Assembly (NCBI RefSeq): GCF_002954245.1
Contig: NZ_PPTG01000009.1
Location: forward strand, 62,001 to 126,000
DNA length: 64,000 bases
DNA from: Cryobacterium aureum
GTDB lineage: Bacteria; Actinomycetota; Actinomycetes; Actinomycetales; Microbacteriaceae
Reading direction: 5' to 3'
Shown here: positions 1-64,000 of the stretch, piece by piece
Layout: each line of letters starts with the position of its first letter
How positions within the stretch are numbered: position 1 is the first letter of the stretch
Translations under genes and position numbers: made by a program
The notes under the pieces: generated by a model
What the model was told of the DNA's origin: nothing
Database searches by the model: none
The model's input: only the letters and a program-made list of their open reading frames with translations

Positions 1-508
1 TCAGCGGAATCACAATGATGACCGTGAGGCCGCTCGCGAGGTCCTGCCAGGCAATGACCGCGATCAGAATGGGTGTAGCGATCATGGTCAGCAACAGTTG
101 CGGCAGGTAGCGGGCGAAGTAGTTGTCGAGCGCGTCGAGACCGGTCGTGACGACGGTCGACAGGCGCGCGCTCTGCTGGGAGGCGACCCAGTCCGGACCG
201 CGTTCGGCGAGCTTCACCATGACGCGGGCCCGCAGCTGGCTCTTCACCTGGGCGGCGCCGCGGTTGGCCGCAACTTCTAGCAGCCAGATGAGCACCGAGC
301 GCAGCACAACGACCCCGGCGAGGGCGGCCAGGGTCGGCATGATCGTGCTGAGCGGCTCGCCCGCGACGGTGAGCGTGATCGCCCGGGTCAGCAACCAGGC
401 GAACGCTATGACGACGAGGGTTTGCGCGAAGCCCAGCAGCGCGCCGATCAGAAGGAATCGGCGTGCTGCGTGGGCGTAACGAAGAAGACGAGGATCGAGG
501 GGACGCAC
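1..508 (-). CDS. cydD: CydD, thiol reductant ABC exporter subunit (5' part, truncated by window edge)
   Basis: This is the first 169 codons of an ABC exporter membrane domain, and the gene continues past the left edge. In the frame read leftwards an in-frame TAG lies shortly upstream. The GTG at 506-508 gives a start of MRPLDPRLLRYAHAARRF, followed by hydrophobic helices. CydDC exports cysteine and glutathione and is needed to assemble cytochrome bd. The gene follows cydB by 35 nt in the same direction, which is the usual actinobacterial cydABDC order. No good ribosome binding site is visible, so the start is tentative. The ATPase domain lies outside the window. Confidence 0.85.
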   Translation of the reverse strand, partial: MRPLDPRLLRYAHAARRFLLIGALLGFAQTLVVIAFAWLLTRAITLTVAGEPLSTIMPTLAALAGVVVLRSVLIWLLEVAANRGAAQVKSQLRARVMVKLAERGPDWVASQQSARLSTVVTTGLDALDNYFARYLPQLLLTMIATPILIAVIAWQDLASGLTVIIVIPL

Positions 509-543
509 TGGCTCAGTCTGCCACAGGGTCTATCGACGGCGAG

Positions 544-1548
544 CTAGTGTGCGGCGACCTCAATCTGCGCCCGGCCGATGCGCTTGCGGAACACCCAGTA
601 GGTCCAGCCCTGATAGAGCAGAATGACGGGCATCCCGATCAGTGCGGTCCAGCTCATCACGCCGAGCGTGTACGTCGACGAGGAGGCGTTCGCGATGGTC
701 AGGCTGTTGGTCGCGTCGTTGCTGGCCGGCATGACGTCGGGAAACAGCGAGGCGAACAGGGTGAGTACGGCGAGACCGATGGTTGCGGCCATCAGGCCGA
801 AGGCGAGCCGTTCGGCACCGTGCAGGTTAGCCAGGAAGGAGGCGATCAGCGCGACTGCGGCCAGGGCTGCGAAGACAGCGGATGCCACGGTGCCGTACGC
901 AAAAGTCGTCCAGACCAGGAAGGTCGCCGCGACCACGATCGTCACGATGCCGGCCTTGGTGGCGAGCTTTCGCGCCCTGACCCGAATGTCGCCCTCGGTC
1001 TTGAGCGAGACGAAGACAACCCCGTGCACGAAGAACAGCAGCAGCGTGGTGACGCCGCCGAGCAGGGCGTAGGGGTTCAAGAGGTCAAAGAACGTGCCGA
1101 TGTAGTCGTGGTTGGCGTCGAGCTTGACGCCGCGCACGACGTTGGCGAAGGCGACGCCCCAGAGCAGCGCCGGAACGGCCGAGCCGACGATGATCATGCC
1201 GTCGAACCACTTCTTCCAGGTGGACTCGGGGCGCTGGTGGCGGTACTCGAATGACACACCGCGCAGGATCAGTGCAACGAGAATGAGCAGCAGGGCCAGG
1301 TAGAAGCCGCTGAACATGGTCGCGTACCACTCGGGGAACGCTGCGAACAGCGAGGCGCCGGCGACGATGACCCAGGTTTCGTTGAGGTCCCAGACCGGAC
1401 CGATGGTGTTGATGAGAACGCGGCGATCGGTGTCGTCCTTGCCGAGAAATGGCAGGGACATTCCGACCCCGAAGTCGAAGCCATCGAGCACGAAGTACCC
1501 GATGAACATGACAGCGATGATCCAGAACCAGAGAATGGTGAGATCCAT
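544..1548 (-). CDS. cydB: Cytochrome bd ubiquinol oxidase subunit II
   Basis: The product is 334 residues, the usual CydB length, and almost entirely hydrophobic, with an N-terminal helix followed by the conserved GYFVLDGFDFGVGM motif. CydB is the partner of CydA in the membrane-bound, high-oxygen-affinity quinol oxidase that reduces O2 to water. It starts at an ATG 21 nt downstream of the cydA stop, with GGGAA about 8 nt upstream, so the two subunits are co-transcribed. cydD follows. Expression should depend on the promoter and palindromes upstream of cydA. Confidence 0.97.
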   Translation of the reverse strand: MDLTILWFWIIAVMFIGYFVLDGFDFGVGMSLPFLGKDDTDRRVLINTIGPVWDLNETWVIVAGASLFAAFPEWYATMFSGFYLALLLILVALILRGVSFEYRHQRPESTWKKWFDGMIIVGSAVPALLWGVAFANVVRGVKLDANHDYIGTFFDLLNPYALLGGVTTLLLFFVHGVVFVSLKTEGDIRVRARKLATKAGIVTIVVAATFLVWTTFAYGTVASAVFAALAAVALIASFLANLHGAERLAFGLMAATIGLAVLTLFASLFPDVMPASNDATNSLTIANASSSTYTLGVMSWTALIGMPVILLYQGWTYWVFRKRIGRAQIEVAAH

Positions 1549-1569
1549 TGTGTATTCCCGCTAACCGTT

Positions 1570-2982
1570 CTAGTAGACCGTGACAGATTGCTGGACGACG
1601 CCGGATTCGGCGCCCTGAGCCGGAGCATCGTCCGGGCCCTTCCGAACGGCCTTGAGGATGAGTTTGAACTCGACCACCGCGAGGATTCCGTAGAGCAGGG
1701 TGAAGACGATCAGTGAGATCAGAATCTCGATGCCGGTCACGCCGGGCGAGACGCCGTCTGCGGTGCGCATGAGTCCGAACACGAGCCAGGGCTGACGGCC
1801 CATTTCGGTGAACACCCAGCCGACGCTCATCGCGAGCAGCGAGAAGGGGAAGCTCCAAATCGCGACCTTCCACACCCAGGTGCGCTTCGGGCTACGCCCC
1901 TTGCGGGTCAGCCACAGGCCGACGACGGCGACGAGCATGTGCGCGAGACCGAGGCCGATCATCCAGCGGAACGCCCAGTAGGTGACCCAGATGGTCGGGG
2001 TGTAGTCGCCGGGGCCGTACAGGGTGACGTACTGCGACTGCAGGTTGTTGATGCCCTCGACCGTGCCGTCAAAGGTGTGGGTCGAGAGAAAGGAGAGCAG
2101 GTAGGGAATACGCACGGAGAACAGCTCGTGTACGCCGTCCGGCGTGCCGAGCGTGAAGACGGAGAAACTCGCATTGGCGCCCGTCGCCGTGTGATAGAGC
2201 GCCTCGGCCGCTGCCATTTTCATCGGCTGGGCGTCGACCATGACCAAGCCCAGCTGGTCACCCGCGAGGGTGGTGAGCACTCCGGCGATGACCATCATCC
2301 AGAGACCGAACTTAAGTGCGGGTCGCATCGTGTCGAGGTGCTGGTTGCGATAGAGGTGCCAGGCGGCCACCGAGATGATGAGTCCGCCAGACACCATGAA
2401 GCAGGCGAAGATCGTGTGCGGGAACGCGGCGAGAGCAATCGGGTTCGTGAGCAGTTCCCAGATGCTCGTGAGTTCGGCACGCCCCTTCTCCTCGTTGATG
2501 GTGTACGCGATCGGGTTTTGCATGAACGCATTCGCGGCAAGAATGAAATACGCCGACGTGATGGAGCCAACAACGGTCAGCCAAATCGTGGCCAGGTGAA
2601 CTTTTTTGGGGAGCTTGTCCCAGCCGAAGATCCATAGCCCGATGAAGGTCGCCTCGAGAAAGAACGCGAGAATTCCCTCAAAGGCGAGCGGAGCGCCGAA
2701 GACGTCACCGACGAAACGCGAGTAGTCCGACCAGTTCATACCGAACTGAAATTCCTGAACGATTCCGGTCACCACGCCCATGGCGACATTGATCAGAAAG
2801 ATCTTGCCGAAGAAGTGTGTCAGCTGCAGATATCGCGCCTTATCCGTACGCACCCACGCCGTCTGGAAGATCGCGACGGTGAGAGCCAGGCCAATGGTGA
2901 GTGGCACGAAAAGAAAGTGGTACATGGTGGTGAGACCGAACTGCCAACGTGCGAGGAGTAAAGGATCCAACCAGTCGTTCAT
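1570..2982 (-). CDS. cydA: Cytochrome bd ubiquinol oxidase subunit I
   Basis: CydA carries the haems and the quinol-binding loop of cytochrome bd oxidase. The ATG at 2982 is chosen because GGAGGG lies just upstream; it gives MNDWLDPLLLARWQFG and 470 residues. A longer frame to 3015 has no such site. Conserved features include an early WQFG...H motif (His about residue 22, a haem ligand in the family) and the late GWVFTEMGRQPW block that holds the haem b558 methionine region. The Q-loop is short, as in most actinobacteria. It is first in the leftward cydABD unit and divergent from the BlaI-type gene. Confidence 0.97.
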   Translation of the reverse strand: MNDWLDPLLLARWQFGLTTMYHFLFVPLTIGLALTVAIFQTAWVRTDKARYLQLTHFFGKIFLINVAMGVVTGIVQEFQFGMNWSDYSRFVGDVFGAPLAFEGILAFFLEATFIGLWIFGWDKLPKKVHLATIWLTVVGSITSAYFILAANAFMQNPIAYTINEEKGRAELTSIWELLTNPIALAAFPHTIFACFMVSGGLIISVAAWHLYRNQHLDTMRPALKFGLWMMVIAGVLTTLAGDQLGLVMVDAQPMKMAAAEALYHTATGANASFSVFTLGTPDGVHELFSVRIPYLLSFLSTHTFDGTVEGINNLQSQYVTLYGPGDYTPTIWVTYWAFRWMIGLGLAHMLVAVVGLWLTRKGRSPKRTWVWKVAIWSFPFSLLAMSVGWVFTEMGRQPWLVFGLMRTADGVSPGVTGIEILISLIVFTLLYGILAVVEFKLILKAVRKGPDDAPAQGAESGVVQQSVTVY

Positions 2983-3017
2983 ATGCCCTCCAGCATTTTT
3001 GTTCCAAGCACGCACTT

Positions 3018-3084
3018 TTCTACGCCGTGTAGAAGATTACACTTCTACACTGTGTAGAAATTAGTTTTTCTACGATTCGTAGAA
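3018..3084. promoter_or_regulatory. Three phased palindromic operators between cydA and the BlaI-type gene
   Basis: Three 17-bp inverted repeats of the form TTCTAC-N5-GTAGAA occur at 3018-3034, 3043-3059 and 3068-3084. Their centres are at 3026, 3051 and 3076, exactly 25 bp apart. The middle one, TTCTACACTGTGTAGAA, is a perfect palindrome. BlaI/MecI repressors bind inverted repeats with TACA/TGTA cores, and such a gene starts at 3106. Candidate -10 boxes sit between the repeats on both strands (for example TAATCT read leftwards at 3034-3039), so bound repressor could block both cydA and blaI. The repeats are seen directly; the binding protein is inferred. Confidence 0.8.
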
Positions 3085-3105
3085 GTATGCATTTAGCGGC
3101 GTACT

Positions 3106-3501
3106 ATGAAGAGCATGGGATCGCTGGGTGTACTCGAGAGACTGATGATGGACGTCCTGTGGGACTCTTCGACCCCGCTGACAGCCAATGAACTCAAGGA
3201 CTCTCTAACTCGTCCAAATGTGTCGGGTACCCCCACGAAGCAGCTGGCGACGACGACCGTTTTGACCGTACTGTCCCGGCTCGAAACAAAGGGCTTCGTC
3301 GCTCGTGACCGCAGCGTTCGCCCGCACGGCTACACCGCTGTCATGACTCGCGCCGCACACACTGCTGGTCTGATGCACGAGGTGCTTGGCCAGGTCCCCG
3401 ACCGCCAGGCGGCGCTGGCCCGGTTCATAGGCGATGTCACCCCACAGGAGGCCGAGACCCTGCGGCAGCTGCTCGGCGTCACGCCCAGGCACACCGCCTG
3501 A
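3106..3501 (+). CDS. BlaI/MecI/CopY-family transcriptional repressor
   Basis: The product is 131 residues, typical for the family, with an N-terminal winged helix that includes LERLMMDVLWDSS and the recognition segment TTVLTVLSRLETKGFV. BlaI-type proteins dimerise on palindromes and are usually inactivated by proteolysis triggered by a membrane M56 partner. That partner gene lies directly downstream. The ATG at 3106 has no clear ribosome binding site; an ATG at 3115 preceded by GAAGAG is an equally good start. The divergent cydA gene shares the operator region, so control of cytochrome bd as well as autoregulation is likely. No beta-lactamase gene is nearby. Confidence 0.9.
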   Translation: MKSMGSLGVLERLMMDVLWDSSTPLTANELKDSLTRPNVSGTPTKQLATTTVLTVLSRLETKGFVARDRSVRPHGYTAVMTRAAHTAGLMHEVLGQVPDRQAALARFIGDVTPQEAETLRQLLGVTPRHTA

Positions 3502-3526
3502 CCTGCCTGCCGACTCACCAATTCCC

Positions 3527-4522
3527 GTGATTACCGCCGCCGCCCTGCTCGGCGCCATCGCCGTACTGCTCGCCTGGCCGGTACCGCTCGTGCTCGCCCG
3601 CTCGGCCTGGCCGGCGCGTTCTCCAGCTGTAGCACTCGTACTCTGGCAAGCTATTGCATTGTCCGGCGGCATGTCCATGATTGGATCGCTGCTCGTCTAC
3701 GGCCTCGTTCCGTTCGGCGACGCACTGCCGCAGAGCATCGCCGCCCTGGGCGGCGATCTGCGAGCAGGCATCCTCCCCGCCGGCACGAGTTTCACCCATG
3801 TGCTCGCGCTCGGCGCGGCCATTCTGCTCGGCACGCACCTGCTGCTCAATCTGCTTGCGACCTTCGTGCGGGCCGAGCGGCAGCGCCGGCGTCACCACGC
3901 CCTCATCGCCCTCCTCAGCGACCCTCTGAACGGTCAGCCCGGAATGCGCGTCATCGACCATCCGGCACCGGTCGCGTACTGCCTGCCCGGGGCCGGGCAT
4001 TCGGCGACGGTCCTCTCGAATGGCCTGCTCCGGCTACTCGACGCCGATCAGGTGCGTGCGGTGATCGCGCACGAGCAGGCGCACCTCGTGCAACAGCACC
4101 ACCTGGTGCTGCTCGCGTTCAAGAGCTGGCACAGCGCCCTGCCCTGGTTTCCCATCGCCAACCGCGCCGAAAACGCGGTCGCCCTGCTGGTCGAGATGCT
4201 CGCCGACGATCATGCCCGCCGCATAGTTGACGACCACACCCTGGCCCGCGCGATCGCGCTCGTCGGCTTCACCCTAGCCGGCGCTATTCCCCCACCAGGC
4301 AGCGAAGCGGATGCTGCGGTCGCATCCCCTTCGCTGCCTGGCAGAGCGCGCTCTGGCAGAGCGCAACCGGCTGAGCCCGAGCATCCGGCGCACCAAGTCA
4401 TGCCGAGAGTGGCGCGGCTGATGAATCCGACCGTGCCGCTGGGCTACGCGGCCACGACCGGAGCACTCACCGTGTCAGCGGTGCTCCTGGCCGGGCCGGC
4501 GCTCATTCTGTTCGCTGCCTAG
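3527..4522 (+). CDS. M56-family membrane zinc metallopeptidase (BlaR1-type, no sensor domain)
   Basis: This is a 331-residue membrane protein with hydrophobic segments near residues 1-20, 33-60 and 90-115 and at the C terminus. The zinc site is HEQAH in VIAHEQAHLVQQHH, with a downstream EMLADDHA that supplies the likely third ligand. In BlaR1/MecR1 this domain leads to loss of the BlaI repressor. Here the protein ends after the peptidase region and has no C-terminal penicillin-binding sensor. The GTG at 3527 lies 25 nt after the blaI stop, and a frame open to 3434 would overlap blaI. What signal it senses cannot be read from the sequence. Confidence 0.85.
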   Translation: MITAAALLGAIAVLLAWPVPLVLARSAWPARSPAVALVLWQAIALSGGMSMIGSLLVYGLVPFGDALPQSIAALGGDLRAGILPAGTSFTHVLALGAAILLGTHLLLNLLATFVRAERQRRRHHALIALLSDPLNGQPGMRVIDHPAPVAYCLPGAGHSATVLSNGLLRLLDADQVRAVIAHEQAHLVQQHHLVLLAFKSWHSALPWFPIANRAENAVALLVEMLADDHARRIVDDHTLARAIALVGFTLAGAIPPPGSEADAAVASPSLPGRARSGRAQPAEPEHPAHQVMPRVARLMNPTVPLGYAATTGALTVSAVLLAGPALILFAA

Positions 4523-4533
4523 AGCAGAAGCAA

Positions 4534-5457
4534 CTAGACCAGCTTTTCCTTAGTCAGCCAGGCGGTCGCGATCTTGTCGGCCGACAGTTGGTCGTTGACG
4601 CTCTGCGAGTTCAACTGGACCAGCGTGTCCTCCGTGAGAGCCGCGCTGACCTTGTTGAGGATCGCTGCCGCAGTGTCATCGATCTTGTCGGAGACGACGG
4701 GCACGACGTTGGAGGGCAAGAACAGTGCGTCGGGGTCCTCCAGCACAACGAGGTTGCCCGATTCGAAGGCCGGACTCGCGGTGTAGATGTTGGCCAGCTG
4801 GATATCGCCGTCCTCGAGCGCCTTGACCGTGAGCGGGCCTCCACCATCCTCTACGGGCTTAAATCCAGCGGTCTCGATCCCGTACTTCTCCTTGAGGGCG
4901 GTCGGTCCGTAGGGGCGGGTTTCCAGTTCGGAGTTGCCACCGACGGTGATCGGCACGGTGACGTTGATGAGCGAGGCGATGTCGGTGAGGTTGTACTTGG
5001 TCGCGAAGTCGGCGGTGACCGTCCACGAGTTCTGGTCGGATGCTCCGGCCTGGTCGAGTACCCGGAGGTTGTCGGGCAGGGCGGCTTGGAGTTGCTCATA
5101 GGTCTCGTCGCTCGTGCCGCCGGCGGCGGTCTTGTCCAGCGCCTGCAGCAGGTCCCCAGTATATTCGGGGAAGACGTCGATCTTGCCGGCCTCGATGTCG
5201 GGCAGGTAAACCTCGCGCTGGCCGATCTGGAACTGTCGGTCAACGGTGAAACCGCCGGATTCCAAGGCTTGGGAGTAGATCTCCGCGATGATCTCGTTGG
5301 AGTAGTACGCCTGCGATCCGACCACGATGGTGGAGCTTCCGGCGCTACTCGATGGTTCCGCCAGGGGGTCCCCCGACGCACACCCTGCAAGGGCTACGAC
5401 GGCCCCAACCGCGACCACGCCGATGAGCGTGAGTCGGCCTCTATTTGCTGTGAACAT
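4534..5457 (-). CDS. Glycine betaine/osmoprotectant ABC transporter substrate-binding lipoprotein
   Basis: The 307-residue precursor has a signal peptide ending in the lipobox LAGC (Cys26), so it is a lipid-anchored binding protein. The mature part begins with the OpuAC/OpuBC-type sequence TIVVGSQAYYSNEIIAEIYSQ and contains PEYTGDLL, both typical of quaternary-amine binding proteins. It is the last gene of a four-gene leftward unit (ATPase, permease, permease, binding protein), and its ATG overlaps the previous stop by 17 nt. Osmoprotectant uptake is the likely role. The exact ligand (betaine, choline or carnitine) is unknown. Confidence 0.92.
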   Translation of the reverse strand: MFTANRGRLTLIGVVAVGAVVALAGCASGDPLAEPSSSAGSSTIVVGSQAYYSNEIIAEIYSQALESGGFTVDRQFQIGQREVYLPDIEAGKIDVFPEYTGDLLQALDKTAAGGTSDETYEQLQAALPDNLRVLDQAGASDQNSWTVTADFATKYNLTDIASLINVTVPITVGGNSELETRPYGPTALKEKYGIETAGFKPVEDGGGPLTVKALEDGDIQLANIYTASPAFESGNLVVLEDPDALFLPSNVVPVVSDKIDDTAAAILNKVSAALTEDTLVQLNSQSVNDQLSADKIATAWLTKEKLV

Positions 5458-6196
5458 GACTGTTTCCTTCCTTGATGGTGGGTTCCATCACCGGGCGGGA
5501 TCGGGATGACCCGTCACGGATATCTGTGGGGAGCCCCGCTGTGACGCCGCGGGGCACGACCAATTTTTGCACGAGAGCGAAGACGCCCTCCGACACGATG
5601 GCGAGCAGGATCACCAGGATCGATCCGCCGAGCATCTCGCCGTAGTCGCGGATTCGCAAGCCCTCGAAGAGGTAACGGCCCAGGCCGAAATCGGCGATGT
5701 AGGCGGCCAGGGTCGCCGTCGCCACCACCTGCAGGGTCGCCGAGCGAAAGCCGCCGATGAGCAGGGGCAGCCCGAGCGGCAGCTCGACCTTCTGAACGAT
5801 CTGGGCCTCTGACATGCCCACCGCTCGCGCAGCATCGATAATCTTGCGATCGATGGCCTCAAACCCGGTATAGGCACCGGCGAGGATGGGCGGAATGGCG
5901 AGCACGGTCAGCGCCACGTAGGGAGCGTTGAGCCCGATTCCCACCCACAGGCCGACCAGGGTGAGCAAGCCGAGGGTGGGTATGGCCCGGAAGGCGCCCG
6001 AGAGTGCAACGGCCAGCCCGCGGCCGCGACCGGTATGACCAATCAGAAAGCCGATCGGTACGGCAATCAGCGCGGCGACGAGCAGGGTCACGAGGGTGAA
6101 TAGCAGGTGCTGGGCGAGGCGGGTAGGTATCCCTCCGGCGCCAACCCAGTTCGCGGGATCGACCAGCCAGGCCAGGGTTTCGGTCAGGAAGCTCAT
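5441..6196 (-). CDS. Osmoprotectant ABC transporter permease (second)
   Basis: The product has 251 residues with five to six membrane segments and the EAA loop typical of binding-protein-dependent permeases (AARAVGMSEAQIVQKVELPLGLP). It belongs to the OpuCB/OpuCD/ProW group. The ATG at 6196 forms an ATGA overlap with the stop of the preceding permease, which favours this start over the longer open frame to 6262. It pairs with the neighbouring permease to form the channel served by the ATPase at 6876-7811. Confidence 0.92.
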   Translation of the reverse strand: MSFLTETLAWLVDPANWVGAGGIPTRLAQHLLFTLVTLLVAALIAVPIGFLIGHTGRGRGLAVALSGAFRAIPTLGLLTLVGLWVGIGLNAPYVALTVLAIPPILAGAYTGFEAIDRKIIDAARAVGMSEAQIVQKVELPLGLPLLIGGFRSATLQVVATATLAAYIADFGLGRYLFEGLRIRDYGEMLGGSILVILLAIVSEGVFALVQKLVVPRGVTAGLPTDIRDGSSRSRPVMEPTIKEGNSHVHSK

Positions 6197-6879
6197 GTGG
6201 AGACCTCCCGCGCGACGGCACCTGGTCGGGAAGCTCCGCCGACCGCGCTGCGCCGTGTCCACGGCATCAGCACCCGTCCAATCAGAACGAGTATTGCGTC
6301 GAGGGCCAGAGCAAGCAGCACGGTAGCAAGGGTACCCGCGATGATCTCCGCCTGGATTCCCCGTTGAAACCCGTCGGTGAACAGGCTGCCGAGGCTCGGA
6401 GCGCCGATCACCGCGCCGACCGTGGCCAGGCTCACCGTGCTGACCGCTACGACGCGCAAACCGGCCAGCAGCACGGGCCCGGCCAGTGGCAGCTCAACCT
6501 GCCAAAATGACGTCCAGCCGGAAAATCCAACGGCGGTCGCGGACTGCTGCACGTCGCGGTCGACAGAACCGAGACCATCCGCTACTACGCGCACCATCAG
6601 CGCCACCCCGTAGAGCGTCAGCGCGATGATCAGGTTCAGCGGCGAACGGATGCTGGTACCCACGATAAAGGGCAGCACGATGAACAACGGCAACGACGGA
6701 ATCGCGTAGAGCAATCCGACCGTGGTCAGAATGACCGCGCGGCTCGCCCGATACCGGTGTGCCAGCCACCCGAACGGCAGGGCGATGATGAAACTCAGGA
6801 TGATCGAAGGCACGCTAAGAATGAGGTGATCGAACGTGCGATCCCAAATGAGGTCCAGATTCGACCAGACCCAGGTCAC
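6193..6879 (-). CDS. Osmoprotectant ABC transporter permease (first)
   Basis: This is a 228-residue inner-membrane permease of the OpuCB/ProW type. It contains an EAA-like loop, VQQSATAVGFSGWTSFWQVELP, in the cytoplasmic segment. The GTG start shares a four-base GTGA overlap with the ATPase stop, and its own stop overlaps the next permease by four bases, so translation is probably coupled through the operon. Two dissimilar permease genes are normal for OpuC-type systems. Confidence 0.92.
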   Translation of the reverse strand: MTWVWSNLDLIWDRTFDHLILSVPSIILSFIIALPFGWLAHRYRASRAVILTTVGLLYAIPSLPLFIVLPFIVGTSIRSPLNLIIALTLYGVALMVRVVADGLGSVDRDVQQSATAVGFSGWTSFWQVELPLAGPVLLAGLRVVAVSTVSLATVGAVIGAPSLGSLFTDGFQRGIQAEIIAGTLATVLLALALDAILVLIGRVLMPWTRRSAVGGASRPGAVAREVST

Positions 6880-7811
6880 TGCGAGTCCCCACCCTGCGCC
6901 GAAGCACCCGGTGCGCGAAGACCGGCCTTTGACTTTTCGCTGGCCGACACGGTGCCGGCCGACACTGCGCCGGCCGCCGGGGATGCGGCCGTCGAGCGTT
7001 CGCCCACGAGAACACCGGCGAGACGCCCGGTTTCGTCGACCACGACGTCGCCATCCCCATAGTTCTCGACGTGCAGAGCTCGCTTGCCGCGATCGGCGCC
7101 GACAAACGTTGCCACGAACTCGTCAATTGGATTGGCCAGAATGTCGGCGGGCGACCCGACCTGGGCCACCTTGCCGCCGGTGCGCAGGATGACCACACGA
7201 TCGCCAAGCAGAAAGGCTTCGTCAATATCGTGAGTGACGAAGACCACGGTCTTGCCGAGTTCCTGCTGCAGCCGCAGCAGCTCCTGCTGAAGTTCGGCGC
7301 GCACGATCGGGTCCACCGCACCGAACGGCTCGTCCATCAGCAGAATATTGGGATTGACAGCGAGCCCTCGGGCCACGCCGACGCGTTGCTGCTGACCACC
7401 GGAGAGCTGGCTGGGATACCGGTTGGCGAGCGAACGGTCCAGTCCTACCGTATCGAGCAGTTGCAGTGCTTCATCTCGGGCCTTCTTCTTGGGCATTCCG
7501 CGCAGCATGGGCACCGTGGCCACGTTGTCGATCACCCTGCGGTGGGGTAGCAGCCCTGAATTCTGCATGACGTAGCCGATCCCGCGCCGCAGTTTGACCG
7601 GCTCGAGGGTAGCGATATCGGCTCCGTCGATCTCGATGGACCCGCTGGTCGGATCAACCATACGGTTGATCATTCGCAGCAGGGTCGTTTTTCCCGACCC
7701 CGACGTTCCAACGAAAACGGTGGTCTTGTGCGAGGGCAGAATGAGGCTGAAATCGTCGACGGCGAGGGTGCCGTCGGGGAACCGTTTGGTCACCGAGTGG
7801 AATTCAATCAT
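6876..7811 (-). CDS. Osmoprotectant ABC transporter ATP-binding protein
   Basis: The 311-residue protein has Walker A GTSGSGKT (about residues 35-42), the ABC signature LSGGQQQR, Walker B ILLMDEP and the switch histidine in FVTHDIDEAF. This is the OpuCA/ProV arrangement. The C-terminal part (from about residue 240) is short and does not look like the paired CBS domains of classical OpuCA, so osmotic gating through CBS domains may be absent. It is the first gene of the operon, and GAGGAG lies about 12-17 nt upstream of the ATG. Confidence 0.93.
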   Translation of the reverse strand: MIEFHSVTKRFPDGTLAVDDFSLILPSHKTTVFVGTSGSGKTTLLRMINRMVDPTSGSIEIDGADIATLEPVKLRRGIGYVMQNSGLLPHRRVIDNVATVPMLRGMPKKKARDEALQLLDTVGLDRSLANRYPSQLSGGQQQRVGVARGLAVNPNILLMDEPFGAVDPIVRAELQQELLRLQQELGKTVVFVTHDIDEAFLLGDRVVILRTGGKVAQVGSPADILANPIDEFVATFVGADRGKRALHVENYGDGDVVVDETGRLAGVLVGERSTAASPAAGAVSAGTVSASEKSKAGLRAPGASAQGGDSQ

Positions 7812-7944
7812 CCTGGTGGCTCGCTCCTCGCATCATCGGGTCAACACAAAGCAGATGCTAACCCAATCACTATTCGCGGCGACAGGCAAAACAGATTGCG
7901 CAGAAAGATTTATCCAACAGCGAACACGCGAAGCCCCCAAACCC

Positions 7945-7977
7945 AAAAAAGCCGGGCGACCCCGTGGGTCGCCCGGC
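7945..7977 (-). terminator. Rho-independent terminator of the TetR gene
   Basis: A perfect 12-bp stem (7951-7962 with 7966-7977) and a 3-nt loop is followed, in the leftward direction, by six T residues (A run at 7945-7950). It begins 12 nt after the TetR stop codon. It also insulates the osmoprotectant operon from read-through. Confidence 0.9.
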
Positions 7978-7989
7978 TCGTGACGCCCT

Positions 7990-8667
7990 TTAGGACGCGG
8001 TTGCCAGCAGGTTCAGCGCTTGCGGGCTATAGAAACGATCGAGGTAGTCACGCAGCACCAGGCGGCACTCGGCGATGAAACGCTCGTCACCGAGCGGATC
8101 GGTGTGGAAGGCGCGGGCGAGCAGCGCGTCGGCCATCTCGACGGCGACTTCGAGTCGAAAGATCAGGTCATCGCCGGCCGGCAGATCGAACTCGTTGACG
8201 AGCACGTCAGCGAGGCGGCGGGCGAAGAAATCGGCATCCGCTACGGCGTCGACGGCGGGAGCGCCATCGCGGTCGTCGAAGTTCACGATGCGAAAGCCAG
8301 GCTCGGATCGGTAGAGGCCAACAAAGGCCGTCACGACGCAATCCACGGCGTCCCACCAGGAGGTGAGGGTGCTGGCTCCGAGCTCGTCGACGACCCGCTG
8401 CCGAAAACGCACAACGGCGCGCTCGTGCAGGGCGTGCAAAACGGCCACCCGGTCTGGATAGTAGCGATACACCGTGCCAATAGAGGCACCAGCCCGTTCG
8501 GCGATCATCGCGGTCGTGATGCGGTCGAAACCGACCTCGTCCACAACGGCGGCGGCCGCATCGAGCAAACCGGACAGACGTGCAGCGCTGCGCTGCTGAA
8601 TCGGCTCGGTGCGCACTTGCTGAAGTGCTGCACCGGTCTCTTCACCCAATAGGCCACCAAGCGACAT
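7990..8667 (-). CDS. TetR/AcrR-family transcriptional regulator
   Basis: The product is 225 residues. The N-terminal helix-turn-helix spans about residues 42-75 (ITTAMIAERAGASIGTVYRYY), the signature of TetR repressors. The C-terminal ligand domain is not specific enough to name an effector. The ATG at 8667 is preceded by GGGGG about 4-9 nt upstream. It is a monocistronic gene with its own terminator at 7945-7977 and is divergent from the App1-type phosphatase at 8765. That gene, or the regulator itself, is the most likely target, but no convincing palindrome was seen in the 97-nt gap. Confidence 0.92.
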   Translation of the reverse strand: MSLGGLLGEETGAALQQVRTEPIQQRSAARLSGLLDAAAAVVDEVGFDRITTAMIAERAGASIGTVYRYYPDRVAVLHALHERAVVRFRQRVVDELGASTLTSWWDAVDCVVTAFVGLYRSEPGFRIVNFDDRDGAPAVDAVADADFFARRLADVLVNEFDLPAGDDLIFRLEVAVEMADALLARAFHTDPLGDERFIAECRLVLRDYLDRFYSPQALNLLATAS

Positions 8668-8764
8668 TTATCCCCCTTGAAGATAAGTCACCATCCTACG
8701 GGGTAAAACCCTTTTTACACAGGCTTGATCGGGGGATGCACAGCGAACATGGCAGAATGAAGGA

Positions 8765-9838
8765 GTGCCAGAGTCCCCAGACGCCACGCCACGTGCGCCA
8801 AGTCCCGAGCGAATCATGCACCGTGCGGCCCGGATCGAAGACTGGCTGCACGACCGTCGTGAGCGTTCCGCCCGTCGCCGCGGCTATCTACCCACTGTCA
8901 TTCCTTACACCGGTTATGGCTCGACCGCCTGGGTACGCATCCTCTGCCGAGTACTTCTGGCCAAGCCCGACAAGCCCGACAAGCGTGCGAAACGCCCCCG
9001 AGCGGATGGCCTTGACGCCGGCATTCGAGGCTGGCGCAGCTTCACGAGCGTGCCCGTGAACGACGTGACCGTCATGATTGAAATCGACGGGCAGACGCAT
9101 TGCGTGCAGGCCGATCGCGGCGGGGTCGTCGACACCGTGGTTCCGGTGTCGCTGCCCGCGGGCTGGCACGTTGCCCGACTACACACCGAATCCTCGGTCG
9201 TCGTCGAAGCCCCGATCTTCATCGTGGCGCCCACGGTCGGTGTCGGCGTCGTCTCCGACGTCGACGACACCGTGATGGTCACCACGCTCCCCCGCCCGCT
9301 GCTGGCCGCCTGGAACACGTTTGTGCTCGACGAGCACGCGCGGGTCCCAACCCCGGGTATGGCCGTGTTCCTGGAGCGCCTGGCCTCTTTCACCCCCGGC
9401 GCCCCGGTCATCTATCTGTCGACCGGTGCCTGGAACGTAGCCCCCACCCTGTCGCGTTTTCTGTCCCGCAACCTGTACCCGGCCGGGGCACTGCTGCTGA
9501 CCGACTGGGGACCAACGCACGACCGCTGGTTCCGCAGCGGTAGTGCCCACAAACGAGACAACCTGCGCCGGCTCGCCGAGCAGTTTCCCGCGATGCGCTG
9601 GATTCTGATCGGCGACGACGGCCAGCACGATGAAGCCATCTACAGCGACTTTCAGCGCGACTATCCGGGCAGCGTCGCGGCCGTGGCCATCCGCCAGTTG
9701 TCCCCGAGCGAAGCGGTGCTCGCCGGCGGGCGCTCCCGCGATGCCGTGCTGATCGAGGGCGGCCCCGAGGCGCCCTGGGTTTACGGCCCGGACGGCTCGA
9801 GCCTGGCCAATCAGCTCGCCGAGCACGGTCTGCTCTAG
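8765..9838 (+). CDS. App1-family phosphatidate phosphatase-like protein (DUF2183)
   Basis: The protein is 357 residues. A beta-rich N-terminal part is followed by a HAD-like phosphatase domain with the nucleophile motif DVDDT at residues 165-169, then STGAWN, LLLTDWG and the acidic motif GDDGQHD. These define the App1 (DUF2183) family, whose yeast member is a Mg-dependent phosphatidate phosphatase; the bacterial substrate is not established. GTG 8765 has a CAGAAT box six bases upstream and no properly spaced ribosome site, so it may be leaderless. An internal ATG at 8816 (MHRAARIEDW) is an alternative start. Confidence 0.88.
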   Translation: MPESPDATPRAPSPERIMHRAARIEDWLHDRRERSARRRGYLPTVIPYTGYGSTAWVRILCRVLLAKPDKPDKRAKRPRADGLDAGIRGWRSFTSVPVNDVTVMIEIDGQTHCVQADRGGVVDTVVPVSLPAGWHVARLHTESSVVVEAPIFIVAPTVGVGVVSDVDDTVMVTTLPRPLLAAWNTFVLDEHARVPTPGMAVFLERLASFTPGAPVIYLSTGAWNVAPTLSRFLSRNLYPAGALLLTDWGPTHDRWFRSGSAHKRDNLRRLAEQFPAMRWILIGDDGQHDEAIYSDFQRDYPGSVAAVAIRQLSPSEAVLAGGRSRDAVLIEGGPEAPWVYGPDGSSLANQLAEHGLL

Positions 9839-9875
9839 CCTCGCTGTAGCCCGACCGGCACCGCGCCGGGAAACG

Positions 9876-10685
9876 TCAGCTCGCGGCGCTCTGCTCCATG
9901 CTCATGCGGCGCAGCACGAGGTTCTCGACCACTTGCGCGAGGCCGTAGAGGACCAGGGAGACGATCGTGATCACCACGACGGATGCCCACACCTCGGAGT
10001 TCGCCACCTTGGCCACGGCGGCGACGATCGAGTTGCCGAGCCCCTGACCGGTCGTGAGCCATTCCGCCAGCAGCGCGCCCGTGATGGCCCCAGGCACCGA
10101 GATCTTCACCGCAGCGAAGAAGGACGGCAATGAACTCGGTAACGCCACCTTGCGCAGGGTCGTGAAAGCGCTGCCGCCGTACACGGTAATCACATCGCTG
10201 ATCTGAGGCGAGGTTGACCGCAGCCCGAAGGCGATATTCACGAGCGCCGGAAACAACACGACGATGGCGCCCATTACCACGGCCGTCGTGAGACCGCGCC
10301 CGGTGATCAGGCTGATGATCGGTACGAGGGCCACGAGCGGCACCGAGCGCAGTAGCAGGGCGATGGGCATGAGGGCGTGCTCGATCCCGCGCGAAAGCGT
10401 GAACAGAACGGCGAGAAGCAGGGCGCACGTGAGACCGGCCACAAATCCAAGGAAAGCGTCACTGAGGGTTACCACGAGGTTGCCGAGGATGTGGGCCCGA
10501 TTGTCGGCGGCTTCGGGTACGGTTACCAGCCAGGTCCATACGTCGAAGGGCCCCTTGGCCAGGAACGGCGAAATGTTTAGCAGCAGGAGCAGCCCCTGCC
10601 AGGCGAGCAGAACCAGAACCAGCGTGATGAGTCCGGTCAGCAGACCGCGCGACACCGTCGTGAGCGCTACCCGGGCAAAGCTCAT
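9876..10685 (-). CDS. ABC transporter permease, SsuC/TauC type (second)
   Basis: The product is 269 residues with about six membrane helices and a permease loop containing ITVYGGSAFTTLRKVALPSSLP, typical of nitrate/sulfonate/pyrimidine-precursor importers. The ATG at 10685 forms an ATGA overlap with the stop of the upstream permease, preferred over the open frame to 10709. It is the last gene of a four-gene importer (binding protein at 12447, ATPase, permease, permease). Confidence 0.88.
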   Translation of the reverse strand: MSFARVALTTVSRGLLTGLITLVLVLLAWQGLLLLLNISPFLAKGPFDVWTWLVTVPEAADNRAHILGNLVVTLSDAFLGFVAGLTCALLLAVLFTLSRGIEHALMPIALLLRSVPLVALVPIISLITGRGLTTAVVMGAIVVLFPALVNIAFGLRSTSPQISDVITVYGGSAFTTLRKVALPSSLPSFFAAVKISVPGAITGALLAEWLTTGQGLGNSIVAAVAKVANSEVWASVVVITIVSLVLYGLAQVVENLVLRRMSMEQSAAS

Positions 10686-11494
10686 TGGCTGCTCCGTCCG
10701 GTCGTCCACGGCGTCGCAAAACGCAGGATGACTGCGAAGATTGCGTACCCGAGACCCGCAGTGACCCCGGCGACGAGCGCGAGGCTCCAGACCCGGTCGA
10801 CATTGGCCGTTGATCCGGCCACGAGCATGGCGATACCCAGCCCCCGACTGACCCCGCCGAGATACTCCCCCAGAATGGCTCCGATGAACGCGGCCGGGGC
10901 CGCAATCTGCAGCGCGGTCAGGACACTGGGGAGTCCGGCGATCAGACGCACCTTTCGGAGCTGCGTGAAGTTGCTGCCGCCGTAGACCGTGATGAGGTCG
11001 AGGCTAGCGGCATCCGCTGCCTTGAGGCCGACGAGTGAACCAATGACCGTCGTGAAGAACACCGACATGGCGGCGAGAAAGACCGCCGTTCCGGCCGGGT
11101 CGCCCGCGCCGGGCGCTCCGATCACGATGTACGCGATCGGCCCGATGGCGACGATTGGAATGCAGTAGGTGATCACGGCTACCTGCATTGCGATCTTCTC
11201 GATGCGCGGCAGCAGCAGCACGAGCGCCGCGAGGGCCAGGGCGAGCCCGTTGCCCCAGGCGAAGCCGATGAGCGCTTCGAGCACGGTGACGCTGACGTGC
11301 GGCAGATAGAACGCCGGGCCGTCGTTGACGAGCTGCACCACCACATCCAGCGGGGTCGGCACCGCACCATCGGGCATGGAGCCGACCTCGGCGAGCACCG
11401 TGTCGGCTCCGATCCACCACAGGGCCAGGACGATCGCGGCCCCGATCAGGCCGGTCGCCCAGGCGGGCAAGGCGCGTCGTGGACCGCGGATCAC
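10682..11494 (-). CDS. ABC transporter permease, SsuC/TauC type (first)
   Basis: This 270-residue permease has the same fold as its downstream neighbour and a matching loop, [22 protein letters not shown], so the two genes are paralogues. GTG start in a four-base overlap with the ATPase stop. Most SsuABC/TauABC importers use one permease gene as a homodimer, so two adjacent, diverged permeases suggest a heterodimeric channel. The substrate is unknown. Confidence 0.88.
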
Positions 11495-12336
11495 CGGTCG
11501 TCGCCCGCCACGGCCGCATCGCTAAACAGCAGGTCGGAGGCGCGGTCGTGCAGTGCGTGGAACTCGGGCGAACGCATCATCTCGGGCAGCCGGGGGCGTG
11601 GAAGGTCAACATCGATAACTTCCTTGACCCGACCAGGGCGGGAACTCATGACCGCGACGTGGTCGGAGAGGAAGATGGCCTCGGCGATGCCGTGGGTGAC
11701 CATGAGCGTCGTGGCGGGCTTCTGCGTCCAGATGCGCAGTAGCTCCAGGTTGAGCCGTTGCCTGGTCATGTCGTCGAGGGCCCCGAAGGGTTCGTCAAGC
11801 AGCAGTACCGAGGGCTTGAGCACGAGCGACCTTGCGATCGACACGCGCTGTTTCATGCCGCCGGAGAGCTGCGCCGGTTTGGCTTTCTCGAAGCCCTGCA
11901 GGCCGACCAGGGCGATCAGTTCATCGATGTAGGCGTCGTCGACGGGAATGCGGGCGACCTCGAACGGAAGCCGAATGTTCGAGCGCACGCTGCGCCAGGG
12001 CAGAAGTGCGGAATCTTGGAAGGCAATGCCGAGCTGGTGCCCCTGCCGAAGTTGCTGCGGGGTCTTGCCGTCGACCCTGGCCGTGCCGCTCGTGGGCTGT
12101 TCCAGGCCGGCCAGGATGCGCAGGATGGTCGATTTACCGCAGCCGGAGGGCCCGAGCAGTGAGAGAAAACTGCCCTTGTCGGTGTGCAGGTTGGCGTTGT
12201 CCAGGGCGACGACTTCTTTACGCCCGACAGCGAAAACCTTGTGCAACTCGGAGATGTGCAGGCCGGTGCCGGCAGCATCGCCACCGACAACCGTATTCGT
12301 CACCGAGTTACGAACTCCGGCATCAGTACTACTCAC
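11491..12336 (-). CDS. ABC transporter ATP-binding protein, SsuB/TauB type
   Basis: The 281-residue ATPase has Walker [10 protein letters not shown], signature LSGGMKQR, Walker [17 protein letters not shown] and the H-loop MVTHGIAEA. The wording around the D-loop is that of the nitrate/sulfonate/taurine subfamily. It has a GTG start with AAGGAG eight bases upstream. It couples ATP hydrolysis to the two permeases encoded immediately downstream. The 110-nt gap to the binding-protein gene contains a hairpin, so the ATPase-permease part may be expressed at a lower level than the binding protein. Confidence 0.93.
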
Positions 12337-12406
12337 GTGGTTCGCTCCTTAGCGATGGCAGAGCCGGGTGATTCCTCGGGGTCCGATAACTATTTTACGT
12401 TCCGCG

Positions 12407-12440
12407 TGGGCATCCGCTTTCTCGTGTCGGCGGATGCCCA
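12407..12440 (-). terminator. Hairpin built from inverted GGCATCCGC words
   Basis: A perfect 11-bp inverted repeat (TGGGCATCCGC at 12407-12417, GCGGATGCCCA at 12430-12440) with a 12-nt loop begins 6 nt after the stop of the binding-protein gene. There is no T run, so it resembles the I-shaped hairpins of actinobacteria. It may attenuate transcription between the binding protein and the ATPase gene. Each arm is a copy of the dispersed GGCATCCG word. Confidence 0.6.
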
Positions 12441-12446
12441 TTGCTG

Positions 12447-13532
12447 CTAGTCGCTGTAGGCGAGCAGGCCGGGGTTCTCGGCGTAAACCTCGTCAAGCAG
12501 GCTCAGGTCGAACAACTGGCTGGCCGTGATCGTCAGGCCGGTCGCCGCGAGGGTGTCGATGCTCTGCTGTTGCAACGCGTCGCTGATCGTGAACAGACCG
12601 TTGGCGAGGGTTTCGGCGCTCACGACAAGGTCAAGGGACTGAATTTCGGCCTGCCGGGTTTCCTTCTCAATCGTGAGATCGAAGGTCGGCCCGTAGGTAT
12701 CGACCGTGAGTTTTGCAGCGGCCTCCGGGTCGTTGATCGCGTCGGTCCAGCCGCGAATCTCCGCCACGAGCAGGGCCTTGAGCTTCTCGCGGTCGTTCTC
12801 GATCGCGTCGTCGGTGACCGTCAGGGTCTCGGCCACGAAGGGCAGGCCGAAGTCAGCCAGCGGCAGGTTGACGGGGTCGAGTCCGAGCAGCTCGGCGTCG
12901 ATGGATTCGTTGGTGAGGTAGGAGAACCAGCCGTCGACCTCACCGTTGAACATCGGGGTCGGGTCGTACTGCACCGGAAGGGTGGTCAGCGAGTCCTCGT
13001 CGATATCGTTGATCTCGAGGAAGGCCTCCCAGAGGCTCAGGTTGCTGGCCTGCACGCCGATGGTCTTGCCCTTCAAATCGTCGAGAGTGGCGATGTTGCC
13101 CTTGTCGGCGAGAGAAAGAATGGTGAAGGGGTTCTTCTGGTAGGTGGCGCCGATGATCTTCAGCGGCGCGCCCTCGTTGGCGATGATGGTTCCGGTCGAG
13201 ATCGCGTTGCCGATGCCCATGTCGGCGTTGCCGGAGATGACGGCGGCTTCGATAGAGGCAGGGCCCTCGATCATGTCGACCTGGTCGAACCCGGCGTCGG
13301 TGAAGTAGCCGTTCTCGTCGGCGAGGTACTCACCCATGAATTCGGCGTTCTTGATCCAGCTGAACTGAATACTCGCGTCGCCGAACGATGCCGCCGCGCC
13401 GTCCGTGCCGGCCACTTCCGCGTCGTTGCCCGCGCACGCGGCCAGGGAGAGCGCTAACACGGCAGCCACCGCAGCGCCGCGCACCACCCGGGGGGCCGAT
13501 CGATGACTAAATAATCCTCTGGATGGTGTCAT
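12447..13532 (-). CDS. ABC transporter substrate-binding lipoprotein, NMT1/THI5-like
   Basis: From the ATG at 13532 (GAGGAA upstream) the precursor is 361 residues with a signal peptide and lipobox LAAC (Cys33). The mature sequence has WIKNAEFMGEYLADENGYF followed by a GNADMGIGNA segment, the pattern of NMT1/THI5-like periplasmic binding proteins that bind thiamine precursors, sulfonates, nitrate or riboflavin. No TPP riboswitch signature was found in the 223 nt upstream, and no metabolic gene nearby identifies the ligand. It is the first gene of the importer. A longer frame to 13625 has no better start. Confidence 0.88.
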   Translation of the reverse strand: MTPSRGLFSHRSAPRVVRGAAVAAVLALSLAACAGNDAEVAGTDGAAASFGDASIQFSWIKNAEFMGEYLADENGYFTDAGFDQVDMIEGPASIEAAVISGNADMGIGNAISTGTIIANEGAPLKIIGATYQKNPFTILSLADKGNIATLDDLKGKTIGVQASNLSLWEAFLEINDIDEDSLTTLPVQYDPTPMFNGEVDGWFSYLTNESIDAELLGLDPVNLPLADFGLPFVAETLTVTDDAIENDREKLKALLVAEIRGWTDAINDPEAAAKLTVDTYGPTFDLTIEKETRQAEIQSLDLVVSAETLANGLFTISDALQQQSIDTLAATGLTITASQLFDLSLLDEVYAENPGLLAYSD

Positions 13533-13755
13533 TGCGGGATTCCTCTCGAGGGTGCAAGGGCGCTGTGGGGATACAGCTGCTGTGGTTACTGAAACGCGGG
13601 TTGCGAATGCTTGCGGGGCGCGCAAATAGCCCGGAAGTGGAGTGTACGGGTGTCATATATCGATCCCAGTTCGACCCTGTTTCAAGGAGAAGTCGAGAAA
13701 GGGAGGATTTCCTCCGCTGGGTGGATGCGATGCCCGATAGGCCTGGACCAGATCA

Positions 13756-14796
13756 TCACCGGTGGGAGGGTGCGAGGATGCGGTCAAGCCCGCGGTTGAT
13801 CTGGCGTGCCCACAGCGGACCGCGGTAAAGGAACCCGGTGTAGCCCTGCACGAGGGTGGCTCCGGCTGCGAGACGCTCGGCGACCTGGGCGGCAGTGTCC
13901 ACTCCGCCGACGGAAATAACGCAGAAATCGGCCGGGACGACGGCGCGAATCTGCTTGAGAATAGCCAGGGACCGGGCGTGCAGTGGTGCACCGGACAGGC
14001 CGCCGGCTCCTGCAGCTGCGATCGTGACGGCATCCGTTTTCAGACCGGTGCGAGCGATCGTGGTGTTGGTGGCGATGATGCCGTCGAGACCGAGTTCCAC
14101 GGCGAGGGCGGCGATGCGGGCGACTTCGGCATCGCCCAGGTCGGGCGCGATCTTGACCAGCAGCGGGGTGGCACCGGCGGCACCCTTGACCGCGGTCAGC
14201 AGCGGGGCGAGCTGGTCAAGTTCCTGGAGTCCGCGCAGTCCCGGCGTGTTGGGTGAGCTCACGTTGACCACGAGATAGTCGGCGAGGGCGGCGAGCGTCT
14301 CGGCGCTTCGCAGATAGTCGGCCGTCGCGTTCTCGACGGCGGTGGCGCGGCTTTTACCGATGTTAATGCCGAGCACTGGACGGCCGGCGACGGCCCGCAC
14401 CCGGTTCAGTCGCGCTACGGCCGCGGCGGCGCCGTGGTTGTTGAAGCCCATGCGGTTGATCACTGCGCGGTCGGCCACGAGTCGAAACAGGCGGGGTTTC
14501 GGGTTGCCGGGCTGGGCGAGGGCGGTGAGGGTGCCGACCTCGACGTGGCCGAAGCCGAGCTGGCCGAGGCCGATAACGGCCTCGCCGTCCTTGTCGAATC
14601 CGGCGGCCACACCGAACGGGGAGTCGAAGTGCAGGCCGAGGGTGTTCACGCCGAGGTCGGTGCGCGGACGCGTGAACCGGTGCACGAGGCGCCCGATACC
14701 GAGCGTCGGCAGCATCCGGATCACGATGAAAGCGAGGTGGTGGGCGCGCTCGGGATCCATGCGGGTAAGCACGTACTTGAATAGCAGCGGATACAT
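13756..14796 (-). CDS. pyrD: Dihydroorotate dehydrogenase (quinone), class 2
   Basis: PyrD oxidises dihydroorotate to orotate in pyrimidine synthesis and passes electrons to quinone at the membrane. The 346-residue sequence has the class 2 N-terminal extension (YPLLFKYVLTRMDPERAHHLA), FDKDGEAV in the FMN region, NRMGFNNHG, and NVSSPNTPGLR with the catalytic serine. Late glycine-rich segments (VGGVDTAAQ) bind the FMN phosphate. ATG start. It follows nrdR after a 6-nt gap, so the two genes are probably co-transcribed. Confidence 0.97.
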   Translation of the reverse strand: MYPLLFKYVLTRMDPERAHHLAFIVIRMLPTLGIGRLVHRFTRPRTDLGVNTLGLHFDSPFGVAAGFDKDGEAVIGLGQLGFGHVEVGTLTALAQPGNPKPRLFRLVADRAVINRMGFNNHGAAAAVARLNRVRAVAGRPVLGINIGKSRATAVENATADYLRSAETLAALADYLVVNVSSPNTPGLRGLQELDQLAPLLTAVKGAAGATPLLVKIAPDLGDAEVARIAALAVELGLDGIIATNTTIARTGLKTDAVTIAAAGAGGLSGAPLHARSLAILKQIRAVVPADFCVISVGGVDTAAQVAERLAAGATLVQGYTGFLYRGPLWARQINRGLDRILAPSHR

Positions 14797-14802
14797 CGAG
14801 CC

Positions 14803-15333
14803 CTACGGTTTAGTGGAACTGGTGGGAGCGGTGCTATCCGGCGCGTCCGCGGCATCCGTTGCGGCACCGCGCGCGTGTGAGCGCGCCGAGTGCTCGGTGC
14901 GCAGCTGCGTGATGGCGCTCTCGAAGTCGTCGAGGGAGTCGAAGCCCTGGTAGACGCTGGCGAAGCGCAGGTAGGCGACCTCATCGAGGTCACGCAGCGG
15001 CGGCAGAATAGCCAGGCCGATGTCGTTGGCGTCGACCTGCGAGGCACCGGTCTGGCGAATGGTTTCTTCGACCTTCTGAGCCAGCATGGCGAGGTCGGAG
15101 TCGGTGACTGGCCGTCCCTGGCAGGCTTTGCGCACACCGGAGACGATCTTCTCGCGGCTGAACGGCTCCACCACGCCGCTGCGCTTGATGATGTTGAGAC
15201 TCGCGGTCTCGGTGGTGCTGAAGCGGCGGCCGCATTCCGGGCACTGCCGGCGGCGGCGAATCGAAAGCCCGTCGTCGCTCGTGCGCGAGTCGACGACTCG
15301 GGAATCGGGGTGGCGACAGAACGGGCAGAACAT
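14803..15333 (-). CDS. nrdR: Transcriptional repressor NrdR
   Basis: The 176-residue protein has a zinc ribbon (CPFC at residues 3-6 and CPEC about residues 31-34) followed by an ATP-cone domain ([18 protein letters not shown]). NrdR senses ATP/dATP and represses ribonucleotide reductase genes. The last 30 residues are Ala/Asp/Ser/Thr-rich and poorly conserved. ATG start. It precedes pyrD. No ribonucleotide reductase gene is present in the window. Confidence 0.97.
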
Positions 15334-15385
15334 TGTGCCCCCAGCCTACCGCTCTACCCCTGCAAGACAATTCCGCGTGTCTTCC

Positions 15386-15444
15386 GCGAGAGCGGGAACT
15401 TTGCTGCTTCGGGTGGGCTGAAGCAACAAAATTCCCGCTCTCGC
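15386..15444. repeat. Long imperfect inverted repeat between hisD and nrdR
   Basis: A 13-bp perfect outer stem (15386-15398 with 15432-15444) continues into a 12-bp inner stem with 10 pairs (15399-15410 with 15420-15431), closing on a 9-nt loop. It begins about 10 nt after the hisD stop read leftwards. No T run follows. It could be a hisD terminator or a small palindromic element. Confidence 0.65.
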
Positions 15445-15454
15445 CAAACGTGAC

Positions 15455-16759
15455 TCAGCTAAAGCGAGCCGTCACCGCGTCGCCATGGGCTGGCAGCGCC
15501 TCGGCATTGGAGAGCGCGCGGATGTGACCGGTGACAGCTTCGAGCGCTTCGCGGCTGTAGCGCACGACCTGCTGCGGCCTGAGGAACGTGTAGGCGCCGA
15601 GGCCGGAAGAGAACCGGGCTGCTCCCCCGGTGGGCAAAACGTGGTTGGAGCCGGCGACGTAGTCGCCGAGGCTCACCGGCGAATACGGACCGAGAAAGAT
15701 TGCCCCGGCATTCTCAATTTCGGCCAGCACGGCGTCGGGATCGCTCGTCTGAATCTCTAGGTGTTCCGGTGCGAAGGCGTTGCTGAACCCAGCCGCGACG
15801 TGCAGATTATCGACGAGAACGATGGCAGATTGGCGACCGCCGAGCGAGGCGGTCACCCGGTCGCTGTGGGTAGTGGATGCCGCCAGCACGGCAAGGCGCG
15901 CCGCCACGGCATCGGCGAGTTCGGGCGAATCGGTCACCAGCACGGCGGCGGCGAGTTCGTCGTGCTCGGCCTGGCTGACCAGGTCGGCGGCGACGAGCAT
16001 GGGGTCGGCGGCGGCATCCGCTATGACGAGAATGTCGGTGGGTCCGGCCTCTGAATCGATGCCGGCCTGGCCGCGAATGAGTCGTTTGGCAGCGGCGACG
16101 TAGACGTTGCCGGGGCCGGTGACGATCTGCACTGGCGCGAGTCCGATGTCTTCCACGCCGTAGGCGAGGGCGCCGATAGCGCCGGCGCCGCCCATCGCGT
16201 AGATCTCGTCAACACCGAGCAGGCCGGCGACGGCGAGGATGGTCGGGTGCACGCGACCGTCGAAGTGGCTCTGCGGCGGCGAAGCGAGGGCGATTGACCG
16301 AACCCCCGAAACCTGAGCGGGCACGACATTCATCACCACACTTGAAGGGTAGACAGCCTTGCCGCCGGGAACATAGAGGCCGACCCGGTTCACCGGCTGC
16401 CAGCGCTGCGTGACGGTGGCTCCGGCCTCGATCGTGGTCGTTGCGTGCGGCGGCACCTGCGCGGCACTGGCCAGGCGCACCCGGCGAATGGTCTCGGTGA
16501 TCGCGGTGCGCACGGTCGCATCAAGCCCGGCGACCGCGTCGGCAATGTGGCTGGCCGGAACTCGCACCTGGCCCGGGCGCACCCGGTCGAGGCGTTCAGC
16601 CTGGTCAAGCAGGGCAGCCCCGCCGCGCTCCCGCACGTCAGCGATCAGCTCGGCCGCGATATCGGCGGCCGCGGCAACGCTGGTCAGGGCGCGTGGAACG
16701 GAGGCCAGGAGCGCGGCCGGTGTCGGCTCGCTTCCGCGAAGGTCAATAGTCTGAATCAT
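15455..16759 (-). CDS. hisD: Histidinol dehydrogenase
   Basis: HisD carries out the last two oxidations of histidine synthesis, from L-histidinol to L-histidine, using NAD and zinc. The 434-residue sequence has the family motifs RVGLYVPGGKAVYPSSVVMN, GPGNVYVAAAKRLI and DSEAGPTDILVIAD, and the C-terminal VAGSNHVLPTGGAARFSSGL. The ATG at 16759 gives the usual length; the frame is open further upstream but without family sequence. The rest of the his genes are not in this window. Confidence 0.97.
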   Translation of the reverse strand: MIQTIDLRGSEPTPAALLASVPRALTSVAAAADIAAELIADVRERGGAALLDQAERLDRVRPGQVRVPASHIADAVAGLDATVRTAITETIRRVRLASAAQVPPHATTTIEAGATVTQRWQPVNRVGLYVPGGKAVYPSSVVMNVVPAQVSGVRSIALASPPQSHFDGRVHPTILAVAGLLGVDEIYAMGGAGAIGALAYGVEDIGLAPVQIVTGPGNVYVAAAKRLIRGQAGIDSEAGPTDILVIADAAADPMLVAADLVSQAEHDELAAAVLVTDSPELADAVAARLAVLAASTTHSDRVTASLGGRQSAIVLVDNLHVAAGFSNAFAPEHLEIQTSDPDAVLAEIENAGAIFLGPYSPVSLGDYVAGSNHVLPTGGAARFSSGLGAYTFLRPQQVVRYSREALEAVTGHIRALSNAEALPAHGDAVTARFS

Positions 16760-16841
16760 CGTGGCCCAGCCTATCCGTCCATGAGGCGTAACAATCAGTG
16801 CGCGGGAATAGGCTAAGGCTGAAATAGATTGTTGGTTGAGT

Positions 16842-17438
16842 ATGCAAAGCAACGTTGAACCCCCGGTAATTACTCGGCCTGAGACCAATCAGCCCGCGGC
16901 TGACCCGCCCGTGGCTTTGCCCTCCGGGCCTCCGCTGGCCGCCGACCCCAATGCGCCCGACGACCTCGCCGCGTTCAAACACGCGTTCCGCCGTCATGCA
17001 GCCGGCGTCGCTGCGATCACGACGCTCGCGCCCGACGGCAGCCCGGTGGGCTTCACGGCCACCTCCCTGGCATCACTCTCCGCAGTGCCGCCACTCGCCA
17101 CGTTCAATATGGCCCGCTCGGCGAGCTCGTGGGCGGCGATCGCCGCTGCCGACCGCGTGGTTATCCACATGCTGGGTGCCCACAACCGTGGCGTGGCAGA
17201 AAAGCTCGCCGGCCCGCACGACGAACGTTTCGTCGGCGATCACTGGCGACCGGGCCCGTACGGGCTTCCGGTGCTGGTCGGCGTCACCAGCTGGATGATC
17301 GGCCGCATCGTCGAGCGCGTTCCGGTGCACAACAACGCCGTCGTGGTCGTGCAGATCGAGGGCGGCGGCATGGGCACCGACGACGAAGCCCTGCTGTACC
17401 ACGAGCGCACCTATCGGGTTCCGGGCGCCACCGTCTAG
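16842..17438 (+). CDS. Flavin reductase family protein
   Basis: The 198-residue protein has a Pro/Ala-rich N-terminal 40 residues, then a flavin-reductase-like FMN-binding barrel with FRRHAAGVAAITT, GFTATSLASLSAVPP and a late VVVVQIEGG strand. Such proteins reduce free FMN or FAD with NAD(P)H for a partner monooxygenase, but no partner is adjacent. ATG 16842 is chosen; a TTG two codons upstream (16836) is also possible. It is divergent from hisD and convergent with the acyltransferase, 7 nt away. Confidence 0.9.
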   Translation: MQSNVEPPVITRPETNQPAADPPVALPSGPPLAADPNAPDDLAAFKHAFRRHAAGVAAITTLAPDGSPVGFTATSLASLSAVPPLATFNMARSASSWAAIAAADRVVIHMLGAHNRGVAEKLAGPHDERFVGDHWRPGPYGLPVLVGVTSWMIGRIVERVPVHNNAVVVVQIEGGGMGTDDEALLYHERTYRVPGATV

Positions 17439-17445
17439 GCCTGGT

Positions 17446-18243
17446 TTAGGTGCGTGGCTGCTTCTCAGCTGCGTGCTTTTCGGCGGCCTTGCGGCGACGG
17501 CGCTCAGCTTCAGCGACTGCAGCCTCAACCGGAGTCGGCGCTGTTCCACCGAGGTGCGCCGGCTGCCACCACTGTCCGGCACCGGGCACCGAGTACTCCG
17601 CCTGCACCGCGTCGACCAAGGCCTGCAGGGTGTCGTGGAGCCGCACGGTGGCAACCGCGACGTCGTCGTCGACGGTGTCTACGGCATCCGCGGAAAAGGG
17701 CTTCCCAAAGCGGATGCTGACCGGCACGCCGATCCGCTCCCGCAGGGTCGAACGATGGTTTTTGGTCATCAGCCGATGCCCGCCCCACACGGCGACCGGA
17801 ATGATCGGCACGTTCGCGGCCAGCGCCATGCGCACCGCACCGGTCTTGAGCTCGCGCACGGTGAACGAGGCATTGACGCCGCCCTCGGGAAAGACTCCGA
17901 GCAGTTCACCGTCGCGCACGGCGTCGACGGCCTCGGCGTAAGCCGCGCCGCCGCTTTGCATGTCGACCGAGATGTGCTTCATGCCGCGCAGCAGCGACCC
18001 GACCAGCTTCTGGTCGAAGGCGCCCTTCTTGGCCATGAACCGGATATGGCGGCGGTTGTGCAGCCAGGTCACCCACTCGACCAGGGCGAAGTCCAGGTAG
18101 CCGAAGTGGGTGATCGCCAGCACCGCTCCGCCGGTGGCCGGCAACTGTTCGAGCCCGGTGACAGTGCGGCGCACCCGAAGCAGACCGAACAGGGCTCGCC
18201 CCGCTCCGATGGCGGCCTGGTAGATCGGCTCTGGCTTGTGCAT
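17446..18243 (-). CDS. 1-acyl-glycerol-3-phosphate acyltransferase (PlsC family)
   Basis: The 265-residue membrane-associated enzyme has the acyltransferase motifs HFGYLD (HX4D catalytic pair) and FPEGG (substrate site). It transfers an acyl chain to a lysophospholipid in phospholipid synthesis. The C-terminal 30 residues are charged (EAERRRRKAAEKHAAEKQ) and probably a flexible tail. It starts at an ATG 42 nt downstream of the dnaE stop in the same direction. A second PlsC-like gene lies at 50057-50746, so the two may differ in acyl specificity. Confidence 0.92.
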   Translation of the reverse strand: MHKPEPIYQAAIGAGRALFGLLRVRRTVTGLEQLPATGGAVLAITHFGYLDFALVEWVTWLHNRRHIRFMAKKGAFDQKLVGSLLRGMKHISVDMQSGGAAYAEAVDAVRDGELLGVFPEGGVNASFTVRELKTGAVRMALAANVPIIPVAVWGGHRLMTKNHRSTLRERIGVPVSIRFGKPFSADAVDTVDDDVAVATVRLHDTLQALVDAVQAEYSVPGAGQWWQPAHLGGTAPTPVEAAVAEAERRRRKAAEKHAAEKQPRT

Positions 18244-18285
18244 GCTGCCAGCCTAGGCTGGCATCCTGTCAGTAAGCGCCACAGA

Positions 18286-21200
18286 TCAGGTGAGGCAATT
18301 CGGGCCGAGAATGCTCTTGAGCTCGCCGAACAGGTCGGCGCTCACCTTCACCCGGTGCGGCAGCTCAAACACCCGGGCCACATCACCCTTGACCAGCTTC
18401 AGCCGCACCTCGGCGTCGCCGGCGTGGCGTTTGAGAATCTCACCGAGCGCACTCACGGTGTCGGTGTTCGCGCGGGTCTCCCCCACCGTGATCGAGACCA
18501 TGCTTTGATCTGAGCCCTGGCCGAGCTCCGGCTGGAACACGCTGAAGGCGTGCAGGTTCATGCCGTCATCGCGCAGGCTCACCCGGCCGCGCACCACCAC
18601 GACCGAGTCGCTGATCAGCTCGGGCGCGAACTCGAGGTAGGCCTTGCCCATGAACATCGCCGTGATTTCACCGCCGAAGTCCTCGACCTGAATCATGCCG
18701 TACTGGTTGCCCGATTTCTTGGCGATACGATGCTGCACGCTCGTGATCAGGCCGGCCACGGTCACCGTGTCGCCGTCCTCGGTCGACTCAGACGCGATCA
18801 GGTCGGCGATCGTGGTACTGGCGTGCTTGGCGAGCGGAATTTCCAACCCGGCGAGCGGATGGTCGGACACATACAATCCGAGCATGTCGCGTTCGTAGGC
18901 GAGCTTTTCTTTTTTGCTCCATTCGGGGCGGTCTGGCACCTGCTCGGTTTCCTGTGGCTCGTCGAACAGGCTGTCAAAGTCGAACCCAATATTGCCGTTG
19001 CTCTCTTCACGCTTGATCTTGACGGCCGACTCGACGGCCGACTCGTGAATCTCGACCATGCCGCGCCGAGTCGCGCCGAGCGAGTCGAATGCCCCGGCCT
19101 TGACCAGCGATTCAATCGTGCGCTTGTTGGCGACCGGCAGCGGAACCTTGCGCAGAAAATCGTGGAACGACTCGAAGCGCCCTTTCTCCTCGCGCGCGCC
19201 GCGAATGGCCTCGACCACATTGAAGCCCACGTTTCGCACAGCACCCAAACCAAAACGGATGTCGGTGCCCACGGCCGCGAAGAACCCGATCGACTCGTTC
19301 ACGTCGGGCGCCAGCACCTGGATTCCCATGCGGCGGCACTCGTTGAGATACAGCGCGAGCTTGTCGCGGGAGTCGCCGACGCTCGTGAGCAGGGCCGCCA
19401 TGTACTCGGCCGGGTAGACAGCCTTGAGGTATGCGGTCCAGTAGGAGAGCACGCCGTACGCGGCCGAGTGAGCCTTGTTGAAGGCGTAGTCGGAGAACGG
19501 CAGGAGGATATTCCAGACCGTGGTGACGGCATCCATTGAATAGCCGCGGTCCTGCATGCCCTTCGAGAAGCCCTCGAACTGCTTGTCCAGCTCCGACTTC
19601 TTTTTCTTACCCATGGCGCGGCGCAGCAGGTCGGCTTCACCGAGCGTGAAGCCGGCGAGCACCTGCGCGATCGACATGACCTGCTCCTGGTACACGATCA
19701 GGCCGTAGGTGGTGCCGATGACATCCTTAAGGGGCTCTTCGAGCTCCTTGTGGATCGGGATGATCTCCTGCACACCGGTCTTCCGCAGCGCATAGTTGGT
19801 GTGCGAGTTAGCGCCCATGGGGCCGGGCCGGTAGAGGGCGATGACGGCCGAAATGTCTTCGAAGTTGTCGGGTTTCATCAACCGCAGCAGGGCCCGCATG
19901 GGACCGCCGTCGAGCTGGAACACACCGAGCGTGTCGCCGCGGGCGAGCAGTTCGTAGGCGGCCGGGTCTTCAAGACCGAGGTCTTCGAGTATGGGTCGGT
20001 GCCCGCGGTTCACGGCGATGTTGTCGAGGGTGTCGTCGATGATGGTGAGGTTGCGCAGCCCCAGGAAGTCCATCTTGATCAGTCCGAGGGCTTCGGAGGC
20101 CGGGTAGTCGAATTGCGTGACGACCTGACCATCCGCTTCACGTTTCATGATCGGGATGATGTCGATCAAAGGGTCGCTCGACATGATGACGCCGGCGGCG
20201 TGCACACCCCACTGGCGCTTGAGGTTTTCCAGGCCGAGCGCGGTGTCGAACACGGTGCGGGCTTCGGGGTCGCTCTCGATCACCGCACGAAAGTCGGCCG
20301 CTTCACGGTACCGCGGGTGGTCCTTGTCGAACATGCCGGTGAGTGGCACGTCCTTGCCCATGATGGCCGGCGGCATGGCTTTGGTCAGCTTGTCGCCCAT
20401 GCCGAATGGGAAGCCGAGCACCCGAGAGGCGTCTTTCAGGGCCTGCTTGGCCTTGATGGTGCCGTAGGTGACAATTTGGGCGACGCGTTCCTCGCCGTAC
20501 TTCTCGGTGACGTACTTGATGACTTCACCGCGGCGACGCTCATCGAAGTCGACGTCGAAGTCGGGCATGGAGACGCGGTCAGGGTTGAGGAACCGCTCGA
20601 AGATGAGGCCGTGCACGAGCGGGTCGAGGTCGGTGATGCCCATGGCGTAGGCCACCATCGAGCCGGCGCCCGAGCCACGGCCGGGACCGACGCGGATGCC
20701 CTGCTGCTTGGACCACATGATGAAGTCGGCGACGACGAGAAAGTAGCCGGGGAACCCCATCTGTACGATGATGCCGATTTCGTAGTCGGCACGCTTGCGC
20801 ACGTCTGCCGGGATGCCCTTCGGGTACCGTTTGGCCAGCCCGATCTCGTTCTCCTTGATGAACCAGCTTTCCTCGTTCTCGCCCTCCGGGCACGGAAAGC
20901 GGGGCATGTAGTTGGCTTTGGTGTTGAATTCCACCTCGCAACGCTCGGCGATAAGCAGAGTGTTGTCGCAGGACTCGGGGTGGTCCCGAAACAGGTGCCG
21001 CATTTGCGCGGCCGTTTTGAGGTAGAACTCGTTGGAGTCGAACTTGAACCGGTTGGGGTCGTCGAGCGTCGACGCCGACTGCACGCAGAGCAGCGCGGCA
21101 TGGGCGGTCGCATCGTGCGCGTGCGTGTAGTGCAGGTCGTTGCTGGCCAGCAGGGGCAGGTCGAGCTCCTTGGCGAGCTTGAGCAGGTCGGTCATGGTGC

Positions 21201-21816
21201 GGCGTTCAATGTCGATGCCGTGATCCATGATCTCGCAGAAGAAGTTTTCCTTGCCGAAGATGTCCTGAAAATCGCCGGCGGCCTTCTTGGCTTCCTCGTA
21301 CTGGCCGAGGCGCAGGCGGGTCTGCACTTCCCCACCGACGCAGCCGGTGGTGCCGATCAGGCCCTTGGAGAACTGGCTGAGCAGCTCACGGTCCATGCGG
21401 GGCTTGAAGTAGTAGCCCTCGAGGCTGGCCTTCGACGAGAGCCGGAACAGGTTGTGCATGCCCTCGGTGTTTTCGGAGAGCAGCGTCATGTGGGTGTACG
21501 AGCCGGCACCACCGACGTCATCCCGGTTTTGACCGCTCGTACCCCAGCGCACCCGGGTCTTGTCCCGACGATCGGTGCCGGGGGTGATGTAGGCCTCTGT
21601 GCCGATGATGGGCTTGATGCCGGCGTCGGTTGCGCTCTTCCAGAAGTCGAACGCCCCGAACACGTTGCCGTGGTCGGTGATCGCCACCGCCGGCATCCCC
21701 TGCTCGACGGCGGCGTTGATCAGGGGTTTCACCCGGGCGGCGCCGTCGAGCATGGAGTATTCGCTGTGTACGTGCAGGTGGACGAAATTGTCAGTGGCAC
21801 TGACCGGGTTACTCAC
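18286..21816 (-). CDS. dnaE: DNA polymerase III subunit alpha (DnaE1 type)
   Basis: This is the replicative polymerase, 1176 residues. The N-terminal PHP domain keeps its metal ligands (HLHVHSEYSMLDG, AITDHGNVFGAFDF), so it is probably an active proofreading exonuclease, as in actinobacterial DnaE1. The polymerase active site has PDFDVDFDERRRGEV with catalytic aspartates, preceded by GPGRGSGAGSMVAY. A helix-hairpin-helix and an OB fold (VAGLITSVQHRIAKKSG) occupy the C-terminal third. GTG start with GGAG about 6 nt upstream. It is last in the lspA-rluD-dnaE run. Confidence 0.98.
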   Translation of the reverse strand: MSNPVSATDNFVHLHVHSEYSMLDGAARVKPLINAAVEQGMPAVAITDHGNVFGAFDFWKSATDAGIKPIIGTEAYITPGTDRRDKTRVRWGTSGQNRDDVGGAGSYTHMTLLSENTEGMHNLFRLSSKASLEGYYFKPRMDRELLSQFSKGLIGTTGCVGGEVQTRLRLGQYEEAKKAAGDFQDIFGKENFFCEIMDHGIDIERRTMTDLLKLAKELDLPLLASNDLHYTHAHDATAHAALLCVQSASTLDDPNRFKFDSNEFYLKTAAQMRHLFRDHPESCDNTLLIAERCEVEFNTKANYMPRFPCPEGENEESWFIKENEIGLAKRYPKGIPADVRKRADYEIGIIVQMGFPGYFLVVADFIMWSKQQGIRVGPGRGSGAGSMVAYAMGITDLDPLVHGLIFERFLNPDRVSMPDFDVDFDERRRGEVIKYVTEKYGEERVAQIVTYGTIKAKQALKDASRVLGFPFGMGDKLTKAMPPAIMGKDVPLTGMFDKDHPRYREAADFRAVIESDPEARTVFDTALGLENLKRQWGVHAAGVIMSSDPLIDIIPIMKREADGQVVTQFDYPASEALGLIKMDFLGLRNLTIIDDTLDNIAVNRGHRPILEDLGLEDPAAYELLARGDTLGVFQLDGGPMRALLRLMKPDNFEDISAVIALYRPGPMGANSHTNYALRKTGVQEIIPIHKELEEPLKDVIGTTYGLIVYQEQVMSIAQVLAGFTLGEADLLRRAMGKKKKSELDKQFEGFSKGMQDRGYSMDAVTTVWNILLPFSDYAFNKAHSAAYGVLSYWTAYLKAVYPAEYMAALLTSVGDSRDKLALYLNECRRMGIQVLAPDVNESIGFFAAVGTDIRFGLGAVRNVGFNVVEAIRGAREEKGRFESFHDFLRKVPLPVANKRTIESLVKAGAFDSLGATRRGMVEIHESAVESAVKIKREESNGNIGFDFDSLFDEPQETEQVPDRPEWSKKEKLAYERDMLGLYVSDHPLAGLEIPLAKHASTTIADLIASESTEDGDTVTVAGLITSVQHRIAKKSGNQYGMIQVEDFGGEITAMFMGKAYLEFAPELISDSVVVVRGRVSLRDDGMNLHAFSVFQPELGQGSDQSMVSITVGETRANTDTVSALGEILKRHAGDAEVRLKLVKGDVARVFELPHRVKVSADLFGELKSILGPNCLT

Positions 21817-21864
21817 AAGGACTCCGACGAGTTGGTGAAACGGTAAGGGACGAGTCGGCCTCGG

Positions 21865-22815
21865 TCAGTCTCCGCGCAGCACCGCGAGGGCATGCGTGAG
21901 GTCGGCCGGGTAGTCGGCGTTGTAGGTGACCCACTCGTGACTGTCCGGGTGGGTGAATGCCAGCTGTGTGGCGTGCAGCCACTGGCGGGTCAGTCCGAGC
22001 CGGGCGGTGATCGACGGATCGGCGCCATACATGGCGTCGCCGACGCAGGGATGCCGTTGGGCGGTCATGTGTACGCGGATCTGGTGGGTGCGCCCGGTCT
22101 CCAGGTGCACCTCGAGCAGGGAACCGTATGGGAAGGCTTCCAGCGTCTCGTAGTGGGTGATAGAAGGCTTGCCGTCGGCCATGACCGCGAACTTCCAGTC
22201 CGACCGCGGGTGGCGGCCGATCGGAGCGTCGATGGTGCCAGTGAGCGGATCGGGGTGGCCCTGCACGACCGTGTGGTAAATCTTCTCGACCTCGCGGTCG
22301 TGGAACGCCTTCTTGAGTGCGACATAGGCCGTCTCCGATTTGGCGACGACCATGAGACCGCTCGTGCCCACGTCGAGGCGGTGCACGATGCCGGCCCGTT
22401 CGGCGGCACCGGAGGTCGCGATGCGGAAGCCCGCGGCCAAGAGGGCGCCGGGAACGGTCGGTCCGGTCCAGCCGACGCTCGCATGCGCGGCCACACCGGC
22501 CGGCTTGTTGATGACGATGATGCTCTCATCGTCGTGCACGACGGTGAGGTCGGGAACGGCGATGGGGATAATGCGCAGGGGCTGCTTGGGCTGCCACGTC
22601 ACCTCGATCCAGCTGCCGGCCCGCAAACGGTCGGACTTGCCCACCACCGTTCCGTCGAGCACGACGCCGCCGGCCTCAGACACCTCGGCGGCGAAGCTGC
22701 GTGAGAACCCGAACAGCTTGGCCAAGCCGGCGTCGACGCGCACGCCTTCCAGGCCGTCCGGCAGGGGCAACGATCGCCGCTCCGGGGAGTTGGACAGCCC
22801 CGGGGAGCCGGTCAC
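21865..22815 (-). CDS. 23S rRNA pseudouridine synthase, RluA/RluD family
   Basis: The 316-residue protein has an N-terminal S4-like RNA-binding region ([20 protein letters not shown]) and the catalytic motif [15 protein letters not shown] with the essential Asp. The ending ([21 protein letters not shown]) is typical of RluD-type enzymes that modify helix 69 of 23S rRNA. The GTG at 22815 shares a GTGA overlap with the lspA stop, which fixes the start better than the open frame to 23043. The lspA-rluD pairing is common in bacteria. Confidence 0.95.
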
Positions 22816-23444
22816 GGCCGGACCTCGGGGGCCGGCCGTTCGCGGGTGGGGGCAACGGTGTCGCTGGGGGTGGTATCGGGGGTCACAGCATCCGTTTGTT
22901 TCAGTGTTGAAGTGGCGGTCTTGCCAACGGCCACGACCTTGTTTCCGTCGAGGCCGATGCCGCGAATGGTCAGGATCATGAAGATCACCATGCTGCTCAC
23001 GATGGCCATATCGGCGACGTTGTAGATCGCCGGAAGCAGCCACGGTGTGGAGATAAAGTCGACGACGTGCCCGACCCCGAAGCCGGGTTCGCGCAGCAGC
23101 CGATCGGTCAGATTGCCCAGCACTCCGCCGAGCAGCAGTCCGAAGACGAGACCCCAGGCGAATGAGTGGATGCGCCGGGCAAACCAGGCGATGAAAACCA
23201 CAACGGCGGCGGCGATGATCGAGAAGATCCAGGTGGAGCCGCTCGCGAGGGAGAACGCCGCACCCGGGTTCCGAACGAAGTGCAGTTGCAGCACATCATT
23301 CAGAACCCGGATCACGGAACCCTCGGTCATCGAAGCAACGACGAGGTACTTGCTGACTTGATCGAGGGCGTAAACGCCGAGCGCGACGAGGGCTAGAACG
23401 ATAAGCGCTCGCGAACGCTTCTTCGTTCGGGCCCTAGGCTCCAA
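22812..23444 (-). CDS. lspA: Lipoprotein signal peptidase (signal peptidase II)
   Basis: LspA cleaves signal peptides of prolipoproteins after lipidation; the two binding-protein lipoproteins in this window are potential substrates. Four membrane helices are visible, with the catalytic aspartates in GNLTDR and YNVADM. A 50-residue hydrophilic tail rich in Thr and Pro extends beyond the usual end, giving 210 residues. The start appears to be TTG at 23444, overlapping the divIVA stop by 11 nt; no better ATG or GTG is in frame before the first helix, so the start is tentative. Confidence 0.95.
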
Positions 23445-24051
23445 AGCCCTGGAAGCTGGGCTTCGGCGCGTTGCCGGCGTCGGCCGTGGAGCCGACCGAG
23501 GTCGCGTCGAGGTCGTGCAGTTGACCCTCGATGTAGCTCTTGAGCTTCAGACGGTACTCGCGCTCGAAGGTGCGCAACTCATCGATTTTGACTTCGAGCG
23601 TTGAGCGCTCTTGGTCGAGCTTCTGCAGCTGAACGCGCTGCTGGGTCTCGGCTTCGGCGATAACGCGTGCTGCGGTGGCGTGGCCTTCGGCGATCAGGGC
23701 GTCGCGCTTCTCAGCGCCCTCCTTGACGTGCTCTTCGTGCAGGCGCCGAGCCAGCTGCAGCAGGTTGGTCGTGCCGGCCGTCTCGTCGATCGGTGCGGCA
23801 GCGGCAACCGGAGCGGCCACGGGTTCGACGACGACGGGCTCTGCAACGACGGCGGCGACCGGAGCAGACTCGGCTGCCGGGGCAGCGTCAGAGCCGACCT
23901 GACCGCGCAGTTCCTCGTTCTCCTTGGTCAGGCGACGCAGTTCGACGACGACCTCGTCGAGAAAGTCATCGACCTCGTCCTGGTCGTATCCCTCACGAAA
24001 CTTGGTCGACTGGAACCTTTTGTTGACTACATCTTCCGGAGTTAGCGCCAT
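23434..24051 (-). CDS. divIVA: DivIVA-domain polar growth protein (Wag31 type)
   Basis: The 205-residue protein has the N-terminal membrane-binding DivIVA domain (LTPEDVVNKRFQSTKFREGYDQDEVDDFLDEV, only partly quoted: key residues Phe13, Arg/Lys patch 12-19) and two coiled coils, split by an Ala/Val/Pro-rich linker at about residues 58-95. Wag31 proteins mark cell poles and direct peptidoglycan synthesis in actinobacteria. ATG start with GAGGGTGG upstream. It sits downstream of sepF and yggT in the standard division cluster order. Confidence 0.96.
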   Translation of the reverse strand: MALTPEDVVNKRFQSTKFREGYDQDEVDDFLDEVVVELRRLTKENEELRGQVGSDAAPAAESAPVAAVVAEPVVVEPVAAPVAAAAPIDETAGTTNLLQLARRLHEEHVKEGAEKRDALIAEGHATAARVIAEAETQQRVQLQKLDQERSTLEVKIDELRTFEREYRLKLKSYIEGQLHDLDATSVGSTADAGNAPKPSFQGFGA

Positions 24052-24199
24052 GGCTTTCCACCCTCAAAACTTGTATTTATTGTGAACATTTGACTGACTC
24101 GAGCCGATGAGCGGCTCAAGTATTTTATTGACTACGGGCTGCCGACGAGCGAGTACGGGCTCACGGCGAACCAGTCATCCGACAAGGATACATGCCTCA

Positions 24200-24502
24200 C
24201 TAGGCGCGTTGTATTATTCCTGCCACGGTCATGCCGACGATGCAGCAAAGCATCGTCAACGTGAAGCCGAAATCCAAAGCGATGGGCCCGATGCGAAGCG
24301 GCGGGACCAGGCGACGGAAGAAACGTACCGGCGGATCGGTCAGCGTGTAGACGAGTTCGACCAGCACGAGCAGGAAGCCTTGCGGTCGCCAGGCCCGGTT
24401 GACACCGCGCACGAGGTCAATGATGAATCGGCCCCAAAGCACGAGGAAGTACATGAAGAACACGAAATAGAGAAGATTCCCCAGAATTGATAGACCAGTC
24501 AC
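24200..24502 (-). CDS. YggT family membrane protein
   Basis: The 100-residue protein has two long hydrophobic segments (about residues 3-30 and 72-95) flanking the family motif YTLTDPPVRFFRRLVPP. YggT/YlmG proteins are conserved in the sepF-divIVA region and have been linked to division or nucleoid organisation, but no biochemical activity is established. GTG start. The gap to divIVA (148 nt) contains an imperfect inverted repeat around 24101-24125. Confidence 0.92.
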   Translation of the reverse strand: MTGLSILGNLLYFVFFMYFLVLWGRFIIDLVRGVNRAWRPQGFLLVLVELVYTLTDPPVRFFRRLVPPLRIGPIALDFGFTLTMLCCIVGMTVAGIIQRA

Positions 24503-24510
24503 ACTTAAGT

Positions 24511-25044
24511 CTAGCCTTGCGCGAAGAAGGAGCTGTCTTCAGCGCCCTCTTCGGTGGTGCTGTCGCCGGAAACGACAACGTGGGACGGCGACAAGAGAAA
24601 GACCTTGGCGGTGACGCGCTCGATCTTGCCGTACAAGCCCTGTGACAGGCCGCTGGCGAAGTCGATGAGGCGGCGTGCATCGCCGTCGCTCATCTGCGAC
24701 AAGTTGATGATGACCGGAATTCCTTCGCGGAAGGATTCGGCGATGGCCTGGGCGTCCTTGTAGGCGCGGGGGTGAACCGTGAGAATCTCATTCATTTCAG
24801 ACGCAGCCACATTCTGGGGGGTCGAAGTCTTACGCAGGGGGGTCACCGGTGCACGACCGGCAGAGTTCTGGGCCGCGTTGGAGTGCGGCGCAGTGTCGTG
24901 TCCGCGTGCGGGAACGGCACTGACATGGTTCGTGGCGCCGTTGTTCGACGGACCGTTGTTGGAGGTACCGGCGGGTGCCTGGTACTCCAGCTCTTCGTCT
25001 GCCAGACCCAGGTAGACCATGGTTTTCTTGAGCGGGTTGGACAT
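24511..25044 (-). CDS. sepF: Cell division protein SepF
   Basis: SepF anchors FtsZ to the membrane and, in actinobacteria that lack FtsA, does the job of FtsA. The 177-residue protein has an N-terminal amphipathic segment ([18 protein letters not shown]), an Asn/Ala/Thr-rich linker, and the conserved core from about residue 85 ([38 protein letters not shown]). ATG start with GGAGG five bases upstream. It lies between yggS and yggT. Confidence 0.96.
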
Positions 25045-25079
25045 GTCGACCTCCGTGTTGGTTTGCTACTTCGAGATTA

Positions 25080-25799
25080 TTAGAGCACCGGGCGATTGCC
25101 GGTGATTGCCGTGCCAATTCTTAGGTGTGTCGCCCCTTCGAGCACCGCCGCCGCGTAGTCCTGGCTCATGCCCATGGACAAAGCAGTGGCTGCCGGCGCC
25201 TGGCCGCGCAACCGCTCGCTGAGCTCGCGCACGTGGGCGAAGGCTCGGCGCGGTTCAACGCCGAGTGGCGCCACGGCCATCAGGCCGAGCAGGCGCAGTC
25301 CTGGCGTGGCCAGAACGTTGTCAACGAGGGCCGTCAGGTTGGCGGGATCCACGCCGCCGCGAGCCGCGTCATCCGTGAGATTCACCTGAATAAAACAGTC
25401 GACGCTAGAATCTTCCGAGCCCAGCGCGGTCACGAGGGACTCTCGATCAATCGAGTGGATGACGTTGGCGTAGGCCCGCACCTGGCGCGCCTTTTTGCCC
25501 TGAATTTGACCGACGAAGTGCCAGACGAGGTCTTGGCCGGCGAGCTCTGCGGCCTTGGCCTGTGCCTCCTGGTGCCGGTTCTCCCCCAGGTTGCGAACGC
25601 CTAGAGCGTAGAGCTCTTCGATCAGCGAGACCGGGTGAAACTTGGTGATAGCGATCGTGGTGATGTCGGCCGGGTCACGGCCAGCCGCACGTGCGGCATC
25701 GGCGACGCCGCCGCGCACGGTCTGCAGGCGGGAGGCCAGATCGCTCGGTTGCGTCATGCTCGATGCCGGTTCGGCGGCCGCCGCGTCAGGAAGTGCCAT
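25080..25799 (-). CDS. YggS-family PLP homeostasis protein
   Basis: The 239-residue alanine-racemase-like barrel binds pyridoxal phosphate through the Lys in ITTIAITKFHP. It has GENRHQEAQAKAAEL and WHFVGQIQGKKARQV, both diagnostic. Family members keep free PLP levels in balance and have no known catalytic reaction. The first 14 residues are Ala-rich; an internal ATG at 25757 (MTQPSDLASRL) is an alternative start. It normally follows pgeF, which is absent here. Confidence 0.94.
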   Translation of the reverse strand: MALPDAAAAEPASSMTQPSDLASRLQTVRGGVADAARAAGRDPADITTIAITKFHPVSLIEELYALGVRNLGENRHQEAQAKAAELAGQDLVWHFVGQIQGKKARQVRAYANVIHSIDRESLVTALGSEDSSVDCFIQVNLTDDAARGGVDPANLTALVDNVLATPGLRLLGLMAVAPLGVEPRRAFAHVRELSERLRGQAPAATALSMGMSQDYAAAVLEGATHLRIGTAITGNRPVL

Positions 25800-25889
25800 T
25801 TCATGCTGCTCGGTTCGTTACGTGCGATTAATGCAGTGCGCCCCGGGTCGACATTCTGGCCGTCGGCCCGGGACTACTGCAAACGCGCC

Positions 25890-27101
25890 CTATTTAAGGA
25901 AGTCGGGGATGTCGAGGTCGTCGGCCTCTTCTTCAAAGGCCGGGTCGGCCACGGTCACACCGTTGCCGGCATCAGAGCCGCCCCAGACCGAGGCCGCGAG
26001 CTCGCCGTCGCTGTAGCTGCCCGAATCGGTTGCACGGGTTCCGGTGGCGCTTTCAGCGGATGCTGCCCCTCCGGCCGCAGCCGTTCCGGCACCGGCCGCG
26101 ATGCCGGCGGCGACGAGATCGGCACGCCGGACCTCGACCGCCTTGGCGCCGGGCTCGCCGCCGTCGAAACCGGCGGCGATGACGGTGACCCGCACCTCGT
26201 CACCGAGGGTGTCGTCGATGACGGCACCGAAGATGATGTTGGCTTCGGGGTGCACGGCTTCCTGCACGAGGCGGGCCGCGTCGTTGATCTCGAAAATACC
26301 GAGGTTGGAGCCGCCCTGGATCGACAGGAGCACGCCGTGCGCGCCGTCGATCGAGGCCTCGAGCAGGGGTGACGCCACGGCCAATTCTGCCGCCTTGATG
26401 GCACGGTCGGCGCCGCGAGCCGAGCCGATTCCCATGAGGGCCGAGCCGGCGCCCTGCATGACCGACTTGACGTCGGCGAAGTCGAGGTTGATCAGGCCGG
26501 GGGTGGTGATCAGGTCGGTGATGCCCTGCACGCCGGCCAGGAGTACCTGGTCGGCGGTCGCGAAGGCCTCGAGCATGCTGATGCCGCGGTCACTGATTTC
26601 GAGCAGGCGATCGTTGGGCACGACGATGAGGGTGTCGACCTCGTTCTTGAGCGAGGCGACGCCGGTCTCGGCCTGGGCCTGGCGGCGCTTACCCTCGAAG
26701 CCGAACGGCTTGGTGACCACACCAATGGTGAGGGCACCGATCGACTTGGCAATGCGGGCGACGACGGGGGCGCCACCGGTTCCGGTACCGCCACCTTCGC
26801 CGGCGGTGACGAAGACCATGTCGGCCCCGGCGAGGGCTTCCTCGATCTCTTCGGCGTGGTCCTCGGCGGCGCGGCGACCCACCTCGGGGTCAGCGCCGGC
26901 ACCGAGACCACGGGTGAGGTCACGACCAACGTCGAGCTTGACGTCGGCGTCGCTCATGAGCAGAGCCTGGGCATCCGTATTGATGGCGATGAACTCGACA
27001 CCGCGGAGGCCAAGTTCGATCATGCGGTTAACGGCGTTGACGCCGCCACCGCCGATGCCGACAACCTTGATGACGGCTAGATAATTTTGATTGTTTGACA
27101 C
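25890..27101 (-). CDS. ftsZ: Cell division GTPase FtsZ
   Basis: FtsZ polymerises into the Z ring. The 403-residue protein has the tubulin signature GGGTGTG at residues 103-109, a T7 loop [11 protein letters not shown], and a C-terminal tail ending [10 protein letters not shown] that binds SepF and FtsW. A variable Ala/Gly/Ser-rich linker separates core and tail. GTG start with GGAGG six bases upstream. The 150-nt upstream region has its own palindrome (27119-27149), so ftsZ probably has a promoter besides read-through from ftsQ. Confidence 0.98.
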
Positions 27102-27118
27102 GTCCGGCCTCCGGGTGG

Positions 27119-27149
27119 AACCTTAAACCTCTAGTCGAAGTTTAAAGTT
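27119..27149. promoter_or_regulatory. ftsZ: Imperfect palindrome upstream of ftsZ, candidate MerR-type operator
   Basis: Two 13-nt arms, 27119-27131 and 27137-27149, pair at 11 of 13 positions around a 5-nt spacer, with AAAC/GTTT cores. Read leftwards it overlaps a possible -10 box TAAGGT and lies 18 bp upstream of the ftsZ GTG. MerR-family activators bind such dyads between -35 and -10. FtsR, the MerR-type activator of ftsZ in Corynebacterium, has its homologue at 61110-61838. The palindrome is observed; the regulator is inferred. Confidence 0.55.
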
Positions 27150-27251
27150 ATGCTGAGTATGCAATTCCTGTTTACGAAAGTATGCGCGGGCGACGCATGG
27201 ATGGGGAGGCGCGCCCGCGTGTCGCGAAGAACTCGCCGAATCCGTCGCGAA

Positions 27252-28511
27252 CTAGCGCAGCACGGCGCTGTCAGGCGACGAGACGTCGTACTCGTTGACC
27301 GTGCCGGCCGGGTGGCCCACCAACAAGGCCGCCAGCACGACCGCCTTGTACTCGGATTTCTCCGGACTACCCCAGACCACGCGTTCGCCGCCGAGCAGGC
27401 TCAGGGTCACGTCGTCCGTGGTGACGGCGGTCACCGAATCCAGTTGGGTCCGGATGCTTTCCGGCAGCACGGCGAGCACCGCGGCGGCCGCTTTGAACCC
27501 GGCGCTGTCGATGCCGTCCGGCGCGTCAATCAGAGGGTAGCCTGCGCTGCGTTCCGGCGTCGTCTCGATGACGACTCCGGCGGCATCGACCAGGTCGAAT
27601 CCGGTCGGGCCCGTCAGCACGCCCACCGGCACCCGCTCGACGATGCGCACCACGAGCGTGCCGGGCGGGCGACTCTCTGTGACATAGCTCTGGATGAGCG
27701 TGAACTTGGACAGTTCGCCCTTGACCCTGGCGCTGTCGATGAGCGGCAGCGGAATACCGACCTGATCGGCGAGGGCCGCCGATACGTCCGCTGCCGGAAT
27801 CCGGCTGGTGCCGACGACCTCAATCGTGCGCAGGGCCATCAGCGGTGAGTAGGCGGCTCCGATGATGAGCGCGAAGGCGAGCAGAATCGATCCGACGCCG
27901 ACAATCCACGCGGTGCGCCGCCGCCGGGTGCGCCCCGTGAACCGTCGCACCTCGGCGCGTTCGAAGCGTTTGCGGGCGCGCTGGGCCGCCCGCAGCACCG
28001 ACCGGGCCGCGCGGGCGCCAGCCGTGCCGCCGGAGGGCTCCTCGGCCGGTCCTGACTTCGTGCTTGCCCGGGCCAACGAGGGCGCAGAGGCGGCAGGGGT
28101 TCTGCCAGCAGGCGCTGTGCTCGGCGTCGGTTTGACAGTGTTCGGCGTAGCGGATGCCCCTCCCCCGGCCAGAACGATCGGTTCCGTCGTCGTGTCGGAG
28201 GGATCGAACGGTTTCGGCGCGCGTGTGAGCGCTGCGGCCAGGCCGCCCCGCGTGGCCTTCGGCTTCGTCGGCTCGGACGGCCGTTTCTGCGGCGCTGAAG
28301 CCCGCTTCTGCGCCGATCGCGCTGGCTCCGGTGCCGGCGTTGTCGCGGGCGTTGGGGCGTCCGATTCTGTCCGTGCCTCCACTGTCGGCTTGGCGCGCTG
28401 CGATTTCGCGGTCGAGGACGGAGCGGCCGGGGACGCAGCGGCCGGGGACGCAGCGGCCGGGCGGGCCCTGTCAGGCTTGGCCGGTCGGTCGAATCCGGCC
28501 GGCCGCCTCAC
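27252..28511 (-). CDS. ftsQ: Cell division protein FtsQ
   Basis: The 419-residue bitopic protein has a very long cytoplasmic N terminus (about 200 residues, rich in Ala, Pro, Ser, Thr and Lys), one membrane helix (IVGVGSILLAFALIIGAAY) and an extracytoplasmic POTRA domain (LRTIEVVGTSRIPAADV) plus FtsQ domain (YPLIDAPDG, VVWGSPEKSEYKAVVLAALL). FtsQ links early and late divisome proteins. GTG start 7 nt after the murC stop. Three 15-bp tandem repeats lie in the N-terminal coding part. Confidence 0.93.
   Translation of the reverse strand: MRRPAGFDRPAKPDRARPAAASPAAASPAAPSSTAKSQRAKPTVEARTESDAPTPATTPAPEPARSAQKRASAPQKRPSEPTKPKATRGGLAAALTRAPKPFDPSDTTTEPIVLAGGGASATPNTVKPTPSTAPAGRTPAASAPSLARASTKSGPAEEPSGGTAGARAARSVLRAAQRARKRFERAEVRRFTGRTRRRRTAWIVGVGSILLAFALIIGAAYSPLMALRTIEVVGTSRIPAADVSAALADQVGIPLPLIDSARVKGELSKFTLIQSYVTESRPPGTLVVRIVERVPVGVLTGPTGFDLVDAAGVVIETTPERSAGYPLIDAPDGIDSAGFKAAAAVLAVLPESIRTQLDSVTAVTTDDVTLSLLGGERVVWGSPEKSEYKAVVLAALLVGHPAGTVNEYDVSSPDSAVLR
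28416..28460. repeat. ftsQ: Three 15-bp tandem repeats in the ftsQ 5' region
   Basis: Units GGACGSAGCGGCCGG occur head to tail at 28416-28430, 28431-28445 and 28446-28460, the first with one mismatch. They encode the Ala-Ser-Pro-Ala repeats near residues 19-33 of FtsQ. The length is a multiple of three, so copy number can vary without a frameshift. Confidence 0.8.
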
Positions 28512-28518
28512 CGCCGCC

Positions 28519-29940
28519 TCATCCGCGTACTTTTTCGAGCGAGGCTAGCAGCTGGGGCACGATGCGGTTCACATCGCCGCAGCCGAGCGTCACGACGAAG
28601 TCGCCGTCACGCGCGATGCTGGCGAGATAATCGGCAGCATCCTGCCAGTCGGGCACGTAGGCCACGTGGGACGGGTCGCGGAACCGTTCGGAGACGAGCG
28701 CGCCGGTGACGCCGGGCTCCGGGTCTTCGCGGGCACCGTAGACGCCGAGCACGATGGTCTGGTCGGCGAAGTTTTCGAGGGTCTCGGCGAATTCCTGAGC
28801 GAACAGGCGGGTGCGGCTGTACAGGTGCGGCTGGTGCACCGCGATGATGCGGCCCGCGCCGACCACGGTGCGGGCCGCGGCAAGGGCGGCGGCTACCTCG
28901 GTCGGGTGGTGGGCGTAGTCGTCATAGACGCTGACACCGCCGACGGTGCCGTGCAGTTCGAACCGGCGCTGGGTGCCGCCGAAGCCAGCGATCGCGTCCA
29001 GGCTGGCCGACGGGTCGAAGCCGAGTCCGACCAGAACGGCGAAAGCGCCGGCCGCGTTGATGGCGTTGTGCTTGCCTGGGACGCGCAGGGTGGCGCTGTA
29101 ATCCTGGCCCTGCCAGGAGACACTGAAGCTGACCGGCCCGGTGGTAGTGATGGAGTGCACGCGAACGGTGGAATCGGGGTGCTCGCCGAAGGTGACCACG
29201 CGGGCGGCGGCATCCGCTGCGCTGAGTCCAGCGGTGATGGCGGCCGTGACCCGCACGGCGCCGACGTCATCGGAGGAGATGACGACCAACTCTGAAGCCT
29301 TGCTGCTGAACTCGACGAAGGCCGCCTCGAACGCTTCGAGCGACCCGTAGTGGTCGAGGTGGTCGGGGTCGACGTTCGTGACCAGCGCAACGGCCGTGTG
29401 GTACAGCAGAAAGGAGCCGTCGGATTCGTCGGCCTCGACCACGAACAGGTCGTCGGCGCCGCTCGCGGAGCTGACCCCGAGCGATTCGATCACGCCGCCG
29501 TTGACGAAGCTCGGGTCTGTGCCGAGGCCGAGCAGCCCGGTGACGATCATGCCGGTCGAGGTCGTCTTGCCGTGCGCGCCGGCCACCGAGACGAGCCGGT
29601 GCGCTCGAATGAGCCAGGCGAGGGCCTGCGCGCGGTGCAGCACCGGGAGGCCGCGTTCGTTCGCGAGCACATACTCGGGGTTGTCCTGCCACAGGGCACC
29701 GGTGACGACGAGCGTGTCGGCGGCGCCAACGTTGGACGCATCGTGCCCGATGAACACGGTCGCACCGAGATCGCGCAGGGCCTCGACGTTGGGCGAGTTC
29801 TTCGCGTCGGAGCCCGTGACGGTGTAGCCCCGGTTCAGGAACAGGCGTGCGATGCCGCTCATGCCGGATCCGCCGATGCCCACGAAGTGCACACGTCCGA
29901 GGTCGTCGGGAATGGTCAGAGTGAGGTCTGGTTTGATCAC
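28519..29940 (-). CDS. murC: UDP-N-acetylmuramate--L-alanine ligase
   Basis: MurC adds L-alanine to UDP-MurNAc. The 473-residue sequence has an N-terminal Rossmann motif GIGGSGMSG (residues 21-29), the ATP-binding GAHGKTTS (121-128), EADESDGSF and the Mur-ligase C-terminal signature [13 protein letters not shown] start. It lies between murG and ftsQ. Confidence 0.98.
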
Positions 29941-30014
29941 GGTGGTGCGCTCTTCTCGTTTGAAGCTAATGAAACAGTTTGTGCGGGCACTACGTTACGC
30001 GTGCCGACCGACGT

Positions 30015-31088
30015 TCAGGTCGTGAGCGCCTCGTGAATCAGGTCGACCATCCGAGCGGTTCCGTCGCGCGCACCAACGGATGCCGCCCCCCGCGCCATCT
30101 TGCCCCGCCGCGCCCGGTCACCCAACAGGGTCACCAGCTCGCCCTGAACGAAGGCCGGAACGAAGTCCGCGTCAGCGATCAACACGCCCCCTCCCGCTGC
30201 CAGCACGGGCGCGGCGTTGAAACGCTGTTCACCGTTGCCGACCGCATACGGCACGTAGACGGCCGGAATGCCGAGCGCACACAGTTCGCTCACCGTGGCA
30301 GCGCCCGCGCGGGTCACGGCGAAATCAGCCACGGCGAGGGCGAGATCCATACGGTCGCAGTAGGCGAGAAGGTGGTAGCCCGGCAGCTCGGGGTCGGTGA
30401 CCTCGGCCTTCGACCCGGTGATGTGCAGCACCTGCCAGCCCGCAGCGACGAGTGCGGCTGCCGAGGCGATCATCGCGGCATTCAGTGTGCGGGCTCCGAG
30501 CGACCCGCCGGTGACGAGCAACACGGGGCGATCCGGGGCGAGGCCAAAGTACTCCAGCGCCTCTGGCCGGCCAGCCACGCGGTCGAGTTCTTCGATTTCG
30601 GGACGCAGCGGCATGCCCACGAACCGAGCGTGCCGAATCTTTGTGCCGGCGAAAGCGACGCCGACGTGCCGGGTCAGGCGGGCGCCGAGCTTATTGGCCA
30701 GTCCGGGCCTGGCGTTGGCCTCGTGAATGACGATCGAAACCCCGGCACGCCGGGCGGCGAGGTAGGCCGGCGTCGACACGTAGCCGCCGAACCCGACGAC
30801 GACATCCACGTGGCGCGAGCGGATGACGTCGGTCACCGTTCGCACGGCAGCGTTGAAGCGCGGCAGAAAGCGCAGGGCGGCCCGATTCGGGCGGCGCGGA
30901 AACGGCACCCGGGGAACGACGATGAGTTCGTAGCCGCGCTCGGGCACCAGGCGCGCCTCGAGACCCTCAGCGGTTCCGAGAACCAGCACCGTGGCATCCG
31001 CTTCAAGAAGACGGATGCGGTCGGCGACGGCGAGCAGGGGGTTGACGTGGCCGGCGGTTCCGCCGCCCGCTAAAAGGTACGTGGTCAT
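30015..31088 (-). CDS. murG: UDP-GlcNAc:undecaprenyl-PP-MurNAc-pentapeptide GlcNAc transferase
   Basis: MurG converts lipid I to lipid II on the cytoplasmic membrane face. The 357-residue GT28 protein has the N-terminal loop GGGTAGHVNP, the acceptor-side GFGGYVS, and the C-terminal donor-site region VTGGSLGART and TRAGAATVSELCALGIPAVYVP. The ATG start overlaps the ftsW stop by four bases. A 74-nt gap separates it from murC. Confidence 0.98.
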   Translation of the reverse strand: MTTYLLAGGGTAGHVNPLLAVADRIRLLEADATVLVLGTAEGLEARLVPERGYELIVVPRVPFPRRPNRAALRFLPRFNAAVRTVTDVIRSRHVDVVVGFGGYVSTPAYLAARRAGVSIVIHEANARPGLANKLGARLTRHVGVAFAGTKIRHARFVGMPLRPEIEELDRVAGRPEALEYFGLAPDRPVLLVTGGSLGARTLNAAMIASAAALVAAGWQVLHITGSKAEVTDPELPGYHLLAYCDRMDLALAVADFAVTRAGAATVSELCALGIPAVYVPYAVGNGEQRFNAAPVLAAGGGVLIADADFVPAFVQGELVTLLGDRARRGKMARGAASVGARDGTARMVDLIHEALTT

Positions 31089-32506
31089 GCCCGGTCAGCC
31101 TCGATGGAGTCGAAATCATTCTGGGGTTCGCTCGAGCGGTCGCCGCGCGCGAAAGAGAGCACGATGCCGATCGCCACCAGAGTGGTGAGCAGAGCGGTGC
31201 CACCGGCCGAGATCAGCGGCAGCGGTACGCCCAACACGGGGAACACTCCGAGCACTACGCCGATGTTGACGAAGGCCTGGCCGATGATCCAGACCATGGC
31301 GGCGGCGGTAGAGACCTTGGCCTGCACGGTCGTGGCCGTGCGCATGATGCGCAAAAAGGCGAAGGCCAGCAGAATAAACATGCCGAGCACGACGACACAG
31401 CCGATCAGGCCGAGTTCTTCGCCGATGATGGCGAAGATGTAGTCGTTGTCGGCGGCCGGCAGCCAGGACCATTTGGCTTTGGAGTTGCCGAGGCCCACCC
31501 CGAAGACCCCGCCGTTGGCCAGCGCCCAGGTGCCGTGCAGCGGTTGCCAGCAGCTTTGGGAAATCTCCCCGACCAGTTCGGTGCAGCCCTCGTTGAGAAA
31601 GCTCGTGATGCGAGTCAGCCGATTGGGGCTCGCGATGGCCAGCACGACCGCTGCGCCAACGCCGACCAGCAGCGGCACGGCGAGCAGGCGCAGTTTGACG
31701 CCGGCAAAGAACAGGGCGCCGAACAGGATGCCGGCCATGATCATCACCGTGCCGAGATCACCGCCGATCATGACCAGCAGCACCGCGCTGCCGCCGACGC
31801 CGAACACCGGGATGAATACGTGCTTCCAGTCGTCGAGCTGGTGCTGCTTCTTCGACAGGATCACCCCAAGCCAGATGACCAGGGCCACCTTGATGCCCTC
31901 GGACGGCTGGAACTGGATCCCGAAGATGTTCAGCCAGTTGGTGTTACCGCCGGTGCCGCGGCCGAGCCCGGTCGCCACGACCAGAAACTGCAGAAAACAG
32001 GTGATCAGCAGCGACGGCCAGGCCACGCGCCGCCAAAAGGCGAGCGGCAGGCGGCTGACCACGAGCATGAGCGGAATACCGATCAGCGCGAACATGCCCT
32101 GCCGCAGCAATCCGCCGAAGAAGCCCATGTCGGCCAGAAAGGAGTCCACCGACGACGAGGACAGCACCATGACGAGGCCGAAGATGACCAGGAACAGGGT
32201 GGTGCCGAGCAGCAGAAAGTAGTTACCGCCCTCAGACTTGAATACCCGCCCGAGGTTGATTCGAACCTGGGGCCCGCTCGGCTCGTCTGCCACCGTCGCC
32301 TTCTCGGGTGCCCGCGACGTCCGCCCCGCAGCGGCACGGAGACCGGACGCGGGTCGTGAACCGGCGCCGGATCGTGGTCCGGACCCGGATCGGGTACCGG
32401 AGGCAGGCCGTGAATCGGAAACTGGCTCCGGGGACATGCGCTGCGCCTGCGTGGTCGGCCGGGTGCGGGAGGCGGGGTTGCGCGGCACCTGTACCATCCG
32501 CGTCAC
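31085..32506 (-). CDS. ftsW: SEDS peptidoglycan glycosyltransferase FtsW
   Basis: FtsW polymerises lipid II at the septum together with FtsI. The 473-residue protein has a Ser/Arg/Gly/Pro-rich cytoplasmic N terminus of about 90 residues, then ten membrane helices. SEDS motifs include GGNTNWL, FQPSEGIKVALVIWLG (with the catalytic-region residues), DNDYIFAIIGEELGL and VLGVPLPLISAGGTALL. The GTG start shares a GTGA overlap with murD. Confidence 0.97.
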   Translation of the reverse strand: MTRMVQVPRNPASRTRPTTQAQRMSPEPVSDSRPASGTRSGSGPRSGAGSRPASGLRAAAGRTSRAPEKATVADEPSGPQVRINLGRVFKSEGGNYFLLLGTTLFLVIFGLVMVLSSSSVDSFLADMGFFGGLLRQGMFALIGIPLMLVVSRLPLAFWRRVAWPSLLITCFLQFLVVATGLGRGTGGNTNWLNIFGIQFQPSEGIKVALVIWLGVILSKKQHQLDDWKHVFIPVFGVGGSAVLLVMIGGDLGTVMIMAGILFGALFFAGVKLRLLAVPLLVGVGAAVVLAIASPNRLTRITSFLNEGCTELVGEISQSCWQPLHGTWALANGGVFGVGLGNSKAKWSWLPAADNDYIFAIIGEELGLIGCVVVLGMFILLAFAFLRIMRTATTVQAKVSTAAAMVWIIGQAFVNIGVVLGVFPVLGVPLPLISAGGTALLTTLVAIGIVLSFARGDRSSEPQNDFDSIEADRA

Positions 32507-34005
32507 CTGCCCAAAAAGTCGTGTACTGCCTGATTGAAGAGCCGGCCGCGTTCGGCATAGCTCTCGAATTGGTCCATCGATGCGGCGGCCGGTGCCAGCA
32601 GCACCGTGTCACCCGCGCGAGCGAGTTCGGCGGCCAGCCGCACCGCCCGCGTCATCACTAGTTCGGTGCCGTTCGATACAGTGTCGTCTGGGTCGATCTC
32701 GAACACGGTCAGGTCGGGGGCGTGTCGCGCGAATGCCTGGCGTAATGCCAGGCGATCGACGCCGATGATGATCGCGCCGCGCAACCGGCCGACGTGCTTT
32801 TGCACGAGCTGGTCGATATCCACGCCCTTGAGCAGCCCGCCCACCAGCCAAACCACCGACTCGTACGCGGCCAGGGAGGCATCGGCGGCGTGCGGGTTGG
32901 TGGCCTTGGAATCGTCGACCCACTCCACGCCGTCGCCGATGGCGACCGTTTCAATGCGGTGGGCGTCGAGGTGGAAGGTTTCCAGTGCCGTGTGAATGGT
33001 CGCTGGCGCCACGCCGTACGACCGGGCGAGGGCGCTCGCGGCCAGCACGTCCATGATCACGTGCGGGGCGCCGAGGCCGGCCTCGACCAGGTGCGGCACT
33101 GTGGTCAGTTCCAGGGCACGTTCGAACCGGTCCTCGAGGAACGCGCGGTCGCAGACGATACCGTCGACGATGCCCAATTCGCTTGGTCCGGGCACGCCGA
33201 GCCCGAATCCGATGGCACGGGCGCCGTCCTGCACGTCGGCGTCCTGCACCATGGCGAGGGTCGCGGCATCCGCTGTGTTGTAGACGCAGGCGACCGCGGT
33301 GTTCAGGTAGACCTTGGCCTTGGCGGCGCGATACGCCTCGGCCGAGCCGTGCCAGTCCAGGTGGTCGTCGGCCACGTTCAGGCAGAGGCTGGCCCACGGC
33401 GCCAGGGCGCCCGGACCGCTCTGCGGCAGGTGGTGCAGCTGGTAGCTCGAGAGTTCAACGACGAGCACGTCCCAACCGGCGGGATCGCGAATGGCGTCGA
33501 GCACCGGCACACCGATATTGCCGCAGGGGGCGACGCGGCTGCCGTGGGCAGCGAGCATGGTAGCGGTGAGCTGCACGGTGGTGGTTTTGCCGTTGGTGCC
33601 GGTCACGAGCATCCACTCGGCCGGCGAGCCGACCTTGTCGCGCAGCCGCCAGGCCAGCTCAATGTCGCCCCAGACCGGCACGCCGTTTTCGTGGGCCCAG
33701 GCCAGCAGGGGGTGATCTGGGTGGAAGCCGGGCGAGACGATGATCAATTGCGGATGCTGTGCCGCGAGTTCCGCCGGTACCTCGCGCAGGTCCGCCTGTA
33801 CGAAGGGAACACCGAGCACCGTGAGCAGGTCGAATCGTTCGTCGGGTCCGGGCGAGGCCAGCACGAGTACGTCGACGCCGAGCTCGGCGAGGGTGTCGGC
33901 GGCGGCGAAACCGGTCACACCGAGGCCGAGCACGGCCACGCGCAGGCCTTTCCAGTCGGCGTGCCAGCTGGTGAGTTCGTTCAGGCGATCAGCGTCGCTA
34001 CTCAC
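32503..34005 (-). CDS. murD: UDP-N-acetylmuramoyl-L-alanine--D-glutamate ligase
   Basis: MurD adds D-glutamate in peptidoglycan precursor synthesis. From GTG 34005 the protein is 500 residues with GLGVTGFAAADTL near the N terminus, the ATP-binding GTNGKTT at 136-142, and the C-terminal DDSKATNPHA. The start shares one base with the mraY stop (TAGTG), which explains why a longer open frame to 34338 should not be used. Confidence 0.97.
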   Translation of the reverse strand: MSSDADRLNELTSWHADWKGLRVAVLGLGVTGFAAADTLAELGVDVLVLASPGPDERFDLLTVLGVPFVQADLREVPAELAAQHPQLIIVSPGFHPDHPLLAWAHENGVPVWGDIELAWRLRDKVGSPAEWMLVTGTNGKTTTVQLTATMLAAHGSRVAPCGNIGVPVLDAIRDPAGWDVLVVELSSYQLHHLPQSGPGALAPWASLCLNVADDHLDWHGSAEAYRAAKAKVYLNTAVACVYNTADAATLAMVQDADVQDGARAIGFGLGVPGPSELGIVDGIVCDRAFLEDRFERALELTTVPHLVEAGLGAPHVIMDVLAASALARSYGVAPATIHTALETFHLDAHRIETVAIGDGVEWVDDSKATNPHAADASLAAYESVVWLVGGLLKGVDIDQLVQKHVGRLRGAIIIGVDRLALRQAFARHAPDLTVFEIDPDDTVSNGTELVMTRAVRLAAELARAGDTVLLAPAAASMDQFESYAERGRLFNQAVHDFLGR

Positions 34006-35096
34006 TAGCGCGACAGCCACTCGAGGTAGAACGAGCCCACGCCGGCGGCGACGAGCAGGCCGCCGATGATCCAGAACCGCACGACCACCGTGACTTCGGC
34101 CCAGCCTTTCAGTTCGAAATGGTGGTGGATCGGACTCATCAGGAAGATGCGTTTTCCATGGGTGATTTTGAAGTAGGCACGCTGCACGATCACCGATCCG
34201 GCTTCCATCACGAACAGGCCGCCGATGAGAACGAGGAGCAGTTCGGTGCGGCTGAGAATGGCGAGGGCGGCCAGGGCGCCGCCGAGGGCGAGCGAGCCGG
34301 TGTCGCCGAGGAAGATCTTGGCCGGTGAGGTGTTCCACCAGAGAAACCCGATCAGGCCGCCGACGATGGTCGCCGAAACGATGGCGAGGTCGAAGGAGTC
34401 AGGCCCGAGGTAACACTTGTACTGGTCAGTGGCATCCGCTCCCCCGAAGCAGCTCTGGTTGGACTGCCAGAAGCCGATCACCACAAAAGACCCAATGGCG
34501 AAAATGGATGCCCCGGTGGCGAGGCCATCGAGGCCGTCGGCGACGTTGACACCGTTCGAGGTCGCGGCCACGATCAGGCAGATCCAGAGCAGGAACACGG
34601 CGATGCCGATGAACGTGCCCAGTTTCATGAAGTCCAGCGGCAGGTCGCGAATGAACGAGATGCTGGTCGAGGCGGGAGTCTGGCCGTTACGGTCGACGAA
34701 TTGCAGAGAAAGCACACCGAAGGCGCCGGCCACGATGACCTGCCCGAGCACCTTGGACCAGCCGCCGAGCCCGAGGCTGCGCTGGTTGCGGGTCTTTAGA
34801 AAATCGTCGAGAAATCCGACCAGGCCGAGGCCCACCATCATGAACAGAACGAGCAACGGTGACGGGGTGAATGGTCGCTGTTCGATCAGCATGGCAGCAA
34901 AATAGCTGATCAATACGCCCAGAATAATGATGATGCCACCCATGGTGGCTGTGCCGCGCTTGGCGTGGTGGCTCTTGGGGCCGTCGTCGCGAATGAACTG
35001 GCCCCAGCCGAACTTCTTGAACAATCGAATGAACAGCGGGGTCAGAAACAGGGTGAACGCGAGCGAAAACGCTCCGGACAGCAGAAGGACTCTCAC
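34005..35096 (-). CDS. mraY: Phospho-N-acetylmuramoyl-pentapeptide transferase
   Basis: MraY makes lipid I by transferring phospho-MurNAc-pentapeptide to undecaprenyl phosphate. The 363-residue protein has ten membrane helices and the catalytic motifs [20 protein letters not shown] and [12 protein letters not shown], followed by the [11 protein letters not shown] segment. The GTG at 35096 overlaps the murF stop by four bases. A 20-residue insert with Cys pairs ([19 protein letters not shown]) lies in an outside loop, as in other actinobacterial MraY. Confidence 0.97.
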
Positions 35097-36502
35097 GAGA
35101 ACAAGTCTCCCAGTCGATCGCCGAGGAATCGCAGACCTGCGGAATTGGATGACTTCACGAGCACGGTGTCCCCCGGATTCACGCTGGTGCGCACGAGTTC
35201 GAAGGCTTCGTCCGGCGTGTCGACATACGCCGACTCGCCGTCCCACGATCCCTCGTTGATGGTGCTGATGTGCATGCGGCGGGCGGCAGGTCCGACCACG
35301 ATCATCTGGGAGATGTTCAGGCGCACGGCGAGCAGTCCGATGCGATCGTGCTCCTCACCGGCGAGTTCACCGAGTTCGGCCATCTCTCCGAGCACCGCGA
35401 TCGTGCGGCGTCCGGGAATGCCAATCTGGGCGAGCGTCTTGAGCGCTGCGCTCATCGAGTCGGGGCTCGCGTTGTAGGCGTCGTTGATGACGGTGACGTC
35501 GTCCTTGCCGCCGAGCACCTCCATGCGCCAGCGTTCGGCCCTGGTGGTGGCCTCGAGAGCGGTGACGATGTCGCTCAGCGACACGCCGAGCACCTCCGCA
35601 GCCGCGGCCGCAGCGAGGGCGTTCATGACATGGTGTTCACCGAGCACCGGGAAGGCGACCGGGGCGCTCTGCCCGCTCGCCAGGTGCAGGGTGAAAGTGG
35701 TTCCGGTGCGACCGGAATGCAGGTCGCTCGCGCGCACGTCCACCTGGCCATATTCACCGAAGCGAACGACGCGGGCGGGGGTCACCCCGGCCATCTGCGC
35801 GACGCGCGGGTCGTCGGCGTTCAGCACCGCGACATCCGTTGGAAGAAGGTGGGTGACCATCTCGGATTTGGCGCGCACGGTGGCGTCGAGGTCGCCGAAC
35901 TCGCCGGCGTGGGCGAGGCCGATGGTCAGCACAATACCCACGTCGGGGCGGGCCAGGCGCACAAGGTGAGCAATGGCACCCTCGCTGCTGGCACCCATCT
36001 CGATCACCAGAAACCGGGTATCGGCGGTCACCTCGAGCATCGTCATCGGCGCGCCGACCTGGTTGTTGAAGGAGCCGCGCGGGGCGACGGTCGGGCCGAC
36101 CCGTTCGAGCATGCTGCGCAGCAGGTTCTTGGTGGTGGTCTTGCCGTTGGAACCCGTAACCGCCACGACCTTGAGCGCTCCGTCAGCGCGCACTCGGGCG
36201 ACGACCGTGGACGCGAGGGCGCCGAGAGCGGCGACGGCGTCAGCGACGACGATCTGGCTGACCGGCAGGTCAAGCCGCCGCTCAACGATCAGCACTGCGG
36301 CACCCTGTGCGGCGGCCGCCGGAGCGAAGAGGTGCCCGTCGGTGACGGCACCGGGCTTGGCCACGAAGATGGAGCCGGGTTCGATCAGGCGGGAGTCGGT
36401 CTGCACCGATGCGTCGATCAGGTCGGCGGCCGTGGCCGGTCCGGACAGGTGCAATGCACCGTCGACGGCCTGGCTGATATCGGCCAGGGAGAGGGCGATC
36501 AT
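35093..36502 (-). CDS. murF: UDP-MurNAc-tripeptide--D-alanyl-D-alanine ligase
   Basis: MurF adds the D-Ala-D-Ala dipeptide. The 469-residue sequence has the ATP-binding GSNGKTT at residues 117-123 and the adenine-pocket [11 protein letters not shown] motif. ATG start immediately after the murE stop with no gap, so the two are translated from one message. No ddl gene is in the cluster; D-Ala-D-Ala must come from elsewhere. Confidence 0.97.
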
Positions 36503-38047
36503 TTACAGCCACCCAGCGTCGCGCAGCGCCTGGCGAGAATCGTCCCTGGCCGAATACGGCAGTTTCACGCCTTGTACCTCGTGGTAGTCCTCGTGGCCTG
36601 GGCCGGCGTACAGAATGGTGTCTCCTTCGTGTGCGAGTGACAACGCCGTGCGGAATGCCGCACGGGGGTTGGCCACCTCGTAGAACTCGCCGTCTGGCAC
36701 GGCTTCGCGCGCTGCTTGCAGCAGGACGGCCCGGATGCTCGCGGCGTCTTCAAACCGCGGGTGAAAGTCGGTCACGACCACGATATCGCTGCCCTGGGCG
36801 GCGATCCGACCCATATCGGCGCGTTTCGTGGTGTCGCGGTCACCGTCGGCGCCGAATAGCATAATCAGTTTGCCTGGGGTGAATTTGCGCAGCGCCGCGA
36901 GCGTATTCAGGAACGCATCGGGACTGTGACCGTAGTCGATGTAGACGAGGGGGCCCCGGTCGCCGGAAATGCGCTCTGCACGCCCGGGGATGAAAGCGAC
37001 GATGCCGCCGTCACGGTTCAGCGTGTGTTGGATCGCGCCGAGGTCGAATCCGCTCTCTACCAGCATGACGATGGCCAGGGCGGCGTTGGCGGCCATGTAC
37101 CAGCCGAGCAGCGGCACCCGGGTGTGCAGGCGACGCCCGCCGTGGCCTTCGAGCACGAAGTCGGTGTGCGTGGCGGTTTCGCCGACCACGGTCATATGCC
37201 AGTCGGCGTCCACGTCGGCCCGGTTGCTTATTGTCGTCACCGGGATGCGGCATTCATCGGCGAGGCGACGTCCCCAGTCGGTGTCGACCGTGATCACTCC
37301 GCGGTGCGAGCGGTCGGGTTGGAACAGCTCGAGCTTGGCCTGGAAGTAGTCATCCATCGACGGATAGTCGTCGAGGTGGTCGTGGCTGAGGTTGGTGAAC
37401 GCAGCGACGTCGAAGACCAGGCCGTCAACCCGGTAGCGGCTGAGGGCCTGCGCCGAGACTTCGATGCCGACGGCGCGTACCTCGGCCTCATTCATACGGG
37501 CCAACAGGGCGTGCAGTTCGCTGGCCTCTGGCGTGGTCAGGGAACTCGTGACGGCGAGATCGCCGATGCGACGCTCAGCTGTTGAGGTGAGCCCGGAAAC
37601 GACGCCGAGTTGGTTCAGAATACCGAACAGCAGGTAGACGACGCTGGTCTTGCCGTTGGTGCCGGTGACGGCGAACAGGGTCGCCGGGTTGTCGTCGGTG
37701 CGGTAGATCCAGGCGGCAACGGCGCCGAGCGCGGCACGGGCATCCGGTGTCAGCAAGACCGGCAGACCGCTGGCCGCAGCGAGCAGCGCTCCGGCCTCGT
37801 CGGTCAGGATGGCCACGGCCCCCGCTTCGGCTGCCGCCGCGGCGAAGGTGGCGCCGTGCAGGTGCGCTCCGGGAACGCCGACGTAGAGGTCGCCCGGTTG
37901 CACCGTGCGCGAGCTCAGGCTCACTCCGGTGACTTCGAGACCGTCGATGTCTCCACGTAGTTCCAGATCAAATTCGGCAACCAATCCCGACAACGACCGT
38001 GGTACGGGGTGCTCGGGACGGAGAGCCGACGGCGCCAATTCAGACAC
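36503..38047 (-). CDS. murE: UDP-MurNAc-dipeptide ligase MurE (third-residue specificity probably not meso-DAP)
   Basis: MurE adds the third residue of the stem peptide. The 514-residue protein has GTNGKTS at 129-135, the carbamylated-lysine region FQAKLELF (Lys238) and the C-terminal GHEDY at 484-488. In meso-DAP enzymes the specificity loop is DNPR; here residues 428-431 read FHPR. Microbacteriaceae have B-type peptidoglycan with diaminobutyrate, lysine or ornithine, so the change fits an altered amino acid, although GHEDY is retained. The YAHTPDAL motif is also changed, to YGHSPDAF. GTG start. Confidence 0.95.
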   Translation of the reverse strand: MSELAPSALRPEHPVPRSLSGLVAEFDLELRGDIDGLEVTGVSLSSRTVQPGDLYVGVPGAHLHGATFAAAAAEAGAVAILTDEAGALLAAASGLPVLLTPDARAALGAVAAWIYRTDDNPATLFAVTGTNGKTSVVYLLFGILNQLGVVSGLTSTAERRIGDLAVTSSLTTPEASELHALLARMNEAEVRAVGIEVSAQALSRYRVDGLVFDVAAFTNLSHDHLDDYPSMDDYFQAKLELFQPDRSHRGVITVDTDWGRRLADECRIPVTTISNRADVDADWHMTVVGETATHTDFVLEGHGGRRLHTRVPLLGWYMAANAALAIVMLVESGFDLGAIQHTLNRDGGIVAFIPGRAERISGDRGPLVYIDYGHSPDAFLNTLAALRKFTPGKLIMLFGADGDRDTTKRADMGRIAAQGSDIVVVTDFHPRFEDAASIRAVLLQAAREAVPDGEFYEVANPRAAFRTALSLAHEGDTILYAGPGHEDYHEVQGVKLPYSARDDSRQALRDAGWL

Positions 38048-38062
38048 GCAGGGCTCGCTTTC

Positions 38063-39880
38063 TTACCAGGTGGAAGGGAGGTCAGGCGCGCTCGCGCCGG
38101 AGGGAACTGCCCGGTACTTTTTCAACACCTGGCTCATGATCTCCTGGAAGACCGGAGCCGGTGCCGCTGACGTGTTCAGTTTAACAGGGTCGGCGATGCT
38201 GACCGAGACGACATACTGCGGATCGTCGGCCGGTGCGAAGCCCGACACCGACACGAGATACCCGTCGGAGTACCCGCCCTTGCCGTCCGGCATCTGTGCG
38301 GTACCGGTCTTGGCGGCGACGCGATAGCCCGGAATGTTCCACTTGCTCGCCACCCAGCTCTTCTGGTACACCATCTCGAGCACGTCGCTGGTTTCGTTCG
38401 CCGCCGTCTCGGACAGTACCCGGGTGCCGGTGGCATCTGGCACGTTGGTCATGGTTCCGTCGGCCTGCCGGCAGCCCTCGACCAGCTGCACCGGCATGCG
38501 AACGCCGTCATTGGCGATGGTCTGGTAGATGCTCGCGACCTGCAGCGCGGTCGTGGTCAGGCCCTGTCCGAACATGGTCGCGTAGCTGGTCTGGTTGTCC
38601 CACTCATCGACCGGGTGCAGGATTCCGCCGTCTTCGCGCGGAAAGCCGGTTTCGGTCGGGGTGCCAACGCCAAACGCCCTCATGTAGTCGTAGCGCTGCT
38701 GATCGGTGAGTTTCTCACCGAACTTGGACATGCCGGTGTTGCTCGAATCGATCAGCACGCCGGTCATGGTCATGTGCTGGTCCGGGTGCGCGTGGCTGTC
38801 ATTGATGTTGGCGCCGTTGGCCGGCAGGTACCGGTACGGCGCGACGATTCCGGTCTCCAGGGTGGCGACGCCGGAATCGAGAACGGATGCCGCGGTCAGC
38901 GCTTTGAAGGTCGAGCCGGGTTCGAAGGATTGGGTGAAGGCGCGGGAGCCGCGGTCTTCGGGGTTCTCGGTGCCGCCGACGTTGTTCGGGTCGACCGAGG
39001 GGTAGTCGGCAACGGCGAGGAGCTTGCCGGTCTTGGCGTCCTGCACGACAGCACTAGCCCAGGCCGCTCCGGTTTCCTGCGCTCGCGCCGCGAGGGTCTG
39101 CTGCACGAACCATTCCAGGTCGGAGTCGATGGTGGTGACGACGTCACCGCCGTCGACGGCGGCGGCGCTCGTGACGCTGCTGCCTGGGATCCGCACGCCG
39201 TCGGCGCCCTTTTCGTAGGTTTCCTTACCGTTGGTGGAGGCCAGGCAGGCGTCCTCCCCGGATTCGAGGCCGGCCTGCGGCACGCCCTCTCCCGAGAGAT
39301 AGCCGAGCATATTGCCGGCGACGGCGCCGTTCGGGTAGACCCGACTGGGGCTGTTCTCGGAGTAGGTCCAGGGAATGTGCAGCTCCTGCACGGCACGCAG
39401 CACATCGACATCGACTTTCTGGGCGATGTAGGCGAAATTGGCCTCGGCATTTGCCTGAAGGGCGGTGGAGATGGTCAGCAGAATGGCGTCGCCGGTCTGG
39501 CCGGTGGCGGCACCGATTTCGGCGGCGGCGTCGGCCACCGAGATTTCGACCTCCTTACCGTCGACGGTTCGATCGAAGGGCGTCGCGTTCACGGGCGACA
39601 TGGTGATGTTGTAACGCATGACCGTTCCGGCCAGCACGACACCGTTGGTGTCGAGGATCTCGCCGCGGGAACCGTAGACGACCTGGCCGACCGAGCGGTT
39701 GCCCACGGAGTCCTTGGTGAGCGAATCGGCCTGCACGACCTGGATATCGACCAGCCGCACCAGGAACACGGCAATCACTGCGAACAGCACGAGGATGGTG
39801 ACAAAGGTACGACGACGGCTGGACCGCGAATGGGTCGGGTTGCTTCGGGCACTACTTCTTCGGGTATTGCGCACGCTCAT
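38063..39880 (-). CDS. ftsI: Septal penicillin-binding protein FtsI (PBP3, class B)
   Basis: FtsI is the transpeptidase of the septum and partner of FtsW. The 605-residue protein has one N-terminal membrane helix (about residues 25-45), a class B dimerisation domain, and the transpeptidase motifs S323-TFK, SSN at 380-382 and KTGT at 525-528. ATG start. It lies between the ftsL-like gene and murE. No PASTA domain follows the transpeptidase domain. Confidence 0.97.
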   Translation of the reverse strand: MSVRNTRRSSARSNPTHSRSSRRRTFVTILVLFAVIAVFLVRLVDIQVVQADSLTKDSVGNRSVGQVVYGSRGEILDTNGVVLAGTVMRYNITMSPVNATPFDRTVDGKEVEISVADAAAEIGAATGQTGDAILLTISTALQANAEANFAYIAQKVDVDVLRAVQELHIPWTYSENSPSRVYPNGAVAGNMLGYLSGEGVPQAGLESGEDACLASTNGKETYEKGADGVRIPGSSVTSAAAVDGGDVVTTIDSDLEWFVQQTLAARAQETGAAWASAVVQDAKTGKLLAVADYPSVDPNNVGGTENPEDRGSRAFTQSFEPGSTFKALTAASVLDSGVATLETGIVAPYRYLPANGANINDSHAHPDQHMTMTGVLIDSSNTGMSKFGEKLTDQQRYDYMRAFGVGTPTETGFPREDGGILHPVDEWDNQTSYATMFGQGLTTTALQVASIYQTIANDGVRMPVQLVEGCRQADGTMTNVPDATGTRVLSETAANETSDVLEMVYQKSWVASKWNIPGYRVAAKTGTAQMPDGKGGYSDGYLVSVSGFAPADDPQYVVSVSIADPVKLNTSAAPAPVFQEIMSQVLKKYRAVPSGASAPDLPSTW

Positions 39881-39907
39881 CTGCCCATCATGGTCGACTC
39901 ACGGAAA

Positions 39908-40474
39908 CTATCGGGTAGTGGGCGCCGCGAGTCCCGCAGGAACTACCGGGGCGCTCGTAATCGCGACAGCACCGGCGGCCGCCGGATCTGCCGGAAGCTG
40001 CGACAGCAGGGTGCTTCCGTTCAGCAGGGCGTTGGGAACGAGGCTGGCCGCTCCGGCCTGCGAGCCCGACGCCGAAGCCGGAGCGCCCAGAACAGCGCCG
40101 TCCGAGAGGCGCAGGTATACGGGGTTGGAGTTGCTGACCATGCCGAGGCCCTCGGCGTTGGCGGCGAGGCTCTGCGGGGAGGAGACCCGCACGAGGTCTT
40201 CGCTCACGCTCGCGGCTGTGCGGCCGAGTTCGGACCGGCTCGACTGCAGGCTGGAGATTTCATACGCGCCCTGGGAGATGCCGACGCTCAGCAGCAACTG
40301 GGCGACCATGATGGCGGCCATGCCTACCACTGCGGTGAGAGCATAGAAGATACGCGGGCGCGCGCGGCGGCGCGGCGTGGGCGCGACCAAGCGAAACCCG
40401 CGCCGTGCCGGTGCGCTGGTCTCAAACGGTTCGGGTTCGAGGGAAAACGAGACGCGTGCCAGGTTGTCGCTCAT
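39908..40474 (-). CDS. FtsL-like small bitopic division protein
   Basis: The 188-residue protein has one membrane helix (about residues 43-65) followed by a short coiled-coil-like segment ([23 protein letters not shown]) and an Ala/Ser/Pro-rich tail. Position between rsmH and ftsI and this topology identify it as the FtsL equivalent, which forms the FtsQLB complex. Sequence identity in this family is very low, so the call rests on context. ATG start in a four-base overlap with rsmH. Confidence 0.8.
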
Positions 40475-41442
40475 GCGGCGGCCCTTCTCAGTCTTTCAGC
40501 GGCGCGCAGCCGAACCGGCGTGGCGCGGGGGTTGAGTGCTTTTTCTTCGTCGGAGGCCAGTTCGGCACCGCGGAGCAGGAGGGTGAACAGTGGCTTGTGT
40601 TCGGGCAGTTCCACCGGAAGTCCGGCCGGTGCGGTGGAGCCGGAAGCCGCGGCGAGTGCCCGCTTGACGATGCGATCTTCCAGGGACTGGTAGGCCATGA
40701 CGACGATGCGGCCGCCGACCTGTACGCGGTCGAGCGCGGCGGGAATGGCCCGTTCGAGCACGGCCAGTTCCTGATTGACCTCGATGCGCAGCGCCTGGAA
40801 CACGCGCTTGGCCGGGTGGCCCTGGCGCTGGATGGCGACCGGGGTGGCCTTGGTGATCACGTCGACCAGCTGCGCCGACCGCACGAAGGGTGCCGTTTCA
40901 CGGGCTTCGACGATGGCTTTGGCATACCGGGCGGAGAGTTTCTCCTCGCCGTAGTCCTGGAAGATGCGCTTGAGATCGCGTTCGCTGTAATCGGCGAGGA
41001 TACTCTCGGCGGTCAGGCCACCGGTGCCGTCCATGCGCATGTCGAGCGGGGCATCCTTGGAGTAGGAGAAGCCGCGTTCGACGCGGTCTATCTGCAGGCT
41101 GGAGACTCCGAGGTCGAACAGTACGCCGGCGACCTCGCTGATACCGAGGCCGTCGAGGGCTTCCCCGATGCCGTCATAGACGGTGTGCACGAGGTGGACC
41201 CGGCCTGCGAAACCCTTAAGACGTTCCTCAGCGATGGCCAGAGCCTCGGTGTCGCGGTCGAGGCCGACCAGGGTCAGCTCGGGGAAGCGTGACAGGATCG
41301 CTTCGGCGTGGCCGCCCATGCCGAGTGTGGCGTCGACGAGCACGGCGCCGGGCTTCGTGAGAGCCGGAGCGAGCAGCTCGACGCAGCGTTCGAGCAGTAC
41401 CGGGGTGTGGATTTCATCGCTGGGGATTTCATTGCTGGCCAT
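40471..41442 (-). CDS. rsmH: 16S rRNA (cytosine(1402)-N4)-methyltransferase
   Basis: RsmH (MraW) methylates C1402 of 16S rRNA. The 323-residue sequence has [13 protein letters not shown], the SAM site [29 protein letters not shown] and the late [21 protein letters not shown] start. It is second in the dcw cluster after mraZ, with a 99-nt gap. Confidence 0.98.
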
Positions 41443-41541
41443 AATGCCGGGCTAGTCCATGAGGCCTGATTCCCCTCCATTTCGTCCTGGCACCGGGGAA
41501 GTGTGTCAGGGCAAAAACGGCTGGGAGTCAGGTACCAGGGG

Positions 41542-41973
41542 CTAGAAGAGTCCCGGAATCACCTCCTCCGTCGTGTTGGCGTACGAGGTTTCCTGCTCGG
41601 CGAGGTATGTGGCCCACGCTTCGCTGTCCCAAATCTCGACTCGGCTGCCAGCACCGATGACGGTCAGTTCTCGGTCAAGCCCCGCATAGCTGCGGAGGTT
41701 GCCGGGGATGGTGACGCGGTTTTGTTTGTCCGGGGTCTCCGAGCTCGCGCCCGACAGGAACACCCGGAGATAGTCGCGAGCCTGCTTGCTCGTGACCGGT
41801 GCCTGGCGGATCTTGTCGTGCAGGGTTTCGAATTCGCGGGTGCTGAACACGTAGATGCAGTGTTCCTGCCCCCGCGTCATGACCACACCGGTGGAGAGTT
41901 CTTCCCGAAACTTCGCGGGAAGAATAATGCGCCCTTTTTCGTCGAGCCGGGGGGCGTAGGTGCCAAGGAACAC
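41542..41973 (-). CDS. mraZ: Transcriptional regulator MraZ
   Basis: MraZ is a double-AbrB-fold DNA-binding protein that controls the dcw operon. GTG 41973 gives [16 protein letters not shown] and 143 residues, the normal length. It has AAAGGGG five bases upstream. A GTG two codons earlier would sit on that site. Both SpoVT/AbrB repeats are present ([14 protein letters not shown] and [13 protein letters not shown]). Direct-repeat MraZ boxes lie upstream at 42011-42036. Confidence 0.97.
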
Positions 41974-42010
41974 GCTCACCCCTTTCTTCCGGCCAGATTC
42001 AGGTGTGGCT

Positions 42011-42036
42011 CCACTTTACTCCACCTTCAACCACTG
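42011..42036 (-). promoter_or_regulatory. mraZ: MraZ-binding repeats upstream of mraZ
   Basis: Read leftwards, three GTGG words recur at exactly 10-bp spacing (complements CCAC at 42011-42014, 42021-42024 and 42031-42034), with two followed by AG. MraZ binds direct repeats of a TGGG/GTGG-type word spaced by one helical turn in front of its own gene. The boxes lie 38-61 bp before the start codon, and a TATATT-like -10 element lies further upstream. Confidence 0.8.
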
Positions 42037-42161
42037 ACCTAGGTTTTTGCGTCTATTTTCTGAATATATCGCCAAACTGCCCCAGAATCATTGGGAATAC
42101 GTCGTGGAGGGAGATGGAGCAATATTTGTCAGAACGGATGTTCTGGGGCCATTTTTGGGCA

Positions 42162-42191
42162 TAAAAAAGGGCCGATCAGATGATCGGCCCT
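42162..42191 (-). terminator. Rho-independent terminator of the DUF3040 gene
   Basis: A 10-bp perfect stem (42168-42177 with 42182-42191, tetraloop AGAT) is followed leftwards by a run of T residues (A run at 42163-42168). It lies about 75 nt after the DUF3040 stop and prevents read-through into mraZ. Confidence 0.88.
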
Positions 42192-42264
42192 TCAGAACTG
42201 CGATTTATGAACTTCGTTTTATGGACTTATGGGTGCCCGGTGGAGGGCTGGGGGGTTAGTAGAA

Positions 42265-42642
42265 CTACTGACCGTCCTGGCGACGGTCCCACCGATCGTT
42301 CAGTCGCTCCATGAAGCCCTGATTGGACTTGGCCGGTGCCGGGCGGCGACCGGGTGACGATGGTCCGGGCACTGAATGAATTGCCTTGCCGGGCGTCACG
42401 GCGATGAGAACACCCCCGAACATGACGATGAAGCCGAGAATGCCGAGCCACAACTGCGCAATGGCGACACCCGTGATGAGGGCGACAATACCGACGACGG
42501 CGAGCAATACGCCGATCGCAATGGAACGATAGTTCGGGCGAAGCCTCGACACTCCAACACTGGCGACAAAGTCGGCATCATTGTGATAGAGGCTGCGCTC
42601 CATCTCTTCCAGGAGCCGCTGCTCCTGTTCCGAAAGCGGCAT
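42265..42642 (-). CDS. DUF3040 domain membrane protein
   Basis: From ATG 42642 (GGAGGG seven bases upstream) the product is 125 residues. It begins PLSEQEQRLLEEMERSLYHND, the DUF3040 signature, and has two adjacent membrane helices (about residues 40-85), then a basic, Pro-rich tail. These proteins are common in actinobacteria, often next to mraZ, and have no known function. The upstream open frame to 42684 lacks a ribosome site. Confidence 0.9.
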   Translation of the reverse strand: MPLSEQEQRLLEEMERSLYHNDADFVASVGVSRLRPNYRSIAIGVLLAVVGIVALITGVAIAQLWLGILGFIVMFGGVLIAVTPGKAIHSVPGPSSPGRRPAPAKSNQGFMERLNDRWDRRQDGQ

Positions 42643-42760
42643 CTCATTCCCTCCAGTTACGGGATCGAGCGGGTGGGTAGACAAGATCGAACCGGCCAGA
42701 ATTGAATTGCCGGGTCGAATTACCTAATTCTAGCCCCGCCGGGATGGCTAGGCTATACGG

Positions 42761-43939
42761 GTGCCTGAAAGCAAACGCCTGGTCGACTTGGTTCAATCTC
42801 GCATCGACGAGTTCCTCATGTCCCGCGAACCAATTGTGACCCTGATCAGCTCCGATTTGACTCCCCTAATCGACTACTCACGGCAGTTTCTCAGCGGTGG
42901 GAAGCGGTTTCGAGCCCAGTTTTGTTACTGGGGTGCGCAGAGCGTTCTGCCGCCGGATTCCGGCCCAGAAGTGGGCCAGCCAGAGGCCGGCCAGCCGTCA
43001 GTCGGCGCGGATGACGCGGCCGCGGCATCCGCTGCCCGCACGCCCGCCGCAGCCGGACTGGCTGCGGTGGTGTCGGCAGCCAGCGCGCTGGAGATTTTTC
43101 ACGCCGCGGCGCTCGTGCACGACGACATCATCGACAATTCCGACACCCGTCGCGGGGCTCCGAGTGCCCACAAACTGTTCGAAAGTTTGCACGAGCGTGA
43201 GGGCTGGGCTGGGGACAGCGCCTCCTACGGCCGGGCGTCGGCCATTCTCCTCGGCGATCTGCTACTGGGTTGGAGCGATGAGCTGCTCGACGAGGGGCTC
43301 GACGAACTGGCCGATCGGGCTTCGGCACGGCGGGCCAGGCTCGAATTCAACTTCATGCGCACCGAGGTCACGGCCGGGCAGTACCTGGACATTCTCGAGG
43401 AGCGCGCCTGGCTGGCCCAGCCGGAAGGCGAGTTGCTCGATCGGGCTCTGCGCGTGATCGTCTACAAGTCGGCCAAGTACAGCGTTCAGGCCCCGCTCGT
43501 GATCGGGGCGGCCCTGGCCGGAGCCTCCGCCGCCCAGCTGAACTCGCTGCGTGCATTCGGCTTGCCGCTCGGCATGGCCTACCAGCTGCGCGACGATTTG
43601 CTCGGCGTGTTCGGCGACTCCGCCGTGACCGGCAAGCCGAGCGGCGACGACCTCACCGAAGGTAAGCGCACGGTGTTGATCGCGCTGGCGCGGGAACGCC
43701 TGAGCGACGCCGACCGAGCATTGCTCGACGCCCAGCTCGGCGATCCTACGCTCGATGCCGCCCAGATTCGTGGCTTGCAGCAGCTCATCACAGCCAGTGG
43801 CGCCGTCGACCGGGTCGAGGCGCTCATCGAAGCCCAGGTAGCTGAGGCCCTCGGGGCTCTCGCAACCGCGCCAATCAGCGCCATGGCCCGGCAGAAGCTG
43901 CTGGATCTGACCGATCGGGTCACGCACCGGGCGTTCTGA
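42761..43939 (+). CDS. Polyprenyl diphosphate synthase (trans-prenyltransferase)
   Basis: The 392-residue all-helical synthase has the first aspartate-rich motif in LVHDDIIDNSD and the second in YQLRDDLLGVFGD, plus GGKRFRAQ for the substrate pyrophosphate. It condenses IPP with an allylic diphosphate to make geranylgeranyl or longer chains. A 60-residue Ala/Pro-rich insert lies near residue 65-100. The gene resembles M. tuberculosis idsA2 (Rv2173) in position. GTG start with TAGGCT six bases upstream, probably leaderless. Confidence 0.93.
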   Translation: MPESKRLVDLVQSRIDEFLMSREPIVTLISSDLTPLIDYSRQFLSGGKRFRAQFCYWGAQSVLPPDSGPEVGQPEAGQPSVGADDAAAASAARTPAAAGLAAVVSAASALEIFHAAALVHDDIIDNSDTRRGAPSAHKLFESLHEREGWAGDSASYGRASAILLGDLLLGWSDELLDEGLDELADRASARRARLEFNFMRTEVTAGQYLDILEERAWLAQPEGELLDRALRVIVYKSAKYSVQAPLVIGAALAGASAAQLNSLRAFGLPLGMAYQLRDDLLGVFGDSAVTGKPSGDDLTEGKRTVLIALARERLSDADRALLDAQLGDPTLDAAQIRGLQQLITASGAVDRVEALIEAQVAEALGALATAPISAMARQKLLDLTDRVTHRAF

Positions 43940-44016
43940 GGAGCGTTTCGGCGGGCGGTTCGACCGGTTTGGGCGCGTGCCCGGTTAGGCGAATGCCTGG
44001 CTGGGCGTGCGCGTGG

Positions 44017-44358
44017 CTAGGCGAGGGCCTGGGCGACCCGACGCACCTCGGCCTTGCGGCCAGCGCGAAGAGCTTCGATCGGGGGGACGCCAAGGCTGTC
44101 GTCGACCTCGAGCAGCCAGGTCATGGCCTGCATGTCGGTGAAGCCGTCGTCGGCCAGTACGAACAGCGTGCCGCGAAGTTCAGGAACGGGAGCGCCGTCA
44201 CGCAGAAAGAGGGAAGGAACCGACACAACGTTGTCCCGCCGGATAGCCAGCAGGTACTTGTCGTCGATCAGGTGCCGCACACGGCTCTGGCTCATTCCGA
44301 GCAGGTTGACTAGGGCAGGAATAGTAAGCCACTCGGGCTCTGAAGACAGATCACTCAC
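44017..44358 (-). CDS. Rv2175c-family winged-helix DNA-binding protein
   Basis: The 113-residue protein has a helix-turn-helix (WLTIPALVNLLGMSQSRVRHLIDDK) and a C-terminal domain ending RRVAQALA. It matches Rv2175c of M. tuberculosis, which is a DNA-binding substrate of the kinase PknL. The adjacent PASTA kinase at 45970 keeps that association. GTG start. It is convergent with the polyprenyl synthase and divergent from the LysM gene. Confidence 0.9.
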   Translation of the reverse strand: MSDLSSEPEWLTIPALVNLLGMSQSRVRHLIDDKYLLAIRRDNVVSVPSLFLRDGAPVPELRGTLFVLADDGFTDMQAMTWLLEVDDSLGVPPIEALRAGRKAEVRRVAQALA

Positions 44359-44503
44359 TCTTTTAGCTTCCCATGATTCGGGTCCGCGGCAAAACCTCCA
44401 TGAACTTTTTCCTCGTGAGGCGGCACTTTCATGTCAGCCGGCCGATTGACTCCCCCTCATAATTGTGAAAACCTCGCAGTGGGGATTGCCGCATTCGAGG
44501 CGA

Positions 44504-44525
44504 TGCTGTACGAACTTGCTGTACG
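44504..44525 (+). repeat. Direct repeat TGCTGTACG upstream of the LysM gene
   Basis: TGCTGTACG occurs at 44504-44512 and again at 44517-44525, a 13-bp period, 34 nt before the ATG. It could be a regulator site near the promoter. Function unproven. Confidence 0.4.
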
Positions 44526-44558
44526 GATGGCGCGCGTGCGCACAATGAACGGAGCACC

Positions 44559-45887
44559 ATGTCGACCAAGGTGAAAACGAAGACGACGGATGCCGCGGCA
44601 TCCGCCGCACGAAACGCGACCGTTCCCGAAACGGCCGACGTGGCCTTTTCTGGGGCCGACGCTCGCCCTGACGCTGCACCGAAGCGACAGGCCAAGAAGC
44701 TGGCTGACCTGCGGTCCCGCCCGGCCTTGCTGACCGTGCCGATCGTGCTCGTCAGCACGCTCGCAATCGGCCTCAACCTCTCGGCTCCCGCCCAGGCTCA
44801 GGCCCTGGCCAAGAAGCCGCTCAAGTCGAAGCTGGCCGAGACCACTCCCGTACTGGCGGTGACCTCGGTTGCAACAGCCGTGCAGGTTGCGCCGACTCAA
44901 TATTCCGTTGTTGACGGCGACACCGTCAGCGGCATCGCCGCCCGGTTCGGCCTGTCGACGGCGGCCGTGCTGGCGGGCAACGGTCTCGATTCCCGGGCGC
45001 TGATCTTTCCGGGTCAGGTTTTGACCCTGACCCAGGCGGCGGCGCCGGTTGCACTCGTGGCCGCGCCGGCGGTATCCGCCAGCAGCTACTCGGTGCAGAG
45101 CGGCGACACCATCAGCGGTATTGCTGCCGCCCACGGGCTGAAGACCGCTGACGTTCTGGGCGCCAACGGCCTGACCGGGGCCAGTGTCATCCACCCCGGC
45201 CAGGTCCTTGTGCTGGCTGCGGCTGCAGCGATGGAACCGGCCGCGTACGTCGCACCGGTCGCCGAGATCGCCGCAGCCGTCACCCACACCATCGCCTCCG
45301 GCGAGACCATCACCGCCGTGGCGAACGCGGCCGGAGTGAGCGTGCAGGCCATGCTCGACGCCAATGGCCTCGGCTGGTCGAGCATCATCTACCCCGGACA
45401 GGTCTTGACCCTGCCGATCACGGTAGTGCCGGCATCCGTTGCGGTGACTGTACCGGTAGCGACAGCCGGTGTAGTCACGCCCATGTCGGAGGAAATGCGA
45501 CAGAACGCCCAGACGATTGTGTCGGTCGGACAGGGTGCCGGCGTGAGCCGCGCCGGTCTCGTCGTGGCGTTGGCCGCGGCCGCCCAGGAATCGGGGCTGC
45601 GCAACGTTGATTACGGCGACAGGGACTCCCTCGGGCTGTTCCAGCAGCGGCCAAGTGCCGGCTGGGGCACCCCGGAGCAGGTGATGGACCCGGTGCGGGC
45701 CAGTCTCGCCTTCTTCGGCGGCGCCTCCAACCCGAACCCGAATGTGACCCGCGGTCTGCTCGACATCGCGGGCTGGGAGTCGATGACCGTGACCCAGGCC
45801 GCCCAGGCCGTGCAGATCTCGGCCTACCCCGACTATTACGCCAAGTGGGAAACGTCGGCGCAGGCCTGGCTCAGCCAGCTCGGCTAG
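44559..45887 (+). CDS. LysM-repeat cell-wall protein with lytic-transglycosylase-like C terminus
   Basis: The 442-residue exported protein has a hydrophobic segment near residues 56-80 (likely signal or anchor), three LysM peptidoglycan-binding repeats (115-157, 177-219, 242-285) and a C-terminal domain with QESGLRNVDYGDRDSLGLFQQRPS, which resembles transglycosylase-like/Rpf-type domains. It probably binds and remodels peptidoglycan. ATG start with GGAG five bases upstream. It lies between the Rv2175c-like gene and the kinase, and the kinase or its regulon may control it. The catalytic residue is not certain. Confidence 0.85.
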   Translation: MSTKVKTKTTDAAASAARNATVPETADVAFSGADARPDAAPKRQAKKLADLRSRPALLTVPIVLVSTLAIGLNLSAPAQAQALAKKPLKSKLAETTPVLAVTSVATAVQVAPTQYSVVDGDTVSGIAARFGLSTAAVLAGNGLDSRALIFPGQVLTLTQAAAPVALVAAPAVSASSYSVQSGDTISGIAAAHGLKTADVLGANGLTGASVIHPGQVLVLAAAAAMEPAAYVAPVAEIAAAVTHTIASGETITAVANAAGVSVQAMLDANGLGWSSIIYPGQVLTLPITVVPASVAVTVPVATAGVVTPMSEEMRQNAQTIVSVGQGAGVSRAGLVVALAAAAQESGLRNVDYGDRDSLGLFQQRPSAGWGTPEQVMDPVRASLAFFGGASNPNPNVTRGLLDIAGWESMTVTQAAQAVQISAYPDYYAKWETSAQAWLSQLG

Positions 45888-45969
45888 CCGGGCGGCCCGG
45901 CCCGACCCACATGCCGTGCCCCTGCGCGCCGTGCAGTGGTGCCGTCGCCGAATTCCGTAGAATCAAGGA

Positions 45970-47952
45970 GTGAGCGTTCCCTCGACCGACCCGATGATCG
46001 GCCGTCTTATTGACGGCCGGTATCAAGTGCGCTCGCGCATTGCGCGCGGGGGCATGGCCACGGTTTACCTCGCCACCGATCTGCGCCTCGAGCGCCGGGT
46101 AGCGATCAAGATCATGCACGGGCATCTCGCCGACGACAGCGCCTTCAAGATTCGGTTCATCCAGGAGGCGCGCTCGGCCGCCCGACTCGCTCATCCCAAC
46201 GTCGTGAATGTCTTCGACCAGGGTCAGGACGCCGACATGGCCTACCTCGTCATGGAATATCTTCCCGGCATCACCCTGCGCGACCTGCTCAAGGATTACG
46301 GCCGGCTCACCCCGGAGCAGACCCTCGATATTCTCGAAGCCGTGTTGAGCGGGCTCGCCGCCGCGCACAAGGCCGGCATTGTACACCGCGACGTCAAACC
46401 CGAGAACGTACTGCTTGCCGACGACGGCCGCATCAAGATCAGCGACTTCGGACTGGCGCGCGCGGTCAACAACAACACCGCGACCGGCCAGGCCCTGCTC
46501 GGCACCATCGCCTACCTCTCCCCCGAACTCGTCACCCGCGGCATCGCCGACGCCCGCAGCGACATCTATGCACTCGGCATCATGACCTTCGAGATGCTCA
46601 CCGGCGAGCAGCCCTACGTCGGCGAAGCTCCGATGCAGATCGCCTACCAGCACGCTAACGACACCGTTCCGACGCCGAGCAGCAAGGTCGCCTCGGTTCC
46701 CCGCGAGCTCGATGAACTCGTGCTCTGGGCCACCGCTCGCGACCCGGAGGACCGTCCCCGTGACGCCCGGGTCATGCTCGACCAGCTGCACGATGTCAGC
46801 GCGCTCGTGCGCGGCGGCACCCAGGAATTGGCTCTGCAGTCGACCATGGTGCTGCCAGCCGGCCTGCGCACCGGCGCCAATACGGTGGCGGATGCCGAAA
46901 CCCAGGTTCTCGGCGCCAAGCTCGCTCCCACAAAACCTCCAGCCGCGACCCTGCTGGGCATTCACCCGGCCGGTACCGGCCCGGTCGGTCCGCCGGACAG
47001 CGGCGACCTGCTCGGTAAGAAGGCCGACAAGCGCAAGCGTCGCGGGTTCTGGCTGTTCGCCCTGGTGATTCTGCTCGCCGCCGCCCTCGGCGGAACCGGC
47101 TGGTATTTCGGCTCCGGCCCGGGGTCAGACGTGTCCGTGCCCGACTTCGCCTCGGCCTCTCCCGAGGCTGCGTCCGCGAAGCTGACCGAGCTCGGCCTCA
47201 AACCCGAGCGGGGCGGTGCCTTCAGCGCCACCATCGCCGAGGGGCTCGTCATCGGCACCGATCCGGATGCCGGCAGCCGCGTACCGCAGGACAGCACGGT
47301 CACGGTCATCGTCTCCCAGGGCTTGCAGCCCATCACCTTGCCCGCCTTGGCGGGTACGACACAAGCTGCGGCATCCGCTCTGATCACCGATTTGAACGCC
47401 GTCGTCGGCGGTGTTGACCCGATCTTCAACGGCGACGTGCCCGAGGGCACCGTGGTATCGGCGAGCAAGGAGTCCGACGGCGCTGATGTCTCGGCCGGCG
47501 GCAACTACTTCGAAGGACTGACCGTGAACCTGGTCGTTTCGCTCGGGACCATTCCGAACGTCGACGGCAAGACGTTTGCCGAGGCCACCGACATCCTGGT
47601 CGGCAAGAACCTGCTCGTGGTCTCCGGCGAGGAGACCTACAATGACACCGTGGCCGAAGGCGACGTAGTCACGTCGCAGGTACCCGAAGGAATCATTCGA
47701 GCGGGTGCCACGATTACCCTGGTGATTTCGAAGGGTCCGGAGCCGGTTACTGTGCCCAACGTTGTGGGGATGTCCTGGAGTGACGGCAAGGCTGCCCTGA
47801 TCGCCCTTGGCTTCGAGTTGAAGTACAACGTCGGAGCGGATGCACCGATCTACTCGTCGCTCATTCAAGTCGCATCGACGGATCCAGCGGCCGGCACGAC
47901 ATTGGCTAAGGGCAGCACGATATCGCTCAAGCCAACCAACCCGTTCGGGTAG
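45970..47952 (+). CDS. Transmembrane Ser/Thr protein kinase with four PASTA domains (PknB/PknL type)
   Basis: The 660-residue kinase has the ATP lysine Lys47 (AIK), catalytic HRD at 139-141 and DFG at 159-161, an Arg/Lys-rich juxtamembrane region, a membrane helix near 356-376 and four extracellular PASTA repeats to the C terminus (starts near DVSVPDF, PITLPAL, TIPNVDG and VTVPNVVG). PASTA domains sense muropeptides or lipid II. The neighbours (Rv2175c-like protein, aroG) match the PknL locus. GTG start with TAGAAT six bases upstream and AAGGA abutting the GTG, so probably leaderless. Confidence 0.95.
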   Translation: MSVPSTDPMIGRLIDGRYQVRSRIARGGMATVYLATDLRLERRVAIKIMHGHLADDSAFKIRFIQEARSAARLAHPNVVNVFDQGQDADMAYLVMEYLPGITLRDLLKDYGRLTPEQTLDILEAVLSGLAAAHKAGIVHRDVKPENVLLADDGRIKISDFGLARAVNNNTATGQALLGTIAYLSPELVTRGIADARSDIYALGIMTFEMLTGEQPYVGEAPMQIAYQHANDTVPTPSSKVASVPRELDELVLWATARDPEDRPRDARVMLDQLHDVSALVRGGTQELALQSTMVLPAGLRTGANTVADAETQVLGAKLAPTKPPAATLLGIHPAGTGPVGPPDSGDLLGKKADKRKRRGFWLFALVILLAAALGGTGWYFGSGPGSDVSVPDFASASPEAASAKLTELGLKPERGGAFSATIAEGLVIGTDPDAGSRVPQDSTVTVIVSQGLQPITLPALAGTTQAAASALITDLNAVVGGVDPIFNGDVPEGTVVSASKESDGADVSAGGNYFEGLTVNLVVSLGTIPNVDGKTFAEATDILVGKNLLVVSGEETYNDTVAEGDVVTSQVPEGIIRAGATITLVISKGPEPVTVPNVVGMSWSDGKAALIALGFELKYNVGADAPIYSSLIQVASTDPAAGTTLAKGSTISLKPTNPFG

Positions 47953-48250
47953 TCCGGCTCGTCCGCGACCACCCTATGAACCCGGGCCCGAACGAGAAAC
48001 TGGGCCCACGCTCCGGGCCCGGACCGCACAAGGGGATTGGCGCGTGGGCCTGATCGGCGTCTAGGGCCACCGCAGACACCCTTGCGTAGGCAGCGGGCCG
48101 GCGCCAGTGCGAAAAGCAGCCAGATACGCGACCACACGGCCCCGACCTGCCGCCGGGCTTCGTGTCGGGGGTGCGGACAATCGGGGTGCGAATGGTCGCG
48201 GGGCGGCATCCTATCGCCGCCTCGTGGGCCCTCCACCGACTCCAGGTGGC

Positions 48251-48339
48251 GCGGGAAGTGCGCCGCTACGCGCGAGGCGCAACTCCCGCGCACTGGCGCG
48301 GGTCGCGCGCGTCGCGTTGCGCTGGAGTTCTGGCCAGGC
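48251..48339 (+). repeat. Dispersed 89-nt intergenic repeat, copy 1
   Basis: This block aligns without gaps to the reverse complement of 60142-60230, with about 71 of 89 positions identical. The best conserved parts are GCGCCGCTRCGCGCGAGGCG near the start and TGGCCAGGC at the end. Like copy 2 it lies in a 3'-3' intergenic space. Confidence 0.8.
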
Positions 48340-48433
48340 CGCGACACCCGCGCACCGGCGCAGGTCCCGCGCAACACGACCGCAGCCATCATGAGAGCGG
48401 CGGAGGCGGGTTATTCGCGGGGTTGCGAGTTTT

Positions 48434-48488
48434 GCGGTGTTTCGGCGGTCTTGCGCACGCTTTTCGCACAAGACCACCGAAACACCGC
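48434..48488. repeat. Long intergenic hairpin
   Basis: Arms 48434-48455 and 48467-48488 pair at 20 of 22 positions around an 11-nt loop. No T run follows in either direction. It may terminate transcripts of both the kinase and aroG. Confidence 0.65.
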
Positions 48489-48527
48489 ACAACCCACGCC
48501 ATCCGCTCACCGGGCCCACCTTATAAA

Positions 48528-48557
48528 CCCGGGCCCAGTTTATAAACTGGGCCCGGG
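48528..48557. terminator. 30-bp perfect palindrome downstream of aroG
   Basis: The sequence is identical to its reverse complement over 30 bp, with GGGCCCAG and CTGGGCCC arms around a TTTATAAA centre. Read leftwards it follows the aroG stop by about 30 nt and a second 9-bp hairpin (48558-48577), and is followed by TTTATAAG. It is likely a terminator of aroG, although an operator or recombination site cannot be excluded. Confidence 0.6.
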
Positions 48558-48586
48558 GACGGGGCCCAGGCCCCGTCCAGAAAGGG

Positions 48587-49957
48587 CTAGCGGGCGGCCA
48601 GCTCCTCGGCCACCAGGAAGGCCAGCTCGAGGGACTGCATGTGGTTCAGGCGCGGGTCGCAGAGCGACTCGTAGCGGGTCGCCAGGGCTGCCTCGTCGAT
48701 GTGCTCCGAGCCGCCGAGGCACTCGGTGACGTCGTCACCGGTGAGCTCGACGTGGATTCCACCCGGGTGCGTGCCGACAGCGCGGTGCGCCTCGAAAAAA
48801 CCCTTGACCTCGTCGACGACGTCATCGAACCGACGCGTCTTGTAGCCGGTCGGCGTAGTGACCCCGTTGCCGTGCATCGGGTCGGTGACCCAGAGCGGTG
48901 TCGCCTCGCTTGCCTTGATGGCTTCAAGCAGCGGCGGCAGGGCGTCCCGGATCTTGCCGGCACCCATGCGGGTAATGAAGGTCAGGCGGCCGGGTTCGCG
49001 GTTCGGGTCGAGCTTGTCGACCAGACGCAGCATGTCGTCAGCCGAGGTGGTCGGGCCGAGCTTGACACCAATCGGATTGCGCACCCGCGACAGGAAGTCC
49101 ACGTGGGCGCCATCGAGGTCACGCGTGCGCTCCCCGATCCAGATGAAGTGGGCCGAGGTGTTGTACGGCGTTCCCGTGCGGGAGTCGATGCGGGTCATCG
49201 GGCGCTCGTAGTCCATCAGCAGGCCCTCGTGGCTGGTGTAGAACTCGGTGCGGCGCATCGCCTCGAAGTCGGCGCCGCAGGCGATCATGAACTTGATCGC
49301 ACGGTCGATCTCCTTGGCCACCTTCTCGTACTGCTGGTTGGCCGGGTTGGCGGCAAAGCCCTGATTCCAGCTATGCACCTGGCGCAGGTCGGCGAAGCCA
49401 CCCTGCGTGAACGCGCGAATCAGATTGAGGGTCGACGCCGACGTGTGGTACGCCTTGACCAACCGGTCCGGGTCGGCTTCGCGCGACTCGGAGGTGAACG
49501 GGTAACCGTTGACGATGTCGCCGCGGTACGCCGGCAGCGTCACGTCACCGCGGGTTTCGAAGTTGCTCGAGCGGGGCTTGGCGAACTGGCCGGCCATGCG
49601 CCCCATTTTGATCACCGGCATCGACGCACCGTAGGTGAGCACGACGGCCATCTGCAGCACGGTCTTGACCCGGTTGCGAATCTGATCGGCCGTGGCACCG
49701 CTGAACGTCTCGGCGCAGTCGCCGCCCTGCAGCAGAAAACCCGCTCCGCCGGCGGCCTGTGCCAGCCGGTCGCGCAGAATGTCGACCTCACCGGCAAAGA
49801 CCAGCGGCGGCTGGGTCGCCAGTTCAGCGGATGCCGCCGCCACCTTGGCCGCGTCGGGCCAGGTCGGCTGCTGCTTGATCGGCAGAGTACGCCAGTGGTC
49901 CAGACCCGTGATGACAGAGGCTTCTGCGGCAACAATGGGCTCGGTGGGGTCTACCAC
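48587..49957 (-). CDS. aroG: 3-deoxy-7-phosphoheptulonate synthase, class II
   Basis: This enzyme condenses phosphoenolpyruvate with erythrose-4-phosphate, the first step of aromatic amino acid synthesis. From GTG 49957 it is 456 residues with LDHWRTLPIKQQPTWPD, LQGGDCAETF, KPRSSNFETRGD and GTHPGGIHVELTGDDVTEC, the class II (plant/actinobacterial) pattern. AGGA lies about 10 nt upstream. The frame open to 50032 adds non-family sequence. Hairpins follow the stop. Confidence 0.97.
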   Translation of the reverse strand: MVDPTEPIVAAEASVITGLDHWRTLPIKQQPTWPDAAKVAAASAELATQPPLVFAGEVDILRDRLAQAAGGAGFLLQGGDCAETFSGATADQIRNRVKTVLQMAVVLTYGASMPVIKMGRMAGQFAKPRSSNFETRGDVTLPAYRGDIVNGYPFTSESREADPDRLVKAYHTSASTLNLIRAFTQGGFADLRQVHSWNQGFAANPANQQYEKVAKEIDRAIKFMIACGADFEAMRRTEFYTSHEGLLMDYERPMTRIDSRTGTPYNTSAHFIWIGERTRDLDGAHVDFLSRVRNPIGVKLGPTTSADDMLRLVDKLDPNREPGRLTFITRMGAGKIRDALPPLLEAIKASEATPLWVTDPMHGNGVTTPTGYKTRRFDDVVDEVKGFFEAHRAVGTHPGGIHVELTGDDVTECLGGSEHIDEAALATRYESLCDPRLNHMQSLELAFLVAEELAAR

Positions 49958-50056
49958 GGGATAGTTCCTGTTTTCTGTTCTGGACCGTTCAACGCGGACC
50001 GTCCGAAATGGATGAGGTGCCCCCGCGCGCAAAGCGCAGACAGCACTTCTTTCAGC

Positions 50057-50746
50057 CTAGCGCGAAAGGCTGGCCCGCTTTTCTTTGACCGAGGAGGCGT
50101 AGACGTCGACGTACTCCTGCGTGCTGAGTCGCTGCAGTTCGTACATGAGCTCGTCCGTGACACTGCGCAGCACGAACCGGTCGCCTTCCATGCCCTCAAA
50201 GCGGGTGAAGTCGAGCGGTGTGCCGATCACAATGCCGATCCGGCGCACCTGCGGAATCCTGGTGCCGGTCGGCATGGCTTTTTCGGTGTCGATCATGGCC
50301 ACCGGAATAACCGTCACGCCCGATTCCAGCACCATGCGGGCCACTCCGGTGCGACCGCGATACAGGCGAGCGTCCGGACTGCGAGTGCCCTCCGGATATA
50401 TGCCGAGGATGCGACCCTCACCGAGCACCCGCAGGCCGGTGTTGAGCGAATCCTCCGAGGCTTTACCGCCCGACCGGTCGATCGGAAGCTGTCCGGCGGC
50501 GGTGAGAAACTGCCGGGTCGCCCAGCCCTTCAGGCCCTTGCCGGTGAAATAGTCGCTCTTGGCCAGAAACGCCACACGGCGCGGAACCACGAGCGGCAGA
50601 AAAACCGAGTCGATGAACGACAGGTGATTGCTGGCCAAAATGACCGGGCCAGTCTTGGGAATGTTCTCCAGGCCGACGATCCACGGTCGAAACAGCGAGA
50701 GCAACAGCGGGCCGATGACGATGTTCTTCATGATCCAATAGAACAT
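50057..50746 (-). CDS. 1-acyl-glycerol-3-phosphate acyltransferase (PlsC family)
   Basis: The 229-residue enzyme has NHLSFID (HX4D) and YPEGTRSPD, the catalytic and substrate motifs of PlsC. It starts at ATG 50746 with AAGGAG eight bases upstream, so the longer frame to 50917 is not used. It corresponds in position to Rv2182c of M. tuberculosis and is the second such gene in the window. Confidence 0.93.
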   Translation of the reverse strand: MFYWIMKNIVIGPLLLSLFRPWIVGLENIPKTGPVILASNHLSFIDSVFLPLVVPRRVAFLAKSDYFTGKGLKGWATRQFLTAAGQLPIDRSGGKASEDSLNTGLRVLGEGRILGIYPEGTRSPDARLYRGRTGVARMVLESGVTVIPVAMIDTEKAMPTGTRIPQVRRIGIVIGTPLDFTRFEGMEGDRFVLRSVTDELMYELQRLSTQEYVDVYASSVKEKRASLSR

Positions 50747-50796
50747 TCGCACTCCTTTATCCAACTTCGAAAAGCTTAGTCCGCCTGCCGCAGCCA

Positions 50797-50835
50797 AAGC
50801 GGATGCCGCGGGCGGCTGTCTCGCGGCATCCGCTT
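50797..50835 (-). terminator. Hairpin built from inverted GGCATCCGCT words after the ROK kinase gene
   Basis: A perfect 14-bp stem, AAGCGGATGCCGCG at 50797-50810 with CGCGGCATCCGCTT at 50822-50835 and an 11-nt loop, lies 30 nt after the stop of the leftward ROK gene. No T run follows, so it would be an I-shaped terminator. Both arms are full copies of the dispersed word. Confidence 0.7.
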
Positions 50836-50864
50836 GCGCACATCGGTCGAGCACCTCCGAGCGA

Positions 50865-51809
50865 TCAGCGCACCGCGTGCAGCCGGGCCAGATCGGCTGC
50901 GCCGACCACGCCGGCATCGTTCACCAGCTGGGCGATGGCGAACTCCGCTTCCGGGTGGTAGCCGCGGGCCGGCAGGTAGTCGAGGTAGGCCGCGCGAATC
51001 GGATCGAGCAGCAGATCGCCGGCAGCGGCCACTCCCCCGCCGAACACGAATACCTGCGGGTCGAGCACGGCGCCGAGGCTCGCGCACGCCTGCCCGAGGG
51101 CGCCGCCGAGCTGGCGCAGGGCCGCGAGGGCGCCGCCGTCACCGTCCTGGATCAGGCGTCCAACCTCCTTGCCGGTCAATTTACCGCGCCGCTCCCGGGC
51201 GGCGGCCAGACCGAGACCGATGCCGCCGGCATCCGCGAAATCGTTGGCGATGCGCAGCAGCGCCCGACCGGAACCATACTGTTCGAGGCAGCCGTGGGCG
51301 CCACAGCCGCAGGGCAGCCCGTCCGGCACGACGCGCAGGTGGCCAAGCTCCGCGCCGGCACCGAATCCGCCGCGGAACAGAGCATTGCCCGTCACGATCG
51401 CTCCGCCGACTCCGGTGCCGACGGTCAGGGTGACCATGTCGGTGTACGGCCGACCGGCACCGAACCGAAACTCGGCCCAGCCGGCCGCGTTGGCATCGTT
51501 TTCGATAATGATGGGCAGGTCCAGCCGCGCCTCGAGCTTGTCGCGGAACGGCTCATTACGCCAGCTGATATTCGGCGCGTAGTACACGGTGGACTGCGCG
51601 GCGTCGATGAACCCGGCAGCGGCGACCCCCGCCGCGACGACGTCTTCGCCCTCGGACAGCGCCAGAATCATGGCGACGACGGTGTCTTCGATCTCCGTCG
51701 GGTTGCCCGGTGTGGTCGGCTGCCGATCAGAGCGGATGATGGCGCCCGTCTCGTCGACCAGCGCACCGGCGATTTTGGTGCCCCCGATATCGATACCTAT
51801 GGCGTGCAC
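50865..51809 (-). CDS. glk: ROK-family glucokinase
   Basis: The product phosphorylates glucose with ATP (or polyphosphate) in the cytoplasm. From GTG 51809 it is 314 residues with AIGIDIGGTKIAGALVD (phosphate 1), ENDANAAGWAEFRFG (catalytic Asp) and the zinc motif CGCGAHGCLEQYGSG of ROK proteins. AAAGG lies upstream. Other ROK sugar kinases cannot be ruled out. It lies between the acyltransferase and, divergently, the acyl-CoA ligase. Confidence 0.9.
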   Translation of the reverse strand: MHAIGIDIGGTKIAGALVDETGAIIRSDRQPTTPGNPTEIEDTVVAMILALSEGEDVVAAGVAAAGFIDAAQSTVYYAPNISWRNEPFRDKLEARLDLPIIIENDANAAGWAEFRFGAGRPYTDMVTLTVGTGVGGAIVTGNALFRGGFGAGAELGHLRVVPDGLPCGCGAHGCLEQYGSGRALLRIANDFADAGGIGLGLAAARERRGKLTGKEVGRLIQDGDGGALAALRQLGGALGQACASLGAVLDPQVFVFGGGVAAAGDLLLDPIRAAYLDYLPARGYHPEAEFAIAQLVNDAGVVGAADLARLHAVR

Positions 51810-51983
51810 GGGGCACCTTTCGTTCGGGTCGATCGGGATGTTGGCTCGCGGCACCGGGCGGCTGCCGATGACACCCTCTAGAGTGTAGTAAACCAGTTTG
51901 CCGCTGGACGAAACACCCGCTCAACGCAGAATTCTTAGGCGTTCGGGCAGTTGGCACGTTCAGCCGGTACCAAAGGAGTTGCC

Positions 51984-53816
51984 GTGAAACAGTTTGATAT
52001 GCCCGCCGTCGTTCCCGCCGATCCTGGCGCCAACATCACCGACCTGCTCATGGATCGCCTCGCCGCGACTCCCGAACTCGTACTGTTTTCGCTGCCGCGC
52101 GGCGGCCAGTGGCTGCCCGTGACGACTCGCGAGTTCCACACCCAGGTGGTGGCGCTGGCCAAGGGCTTCGTCGCCGCCGGCATCGAACCCGGCGACAAGA
52201 TCGGGCTCATCTGCAAGACCCGCTACGAGTGGACCCTGATCGACTTCGCCGTCTGGTTCGCCGGAGCAGTTCTAGTACCGGTCTATGAGACCAGCTCACC
52301 CAGCCAGGTGCAGTGGAACCTCAGCGACTCCGGCGCCATGTCGGTCATCGTCGAAACCGCCGACCATTTCGCGCGCTTCGACGAGGTGCATCCGGAACTG
52401 ACTTCCATTACCTCGGTCTGGCAGATCGACCTGGGCGACCTCGACAAGCTCGTGGCCGGGGGCGTCGACGTGACGGACGCTGAGATCGAACGTCGCCGCA
52501 ACCTCGCCGTCGGCGACGACATGGCCACCCTCATCTACACCTCCGGATCAACCGGCAAGCCCAAGGGCTGCGTGCTCACCCACGCGAACTTCCTCGAGAC
52601 CAGCCGCAATGCTGCGATCGCGCTCAAGGAAGTACTGGTTCACCCCGAGGGCGCCTCGACCCTGCTGTTCATCACCACCGCCCACGTCTTCGCCCGGTTC
52701 ATTTCAGTATTGTGCGTGCACGCTGGAGTGCGCGTCGGGCACCAGGCCGACACCAAAACGCTCCTGGCCGCGCTGGGCAGCTTTCAGCCGACCTTTCTAC
52801 TCGCAGTGCCGCGGGTCTTCGAAAAGGTCTACAACTCGGCCCAGCAGAAGGCCGTCGCCGGGGGCAAGGGCAAAATCTTCGATGCGGCCGCCAACGTCGC
52901 GGTCGAGCATTCCAAGCTGGTGCAGGCCGGAAACACGATTCCGCTCGGGCTGAAGATCAAGTTCGCACTCTTTGACAAGCTGGTTTACAGCAAACTGCGC
53001 GCCGCCATGGGCGGCAAGGTCGTCTGGGCGGTCTCCGGTTCCGCTCCGCTCGGCGCCCACCTCGGACACTTCTTCAAGAGCCTGGGCATCGTCATTCTGG
53101 AGGGCTACGGCCTCACCGAAACGACCGCCCCCGCCAATGTGGGTCTGGCCACGCGAGCCAAGATCGGGACCGTCGGCCCCCCACTGCCCGGCGTCTCGGT
53201 GCGGGTCATGGACGACGGCGAGATTGAGATCAAGGGCGTCAACATCTTCAAGGAGTACTGGAATAACCCACAGGCCACCGCAGACACGTTTGACGACGGC
53301 TGGCTGAAGACCGGCGACATCGGCGACTTCGATGCCGACGGCTACCTCACCATCACCGGACGTAAGAAGGAGATCATCGTCACGGCCGGCGGCAAGAACG
53401 TGGCTCCGGCCGCGCTCGAAGACCCCATTCGCGCGAATCCGCTGATCAGCCAGGTCGTCGTCGTCGGCGATCAGAAGCCGTTCATCGCCGCCCTCATCAC
53501 GCTTGACCCCGACATGTTGCCGGTCTGGCTCAACAATAACGACGAGGACGCCGGCATGACGCTCGCGCAGGCATCCGTCAATAAAGCCGTCCTCGCCGAA
53601 ATTCAGCGCGCGGTTGACCATGCCAACGAGGGGGTGTCGCGAGCGGAGTCGATTCGCAAATTCTCGGTGCTCGCTATTGAGTTCACCGAAGACAGCGGGC
53701 ATCTGACCCCGAAAATGAGCATCAAGCGCAATATCATCCTGCGGGACTTCGCCGGCGAGATTGAGGCGATGTATTCGAATGCGCCGGCGACTGAGGGTAT
53801 TTCGCTGCGCGATTAA
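51984..53816 (+). CDS. Long-chain fatty acid--CoA ligase (FadD15-like)
   Basis: The 610-residue AMP-forming ligase activates fatty acids to acyl-CoA. It has the P-loop YTSGSTGKPKGC, the EGYGLTETTAP motif, and the hinge/C-terminal GWLKTGDIGDFDADGYLTITGRKKE. GTG 51984 has AAAGGAG seven bases upstream. Its place near aroG and PlsC matches FadD15 (Rv2187) in mycobacteria. Confidence 0.95.
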   Translation: MKQFDMPAVVPADPGANITDLLMDRLAATPELVLFSLPRGGQWLPVTTREFHTQVVALAKGFVAAGIEPGDKIGLICKTRYEWTLIDFAVWFAGAVLVPVYETSSPSQVQWNLSDSGAMSVIVETADHFARFDEVHPELTSITSVWQIDLGDLDKLVAGGVDVTDAEIERRRNLAVGDDMATLIYTSGSTGKPKGCVLTHANFLETSRNAAIALKEVLVHPEGASTLLFITTAHVFARFISVLCVHAGVRVGHQADTKTLLAALGSFQPTFLLAVPRVFEKVYNSAQQKAVAGGKGKIFDAAANVAVEHSKLVQAGNTIPLGLKIKFALFDKLVYSKLRAAMGGKVVWAVSGSAPLGAHLGHFFKSLGIVILEGYGLTETTAPANVGLATRAKIGTVGPPLPGVSVRVMDDGEIEIKGVNIFKEYWNNPQATADTFDDGWLKTGDIGDFDADGYLTITGRKKEIIVTAGGKNVAPAALEDPIRANPLISQVVVVGDQKPFIAALITLDPDMLPVWLNNNDEDAGMTLAQASVNKAVLAEIQRAVDHANEGVSRAESIRKFSVLAIEFTEDSGHLTPKMSIKRNIILRDFAGEIEAMYSNAPATEGISLRD

Positions 53817-53924
53817 TTTGGGCTTCAGCCCGACTCACATTTATTGGGGGTCGGGCACTGTGGCGGTCGGGTCCGGGAAAAGCATTCCGCTCCCCGCGCA
53901 GACATTGGGGTCTTCTGGGAGCTT

Positions 53925-54416
53925 TCAGAACCAGGTGGATTCTCGGATTTCCTTCATCGCGGCCTTGCGGTTACCTGTGTCGAGGCGGTCGATGTAGAGA
54001 AAACCGTCGAGGTGATCGGTTTCGTGCTGCAGGGCTTGGGCCATGATGCCGGTGCCGGAGAGTTCGATGGGGTTGCCGTCGAGGTCGATGCCGGTGACGC
54101 GGGCGAACGGGTAGCGCTTGGTGGGGTACCAGAGGCCGGGGACGGAGAGGCAGCCCTCGTCGACCAGGTCGGGTTCGCCGGAGAGCTCGACAACGGTGGG
54201 GTTGAGGATATAACCGATCACACCGTCGACGTTGTAGCTAAACGCGCGCAGGTTGACGCCGATCTGCGAGGCAGCGACGCCGGCCCGCCCGGGCAGGCGC
54301 ACGCTGTCGACCAGGTCCTGCACGAGGCCGCGTACCCGGTCGTCGATCCCGGTGATGGGGTCGGAGACAGTCTTCAGTACCGGATCTCCGAAGAGACGAA
54401 TCTGGCGTTCGGGCAC
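53925..54416 (-). CDS. def: Peptide deformylase
   Basis: Def removes the formyl group from nascent proteins. The 163-residue sequence has the three motifs GVAASQIG (I), EGCLSVPG (II, metal Cys) and QHETDHLDG (III, HEXXH). GTG start with GGAG nine bases upstream. It is convergent with the acyl-CoA ligase; the 108-nt gap has only short hairpins. Confidence 0.97.
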   Translation of the reverse strand: MPERQIRLFGDPVLKTVSDPITGIDDRVRGLVQDLVDSVRLPGRAGVAASQIGVNLRAFSYNVDGVIGYILNPTVVELSGEPDLVDEGCLSVPGLWYPTKRYPFARVTGIDLDGNPIELSGTGIMAQALQHETDHLDGFLYIDRLDTGNRKAAMKEIRESTWF

Positions 54417-54469
54417 GGGGAGACTCCTCGGTATGGCGGGTGGTGTGAAAGTCGAACGAGCGCGCTGCG

Positions 54470-55804
54470 CTACAGGTTGCGGTCGGTGGGCAGCCCCTCA
54501 ACCACGAGTTCGGCGAGGGTGCGTGCGGCCAGCCGAGTGATCGGCTTGAGGTCTTTGTACGACACGACGCTGCCGGCGGCGAGCTGCGGGTCGTAGGGGA
54601 TGCGCACGATCTCGCGCACCCGGGAACGAAAGTGCGACTCGATCTCTTCAAGCCGAACCAGGTTCGTGCCCTGGGTTGCCGTGTTGAGCGCGACGATCGC
54701 ATTTCGCACCAGGTCGCCGTATCCGTTGGCCTCGAGCCAGGTGAGGGTCTCGGAGGCCAGACGGGCCTCGTCGACACTGCCGCCGGAGACGATCACGATA
54801 GAGTCTGCGCGCTGCAGGGTGGCCCGCATGACCGAGTGCACGATGCCAGTACCGCAGTCGGTGAGCGCGATCGAGTAGTAGCGGGCAGCGAGATCGGCAA
54901 CGACGTTGTAGTCGTTCTCGTCGAACGCCTCGGAGAGCAACGGGTCGGTGTCGGAGGCGAGAATGTCGAGGCGGGTCTCGTCGCGGGAGACCAAGGCGGA
55001 AAAGTCGGTGAAGTTACCGATGGACGCGGCCTTCGAGACGACGTCGCGCACGGTCGAGCGGGTCTGCTTGCTGACGCGTTCGGACAGGGTGCCACGGTCG
55101 GGGTTGGCGTCGATGGCGATGATGCGGTCGTCGCGGGCATCGGCCAGGGCCATGCCGAGCAGGGTTGTCACGGTGGTCTTACCGACGCCGCCCTTGCGGG
55201 TGAGGATCGGAACGAACCGCGTGCCGCCCTCGAACTGGCGGCGAATGCGCTCATCCATTTCCTTGTAGGCCTGTACCTTGGCGGAGTCGCCCAGGTTGAC
55301 CAGGTGCAGGGTGAGCGCATAGACGAATTCGGGCCAGGCACCCTGCGGCGCCTTGCGGGTCTTGCGGTTGACCGCGAGCAGGCGGTCGGAGGTGAGCATT
55401 GCCGCCGACTCGGGGGCCGTGGTGTTTTCGGTACGGATGCGGTCGCGCCGAACGGAGGAGGCGGCATCCGCTCGGGAGAGTGATTCGATGGCCGAGCTGG
55501 CCCCGGCTGAACGGGCCGGCGCCGGCGTCGAGATTTCAACGGTGTGGGTGGCCGCGGTGGACACGATCCGGGTCGTGTCGAGGCCGGTACCCCCGGCCGA
55601 CCGGCCCACGGCAGGCACCGAGCGGCGGGGCCCGGCCGGTACCTCGATCGGAACGCTCAGGCTCTCGGGCAGGGACGCAGCGAGGTTGTCGATCGTGTGC
55701 GGCGGCAACTCACTGTGATAATCGTCGCGCTCTTCACGGGTTCGTTTGGCGGCAGACACCGGACGCGCGGGCGCGGTCTGGTCGTCAGTGCGTTTGTCTG
55801 GCAC
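54470..55804 (-). CDS. MinD/ParA-like ATPase (EspI-like)
   Basis: The 444-residue protein has a disordered N-terminal 150 residues, then a deviant Walker A LTRKGGVGKTTVTTLLG, the switch DANPDRGT and a Walker B region (IALTDCGTGIV). Such MinD-like ATPases occur in many actinobacteria and resemble EspI, the ATPase associated with type VII secretion. No secretion genes lie nearby, so the partner is unknown. GTG start with GAGG upstream. It follows pyc with a 36-nt gap. Confidence 0.85.
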   Translation of the reverse strand: MPDKRTDDQTAPARPVSAAKRTREERDDYHSELPPHTIDNLAASLPESLSVPIEVPAGPRRSVPAVGRSAGGTGLDTTRIVSTAATHTVEISTPAPARSAGASSAIESLSRADAASSVRRDRIRTENTTAPESAAMLTSDRLLAVNRKTRKAPQGAWPEFVYALTLHLVNLGDSAKVQAYKEMDERIRRQFEGGTRFVPILTRKGGVGKTTVTTLLGMALADARDDRIIAIDANPDRGTLSERVSKQTRSTVRDVVSKAASIGNFTDFSALVSRDETRLDILASDTDPLLSEAFDENDYNVVADLAARYYSIALTDCGTGIVHSVMRATLQRADSIVIVSGGSVDEARLASETLTWLEANGYGDLVRNAIVALNTATQGTNLVRLEEIESHFRSRVREIVRIPYDPQLAAGSVVSYKDLKPITRLAARTLAELVVEGLPTDRNL

Positions 55805-55840
55805 GGGTACATCCTCAACTGGTCGATAACGGCCCTAATC

Positions 55841-58800
55841 TTAGCGTGGACGCACGACCACCAGCAGATCGCCAGCATCGACCTGCTGGGTGAGCGGGAT
55901 GGCGACGCGTTCGATGGTTCCGGCGATGGGTGAAGTGATCGCAGCTTCCATTTTCATGGCTTCAATCGAGGCGACGCTTTGGCCGGCTTCAACGTGGGCG
56001 CCTTCCTCGACCTGCAGGGTGACCACCCCGGAAAAGGGGGCTGCGATCTGGCCTGGCTGGTTGGCATCCGCTTTCTCGGCGATTTTGGTCTGCACGGTGA
56101 TGCTCGTGTCGCGCACGAACACCGGCCGCAGCTGACCGTTGAGGATGGTCATCACGGTGCGCATGCCCTTGTCGTCGGCTTCGCCGATGGCTTCGAGGCC
56201 CACGTAGAGCCGCACGCCCTTGGCGATTTCGACTGCGTGCTCCTGGCCCTGCTGCAGGCCGTAGAGGTAGTCGACGGTGTCGATGACGGACACGTCACCG
56301 TAGGTCTCCTTGACCTGTTCGAATTGACGGGTCGGCGCGGGGAACAGCAGCTGGTTGAGCATGGCGCGACGCTCAGCACTCGTAGCGCCGAGGGCGATGC
56401 GCTCCCCCGCGGTGATCTCGGTGACGCCGACGCGCACGTTACGTCCAGCGAGCACCTTGGTACGGAACGGCTCTGGCCAGCCGCCGGGCAGGTCGCCGAG
56501 CTCTCCGGCCATGAAGCCGATCACGGAGTCGGGCACGTCGTAGTTGCCCGGATTCTGCTCGAAGTCAGCCGGATCGGCCTTCACAGCGGCGAGGTAGAGA
56601 GCGAGGTCGCCGACCACCTTCGAGGAGGGCGTGACCTTGGGAACCCGACCGAGGATGGTGTTCGCGGCGGTGTACATGTCTTCGATCAGTTCGAAGTGGT
56701 CGGCCAGGCCAAGGGCGACGGCCTGGGTGCGCAGGTTCGACAGTTGCCCGCCCGGGATCTCATGCGAGTACACCCGGCCGGTCGGTGCGGACAGGCCCGA
56801 TTCGAACGGCCCATACAGGGTACGAACGGCCTCCCAATATGGTTCGAGGTCGGTCGTGGCTGTGAGGGAAATGCCGGTGTCGCGTTCGGTGTGGGCGAGC
56901 GCGGCGACGAGAGAGGATGCCGACGGCTGGCTGGTCGTGCCGGCCATCGGAGCGGAGGCGACATCCACCGCGTCCGCGCCGGCCCGCGCGGCGGCGAGCA
57001 GTGTGGCGAGCTGGCCGCCAGGGGTGTCGTGGGTGTGCACGTGCACGGGCAGGTCGAAGCGTTCCCGGAACGCCGCCACGAGCTTTTCGGCGGCGCTCGG
57101 CCGGAGCAGCCCGGCCATGTCCTTGATGCCGATCACGTGGGCACCGCTTTCGACGATCTGGTCGGCCAGGCGCAGGTAGTAGTCGAGGGTGTAGAGGTTC
57201 TCGGCCGGGTCGAGCAGATCGCCGGTGTAGCAGAGCGCCACCTCGGCCAGCGCGGTACCGGTGTTCAGCACCGCGTCGATGGCCGGTCGCATCTGCGACA
57301 CGTCGTTCAGGGCATCGAAGATGCGGAAGATGTCCACGCCGGTGTCGGTGGCCTCACGCACGAACGCGTCGGTCACCTCGGTCGGGTACGGGGTGTAGCC
57401 GACGGTGTTGCGGCCGCGCAGCAGCATCTGCAGGTTGATGTTCGGCAGCGCTTCGCGTAGAGCGGCGAGGCGTTCCCACGGGTCTTCGCCGAGAAAGCGC
57501 AGCGCCACGTCGTAGGTGGCGCCACCCCAGGCCTCGACCGAGAGCAGCTGCGGGGTCAGCCGCGCCACATACGGAGCCACGGCCACGAGGTCTTTGGTGC
57601 GCACCCGCGTCGCCAGCAGCGACTGGTGGGCATCCCGAAACGTCGTGTCGGTAACGGCCAGAGCGGTCTGGGCGCGAAGATCGGCAGCGAACTTGGTCGG
57701 GCCGAGCAGTTGCAGCTTCTGGCGGGAGCCGTCGGGCGCCGGGCTCGTGATATCGAGCTGCGGCAGCTTGTCGCGCGGGTGCACCGTGGTCGGCGGCACG
57801 CCGTTGGGCTGGTTGACGGTGACCTCGGCCAGCCAGTTGAGGATTTTGGTGCCGCGGTCCTTGGATTCGCGGCCGCGCAGCAGTTCCGGGCGCTCATCAA
57901 TGAACGAGGTACTCAGGTCGCCGGCCGCGAAATCGGGATCGTCGAGCACCGCCTGCAGGAACGAAATGTTGGTGGAGACGCCGCGGATGCGGAACTCGGC
58001 CAGCGCCCGCTTGGACCGAACCACGGCAGCAGCGTAGTCGCGGCCACGGCAGGTGAGCTTGGCGAGCATCGAGTCGAAGTGCGGGCTGATCTGCGCGCCC
58101 GTGTTGACAGTGCCACCATCCAAGCGGATGCCGGCGCCACCGGGTGACCGGTACGTGGTGATCTTGCCGGTGTCGGGGCGGAACCCGGCCGCGGGGTCTT
58201 CGGTGGTGATGCGGCACTGCAGGGCGGCGCCGCGCAGGCGGATCTCGCCCTGCGTGAGACCGATCTCGGCCAGGGTCTCCCCCGCCGCGATGCGGATCTG
58301 CGCCTGCACGAGGTCGACATCCGTGACCTCTTCGGTCACGGTGTGTTCCACCTGGATGCGCGGGTTCATCTCGATGAACACGTGCTGGCCGGCACGTTCG
58401 CCGACGGTGTCGAGCAGGAACTCCACGGTGCCGGCGTTGACGTAGCCGATCGAGCGGGCGAACTTGATCGCGTCGGCGTACAGCTGCACCCGAATCTCAT
58501 CGCTCAGGTTTGGCGCCGGAGCGATCTCGATGACTTTCTGGTGGCGACGCTGCACGGAGCAGTCGCGCTCGAACAGGTGCACGGTCTCGCCGGAGGCATC
58601 CGCTAAAATCTGCACCTCGATGTGCCGGGGGCGCAGCACTGCGGCCTCGAGAAACATGGTGGCGTCGCCGAAAGCGCTGTTCGCCTCGCGCATCGCTTCT
58701 TCGAGGGCTCCGCGCAGCTCGCTCTTCTTGGCGACGCGGCGCATGCCGCGCCCGCCGCCGCCGGCTACGGCCTTGGCGAAGATGGGGAAACCGATTTCGT

Positions 58801-59245
58801 CGGCCTGGCTGATGAGCAGTTCGACGTCGGTCGACGGCTGCGTCGACTTCAAGACCGGAACGCCGGCCGCAATGGCGTGTTCCTTCGCGGTGACCTTGTT
58901 GCCGGCCATTTCGAGCACGTCGGCGCCGGGGCCGATGAAGGTGATGCCGGCCTGGGCGCACGCACCCGCGAGCTCCGGGTTCTCCGACAGAAAACCGTAG
59001 CCGGGGTAGATCGCGTCGGCGCCACATTCCTTGGCCACCCGGATGATTTCACTCACGTCGAGATACGCGCGAACCGGATGTCCGGTTTCACCGATCTGGT
59101 ACGCCTCGTCGGCTTTCAACCGGTGCAATGAGTTTCGATCCTCGAACGGAAACACCGCCACCGTCTTGGCTCCGAGCTCGTAAGCCGCGCGCATGGCACG
59201 GATCGCGATCTCTCCACGGTTGGCAACAAGGATTTTCTCAAACAT
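55841..59245 (-). CDS. pyc: Pyruvate carboxylase
   Basis: Pyc converts pyruvate to oxaloacetate, feeding the TCA cycle. The 1134-residue protein has biotin carboxylase (VANRGEIAIRAMRAA at the start, ATP-grasp GGGGRGMR), carboxyltransferase (AHQSLLATRVRTKD, EAWGGATYDVALRFL) and a C-terminal biotinyl domain with EAMKMEA (Lys about 1098). ATG 59245 with AAAGG eight bases upstream; the frame to 59275 is longer but lacks this. Divergent from parA. Confidence 0.98.
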   Translation of the reverse strand: MFEKILVANRGEIAIRAMRAAYELGAKTVAVFPFEDRNSLHRLKADEAYQIGETGHPVRAYLDVSEIIRVAKECGADAIYPGYGFLSENPELAGACAQAGITFIGPGADVLEMAGNKVTAKEHAIAAGVPVLKSTQPSTDVELLISQADEIGFPIFAKAVAGGGGRGMRRVAKKSELRGALEEAMREANSAFGDATMFLEAAVLRPRHIEVQILADASGETVHLFERDCSVQRRHQKVIEIAPAPNLSDEIRVQLYADAIKFARSIGYVNAGTVEFLLDTVGERAGQHVFIEMNPRIQVEHTVTEEVTDVDLVQAQIRIAAGETLAEIGLTQGEIRLRGAALQCRITTEDPAAGFRPDTGKITTYRSPGGAGIRLDGGTVNTGAQISPHFDSMLAKLTCRGRDYAAAVVRSKRALAEFRIRGVSTNISFLQAVLDDPDFAAGDLSTSFIDERPELLRGRESKDRGTKILNWLAEVTVNQPNGVPPTTVHPRDKLPQLDITSPAPDGSRQKLQLLGPTKFAADLRAQTALAVTDTTFRDAHQSLLATRVRTKDLVAVAPYVARLTPQLLSVEAWGGATYDVALRFLGEDPWERLAALREALPNINLQMLLRGRNTVGYTPYPTEVTDAFVREATDTGVDIFRIFDALNDVSQMRPAIDAVLNTGTALAEVALCYTGDLLDPAENLYTLDYYLRLADQIVESGAHVIGIKDMAGLLRPSAAEKLVAAFRERFDLPVHVHTHDTPGGQLATLLAAARAGADAVDVASAPMAGTTSQPSASSLVAALAHTERDTGISLTATTDLEPYWEAVRTLYGPFESGLSAPTGRVYSHEIPGGQLSNLRTQAVALGLADHFELIEDMYTAANTILGRVPKVTPSSKVVGDLALYLAAVKADPADFEQNPGNYDVPDSVIGFMAGELGDLPGGWPEPFRTKVLAGRNVRVGVTEITAGERIALGATSAERRAMLNQLLFPAPTRQFEQVKETYGDVSVIDTVDYLYGLQQGQEHAVEIAKGVRLYVGLEAIGEADDKGMRTVMTILNGQLRPVFVRDTSITVQTKIAEKADANQPGQIAAPFSGVVTLQVEEGAHVEAGQSVASIEAMKMEAAITSPIAGTIERVAIPLTQQVDAGDLLVVVRPR

Positions 59246-59323
59246 GCAAGCCTTTCGAGGGCGTACGGGGCGCACAGCTAACGGTTAGGTTCTCTAACAC
59301 TAGTGAAGGTAACGTTGCTACTC

Positions 59324-60136
59324 ATGCACGTACTCAGCGTAAGTTCCCTTAAGGGTGGTGTCGGCAAGACCACTGTGACCCTTGGTCTGGCTTCCGCTGC
59401 CTTCGCCCGCGGCGTGCGAACACTCGTTGTGGATCTTGATCCGCAGTCTGATGTGTCAACCGGCATGGATATCCAGGTGGCCGGTCACCTCAACGTGGCC
59501 GATGTACTCGGCTCGCCCAAAGAGAAGACCGTTCGGGCCGCAATTGCCCCCAGCGGTTGGACGCGCAACCGCCCAGGCACGATCGACGTCATGATCGGCA
59601 GTCCCTCGGCGATCAATTTCGATGGCCCGCACCCGAGCATCCGCGATATCTGGAAACTTGAAGAAGCGCTCTCGACCATCGAGAAAGACTATGAGCTCGT
59701 ACTTATAGATTGTGCGCCCTCGCTCAACGCCCTCACGCGCACCGCCTGGGCGGCGAGCGACCGCGTCGCGGTCGTCACAGAGCCCGGCCTGTTCTCGGTC
59801 GCTGCGGCCGACCGTGCCCTGCGCGCGATCGAAGAAATTCGTCGTGGTCTCAGCCCGCGCCTGCAGCCGCTCGGCATCATCGTGAACCGGGCGCGTATGG
59901 CTTCACTCGAGCACCAGTTCCGCATCAAAGAGTTGCGCGATATGTTCGGGCCCCTCGTGCTTAGCCCGCAGCTGCCGGAGCGCACGTCGCTGCAGCAGGC
60001 GCAGGGTGCCGCGAAACCCCTGCACATCTGGCCCGGCGACAGTGCGCTCGAAATGGCCGGCTATTTCGACCAGCTGCTCGACCGCGTGCTGCGTACGGCA
60101 CGTATCGGCGAGTACGCCGAGGCTCCGGCGGTCTAG
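59324..60136 (+). CDS. Orphan ParA-family ATPase
   Basis: The 270-residue ATPase has the deviant Walker A SLKGGVGKTTVTLGLAS, switch I DLDPQSDVSTG and Walker B LVLIDCAPSLNALT. Chromosomal ParA works with ParB near the origin, but no parB is here, so this is probably an orphan division or organisation ATPase, like PldP in corynebacteria. ATG 59324 is chosen by comparison with ParA starts; a GTG at 59303 is possible. It is divergent from pyc. Confidence 0.9.
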   Translation: MHVLSVSSLKGGVGKTTVTLGLASAAFARGVRTLVVDLDPQSDVSTGMDIQVAGHLNVADVLGSPKEKTVRAAIAPSGWTRNRPGTIDVMIGSPSAINFDGPHPSIRDIWKLEEALSTIEKDYELVLIDCAPSLNALTRTAWAASDRVAVVTEPGLFSVAAADRALRAIEEIRRGLSPRLQPLGIIVNRARMASLEHQFRIKELRDMFGPLVLSPQLPERTSLQQAQGAAKPLHIWPGDSALEMAGYFDQLLDRVLRTARIGEYAEAPAV

Positions 60137-60141
60137 TTCGA

Positions 60142-60230
60142 GCCTGGCCAAGAGTCCAGCGCAGCGCGTCGCGCTGGACTTGCGCCAATGCGCCCCAGTT
60201 TCGCCTCGCGCGCAGCGGCGCAAGTTCCGC
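60142..60230 (-). repeat. Dispersed 89-nt intergenic repeat, copy 2
   Basis: This is the inverted partner of 48251-48339, of equal length and about 80% identical. It starts 5 nt after the parA stop, in the gap before the converging MerR gene. It contains a 9-bp stem (GTCCAGCGC with GCGCTGGAC) that is broken in copy 1. Confidence 0.8.
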
Positions 60231-60269
60231 GTACCGCGAATGGCGGGCACCTGGGACCGAAAGGCGGGG

Positions 60270-60821
60270 CTAGGAGATTTTGCGGGTGGAGCGACGGGCA
60301 GCGAGCTCGTCGGCGGGATCGACCGGCTGCATGTCGAGTTCGACCAGGCTGGTCTCAACCTCGCGCAGTACCTTGCCCACGGCGATGCCGAAGACGCCCT
60401 GGCCGCGGCTGACCAGATCGATGACCTCGTCATTGGAGGTGCACAGGTAGACGCTCGCGCCGTCGCTCATGAGCGTGGTCTGGGCGAGATCGCTGATGCC
60501 GGACTCGCGCAACTGGTTGACTGCCGTGCGAATCTGCTGCAGGGAGATGCCGGTGTCGAGCAGACGTTTGACCAACTTGAGCACGAGGATGTCGCGAAAG
60601 CCGTAGAGGCGCTGTGAGCCGGAACCGGCCGCGCCACGCACCGTCGGCTCGACGAGGCCGGTGCGGGCCCAGTAGTCCAGCTGACGGTAGCTAATTCCGG
60701 CCGCACGCGCGGCGACAGCGCCGCGGTAGCCGGAGTTTTCATCAAGCTCGGGCATGCCATCGGTGAACAGCAGTCCTAACGAGTAACGCGAAGCGTCAGC
60801 GTCAGGCTTGAGCTCACTCAT
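60270..60821 (-). CDS. MerR-family regulator (Rv1830/ResR-like)
   Basis: The 183-residue protein has a MerR winged helix (GISYRQLDYWARTGLVEP, GSGSQRLYGFRDILVLKLVKRLL) and a C-terminal GQGVFGIAVG segment found in Rv1830 (ResR) of M. tuberculosis. ATG 60821 is preceded by GAGAGG nine bases upstream. An ATG at 60854 is possible. The neighbours FtsR and the FHA protein match the Rv1827-Rv1830 order, but the bifunctional nuclease (Rv1829) is missing between the two MerR genes. Confidence 0.9.
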   Translation of the reverse strand: MSELKPDADASRYSLGLLFTDGMPELDENSGYRGAVAARAAGISYRQLDYWARTGLVEPTVRGAAGSGSQRLYGFRDILVLKLVKRLLDTGISLQQIRTAVNQLRESGISDLAQTTLMSDGASVYLCTSNDEVIDLVSRGQGVFGIAVGKVLREVETSLVELDMQPVDPADELAARRSTRKIS

Positions 60822-61109
60822 ATGGGTTGCCTCTCGGGGGTTACGTGGTGCCATGACAGATAGCTGCGATGAAGCGAGCCTGAGTCACTGTGTTGCGGAA
60901 TTATCTGTGGTGCGGATGTGAACGGAATACTGGTGTTGCTACGACGTCCTGCTGTGGATCGCTCTACCTACGGTACCGAGGTGAAGTGCTTCGCGGCCTG
61001 ACATTCGCGTGACCGGTTTGGCGTGTCGGTCGAGTGCCGGCGGACGCACCAGAACACGACTGGTTCAATCCGACGACAGTGTCGCTTTGTGCCTGAGTCA
61101 GTCTACGAC

Positions 61110-61838
61110 CTAGTTGGTCAGTCGGCCCAGTGCGGAGCGAATCAGGCTGCCTCGAATAACTTCGAGTTGCCCGGCGATTTCGACCGCCATTTCGGCTGCC
61201 TTGGCACGGCTGGAGGCGTCTTTGCGCCGAGCGAGCGGCACGAGCGCACTTTCGATGAGGCCGAGTTCGCGTTCGGCAGCTCCGCGAAAGCCTCTCAGGT
61301 GCCGCGGCTCGATACCACTTCGTTGCAGTTCGACGAGGGCACGCAGTACCTGCAGCACGCTGTCGCCGTAGTGTTCGGCGGGCAGAATGATCGACGCGGA
61401 GACAGCGTCGTGCAGGAGCGTAGCGGATGCTCCGGCTTCGCGCAGCAGTTCGTCGCGGGTGAGACGACGCGACGTGCCCAGCATCGACGGTCCGGGGGTG
61501 GCTCCACCAGGCAAGACCGGCGACAGCCCGGCATCCAGATCGTCCAGATAGGCGCGGATGACCTTCAACGGCAGGTAGTGATAGCGCTGCATCGAAAGGA
61601 TCAGTCGCAGGCGATCGACGTCGCTGGTGCAGAACTTGCGATAGCCGGATTCCGTGCGGGCCGGGGCGACGAGGCCCTGTTCCTCAAGGAAACGCAGCTT
61701 CGAGGGAGTCAGATCGGGGAATTCCGGGGTGAGGCGTGCCAAGACCTGGCCGATGCTCAGCAGCGGCGCTGCTCCCGGAGCTTGCCCATGAACTGCCGAC
61801 ACAGACACGGAACGGGCCTGGGCGGAGTTTGCCGCCAC
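61110..61838 (-). CDS. ftsR: MerR-family regulator FtsR
   Basis: The 242-residue protein has an N-terminal MerR helix (LLSIGQVLARLTPEFPDLTPSKLRFLEEQGLV) and a long helical C terminus; only key residues are given. It matches Rv1828 and corynebacterial FtsR, which activates ftsZ. GTG start shares one base with the stop of the FHA gene (TAGTG). A MerR-type palindrome lies upstream of ftsZ at 27119-27149. Confidence 0.92.
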   Translation of the reverse strand: MAANSAQARSVSVSAVHGQAPGAAPLLSIGQVLARLTPEFPDLTPSKLRFLEEQGLVAPARTESGYRKFCTSDVDRLRLILSMQRYHYLPLKVIRAYLDDLDAGLSPVLPGGATPGPSMLGTSRRLTRDELLREAGASATLLHDAVSASIILPAEHYGDSVLQVLRALVELQRSGIEPRHLRGFRGAAERELGLIESALVPLARRKDASSRAKAAEMAVEIAGQLEVIRGSLIRSALGRLTN

Positions 61839-62452
61839 TACTCGCTCGCCGCGCGGACGAGGTCAAGCCGCGACGCGTAGAAGGTGAGACGAAACTTGCC
61901 AACCTGAACCTCGGCGCCGTCGGTCAAAGCGGCAGTTTCGATGCGCTCACCATCGAAGTAGGTACCGTTGAGCGAGCCGAGATCTTTCACCGTGAAGGCC
62001 GTACCGTGGCGCAGGAACTCGGCATGTCGGCGCGAGACCGTGACGTCGTCGAGAAAGATATCGGCGTTGGGGTGACGGCCGACGCTCGTGAGATCGGCGT
62101 CGAGGAGGAAGCGGGCGCCGGCGTTGGGTCCACGACGAACGACCATGAGCGCCGACCCGGAGGGTAGAGCGGCGATGGATTCCTGTTCCTCGGCCGTGAC
62201 GTTCGAATCGATCGACGCGATCTGGGCGGCGAACTCCTGGCTGAAGTTCATTGTCGTATCAGTGCTGAGCATGTCGTGCACCGTGGTCGATTCGCCGGGC
62301 TTCTCGTCACCGGTCGAGCCTGGGTTGGAGGATGCTGGGGTGGACTGCGCCTTGCTGGGCATTGCTTCGCCTGTCGTCGGGTTTTCTGGCTGATCTGTGG
62401 GCACGAGCTCGTTCTGCTCCTCGGAATTCTTCTTTCCGGATAGATCGACCAT
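61838..62452 (-). CDS. garA: FHA-domain protein of the GarA/OdhI family
   Basis: GarA/OdhI inhibits 2-oxoglutarate dehydrogenase when unphosphorylated and is a target of PASTA kinases. The FHA core has VGRHPNADIFLDDVTVSRRH and LGSLNGTY. The N-terminal tail has a TT pair (DTTMNFSQEF), the likely phosphosite, aligned with ETT in mycobacterial GarA. Two adjacent ATGs (62455, 62452) follow AGGAG; the second is better spaced. It overlaps ftsR by one base. Confidence 0.93.
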   Translation of the reverse strand: MVDLSGKKNSEEQNELVPTDQPENPTTGEAMPSKAQSTPASSNPGSTGDEKPGESTTVHDMLSTDTTMNFSQEFAAQIASIDSNVTAEEQESIAALPSGSALMVVRRGPNAGARFLLDADLTSVGRHPNADIFLDDVTVSRRHAEFLRHGTAFTVKDLGSLNGTYFDGERIETAALTDGAEVQVGKFRLTFYASRLDLVRAASE

Positions 62453-62462
62453 CATGCAACTC

Positions 62463-63113
62463 CTATCCTTCCAGCGTATCGGAAGATACACCCAGGGCGA
62501 CCCTTGGCAGGCGAATCACTCGCATCGTTTCAATGGCGTAGATGATGCCGGCCCACCAGTACAAGAATGCGCCCCACAGGCCGAACGCCCAGCCGACCGG
62601 CTGCGACCACCATTCCAACTGAGGAAAGGCCTGCCCCAGCATGATCATGGGCAGGGCGTAGAACAGGCAGAAGGTCGCTACCTTGCCCAGGTGGTGCACC
62701 GGCAACGGGCCAAACCCATAATTTGCGAGGATGACACCCAGAGCCACCAAAAAGACGTCGCGGCCCACGATGACCAGCACGATCCACCACGGAACCAGGT
62801 CACGCCAGGCGAGTCCGATCAGCGCGGCGAAAATATAGAGGCGGTCGGCGGCCGGATCCAACAGCTGGCCGAGTCGGGTGATTTGGTTCCAGCGCCGAGC
62901 GAGAAACCCGTCGAGCCAGTCGGTGAAACTGGAGATGCTGAGCACGACCAGAGCCCAGGCATCCTCTCCCTGCGCGAGGAGCACCAGAAAAACCGGCACC
63001 AGTACCAGCCGCAGCAGGCTCAGTGCGTTGGGCAGGGTGAGCACCCGATCGCTCACCGCCCCGTTCGCTGCCGCCGTCACGAGAAAGAGTCTATCGAGTG
63101 GCGCCAGATTCAA
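62463..63113 (-). CDS. CDP-diacylglycerol phosphatidyltransferase (PgsA type)
   Basis: The membrane enzyme attaches a polyol or glycerol phosphate to CDP-diacylglycerol. Of about 216 residues, it has the CDP-alcohol motif in DWLDGFLARRWNQITRLGQLL and DPAADRL, and four to five helices. A PgsA2-like gene occupies the same position in mycobacteria. The start may be TTG 63113, which overlaps the NUDIX stop by four bases; GTG codons at 63080 and 63056 are alternatives. Substrate (glycerol phosphate or inositol phosphate) unclear. Confidence 0.87.
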   Translation of the reverse strand: MNLAPLDRLFLVTAAANGAVSDRVLTLPNALSLLRLVLVPVFLVLLAQGEDAWALVVLSISSFTDWLDGFLARRWNQITRLGQLLDPAADRLYIFAALIGLAWRDLVPWWIVLVIVGRDVFLVALGVILANYGFGPLPVHHLGKVATFCLFYALPMIMLGQAFPQLEWWSQPVGWAFGLWGAFLYWWAGIIYAIETMRVIRLPRVALGVSSDTLEG

Positions 63114-63625
63114 TCGAGCTGACCGCGAAGCGCGGGCCAGCTGGCAGCGAAACCGGGATGAAGGGCGAGCAGATCAACCGAATCAGCCGGAACCCAGCGC
63201 AAGGCGATGCTCTCCTGGTCACTGATGACGGGTTCGAATTCCTGGGTCGCCTCCACGACGACGGTGGTGTACGACCAGAATCCCAGGTCGAACAGGGAAG
63301 TGAATTTGACCTGCACCAGGTGGGCTGGAACGCCGGCCTCCTCCCTGGCTTCGCGCAGGGCAGCGTCGATCGCGCTTTCATTTTCGTGGCGGGCGCCACC
63401 GGGCAGCCCCCAGGTATCGCCGAAATGACTCCATACGGCGCGATGCTGCAGCAACACTCCGAGGTGGGGATGGTGCACGAGTAGCCCGGCCGCACCGAAT
63501 CGGCCCCAGAATTTGCGCCCATCGGGAGCGTGCACCCACGCATCGCCACTGTCTCGCCCCGCCCCGCCCGGCGGGATCGCAGACCCACGTGCGAGGCTTG
63601 CGTCGACACCCGAACTCTCAGTCAT
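63110..63625 (-). CDS. NUDIX hydrolase
   Basis: The 171-residue protein has the NUDIX box GGARHENESAIDAALREARE with EEAG following, preceded by a Trp-rich fold (WGRFGAAGLLVHHP). It hydrolyses nucleoside diphosphates linked to another group; the substrate is unknown. ATG 63625 with GGAG just upstream; a GTG at 63643 is also possible. It starts a leftward run through pgsA, garA, ftsR and the second MerR gene. Confidence 0.9.
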   Translation of the reverse strand: MTESSGVDASLARGSAIPPGGAGRDSGDAWVHAPDGRKFWGRFGAAGLLVHHPHLGVLLQHRAVWSHFGDTWGLPGGARHENESAIDAALREAREEAGVPAHLVQVKFTSLFDLGFWSYTTVVVEATQEFEPVISDQESIALRWVPADSVDLLALHPGFAASWPALRGQLD

Positions 63626-63681
63626 GCTCCAAGCATGCCCCACACAACCCTGAGGTTCGTACGAAATTTGGCTCAGGCGAC

Positions 63682-64000
63682 CTAGACCGACATGATGGCG
63701 TGTACCGGCGCGGCGCCCAGACGCTCGCGACCGTGCAGGTCGGTGAGTTCCAACACGACACCGACACCGGTGAGGGTATAGCCGGCCCGTTCGATGAGAC
63801 GGCTCGTGGCAGCGATCGTGCCACCCGTGGCGAGCACGTCGTCCAGGATCAGCACGCGGCTGCCGGCCGGCAACTGGCCGACTTCGAGTTCGAGCCGTGC
63901 CGTGCCGTATTCCAGCTCGTATTCTTCGGTCAGCACCGAACCGGGCAGTTTGCCACCCTTGCGCACGGCCAGGACAGCCGCCCCGGCCGCGTATCCCACG
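63682..64000 (-). CDS. apt: Adenine phosphoribosyltransferase (3' part, truncated by window edge)
   Basis: The C-terminal 106 residues of Apt are present; the start is beyond the right edge. Visible motifs are [24 protein letters not shown] and the PRPP-binding [11 protein letters not shown]. Apt salvages adenine to AMP. The TAG stop is at 63682-63684, 56 nt before the NUDIX start. Confidence 0.93.

Follow-up and report, generated by a model that had tools for sequence, protein, structure and literature searches.

Putative BlaI operators connect a BlaI-type repressor and a BlaR1-like protease with cydABDC and hmp in Cryobacterium aureum and related Microbacteriaceae

The BlaI-type repressor of Cryobacterium aureum quite likely has its operators in three perfect palindromes between its own gene and the divergent cytochrome bd genes cydABDC and in a fourth copy before a flavohaemoglobin-type gene (hmp), the repression being relieved by a BlaR1-like membrane protease. 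The locus is part of the window, i.e., the whole stretch of 64,000 nucleotides that was analysed. BlaI and BlaR1 are textbook regulators of antibiotic resistance, and a preliminary description of the locus had linked the palindromes with the BlaI-type protein and with control of cydABDC rather than of a beta-lactamase. Comparative sequence evidence favours this core of the interpretation, namely, the co-occurrence of the palindromes with BlaI orthologues, their presence at cydA genes whose blaI lies elsewhere (L044, L045, and L241), and the fourth copy at hmp; taken as a whole, the interpretation is partly supported.

Results

The inverted repeat TTCTAC-N5-GTAGAA occurs in three exact copies in the window, exactly where the preliminary description had placed them: dyad 1, TTCTACGCCGTGTAGAA, next to cydA (positions 3018 to 3034), dyad 2, TTCTACACTGTGTAGAA (3043 to 3059), and dyad 3, TTCTACGATTCGTAGAA, next to blaI (3068 to 3084), all without strand assignment and each a putative BlaI operator. 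Their centres at 3026, 3051, and 3076 are separated by two steps of 25 bp, and the array forms a 25-bp direct repeat. It is located between the start of cydA on the minus strand (2982) and that of blaI on the plus strand, which is either the ATG at 3106 or the ATG at 3115, where most orthologues begin; a consensus scan of positions 2940 to 3140 found no sigma-70-like promoter. The TACA/TGTA dyad named for the family in the preliminary description is not supported as such, the core here being TAC-N5-GTA. From base composition, 0.0006 exact dyads are expected per 64 kb, versus three observed, and 0.04 in the 4.31-Mb genome, versus four observed. Only the exact dyads stand out in the genome, because matches with up to two mismatches are rarer (90) than those of a reversed control pattern (162). 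Additional sites with one or two mismatches in this genome were rejected for the same reason; the three one-mismatch dyads are all situated inside open reading frames (ORFs).

The dyads differ in their conservation within the genus. Among 15 Cryobacterium loci, a set that includes the window and in which species may be repeated, the equivalent of dyad 3 is exact in all 15 (N5 identity of 37%) and that of dyad 2 is exact, at a step of 25 bp to dyad 3, in 11 (N5 identity of 40%), while a third copy equivalent to dyad 1 is present in 1 of the 12 named Cryobacterium loci (L180). Because the arms were located by exact matching, their identity of 100% is not an independent measurement. The spacing is more variable than the constant 25-bp step of the preliminary description, which is true for the window and falls within the commonest distance of 24 to 25 bp, but is not conserved in relatives. 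Adjacent dyads up to 30 bp apart are 17 to 26 bp apart in the 58 family loci with cydA, window included (24 to 25 bp in 21 of 42 pairs), and 18 to 27 bp apart in the best 80 of at least 577 named loci (24 to 25 bp in 62 of 77 pairs), with some species common to both sets. Abutting dyads 17 bp apart were found at a cydA locus of another family (L313), and some family loci have two dyads 42 to 56 bp apart. An exact 25-bp phase was thus rejected as a conserved law; since the steps span 17 to 27 bp, the step of 24 to 25 bp is a preference, which is compatible with cooperative dimers but no proof of them.

The presumed target cydA (1570 to 2982, minus strand) encodes cytochrome bd subunit I (PF01654, E = 2.6e-161) and is accompanied by cydB for subunit II (544 to 1548, minus strand; PF02322, E = 1.9e-108) and then by cydD and cydC. 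Just the start of cydD, named by position and sequence, falls within the window (1 to 508, minus strand), from which the gene runs off; the whole cydD (L006, 4833 to 6509) and cydC (L006, 3140 to 4840) are ORFs that were assigned by sequence. On the other side of the dyads, the plus strand carries the gene of the BlaI-type repressor (3106 to 3501; 131 amino acids; PF03965, E = 1.1e-18) and that of a BlaR1-like membrane zinc metalloprotease (3527 to 4522; 331 amino acids; Pfam M48, E = 1.5e-10). The two genes form a tight pair elsewhere too, compared with a gap of about 1.3 kb at L119 (6259 to 8634). Beside the pair, positions 4534 to 8667 contain ORFs resembling an osmoprotectant-type ABC transporter and a TetR regulator, as judged by sequence only, and this cluster may share the BlaI-type regulator, because a comparable pair of TetR and ABC genes has a dyad upstream at L073.

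The repressor belongs to the BlaI/MecI/CopY family according to its winged-helix domain Penicillinase_R (PF03965; 68.1 bits, cut-off of 22.6) and is the sole match to this domain in the genome at E ≤ 0.001. Its best match in the PDB, by both sequence and fold, is 2G9W, i.e., BlaI (Rv1846c) of Mycobacterium tuberculosis, followed in fold by MecI and BlaI of Staphylococcus aureus (mean pLDDT of the model, 77.4). The closest named protein among the matches listed is BlaI of Cryobacterium suzukii, with 92% identity. CopY-type repressors have a metal-binding cysteine motif. A copper repressor of this type was rejected, since the window BlaI matches the NCBIfam equivalog CopY_TcrY weakly, at 21.8 bits and below the cut-off of 121.95, and its sequence contains no cysteine.

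The preliminary description had expected an M56-type partner, and the adjoining gene does encode a protein that is BlaR1-like in fold, a moderately supported assignment, whereas Pfam names the family M48 (STE24/HtpX). A search of its sequence against the PDB returned nothing usable, and its fold was therefore searched (mean pLDDT of the model, 91.4). BlaR1 was the first Foldseek match (E = 6e-3), with none at E ≤ 0.001, and VIA-align gave a Z score of 10.8 for S. aureus BlaR1 (211 residues, rmsd of 5.0), nearly equalled by STE24-type folds (10.5). The match covers the transmembrane and protease part of BlaR1 and stops at BlaR1 residue 292, with one further helix; the model ends about where BlaR1 continues into the penicillin sensor, a domain that was not found in the window protein. 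The protein is a transmembrane metalloprotease with an HExxH motif and a distal glutamate: it has five hydrophobic stretches, two of them overlapping, the model shows long helices, and H182, E183, H186, and E223 as well as Cys152 are invariant across 50 sequences. Relatives are 228 to 346 amino acids long.

Of 150 genomes of the family, 67 contain the exact dyad, 114 contain cydA, and 59 hold an orthologue, defined as a BlaI at least 50% identical to that of the window. The dyad is present in 55 of the 59 genomes with the orthologue and in 12 of the 91 without it (Fisher's exact P = 4e-24, a value that serves as a guide only because the genomes are related). At 58 of the 59 orthologue loci cydA is divergent from blaI, and a search for the same dyad upstream of cydA in relatives, as the preliminary description had advised, found it in exact form at 55 of these 58 and within one mismatch at 57. 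The three remaining loci with orthologue and cydA (L114, L115, and L116) have no exact dyad, two of them having a one-mismatch version, and at L133 the orthologue has neither cyd genes beside it nor a dyad. Seven of the 12 genomes with a dyad and no orthologue have it at a more distant blaI (G059, G069, G083, G128, and G131) or at cydA (G072 and G135); in the other five (G005, G013, G061, G092, and G095), a single dyad is found at neither gene. Four loci without cydA (L076 to L079) have dyads at more distant blaI genes. As a control, 20 cydA genes were examined in genomes without the orthologue, out of about 55 and mostly from near the top of the score list rather than at random. None has an exact dyad, and 18 reach 4 to 6 mismatches, the usual level for shuffled sequence. 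The exceptions, with one mismatch (L168) and two mismatches (L178), are both from genomes with a more distant BlaI; three further control genomes (G121, G024, and G067) have such a BlaI and no dyad at cydA.

The arrangement extends from Cryobacterium to Arthrobacter. In the best 80 of at least 577 confirmed matches, which are hence the most similar ones, cydA is divergent from blaI at 78 loci, and the protease gene and a dyad at blaI are present at all 80. The dyads persist where the genes are separated. In Arthrobacter sp. AL12 (L241), a distance of 3.8 kb separates cydA, with two dyads, from blaI, with one, and at L044 and L045 three and two dyads, respectively, precede a cydA without an adjoining blaI. 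The unlinked BlaI proteins of the latter genomes (43 and 42% identity) have a one-mismatch dyad at their genes. A cydDC-type gene has a dyad of its own at L058, and a lone blaI (L293) has a single dyad upstream. Where a BlaI of 45% identity is found beside cyd (L140 and L141), it is paired with the diverged dyad TACTAC-N5-GTAGTA.

The fourth exact dyad of the genome (L007, 5239 to 5255) is located about 83 bp before the start of hmp, whose product has the Pfam globin, FAD, and NAD domains and scores under the NCBIfam flavohemoprotein cut-off. The pairing of dyad and hmp recurs in all three genomes of the genus that were searched (L007, L040, and L041). With all four exact dyads of the genome located before cydA/blaI or hmp, no beta-lactamase or PBP2a gene was found under the operator. 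At L007 the dyad follows an Rrf2-type gene that is NsrR-like, although below the cut-off, and a perfect palindrome, TTGGTATACCAA (5214 to 5225), lies between the dyad and the hmp start codon; it may be the site of the Rrf2-type regulator because the gene of the latter adjoins, in which case hmp may be under double control.

The preliminary description had named cydABDC as the target, to which the dyad-bearing genes of relatives add a considerably wider set. In orthologue genomes, 29 loci have dyads away from the cyd-blaI spacer, counting the site before cydDC (L058) and leaving out five further dyads (four in G007 and one in G090). Respiration- or energy-related genes are found at 17 of the 29, a raw count that is not scaled to gene content. 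They comprise hmp (L007 and L066, and by tblastn L040, L041, L059, and L060), atpB (L052 and L064 by Pfam and L070 by sequence likeness), pta (L063, and by likeness L069 and L071), an operon containing a gene similar to copper nitrite reductase, though short of the NCBIfam cut-off (L062), and a locus sharing its first gene (L065), a NarK-like gene, likewise short of the NCBIfam cut-off, that lies opposite Moco genes (L068), ctaC-ctaD (L053), and cydDC. The ATP synthase operon is thus preceded by a dyad in three relatives, whereas the window genome has no exact dyad at this operon. The other 12 loci are not evidently respiratory or not nameable and include adenosine deaminase (two, one by Pfam), pyrophosphatase, PPK2, a DUF1254 gene followed by pta, regulators, other genes, and sites within ORFs.

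In an order-wide sample, the dyad was found in 47 of 248 genomes (12 from the family of the window, 16 from family f6, 13 from family f7, and 6 from others). Seven f6 and f7 genomes provided 40 loci, or 38 after removal of one blaI (L293) and one cydA (L313), and 15 of the 38 have respiratory, haem, or energy genes, again as a raw count not scaled to gene content: hemQ-type genes of the chlorite dismutase family (L290, L307, L322, and, by blastp, L329), hmp (L306 and L314), ctaC (L302), a ctaB-type UbiA gene (L304), SURF1 (L297), ctaG (L315 and, by blastp, L319), ResA-CcdA-type operons (L300, with ResB, and L308), an ABC-ctaA operon opposite sufB (L294), and a QcrC-type cytochrome c after COX3 (L326). 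The genes at the other 23 are not evidently respiratory or not nameable and include isocitrate lyase, PEPCK, universal stress proteins, PPOX-type flavoproteins, and unnamed membrane proteins. Across the f6, f7, and family remote loci, some from genomes without the orthologue, 70 of 77 remote dyads are situated outside ORFs or close to ORF starts, versus 1 of 30 copies of a control palindrome with identical composition; these 30 are from 40 matches in genomes mostly chosen for holding the palindrome, and many look like orthologous coding places rather than independent ones. The genes were called with a simple script based on ORFs and GC periodicity that can miss starts, and the seven remote dyads in called ORFs include the hmp locus L041, whose ORF call is doubtful.

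Several of these loci contain genes that merit a separate mention. An unnamed small membrane protein without a Pfam match has a dyad upstream in two families (L292, 2630 to 3028, and L318, 2658 to 3074; 50% identical), adjoins isocitrate lyase at one locus and PEPCK at the second, and is a candidate new regulon member. In two more families of unnamed membrane proteins, each seen in two genomes, the dyad is immediately upstream of the gene (L316/L317, 88% identical; L324/L328, 54%). In two small genomes without a cyd-linked BlaI orthologue (L042 and L043), one exact dyad each, at about position 4400, is flanked on one side by a gene for a copper chaperone of the PCu(A)C type and on the other by an nrdH-type gene with nrdIE-like ORFs, Pfam naming being available for L043 only. 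The 2.7-Mb genome G217 (L290 to L304) holds 15 exact dyads and no copy of the control pattern; its blaI adjoins a gyrase or topoisomerase-type gene, as assigned by sequence, and no cyd gene is present within the 5 kb read.

Discussion

The most plausible mechanism is that BlaI dimers bound to the three dyads would repress cydABDC together with blaI's own operon, both presumably co-transcribed units, and that the fourth operator would mediate the repression of hmp. By analogy with the protein family, the BlaR1-like protease would then inactivate BlaI, probably by cleavage, whereupon cytochrome bd and hmp would be released. The protease most likely perceives a disturbance of respiration or of the envelope via its transmembrane part, because a penicillin-binding domain is absent. 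Cytochrome bd and flavohaemoglobin are classically deployed against nitric oxide and when the main oxidase fails. That the nameable targets share the respiratory chain and its poisons suggests that the signal may be respiratory; envelope stress, which the preliminary description had tentatively linked to respiration, is another candidate.

Other explanations of the palindromes have to be weighed against this. The dyads might merely autoregulate blaI and the protease gene, with cyd as an incidental neighbour, a reading that accommodates the single dyad of the lone blaI and the fact that the divergent genes of the window share one spacer; dyads at cydA with blaI elsewhere, before cydDC, and at hmp throughout the genus genomes searched make it very unlikely. 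If the dyads were bound by another regulator than BlaI, one that governs cyd as well as blaI, this would account for the 12 of 91 genomes that have dyads without the orthologue, five of them away from blaI and cydA (e.g., L042 and L043). The strong co-occurrence with BlaI, the dyads at more distant blaI genes without cydA, and the dyad variant that accompanies diverged BlaI proteins speak against such a regulator, and we regard it as rather improbable. Although the palindromes are three perfect inverted repeats, hairpins or terminators in RNA are hardly credible: positions 2940 to 3140 contain no terminator-like site, which led to the rejection of terminators, the loop bases vary freely, and the sites precede genes on either strand.

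More weight is due to a beta-lactam or cell wall stress system as in mycobacteria, in which the respiration genes would be secondary. The same protein families are involved, and the mycobacterial BlaI/BlaR system is described in connection with the beta-lactam response together with cytochrome bd and ATP synthase targets (PMC5473688). Yet no beta-lactamase gene is found at any of the four exact dyads in the window genome, the protease has no penicillin sensor, and respiratory, haem, and energy genes form the largest nameable target group elsewhere (17 of 29 loci and 15 of 38), which renders this explanation unlikely.

The gene rv1456c of M. tuberculosis was reportedly identified as a BlaI target by Sala and colleagues in 2009. 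Published work describes a protease partner without an extracellular sensor (BlaR, Rv1845c) and the binding of mycobacterial BlaI to promoters of cytochrome bd (PMC5473688), its control over the operon for ATP synthase (PMC12565901, PMC5874750), and its repression of Rv1303, which is co-transcribed with that operon (PMC12565901). With mycobacterial BlaI tied to ATP synthase and cytochrome bd in these papers, the kind of link proposed here is already known. The Rv1846c/Rv1845c pair resembles the present one in containing the closest solved relative of the repressor and a sensor-less protease, and the atpB dyad of three relatives of the window fits the comparison; in contrast to the M. tuberculosis regulon, which is described with blaC and the beta-lactam response, blaI is found here beside cydABDC at 58 of 59 family loci, dyads are also located at hmp, cytochrome c oxidase, haem, and cytochrome assembly genes, and the exact dyads of the window genome are not at a beta-lactamase gene. 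The staphylococcal BlaR1-BlaI and MecR1-MecI systems share the winged-helix repressor fold and a metalloprotease with BlaR1 as the best fold match, but differ by their penicillin sensor, by the TACA/TGTA dyad that the preliminary description names for the family in place of the core TAC-N5-GTA, and by resistance instead of respiratory targets. A functional analogue only is HrrSA of Corynebacterium glutamicum, which regulates haem biosynthesis and respiratory chain genes including the choice of terminal oxidase (PMC7337898) and is, unlike BlaI, a two-component system that answers to haem.

BlaI control of cyd in Micrococcales was not found in the open-licence literature searched, and the available parts of PMC8265638 and PMC10581053 contain nothing on it. 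The same literature did not yield the defined operator, its position at cydABDC across Micrococcales families, the sites at hmp, haem, and oxidase assembly genes, or the cases of separated genes.

Because the same operator precedes many respiratory chain, haem, cytochrome assembly, ATP synthase, and acetate genes, the pair of BlaI and protease is probably a regulator of respiration in related genera. A broader proposal can be advanced only tentatively, as its chances are somewhat less than even: in Microbacteriaceae and related Micrococcales, BlaI with its sensor-less BlaR1-type protease may be a global regulator of the respiratory chain and haem biogenesis that uses regulated proteolysis to read the state of respiration or of the membrane, beta-lactam resistance being a side branch of this system. 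With equal reserve, its scope might comprise cytochrome bd, bc1-aa3, cytochrome and haem assembly, nitric oxide detoxification, ATP synthase, and acetate overflow. Judging from the operator, its spread, and the targets that can be named, the chief concern of this lineage would be respiration. If this is true, it would fit the reported link between mycobacterial BlaI, ATP synthase, and cytochrome bd and would provide a candidate respiratory master regulator for Micrococcales, and the signal of the sensor-less BlaR-type proteases would become directly testable via cydA or hmp reporters.
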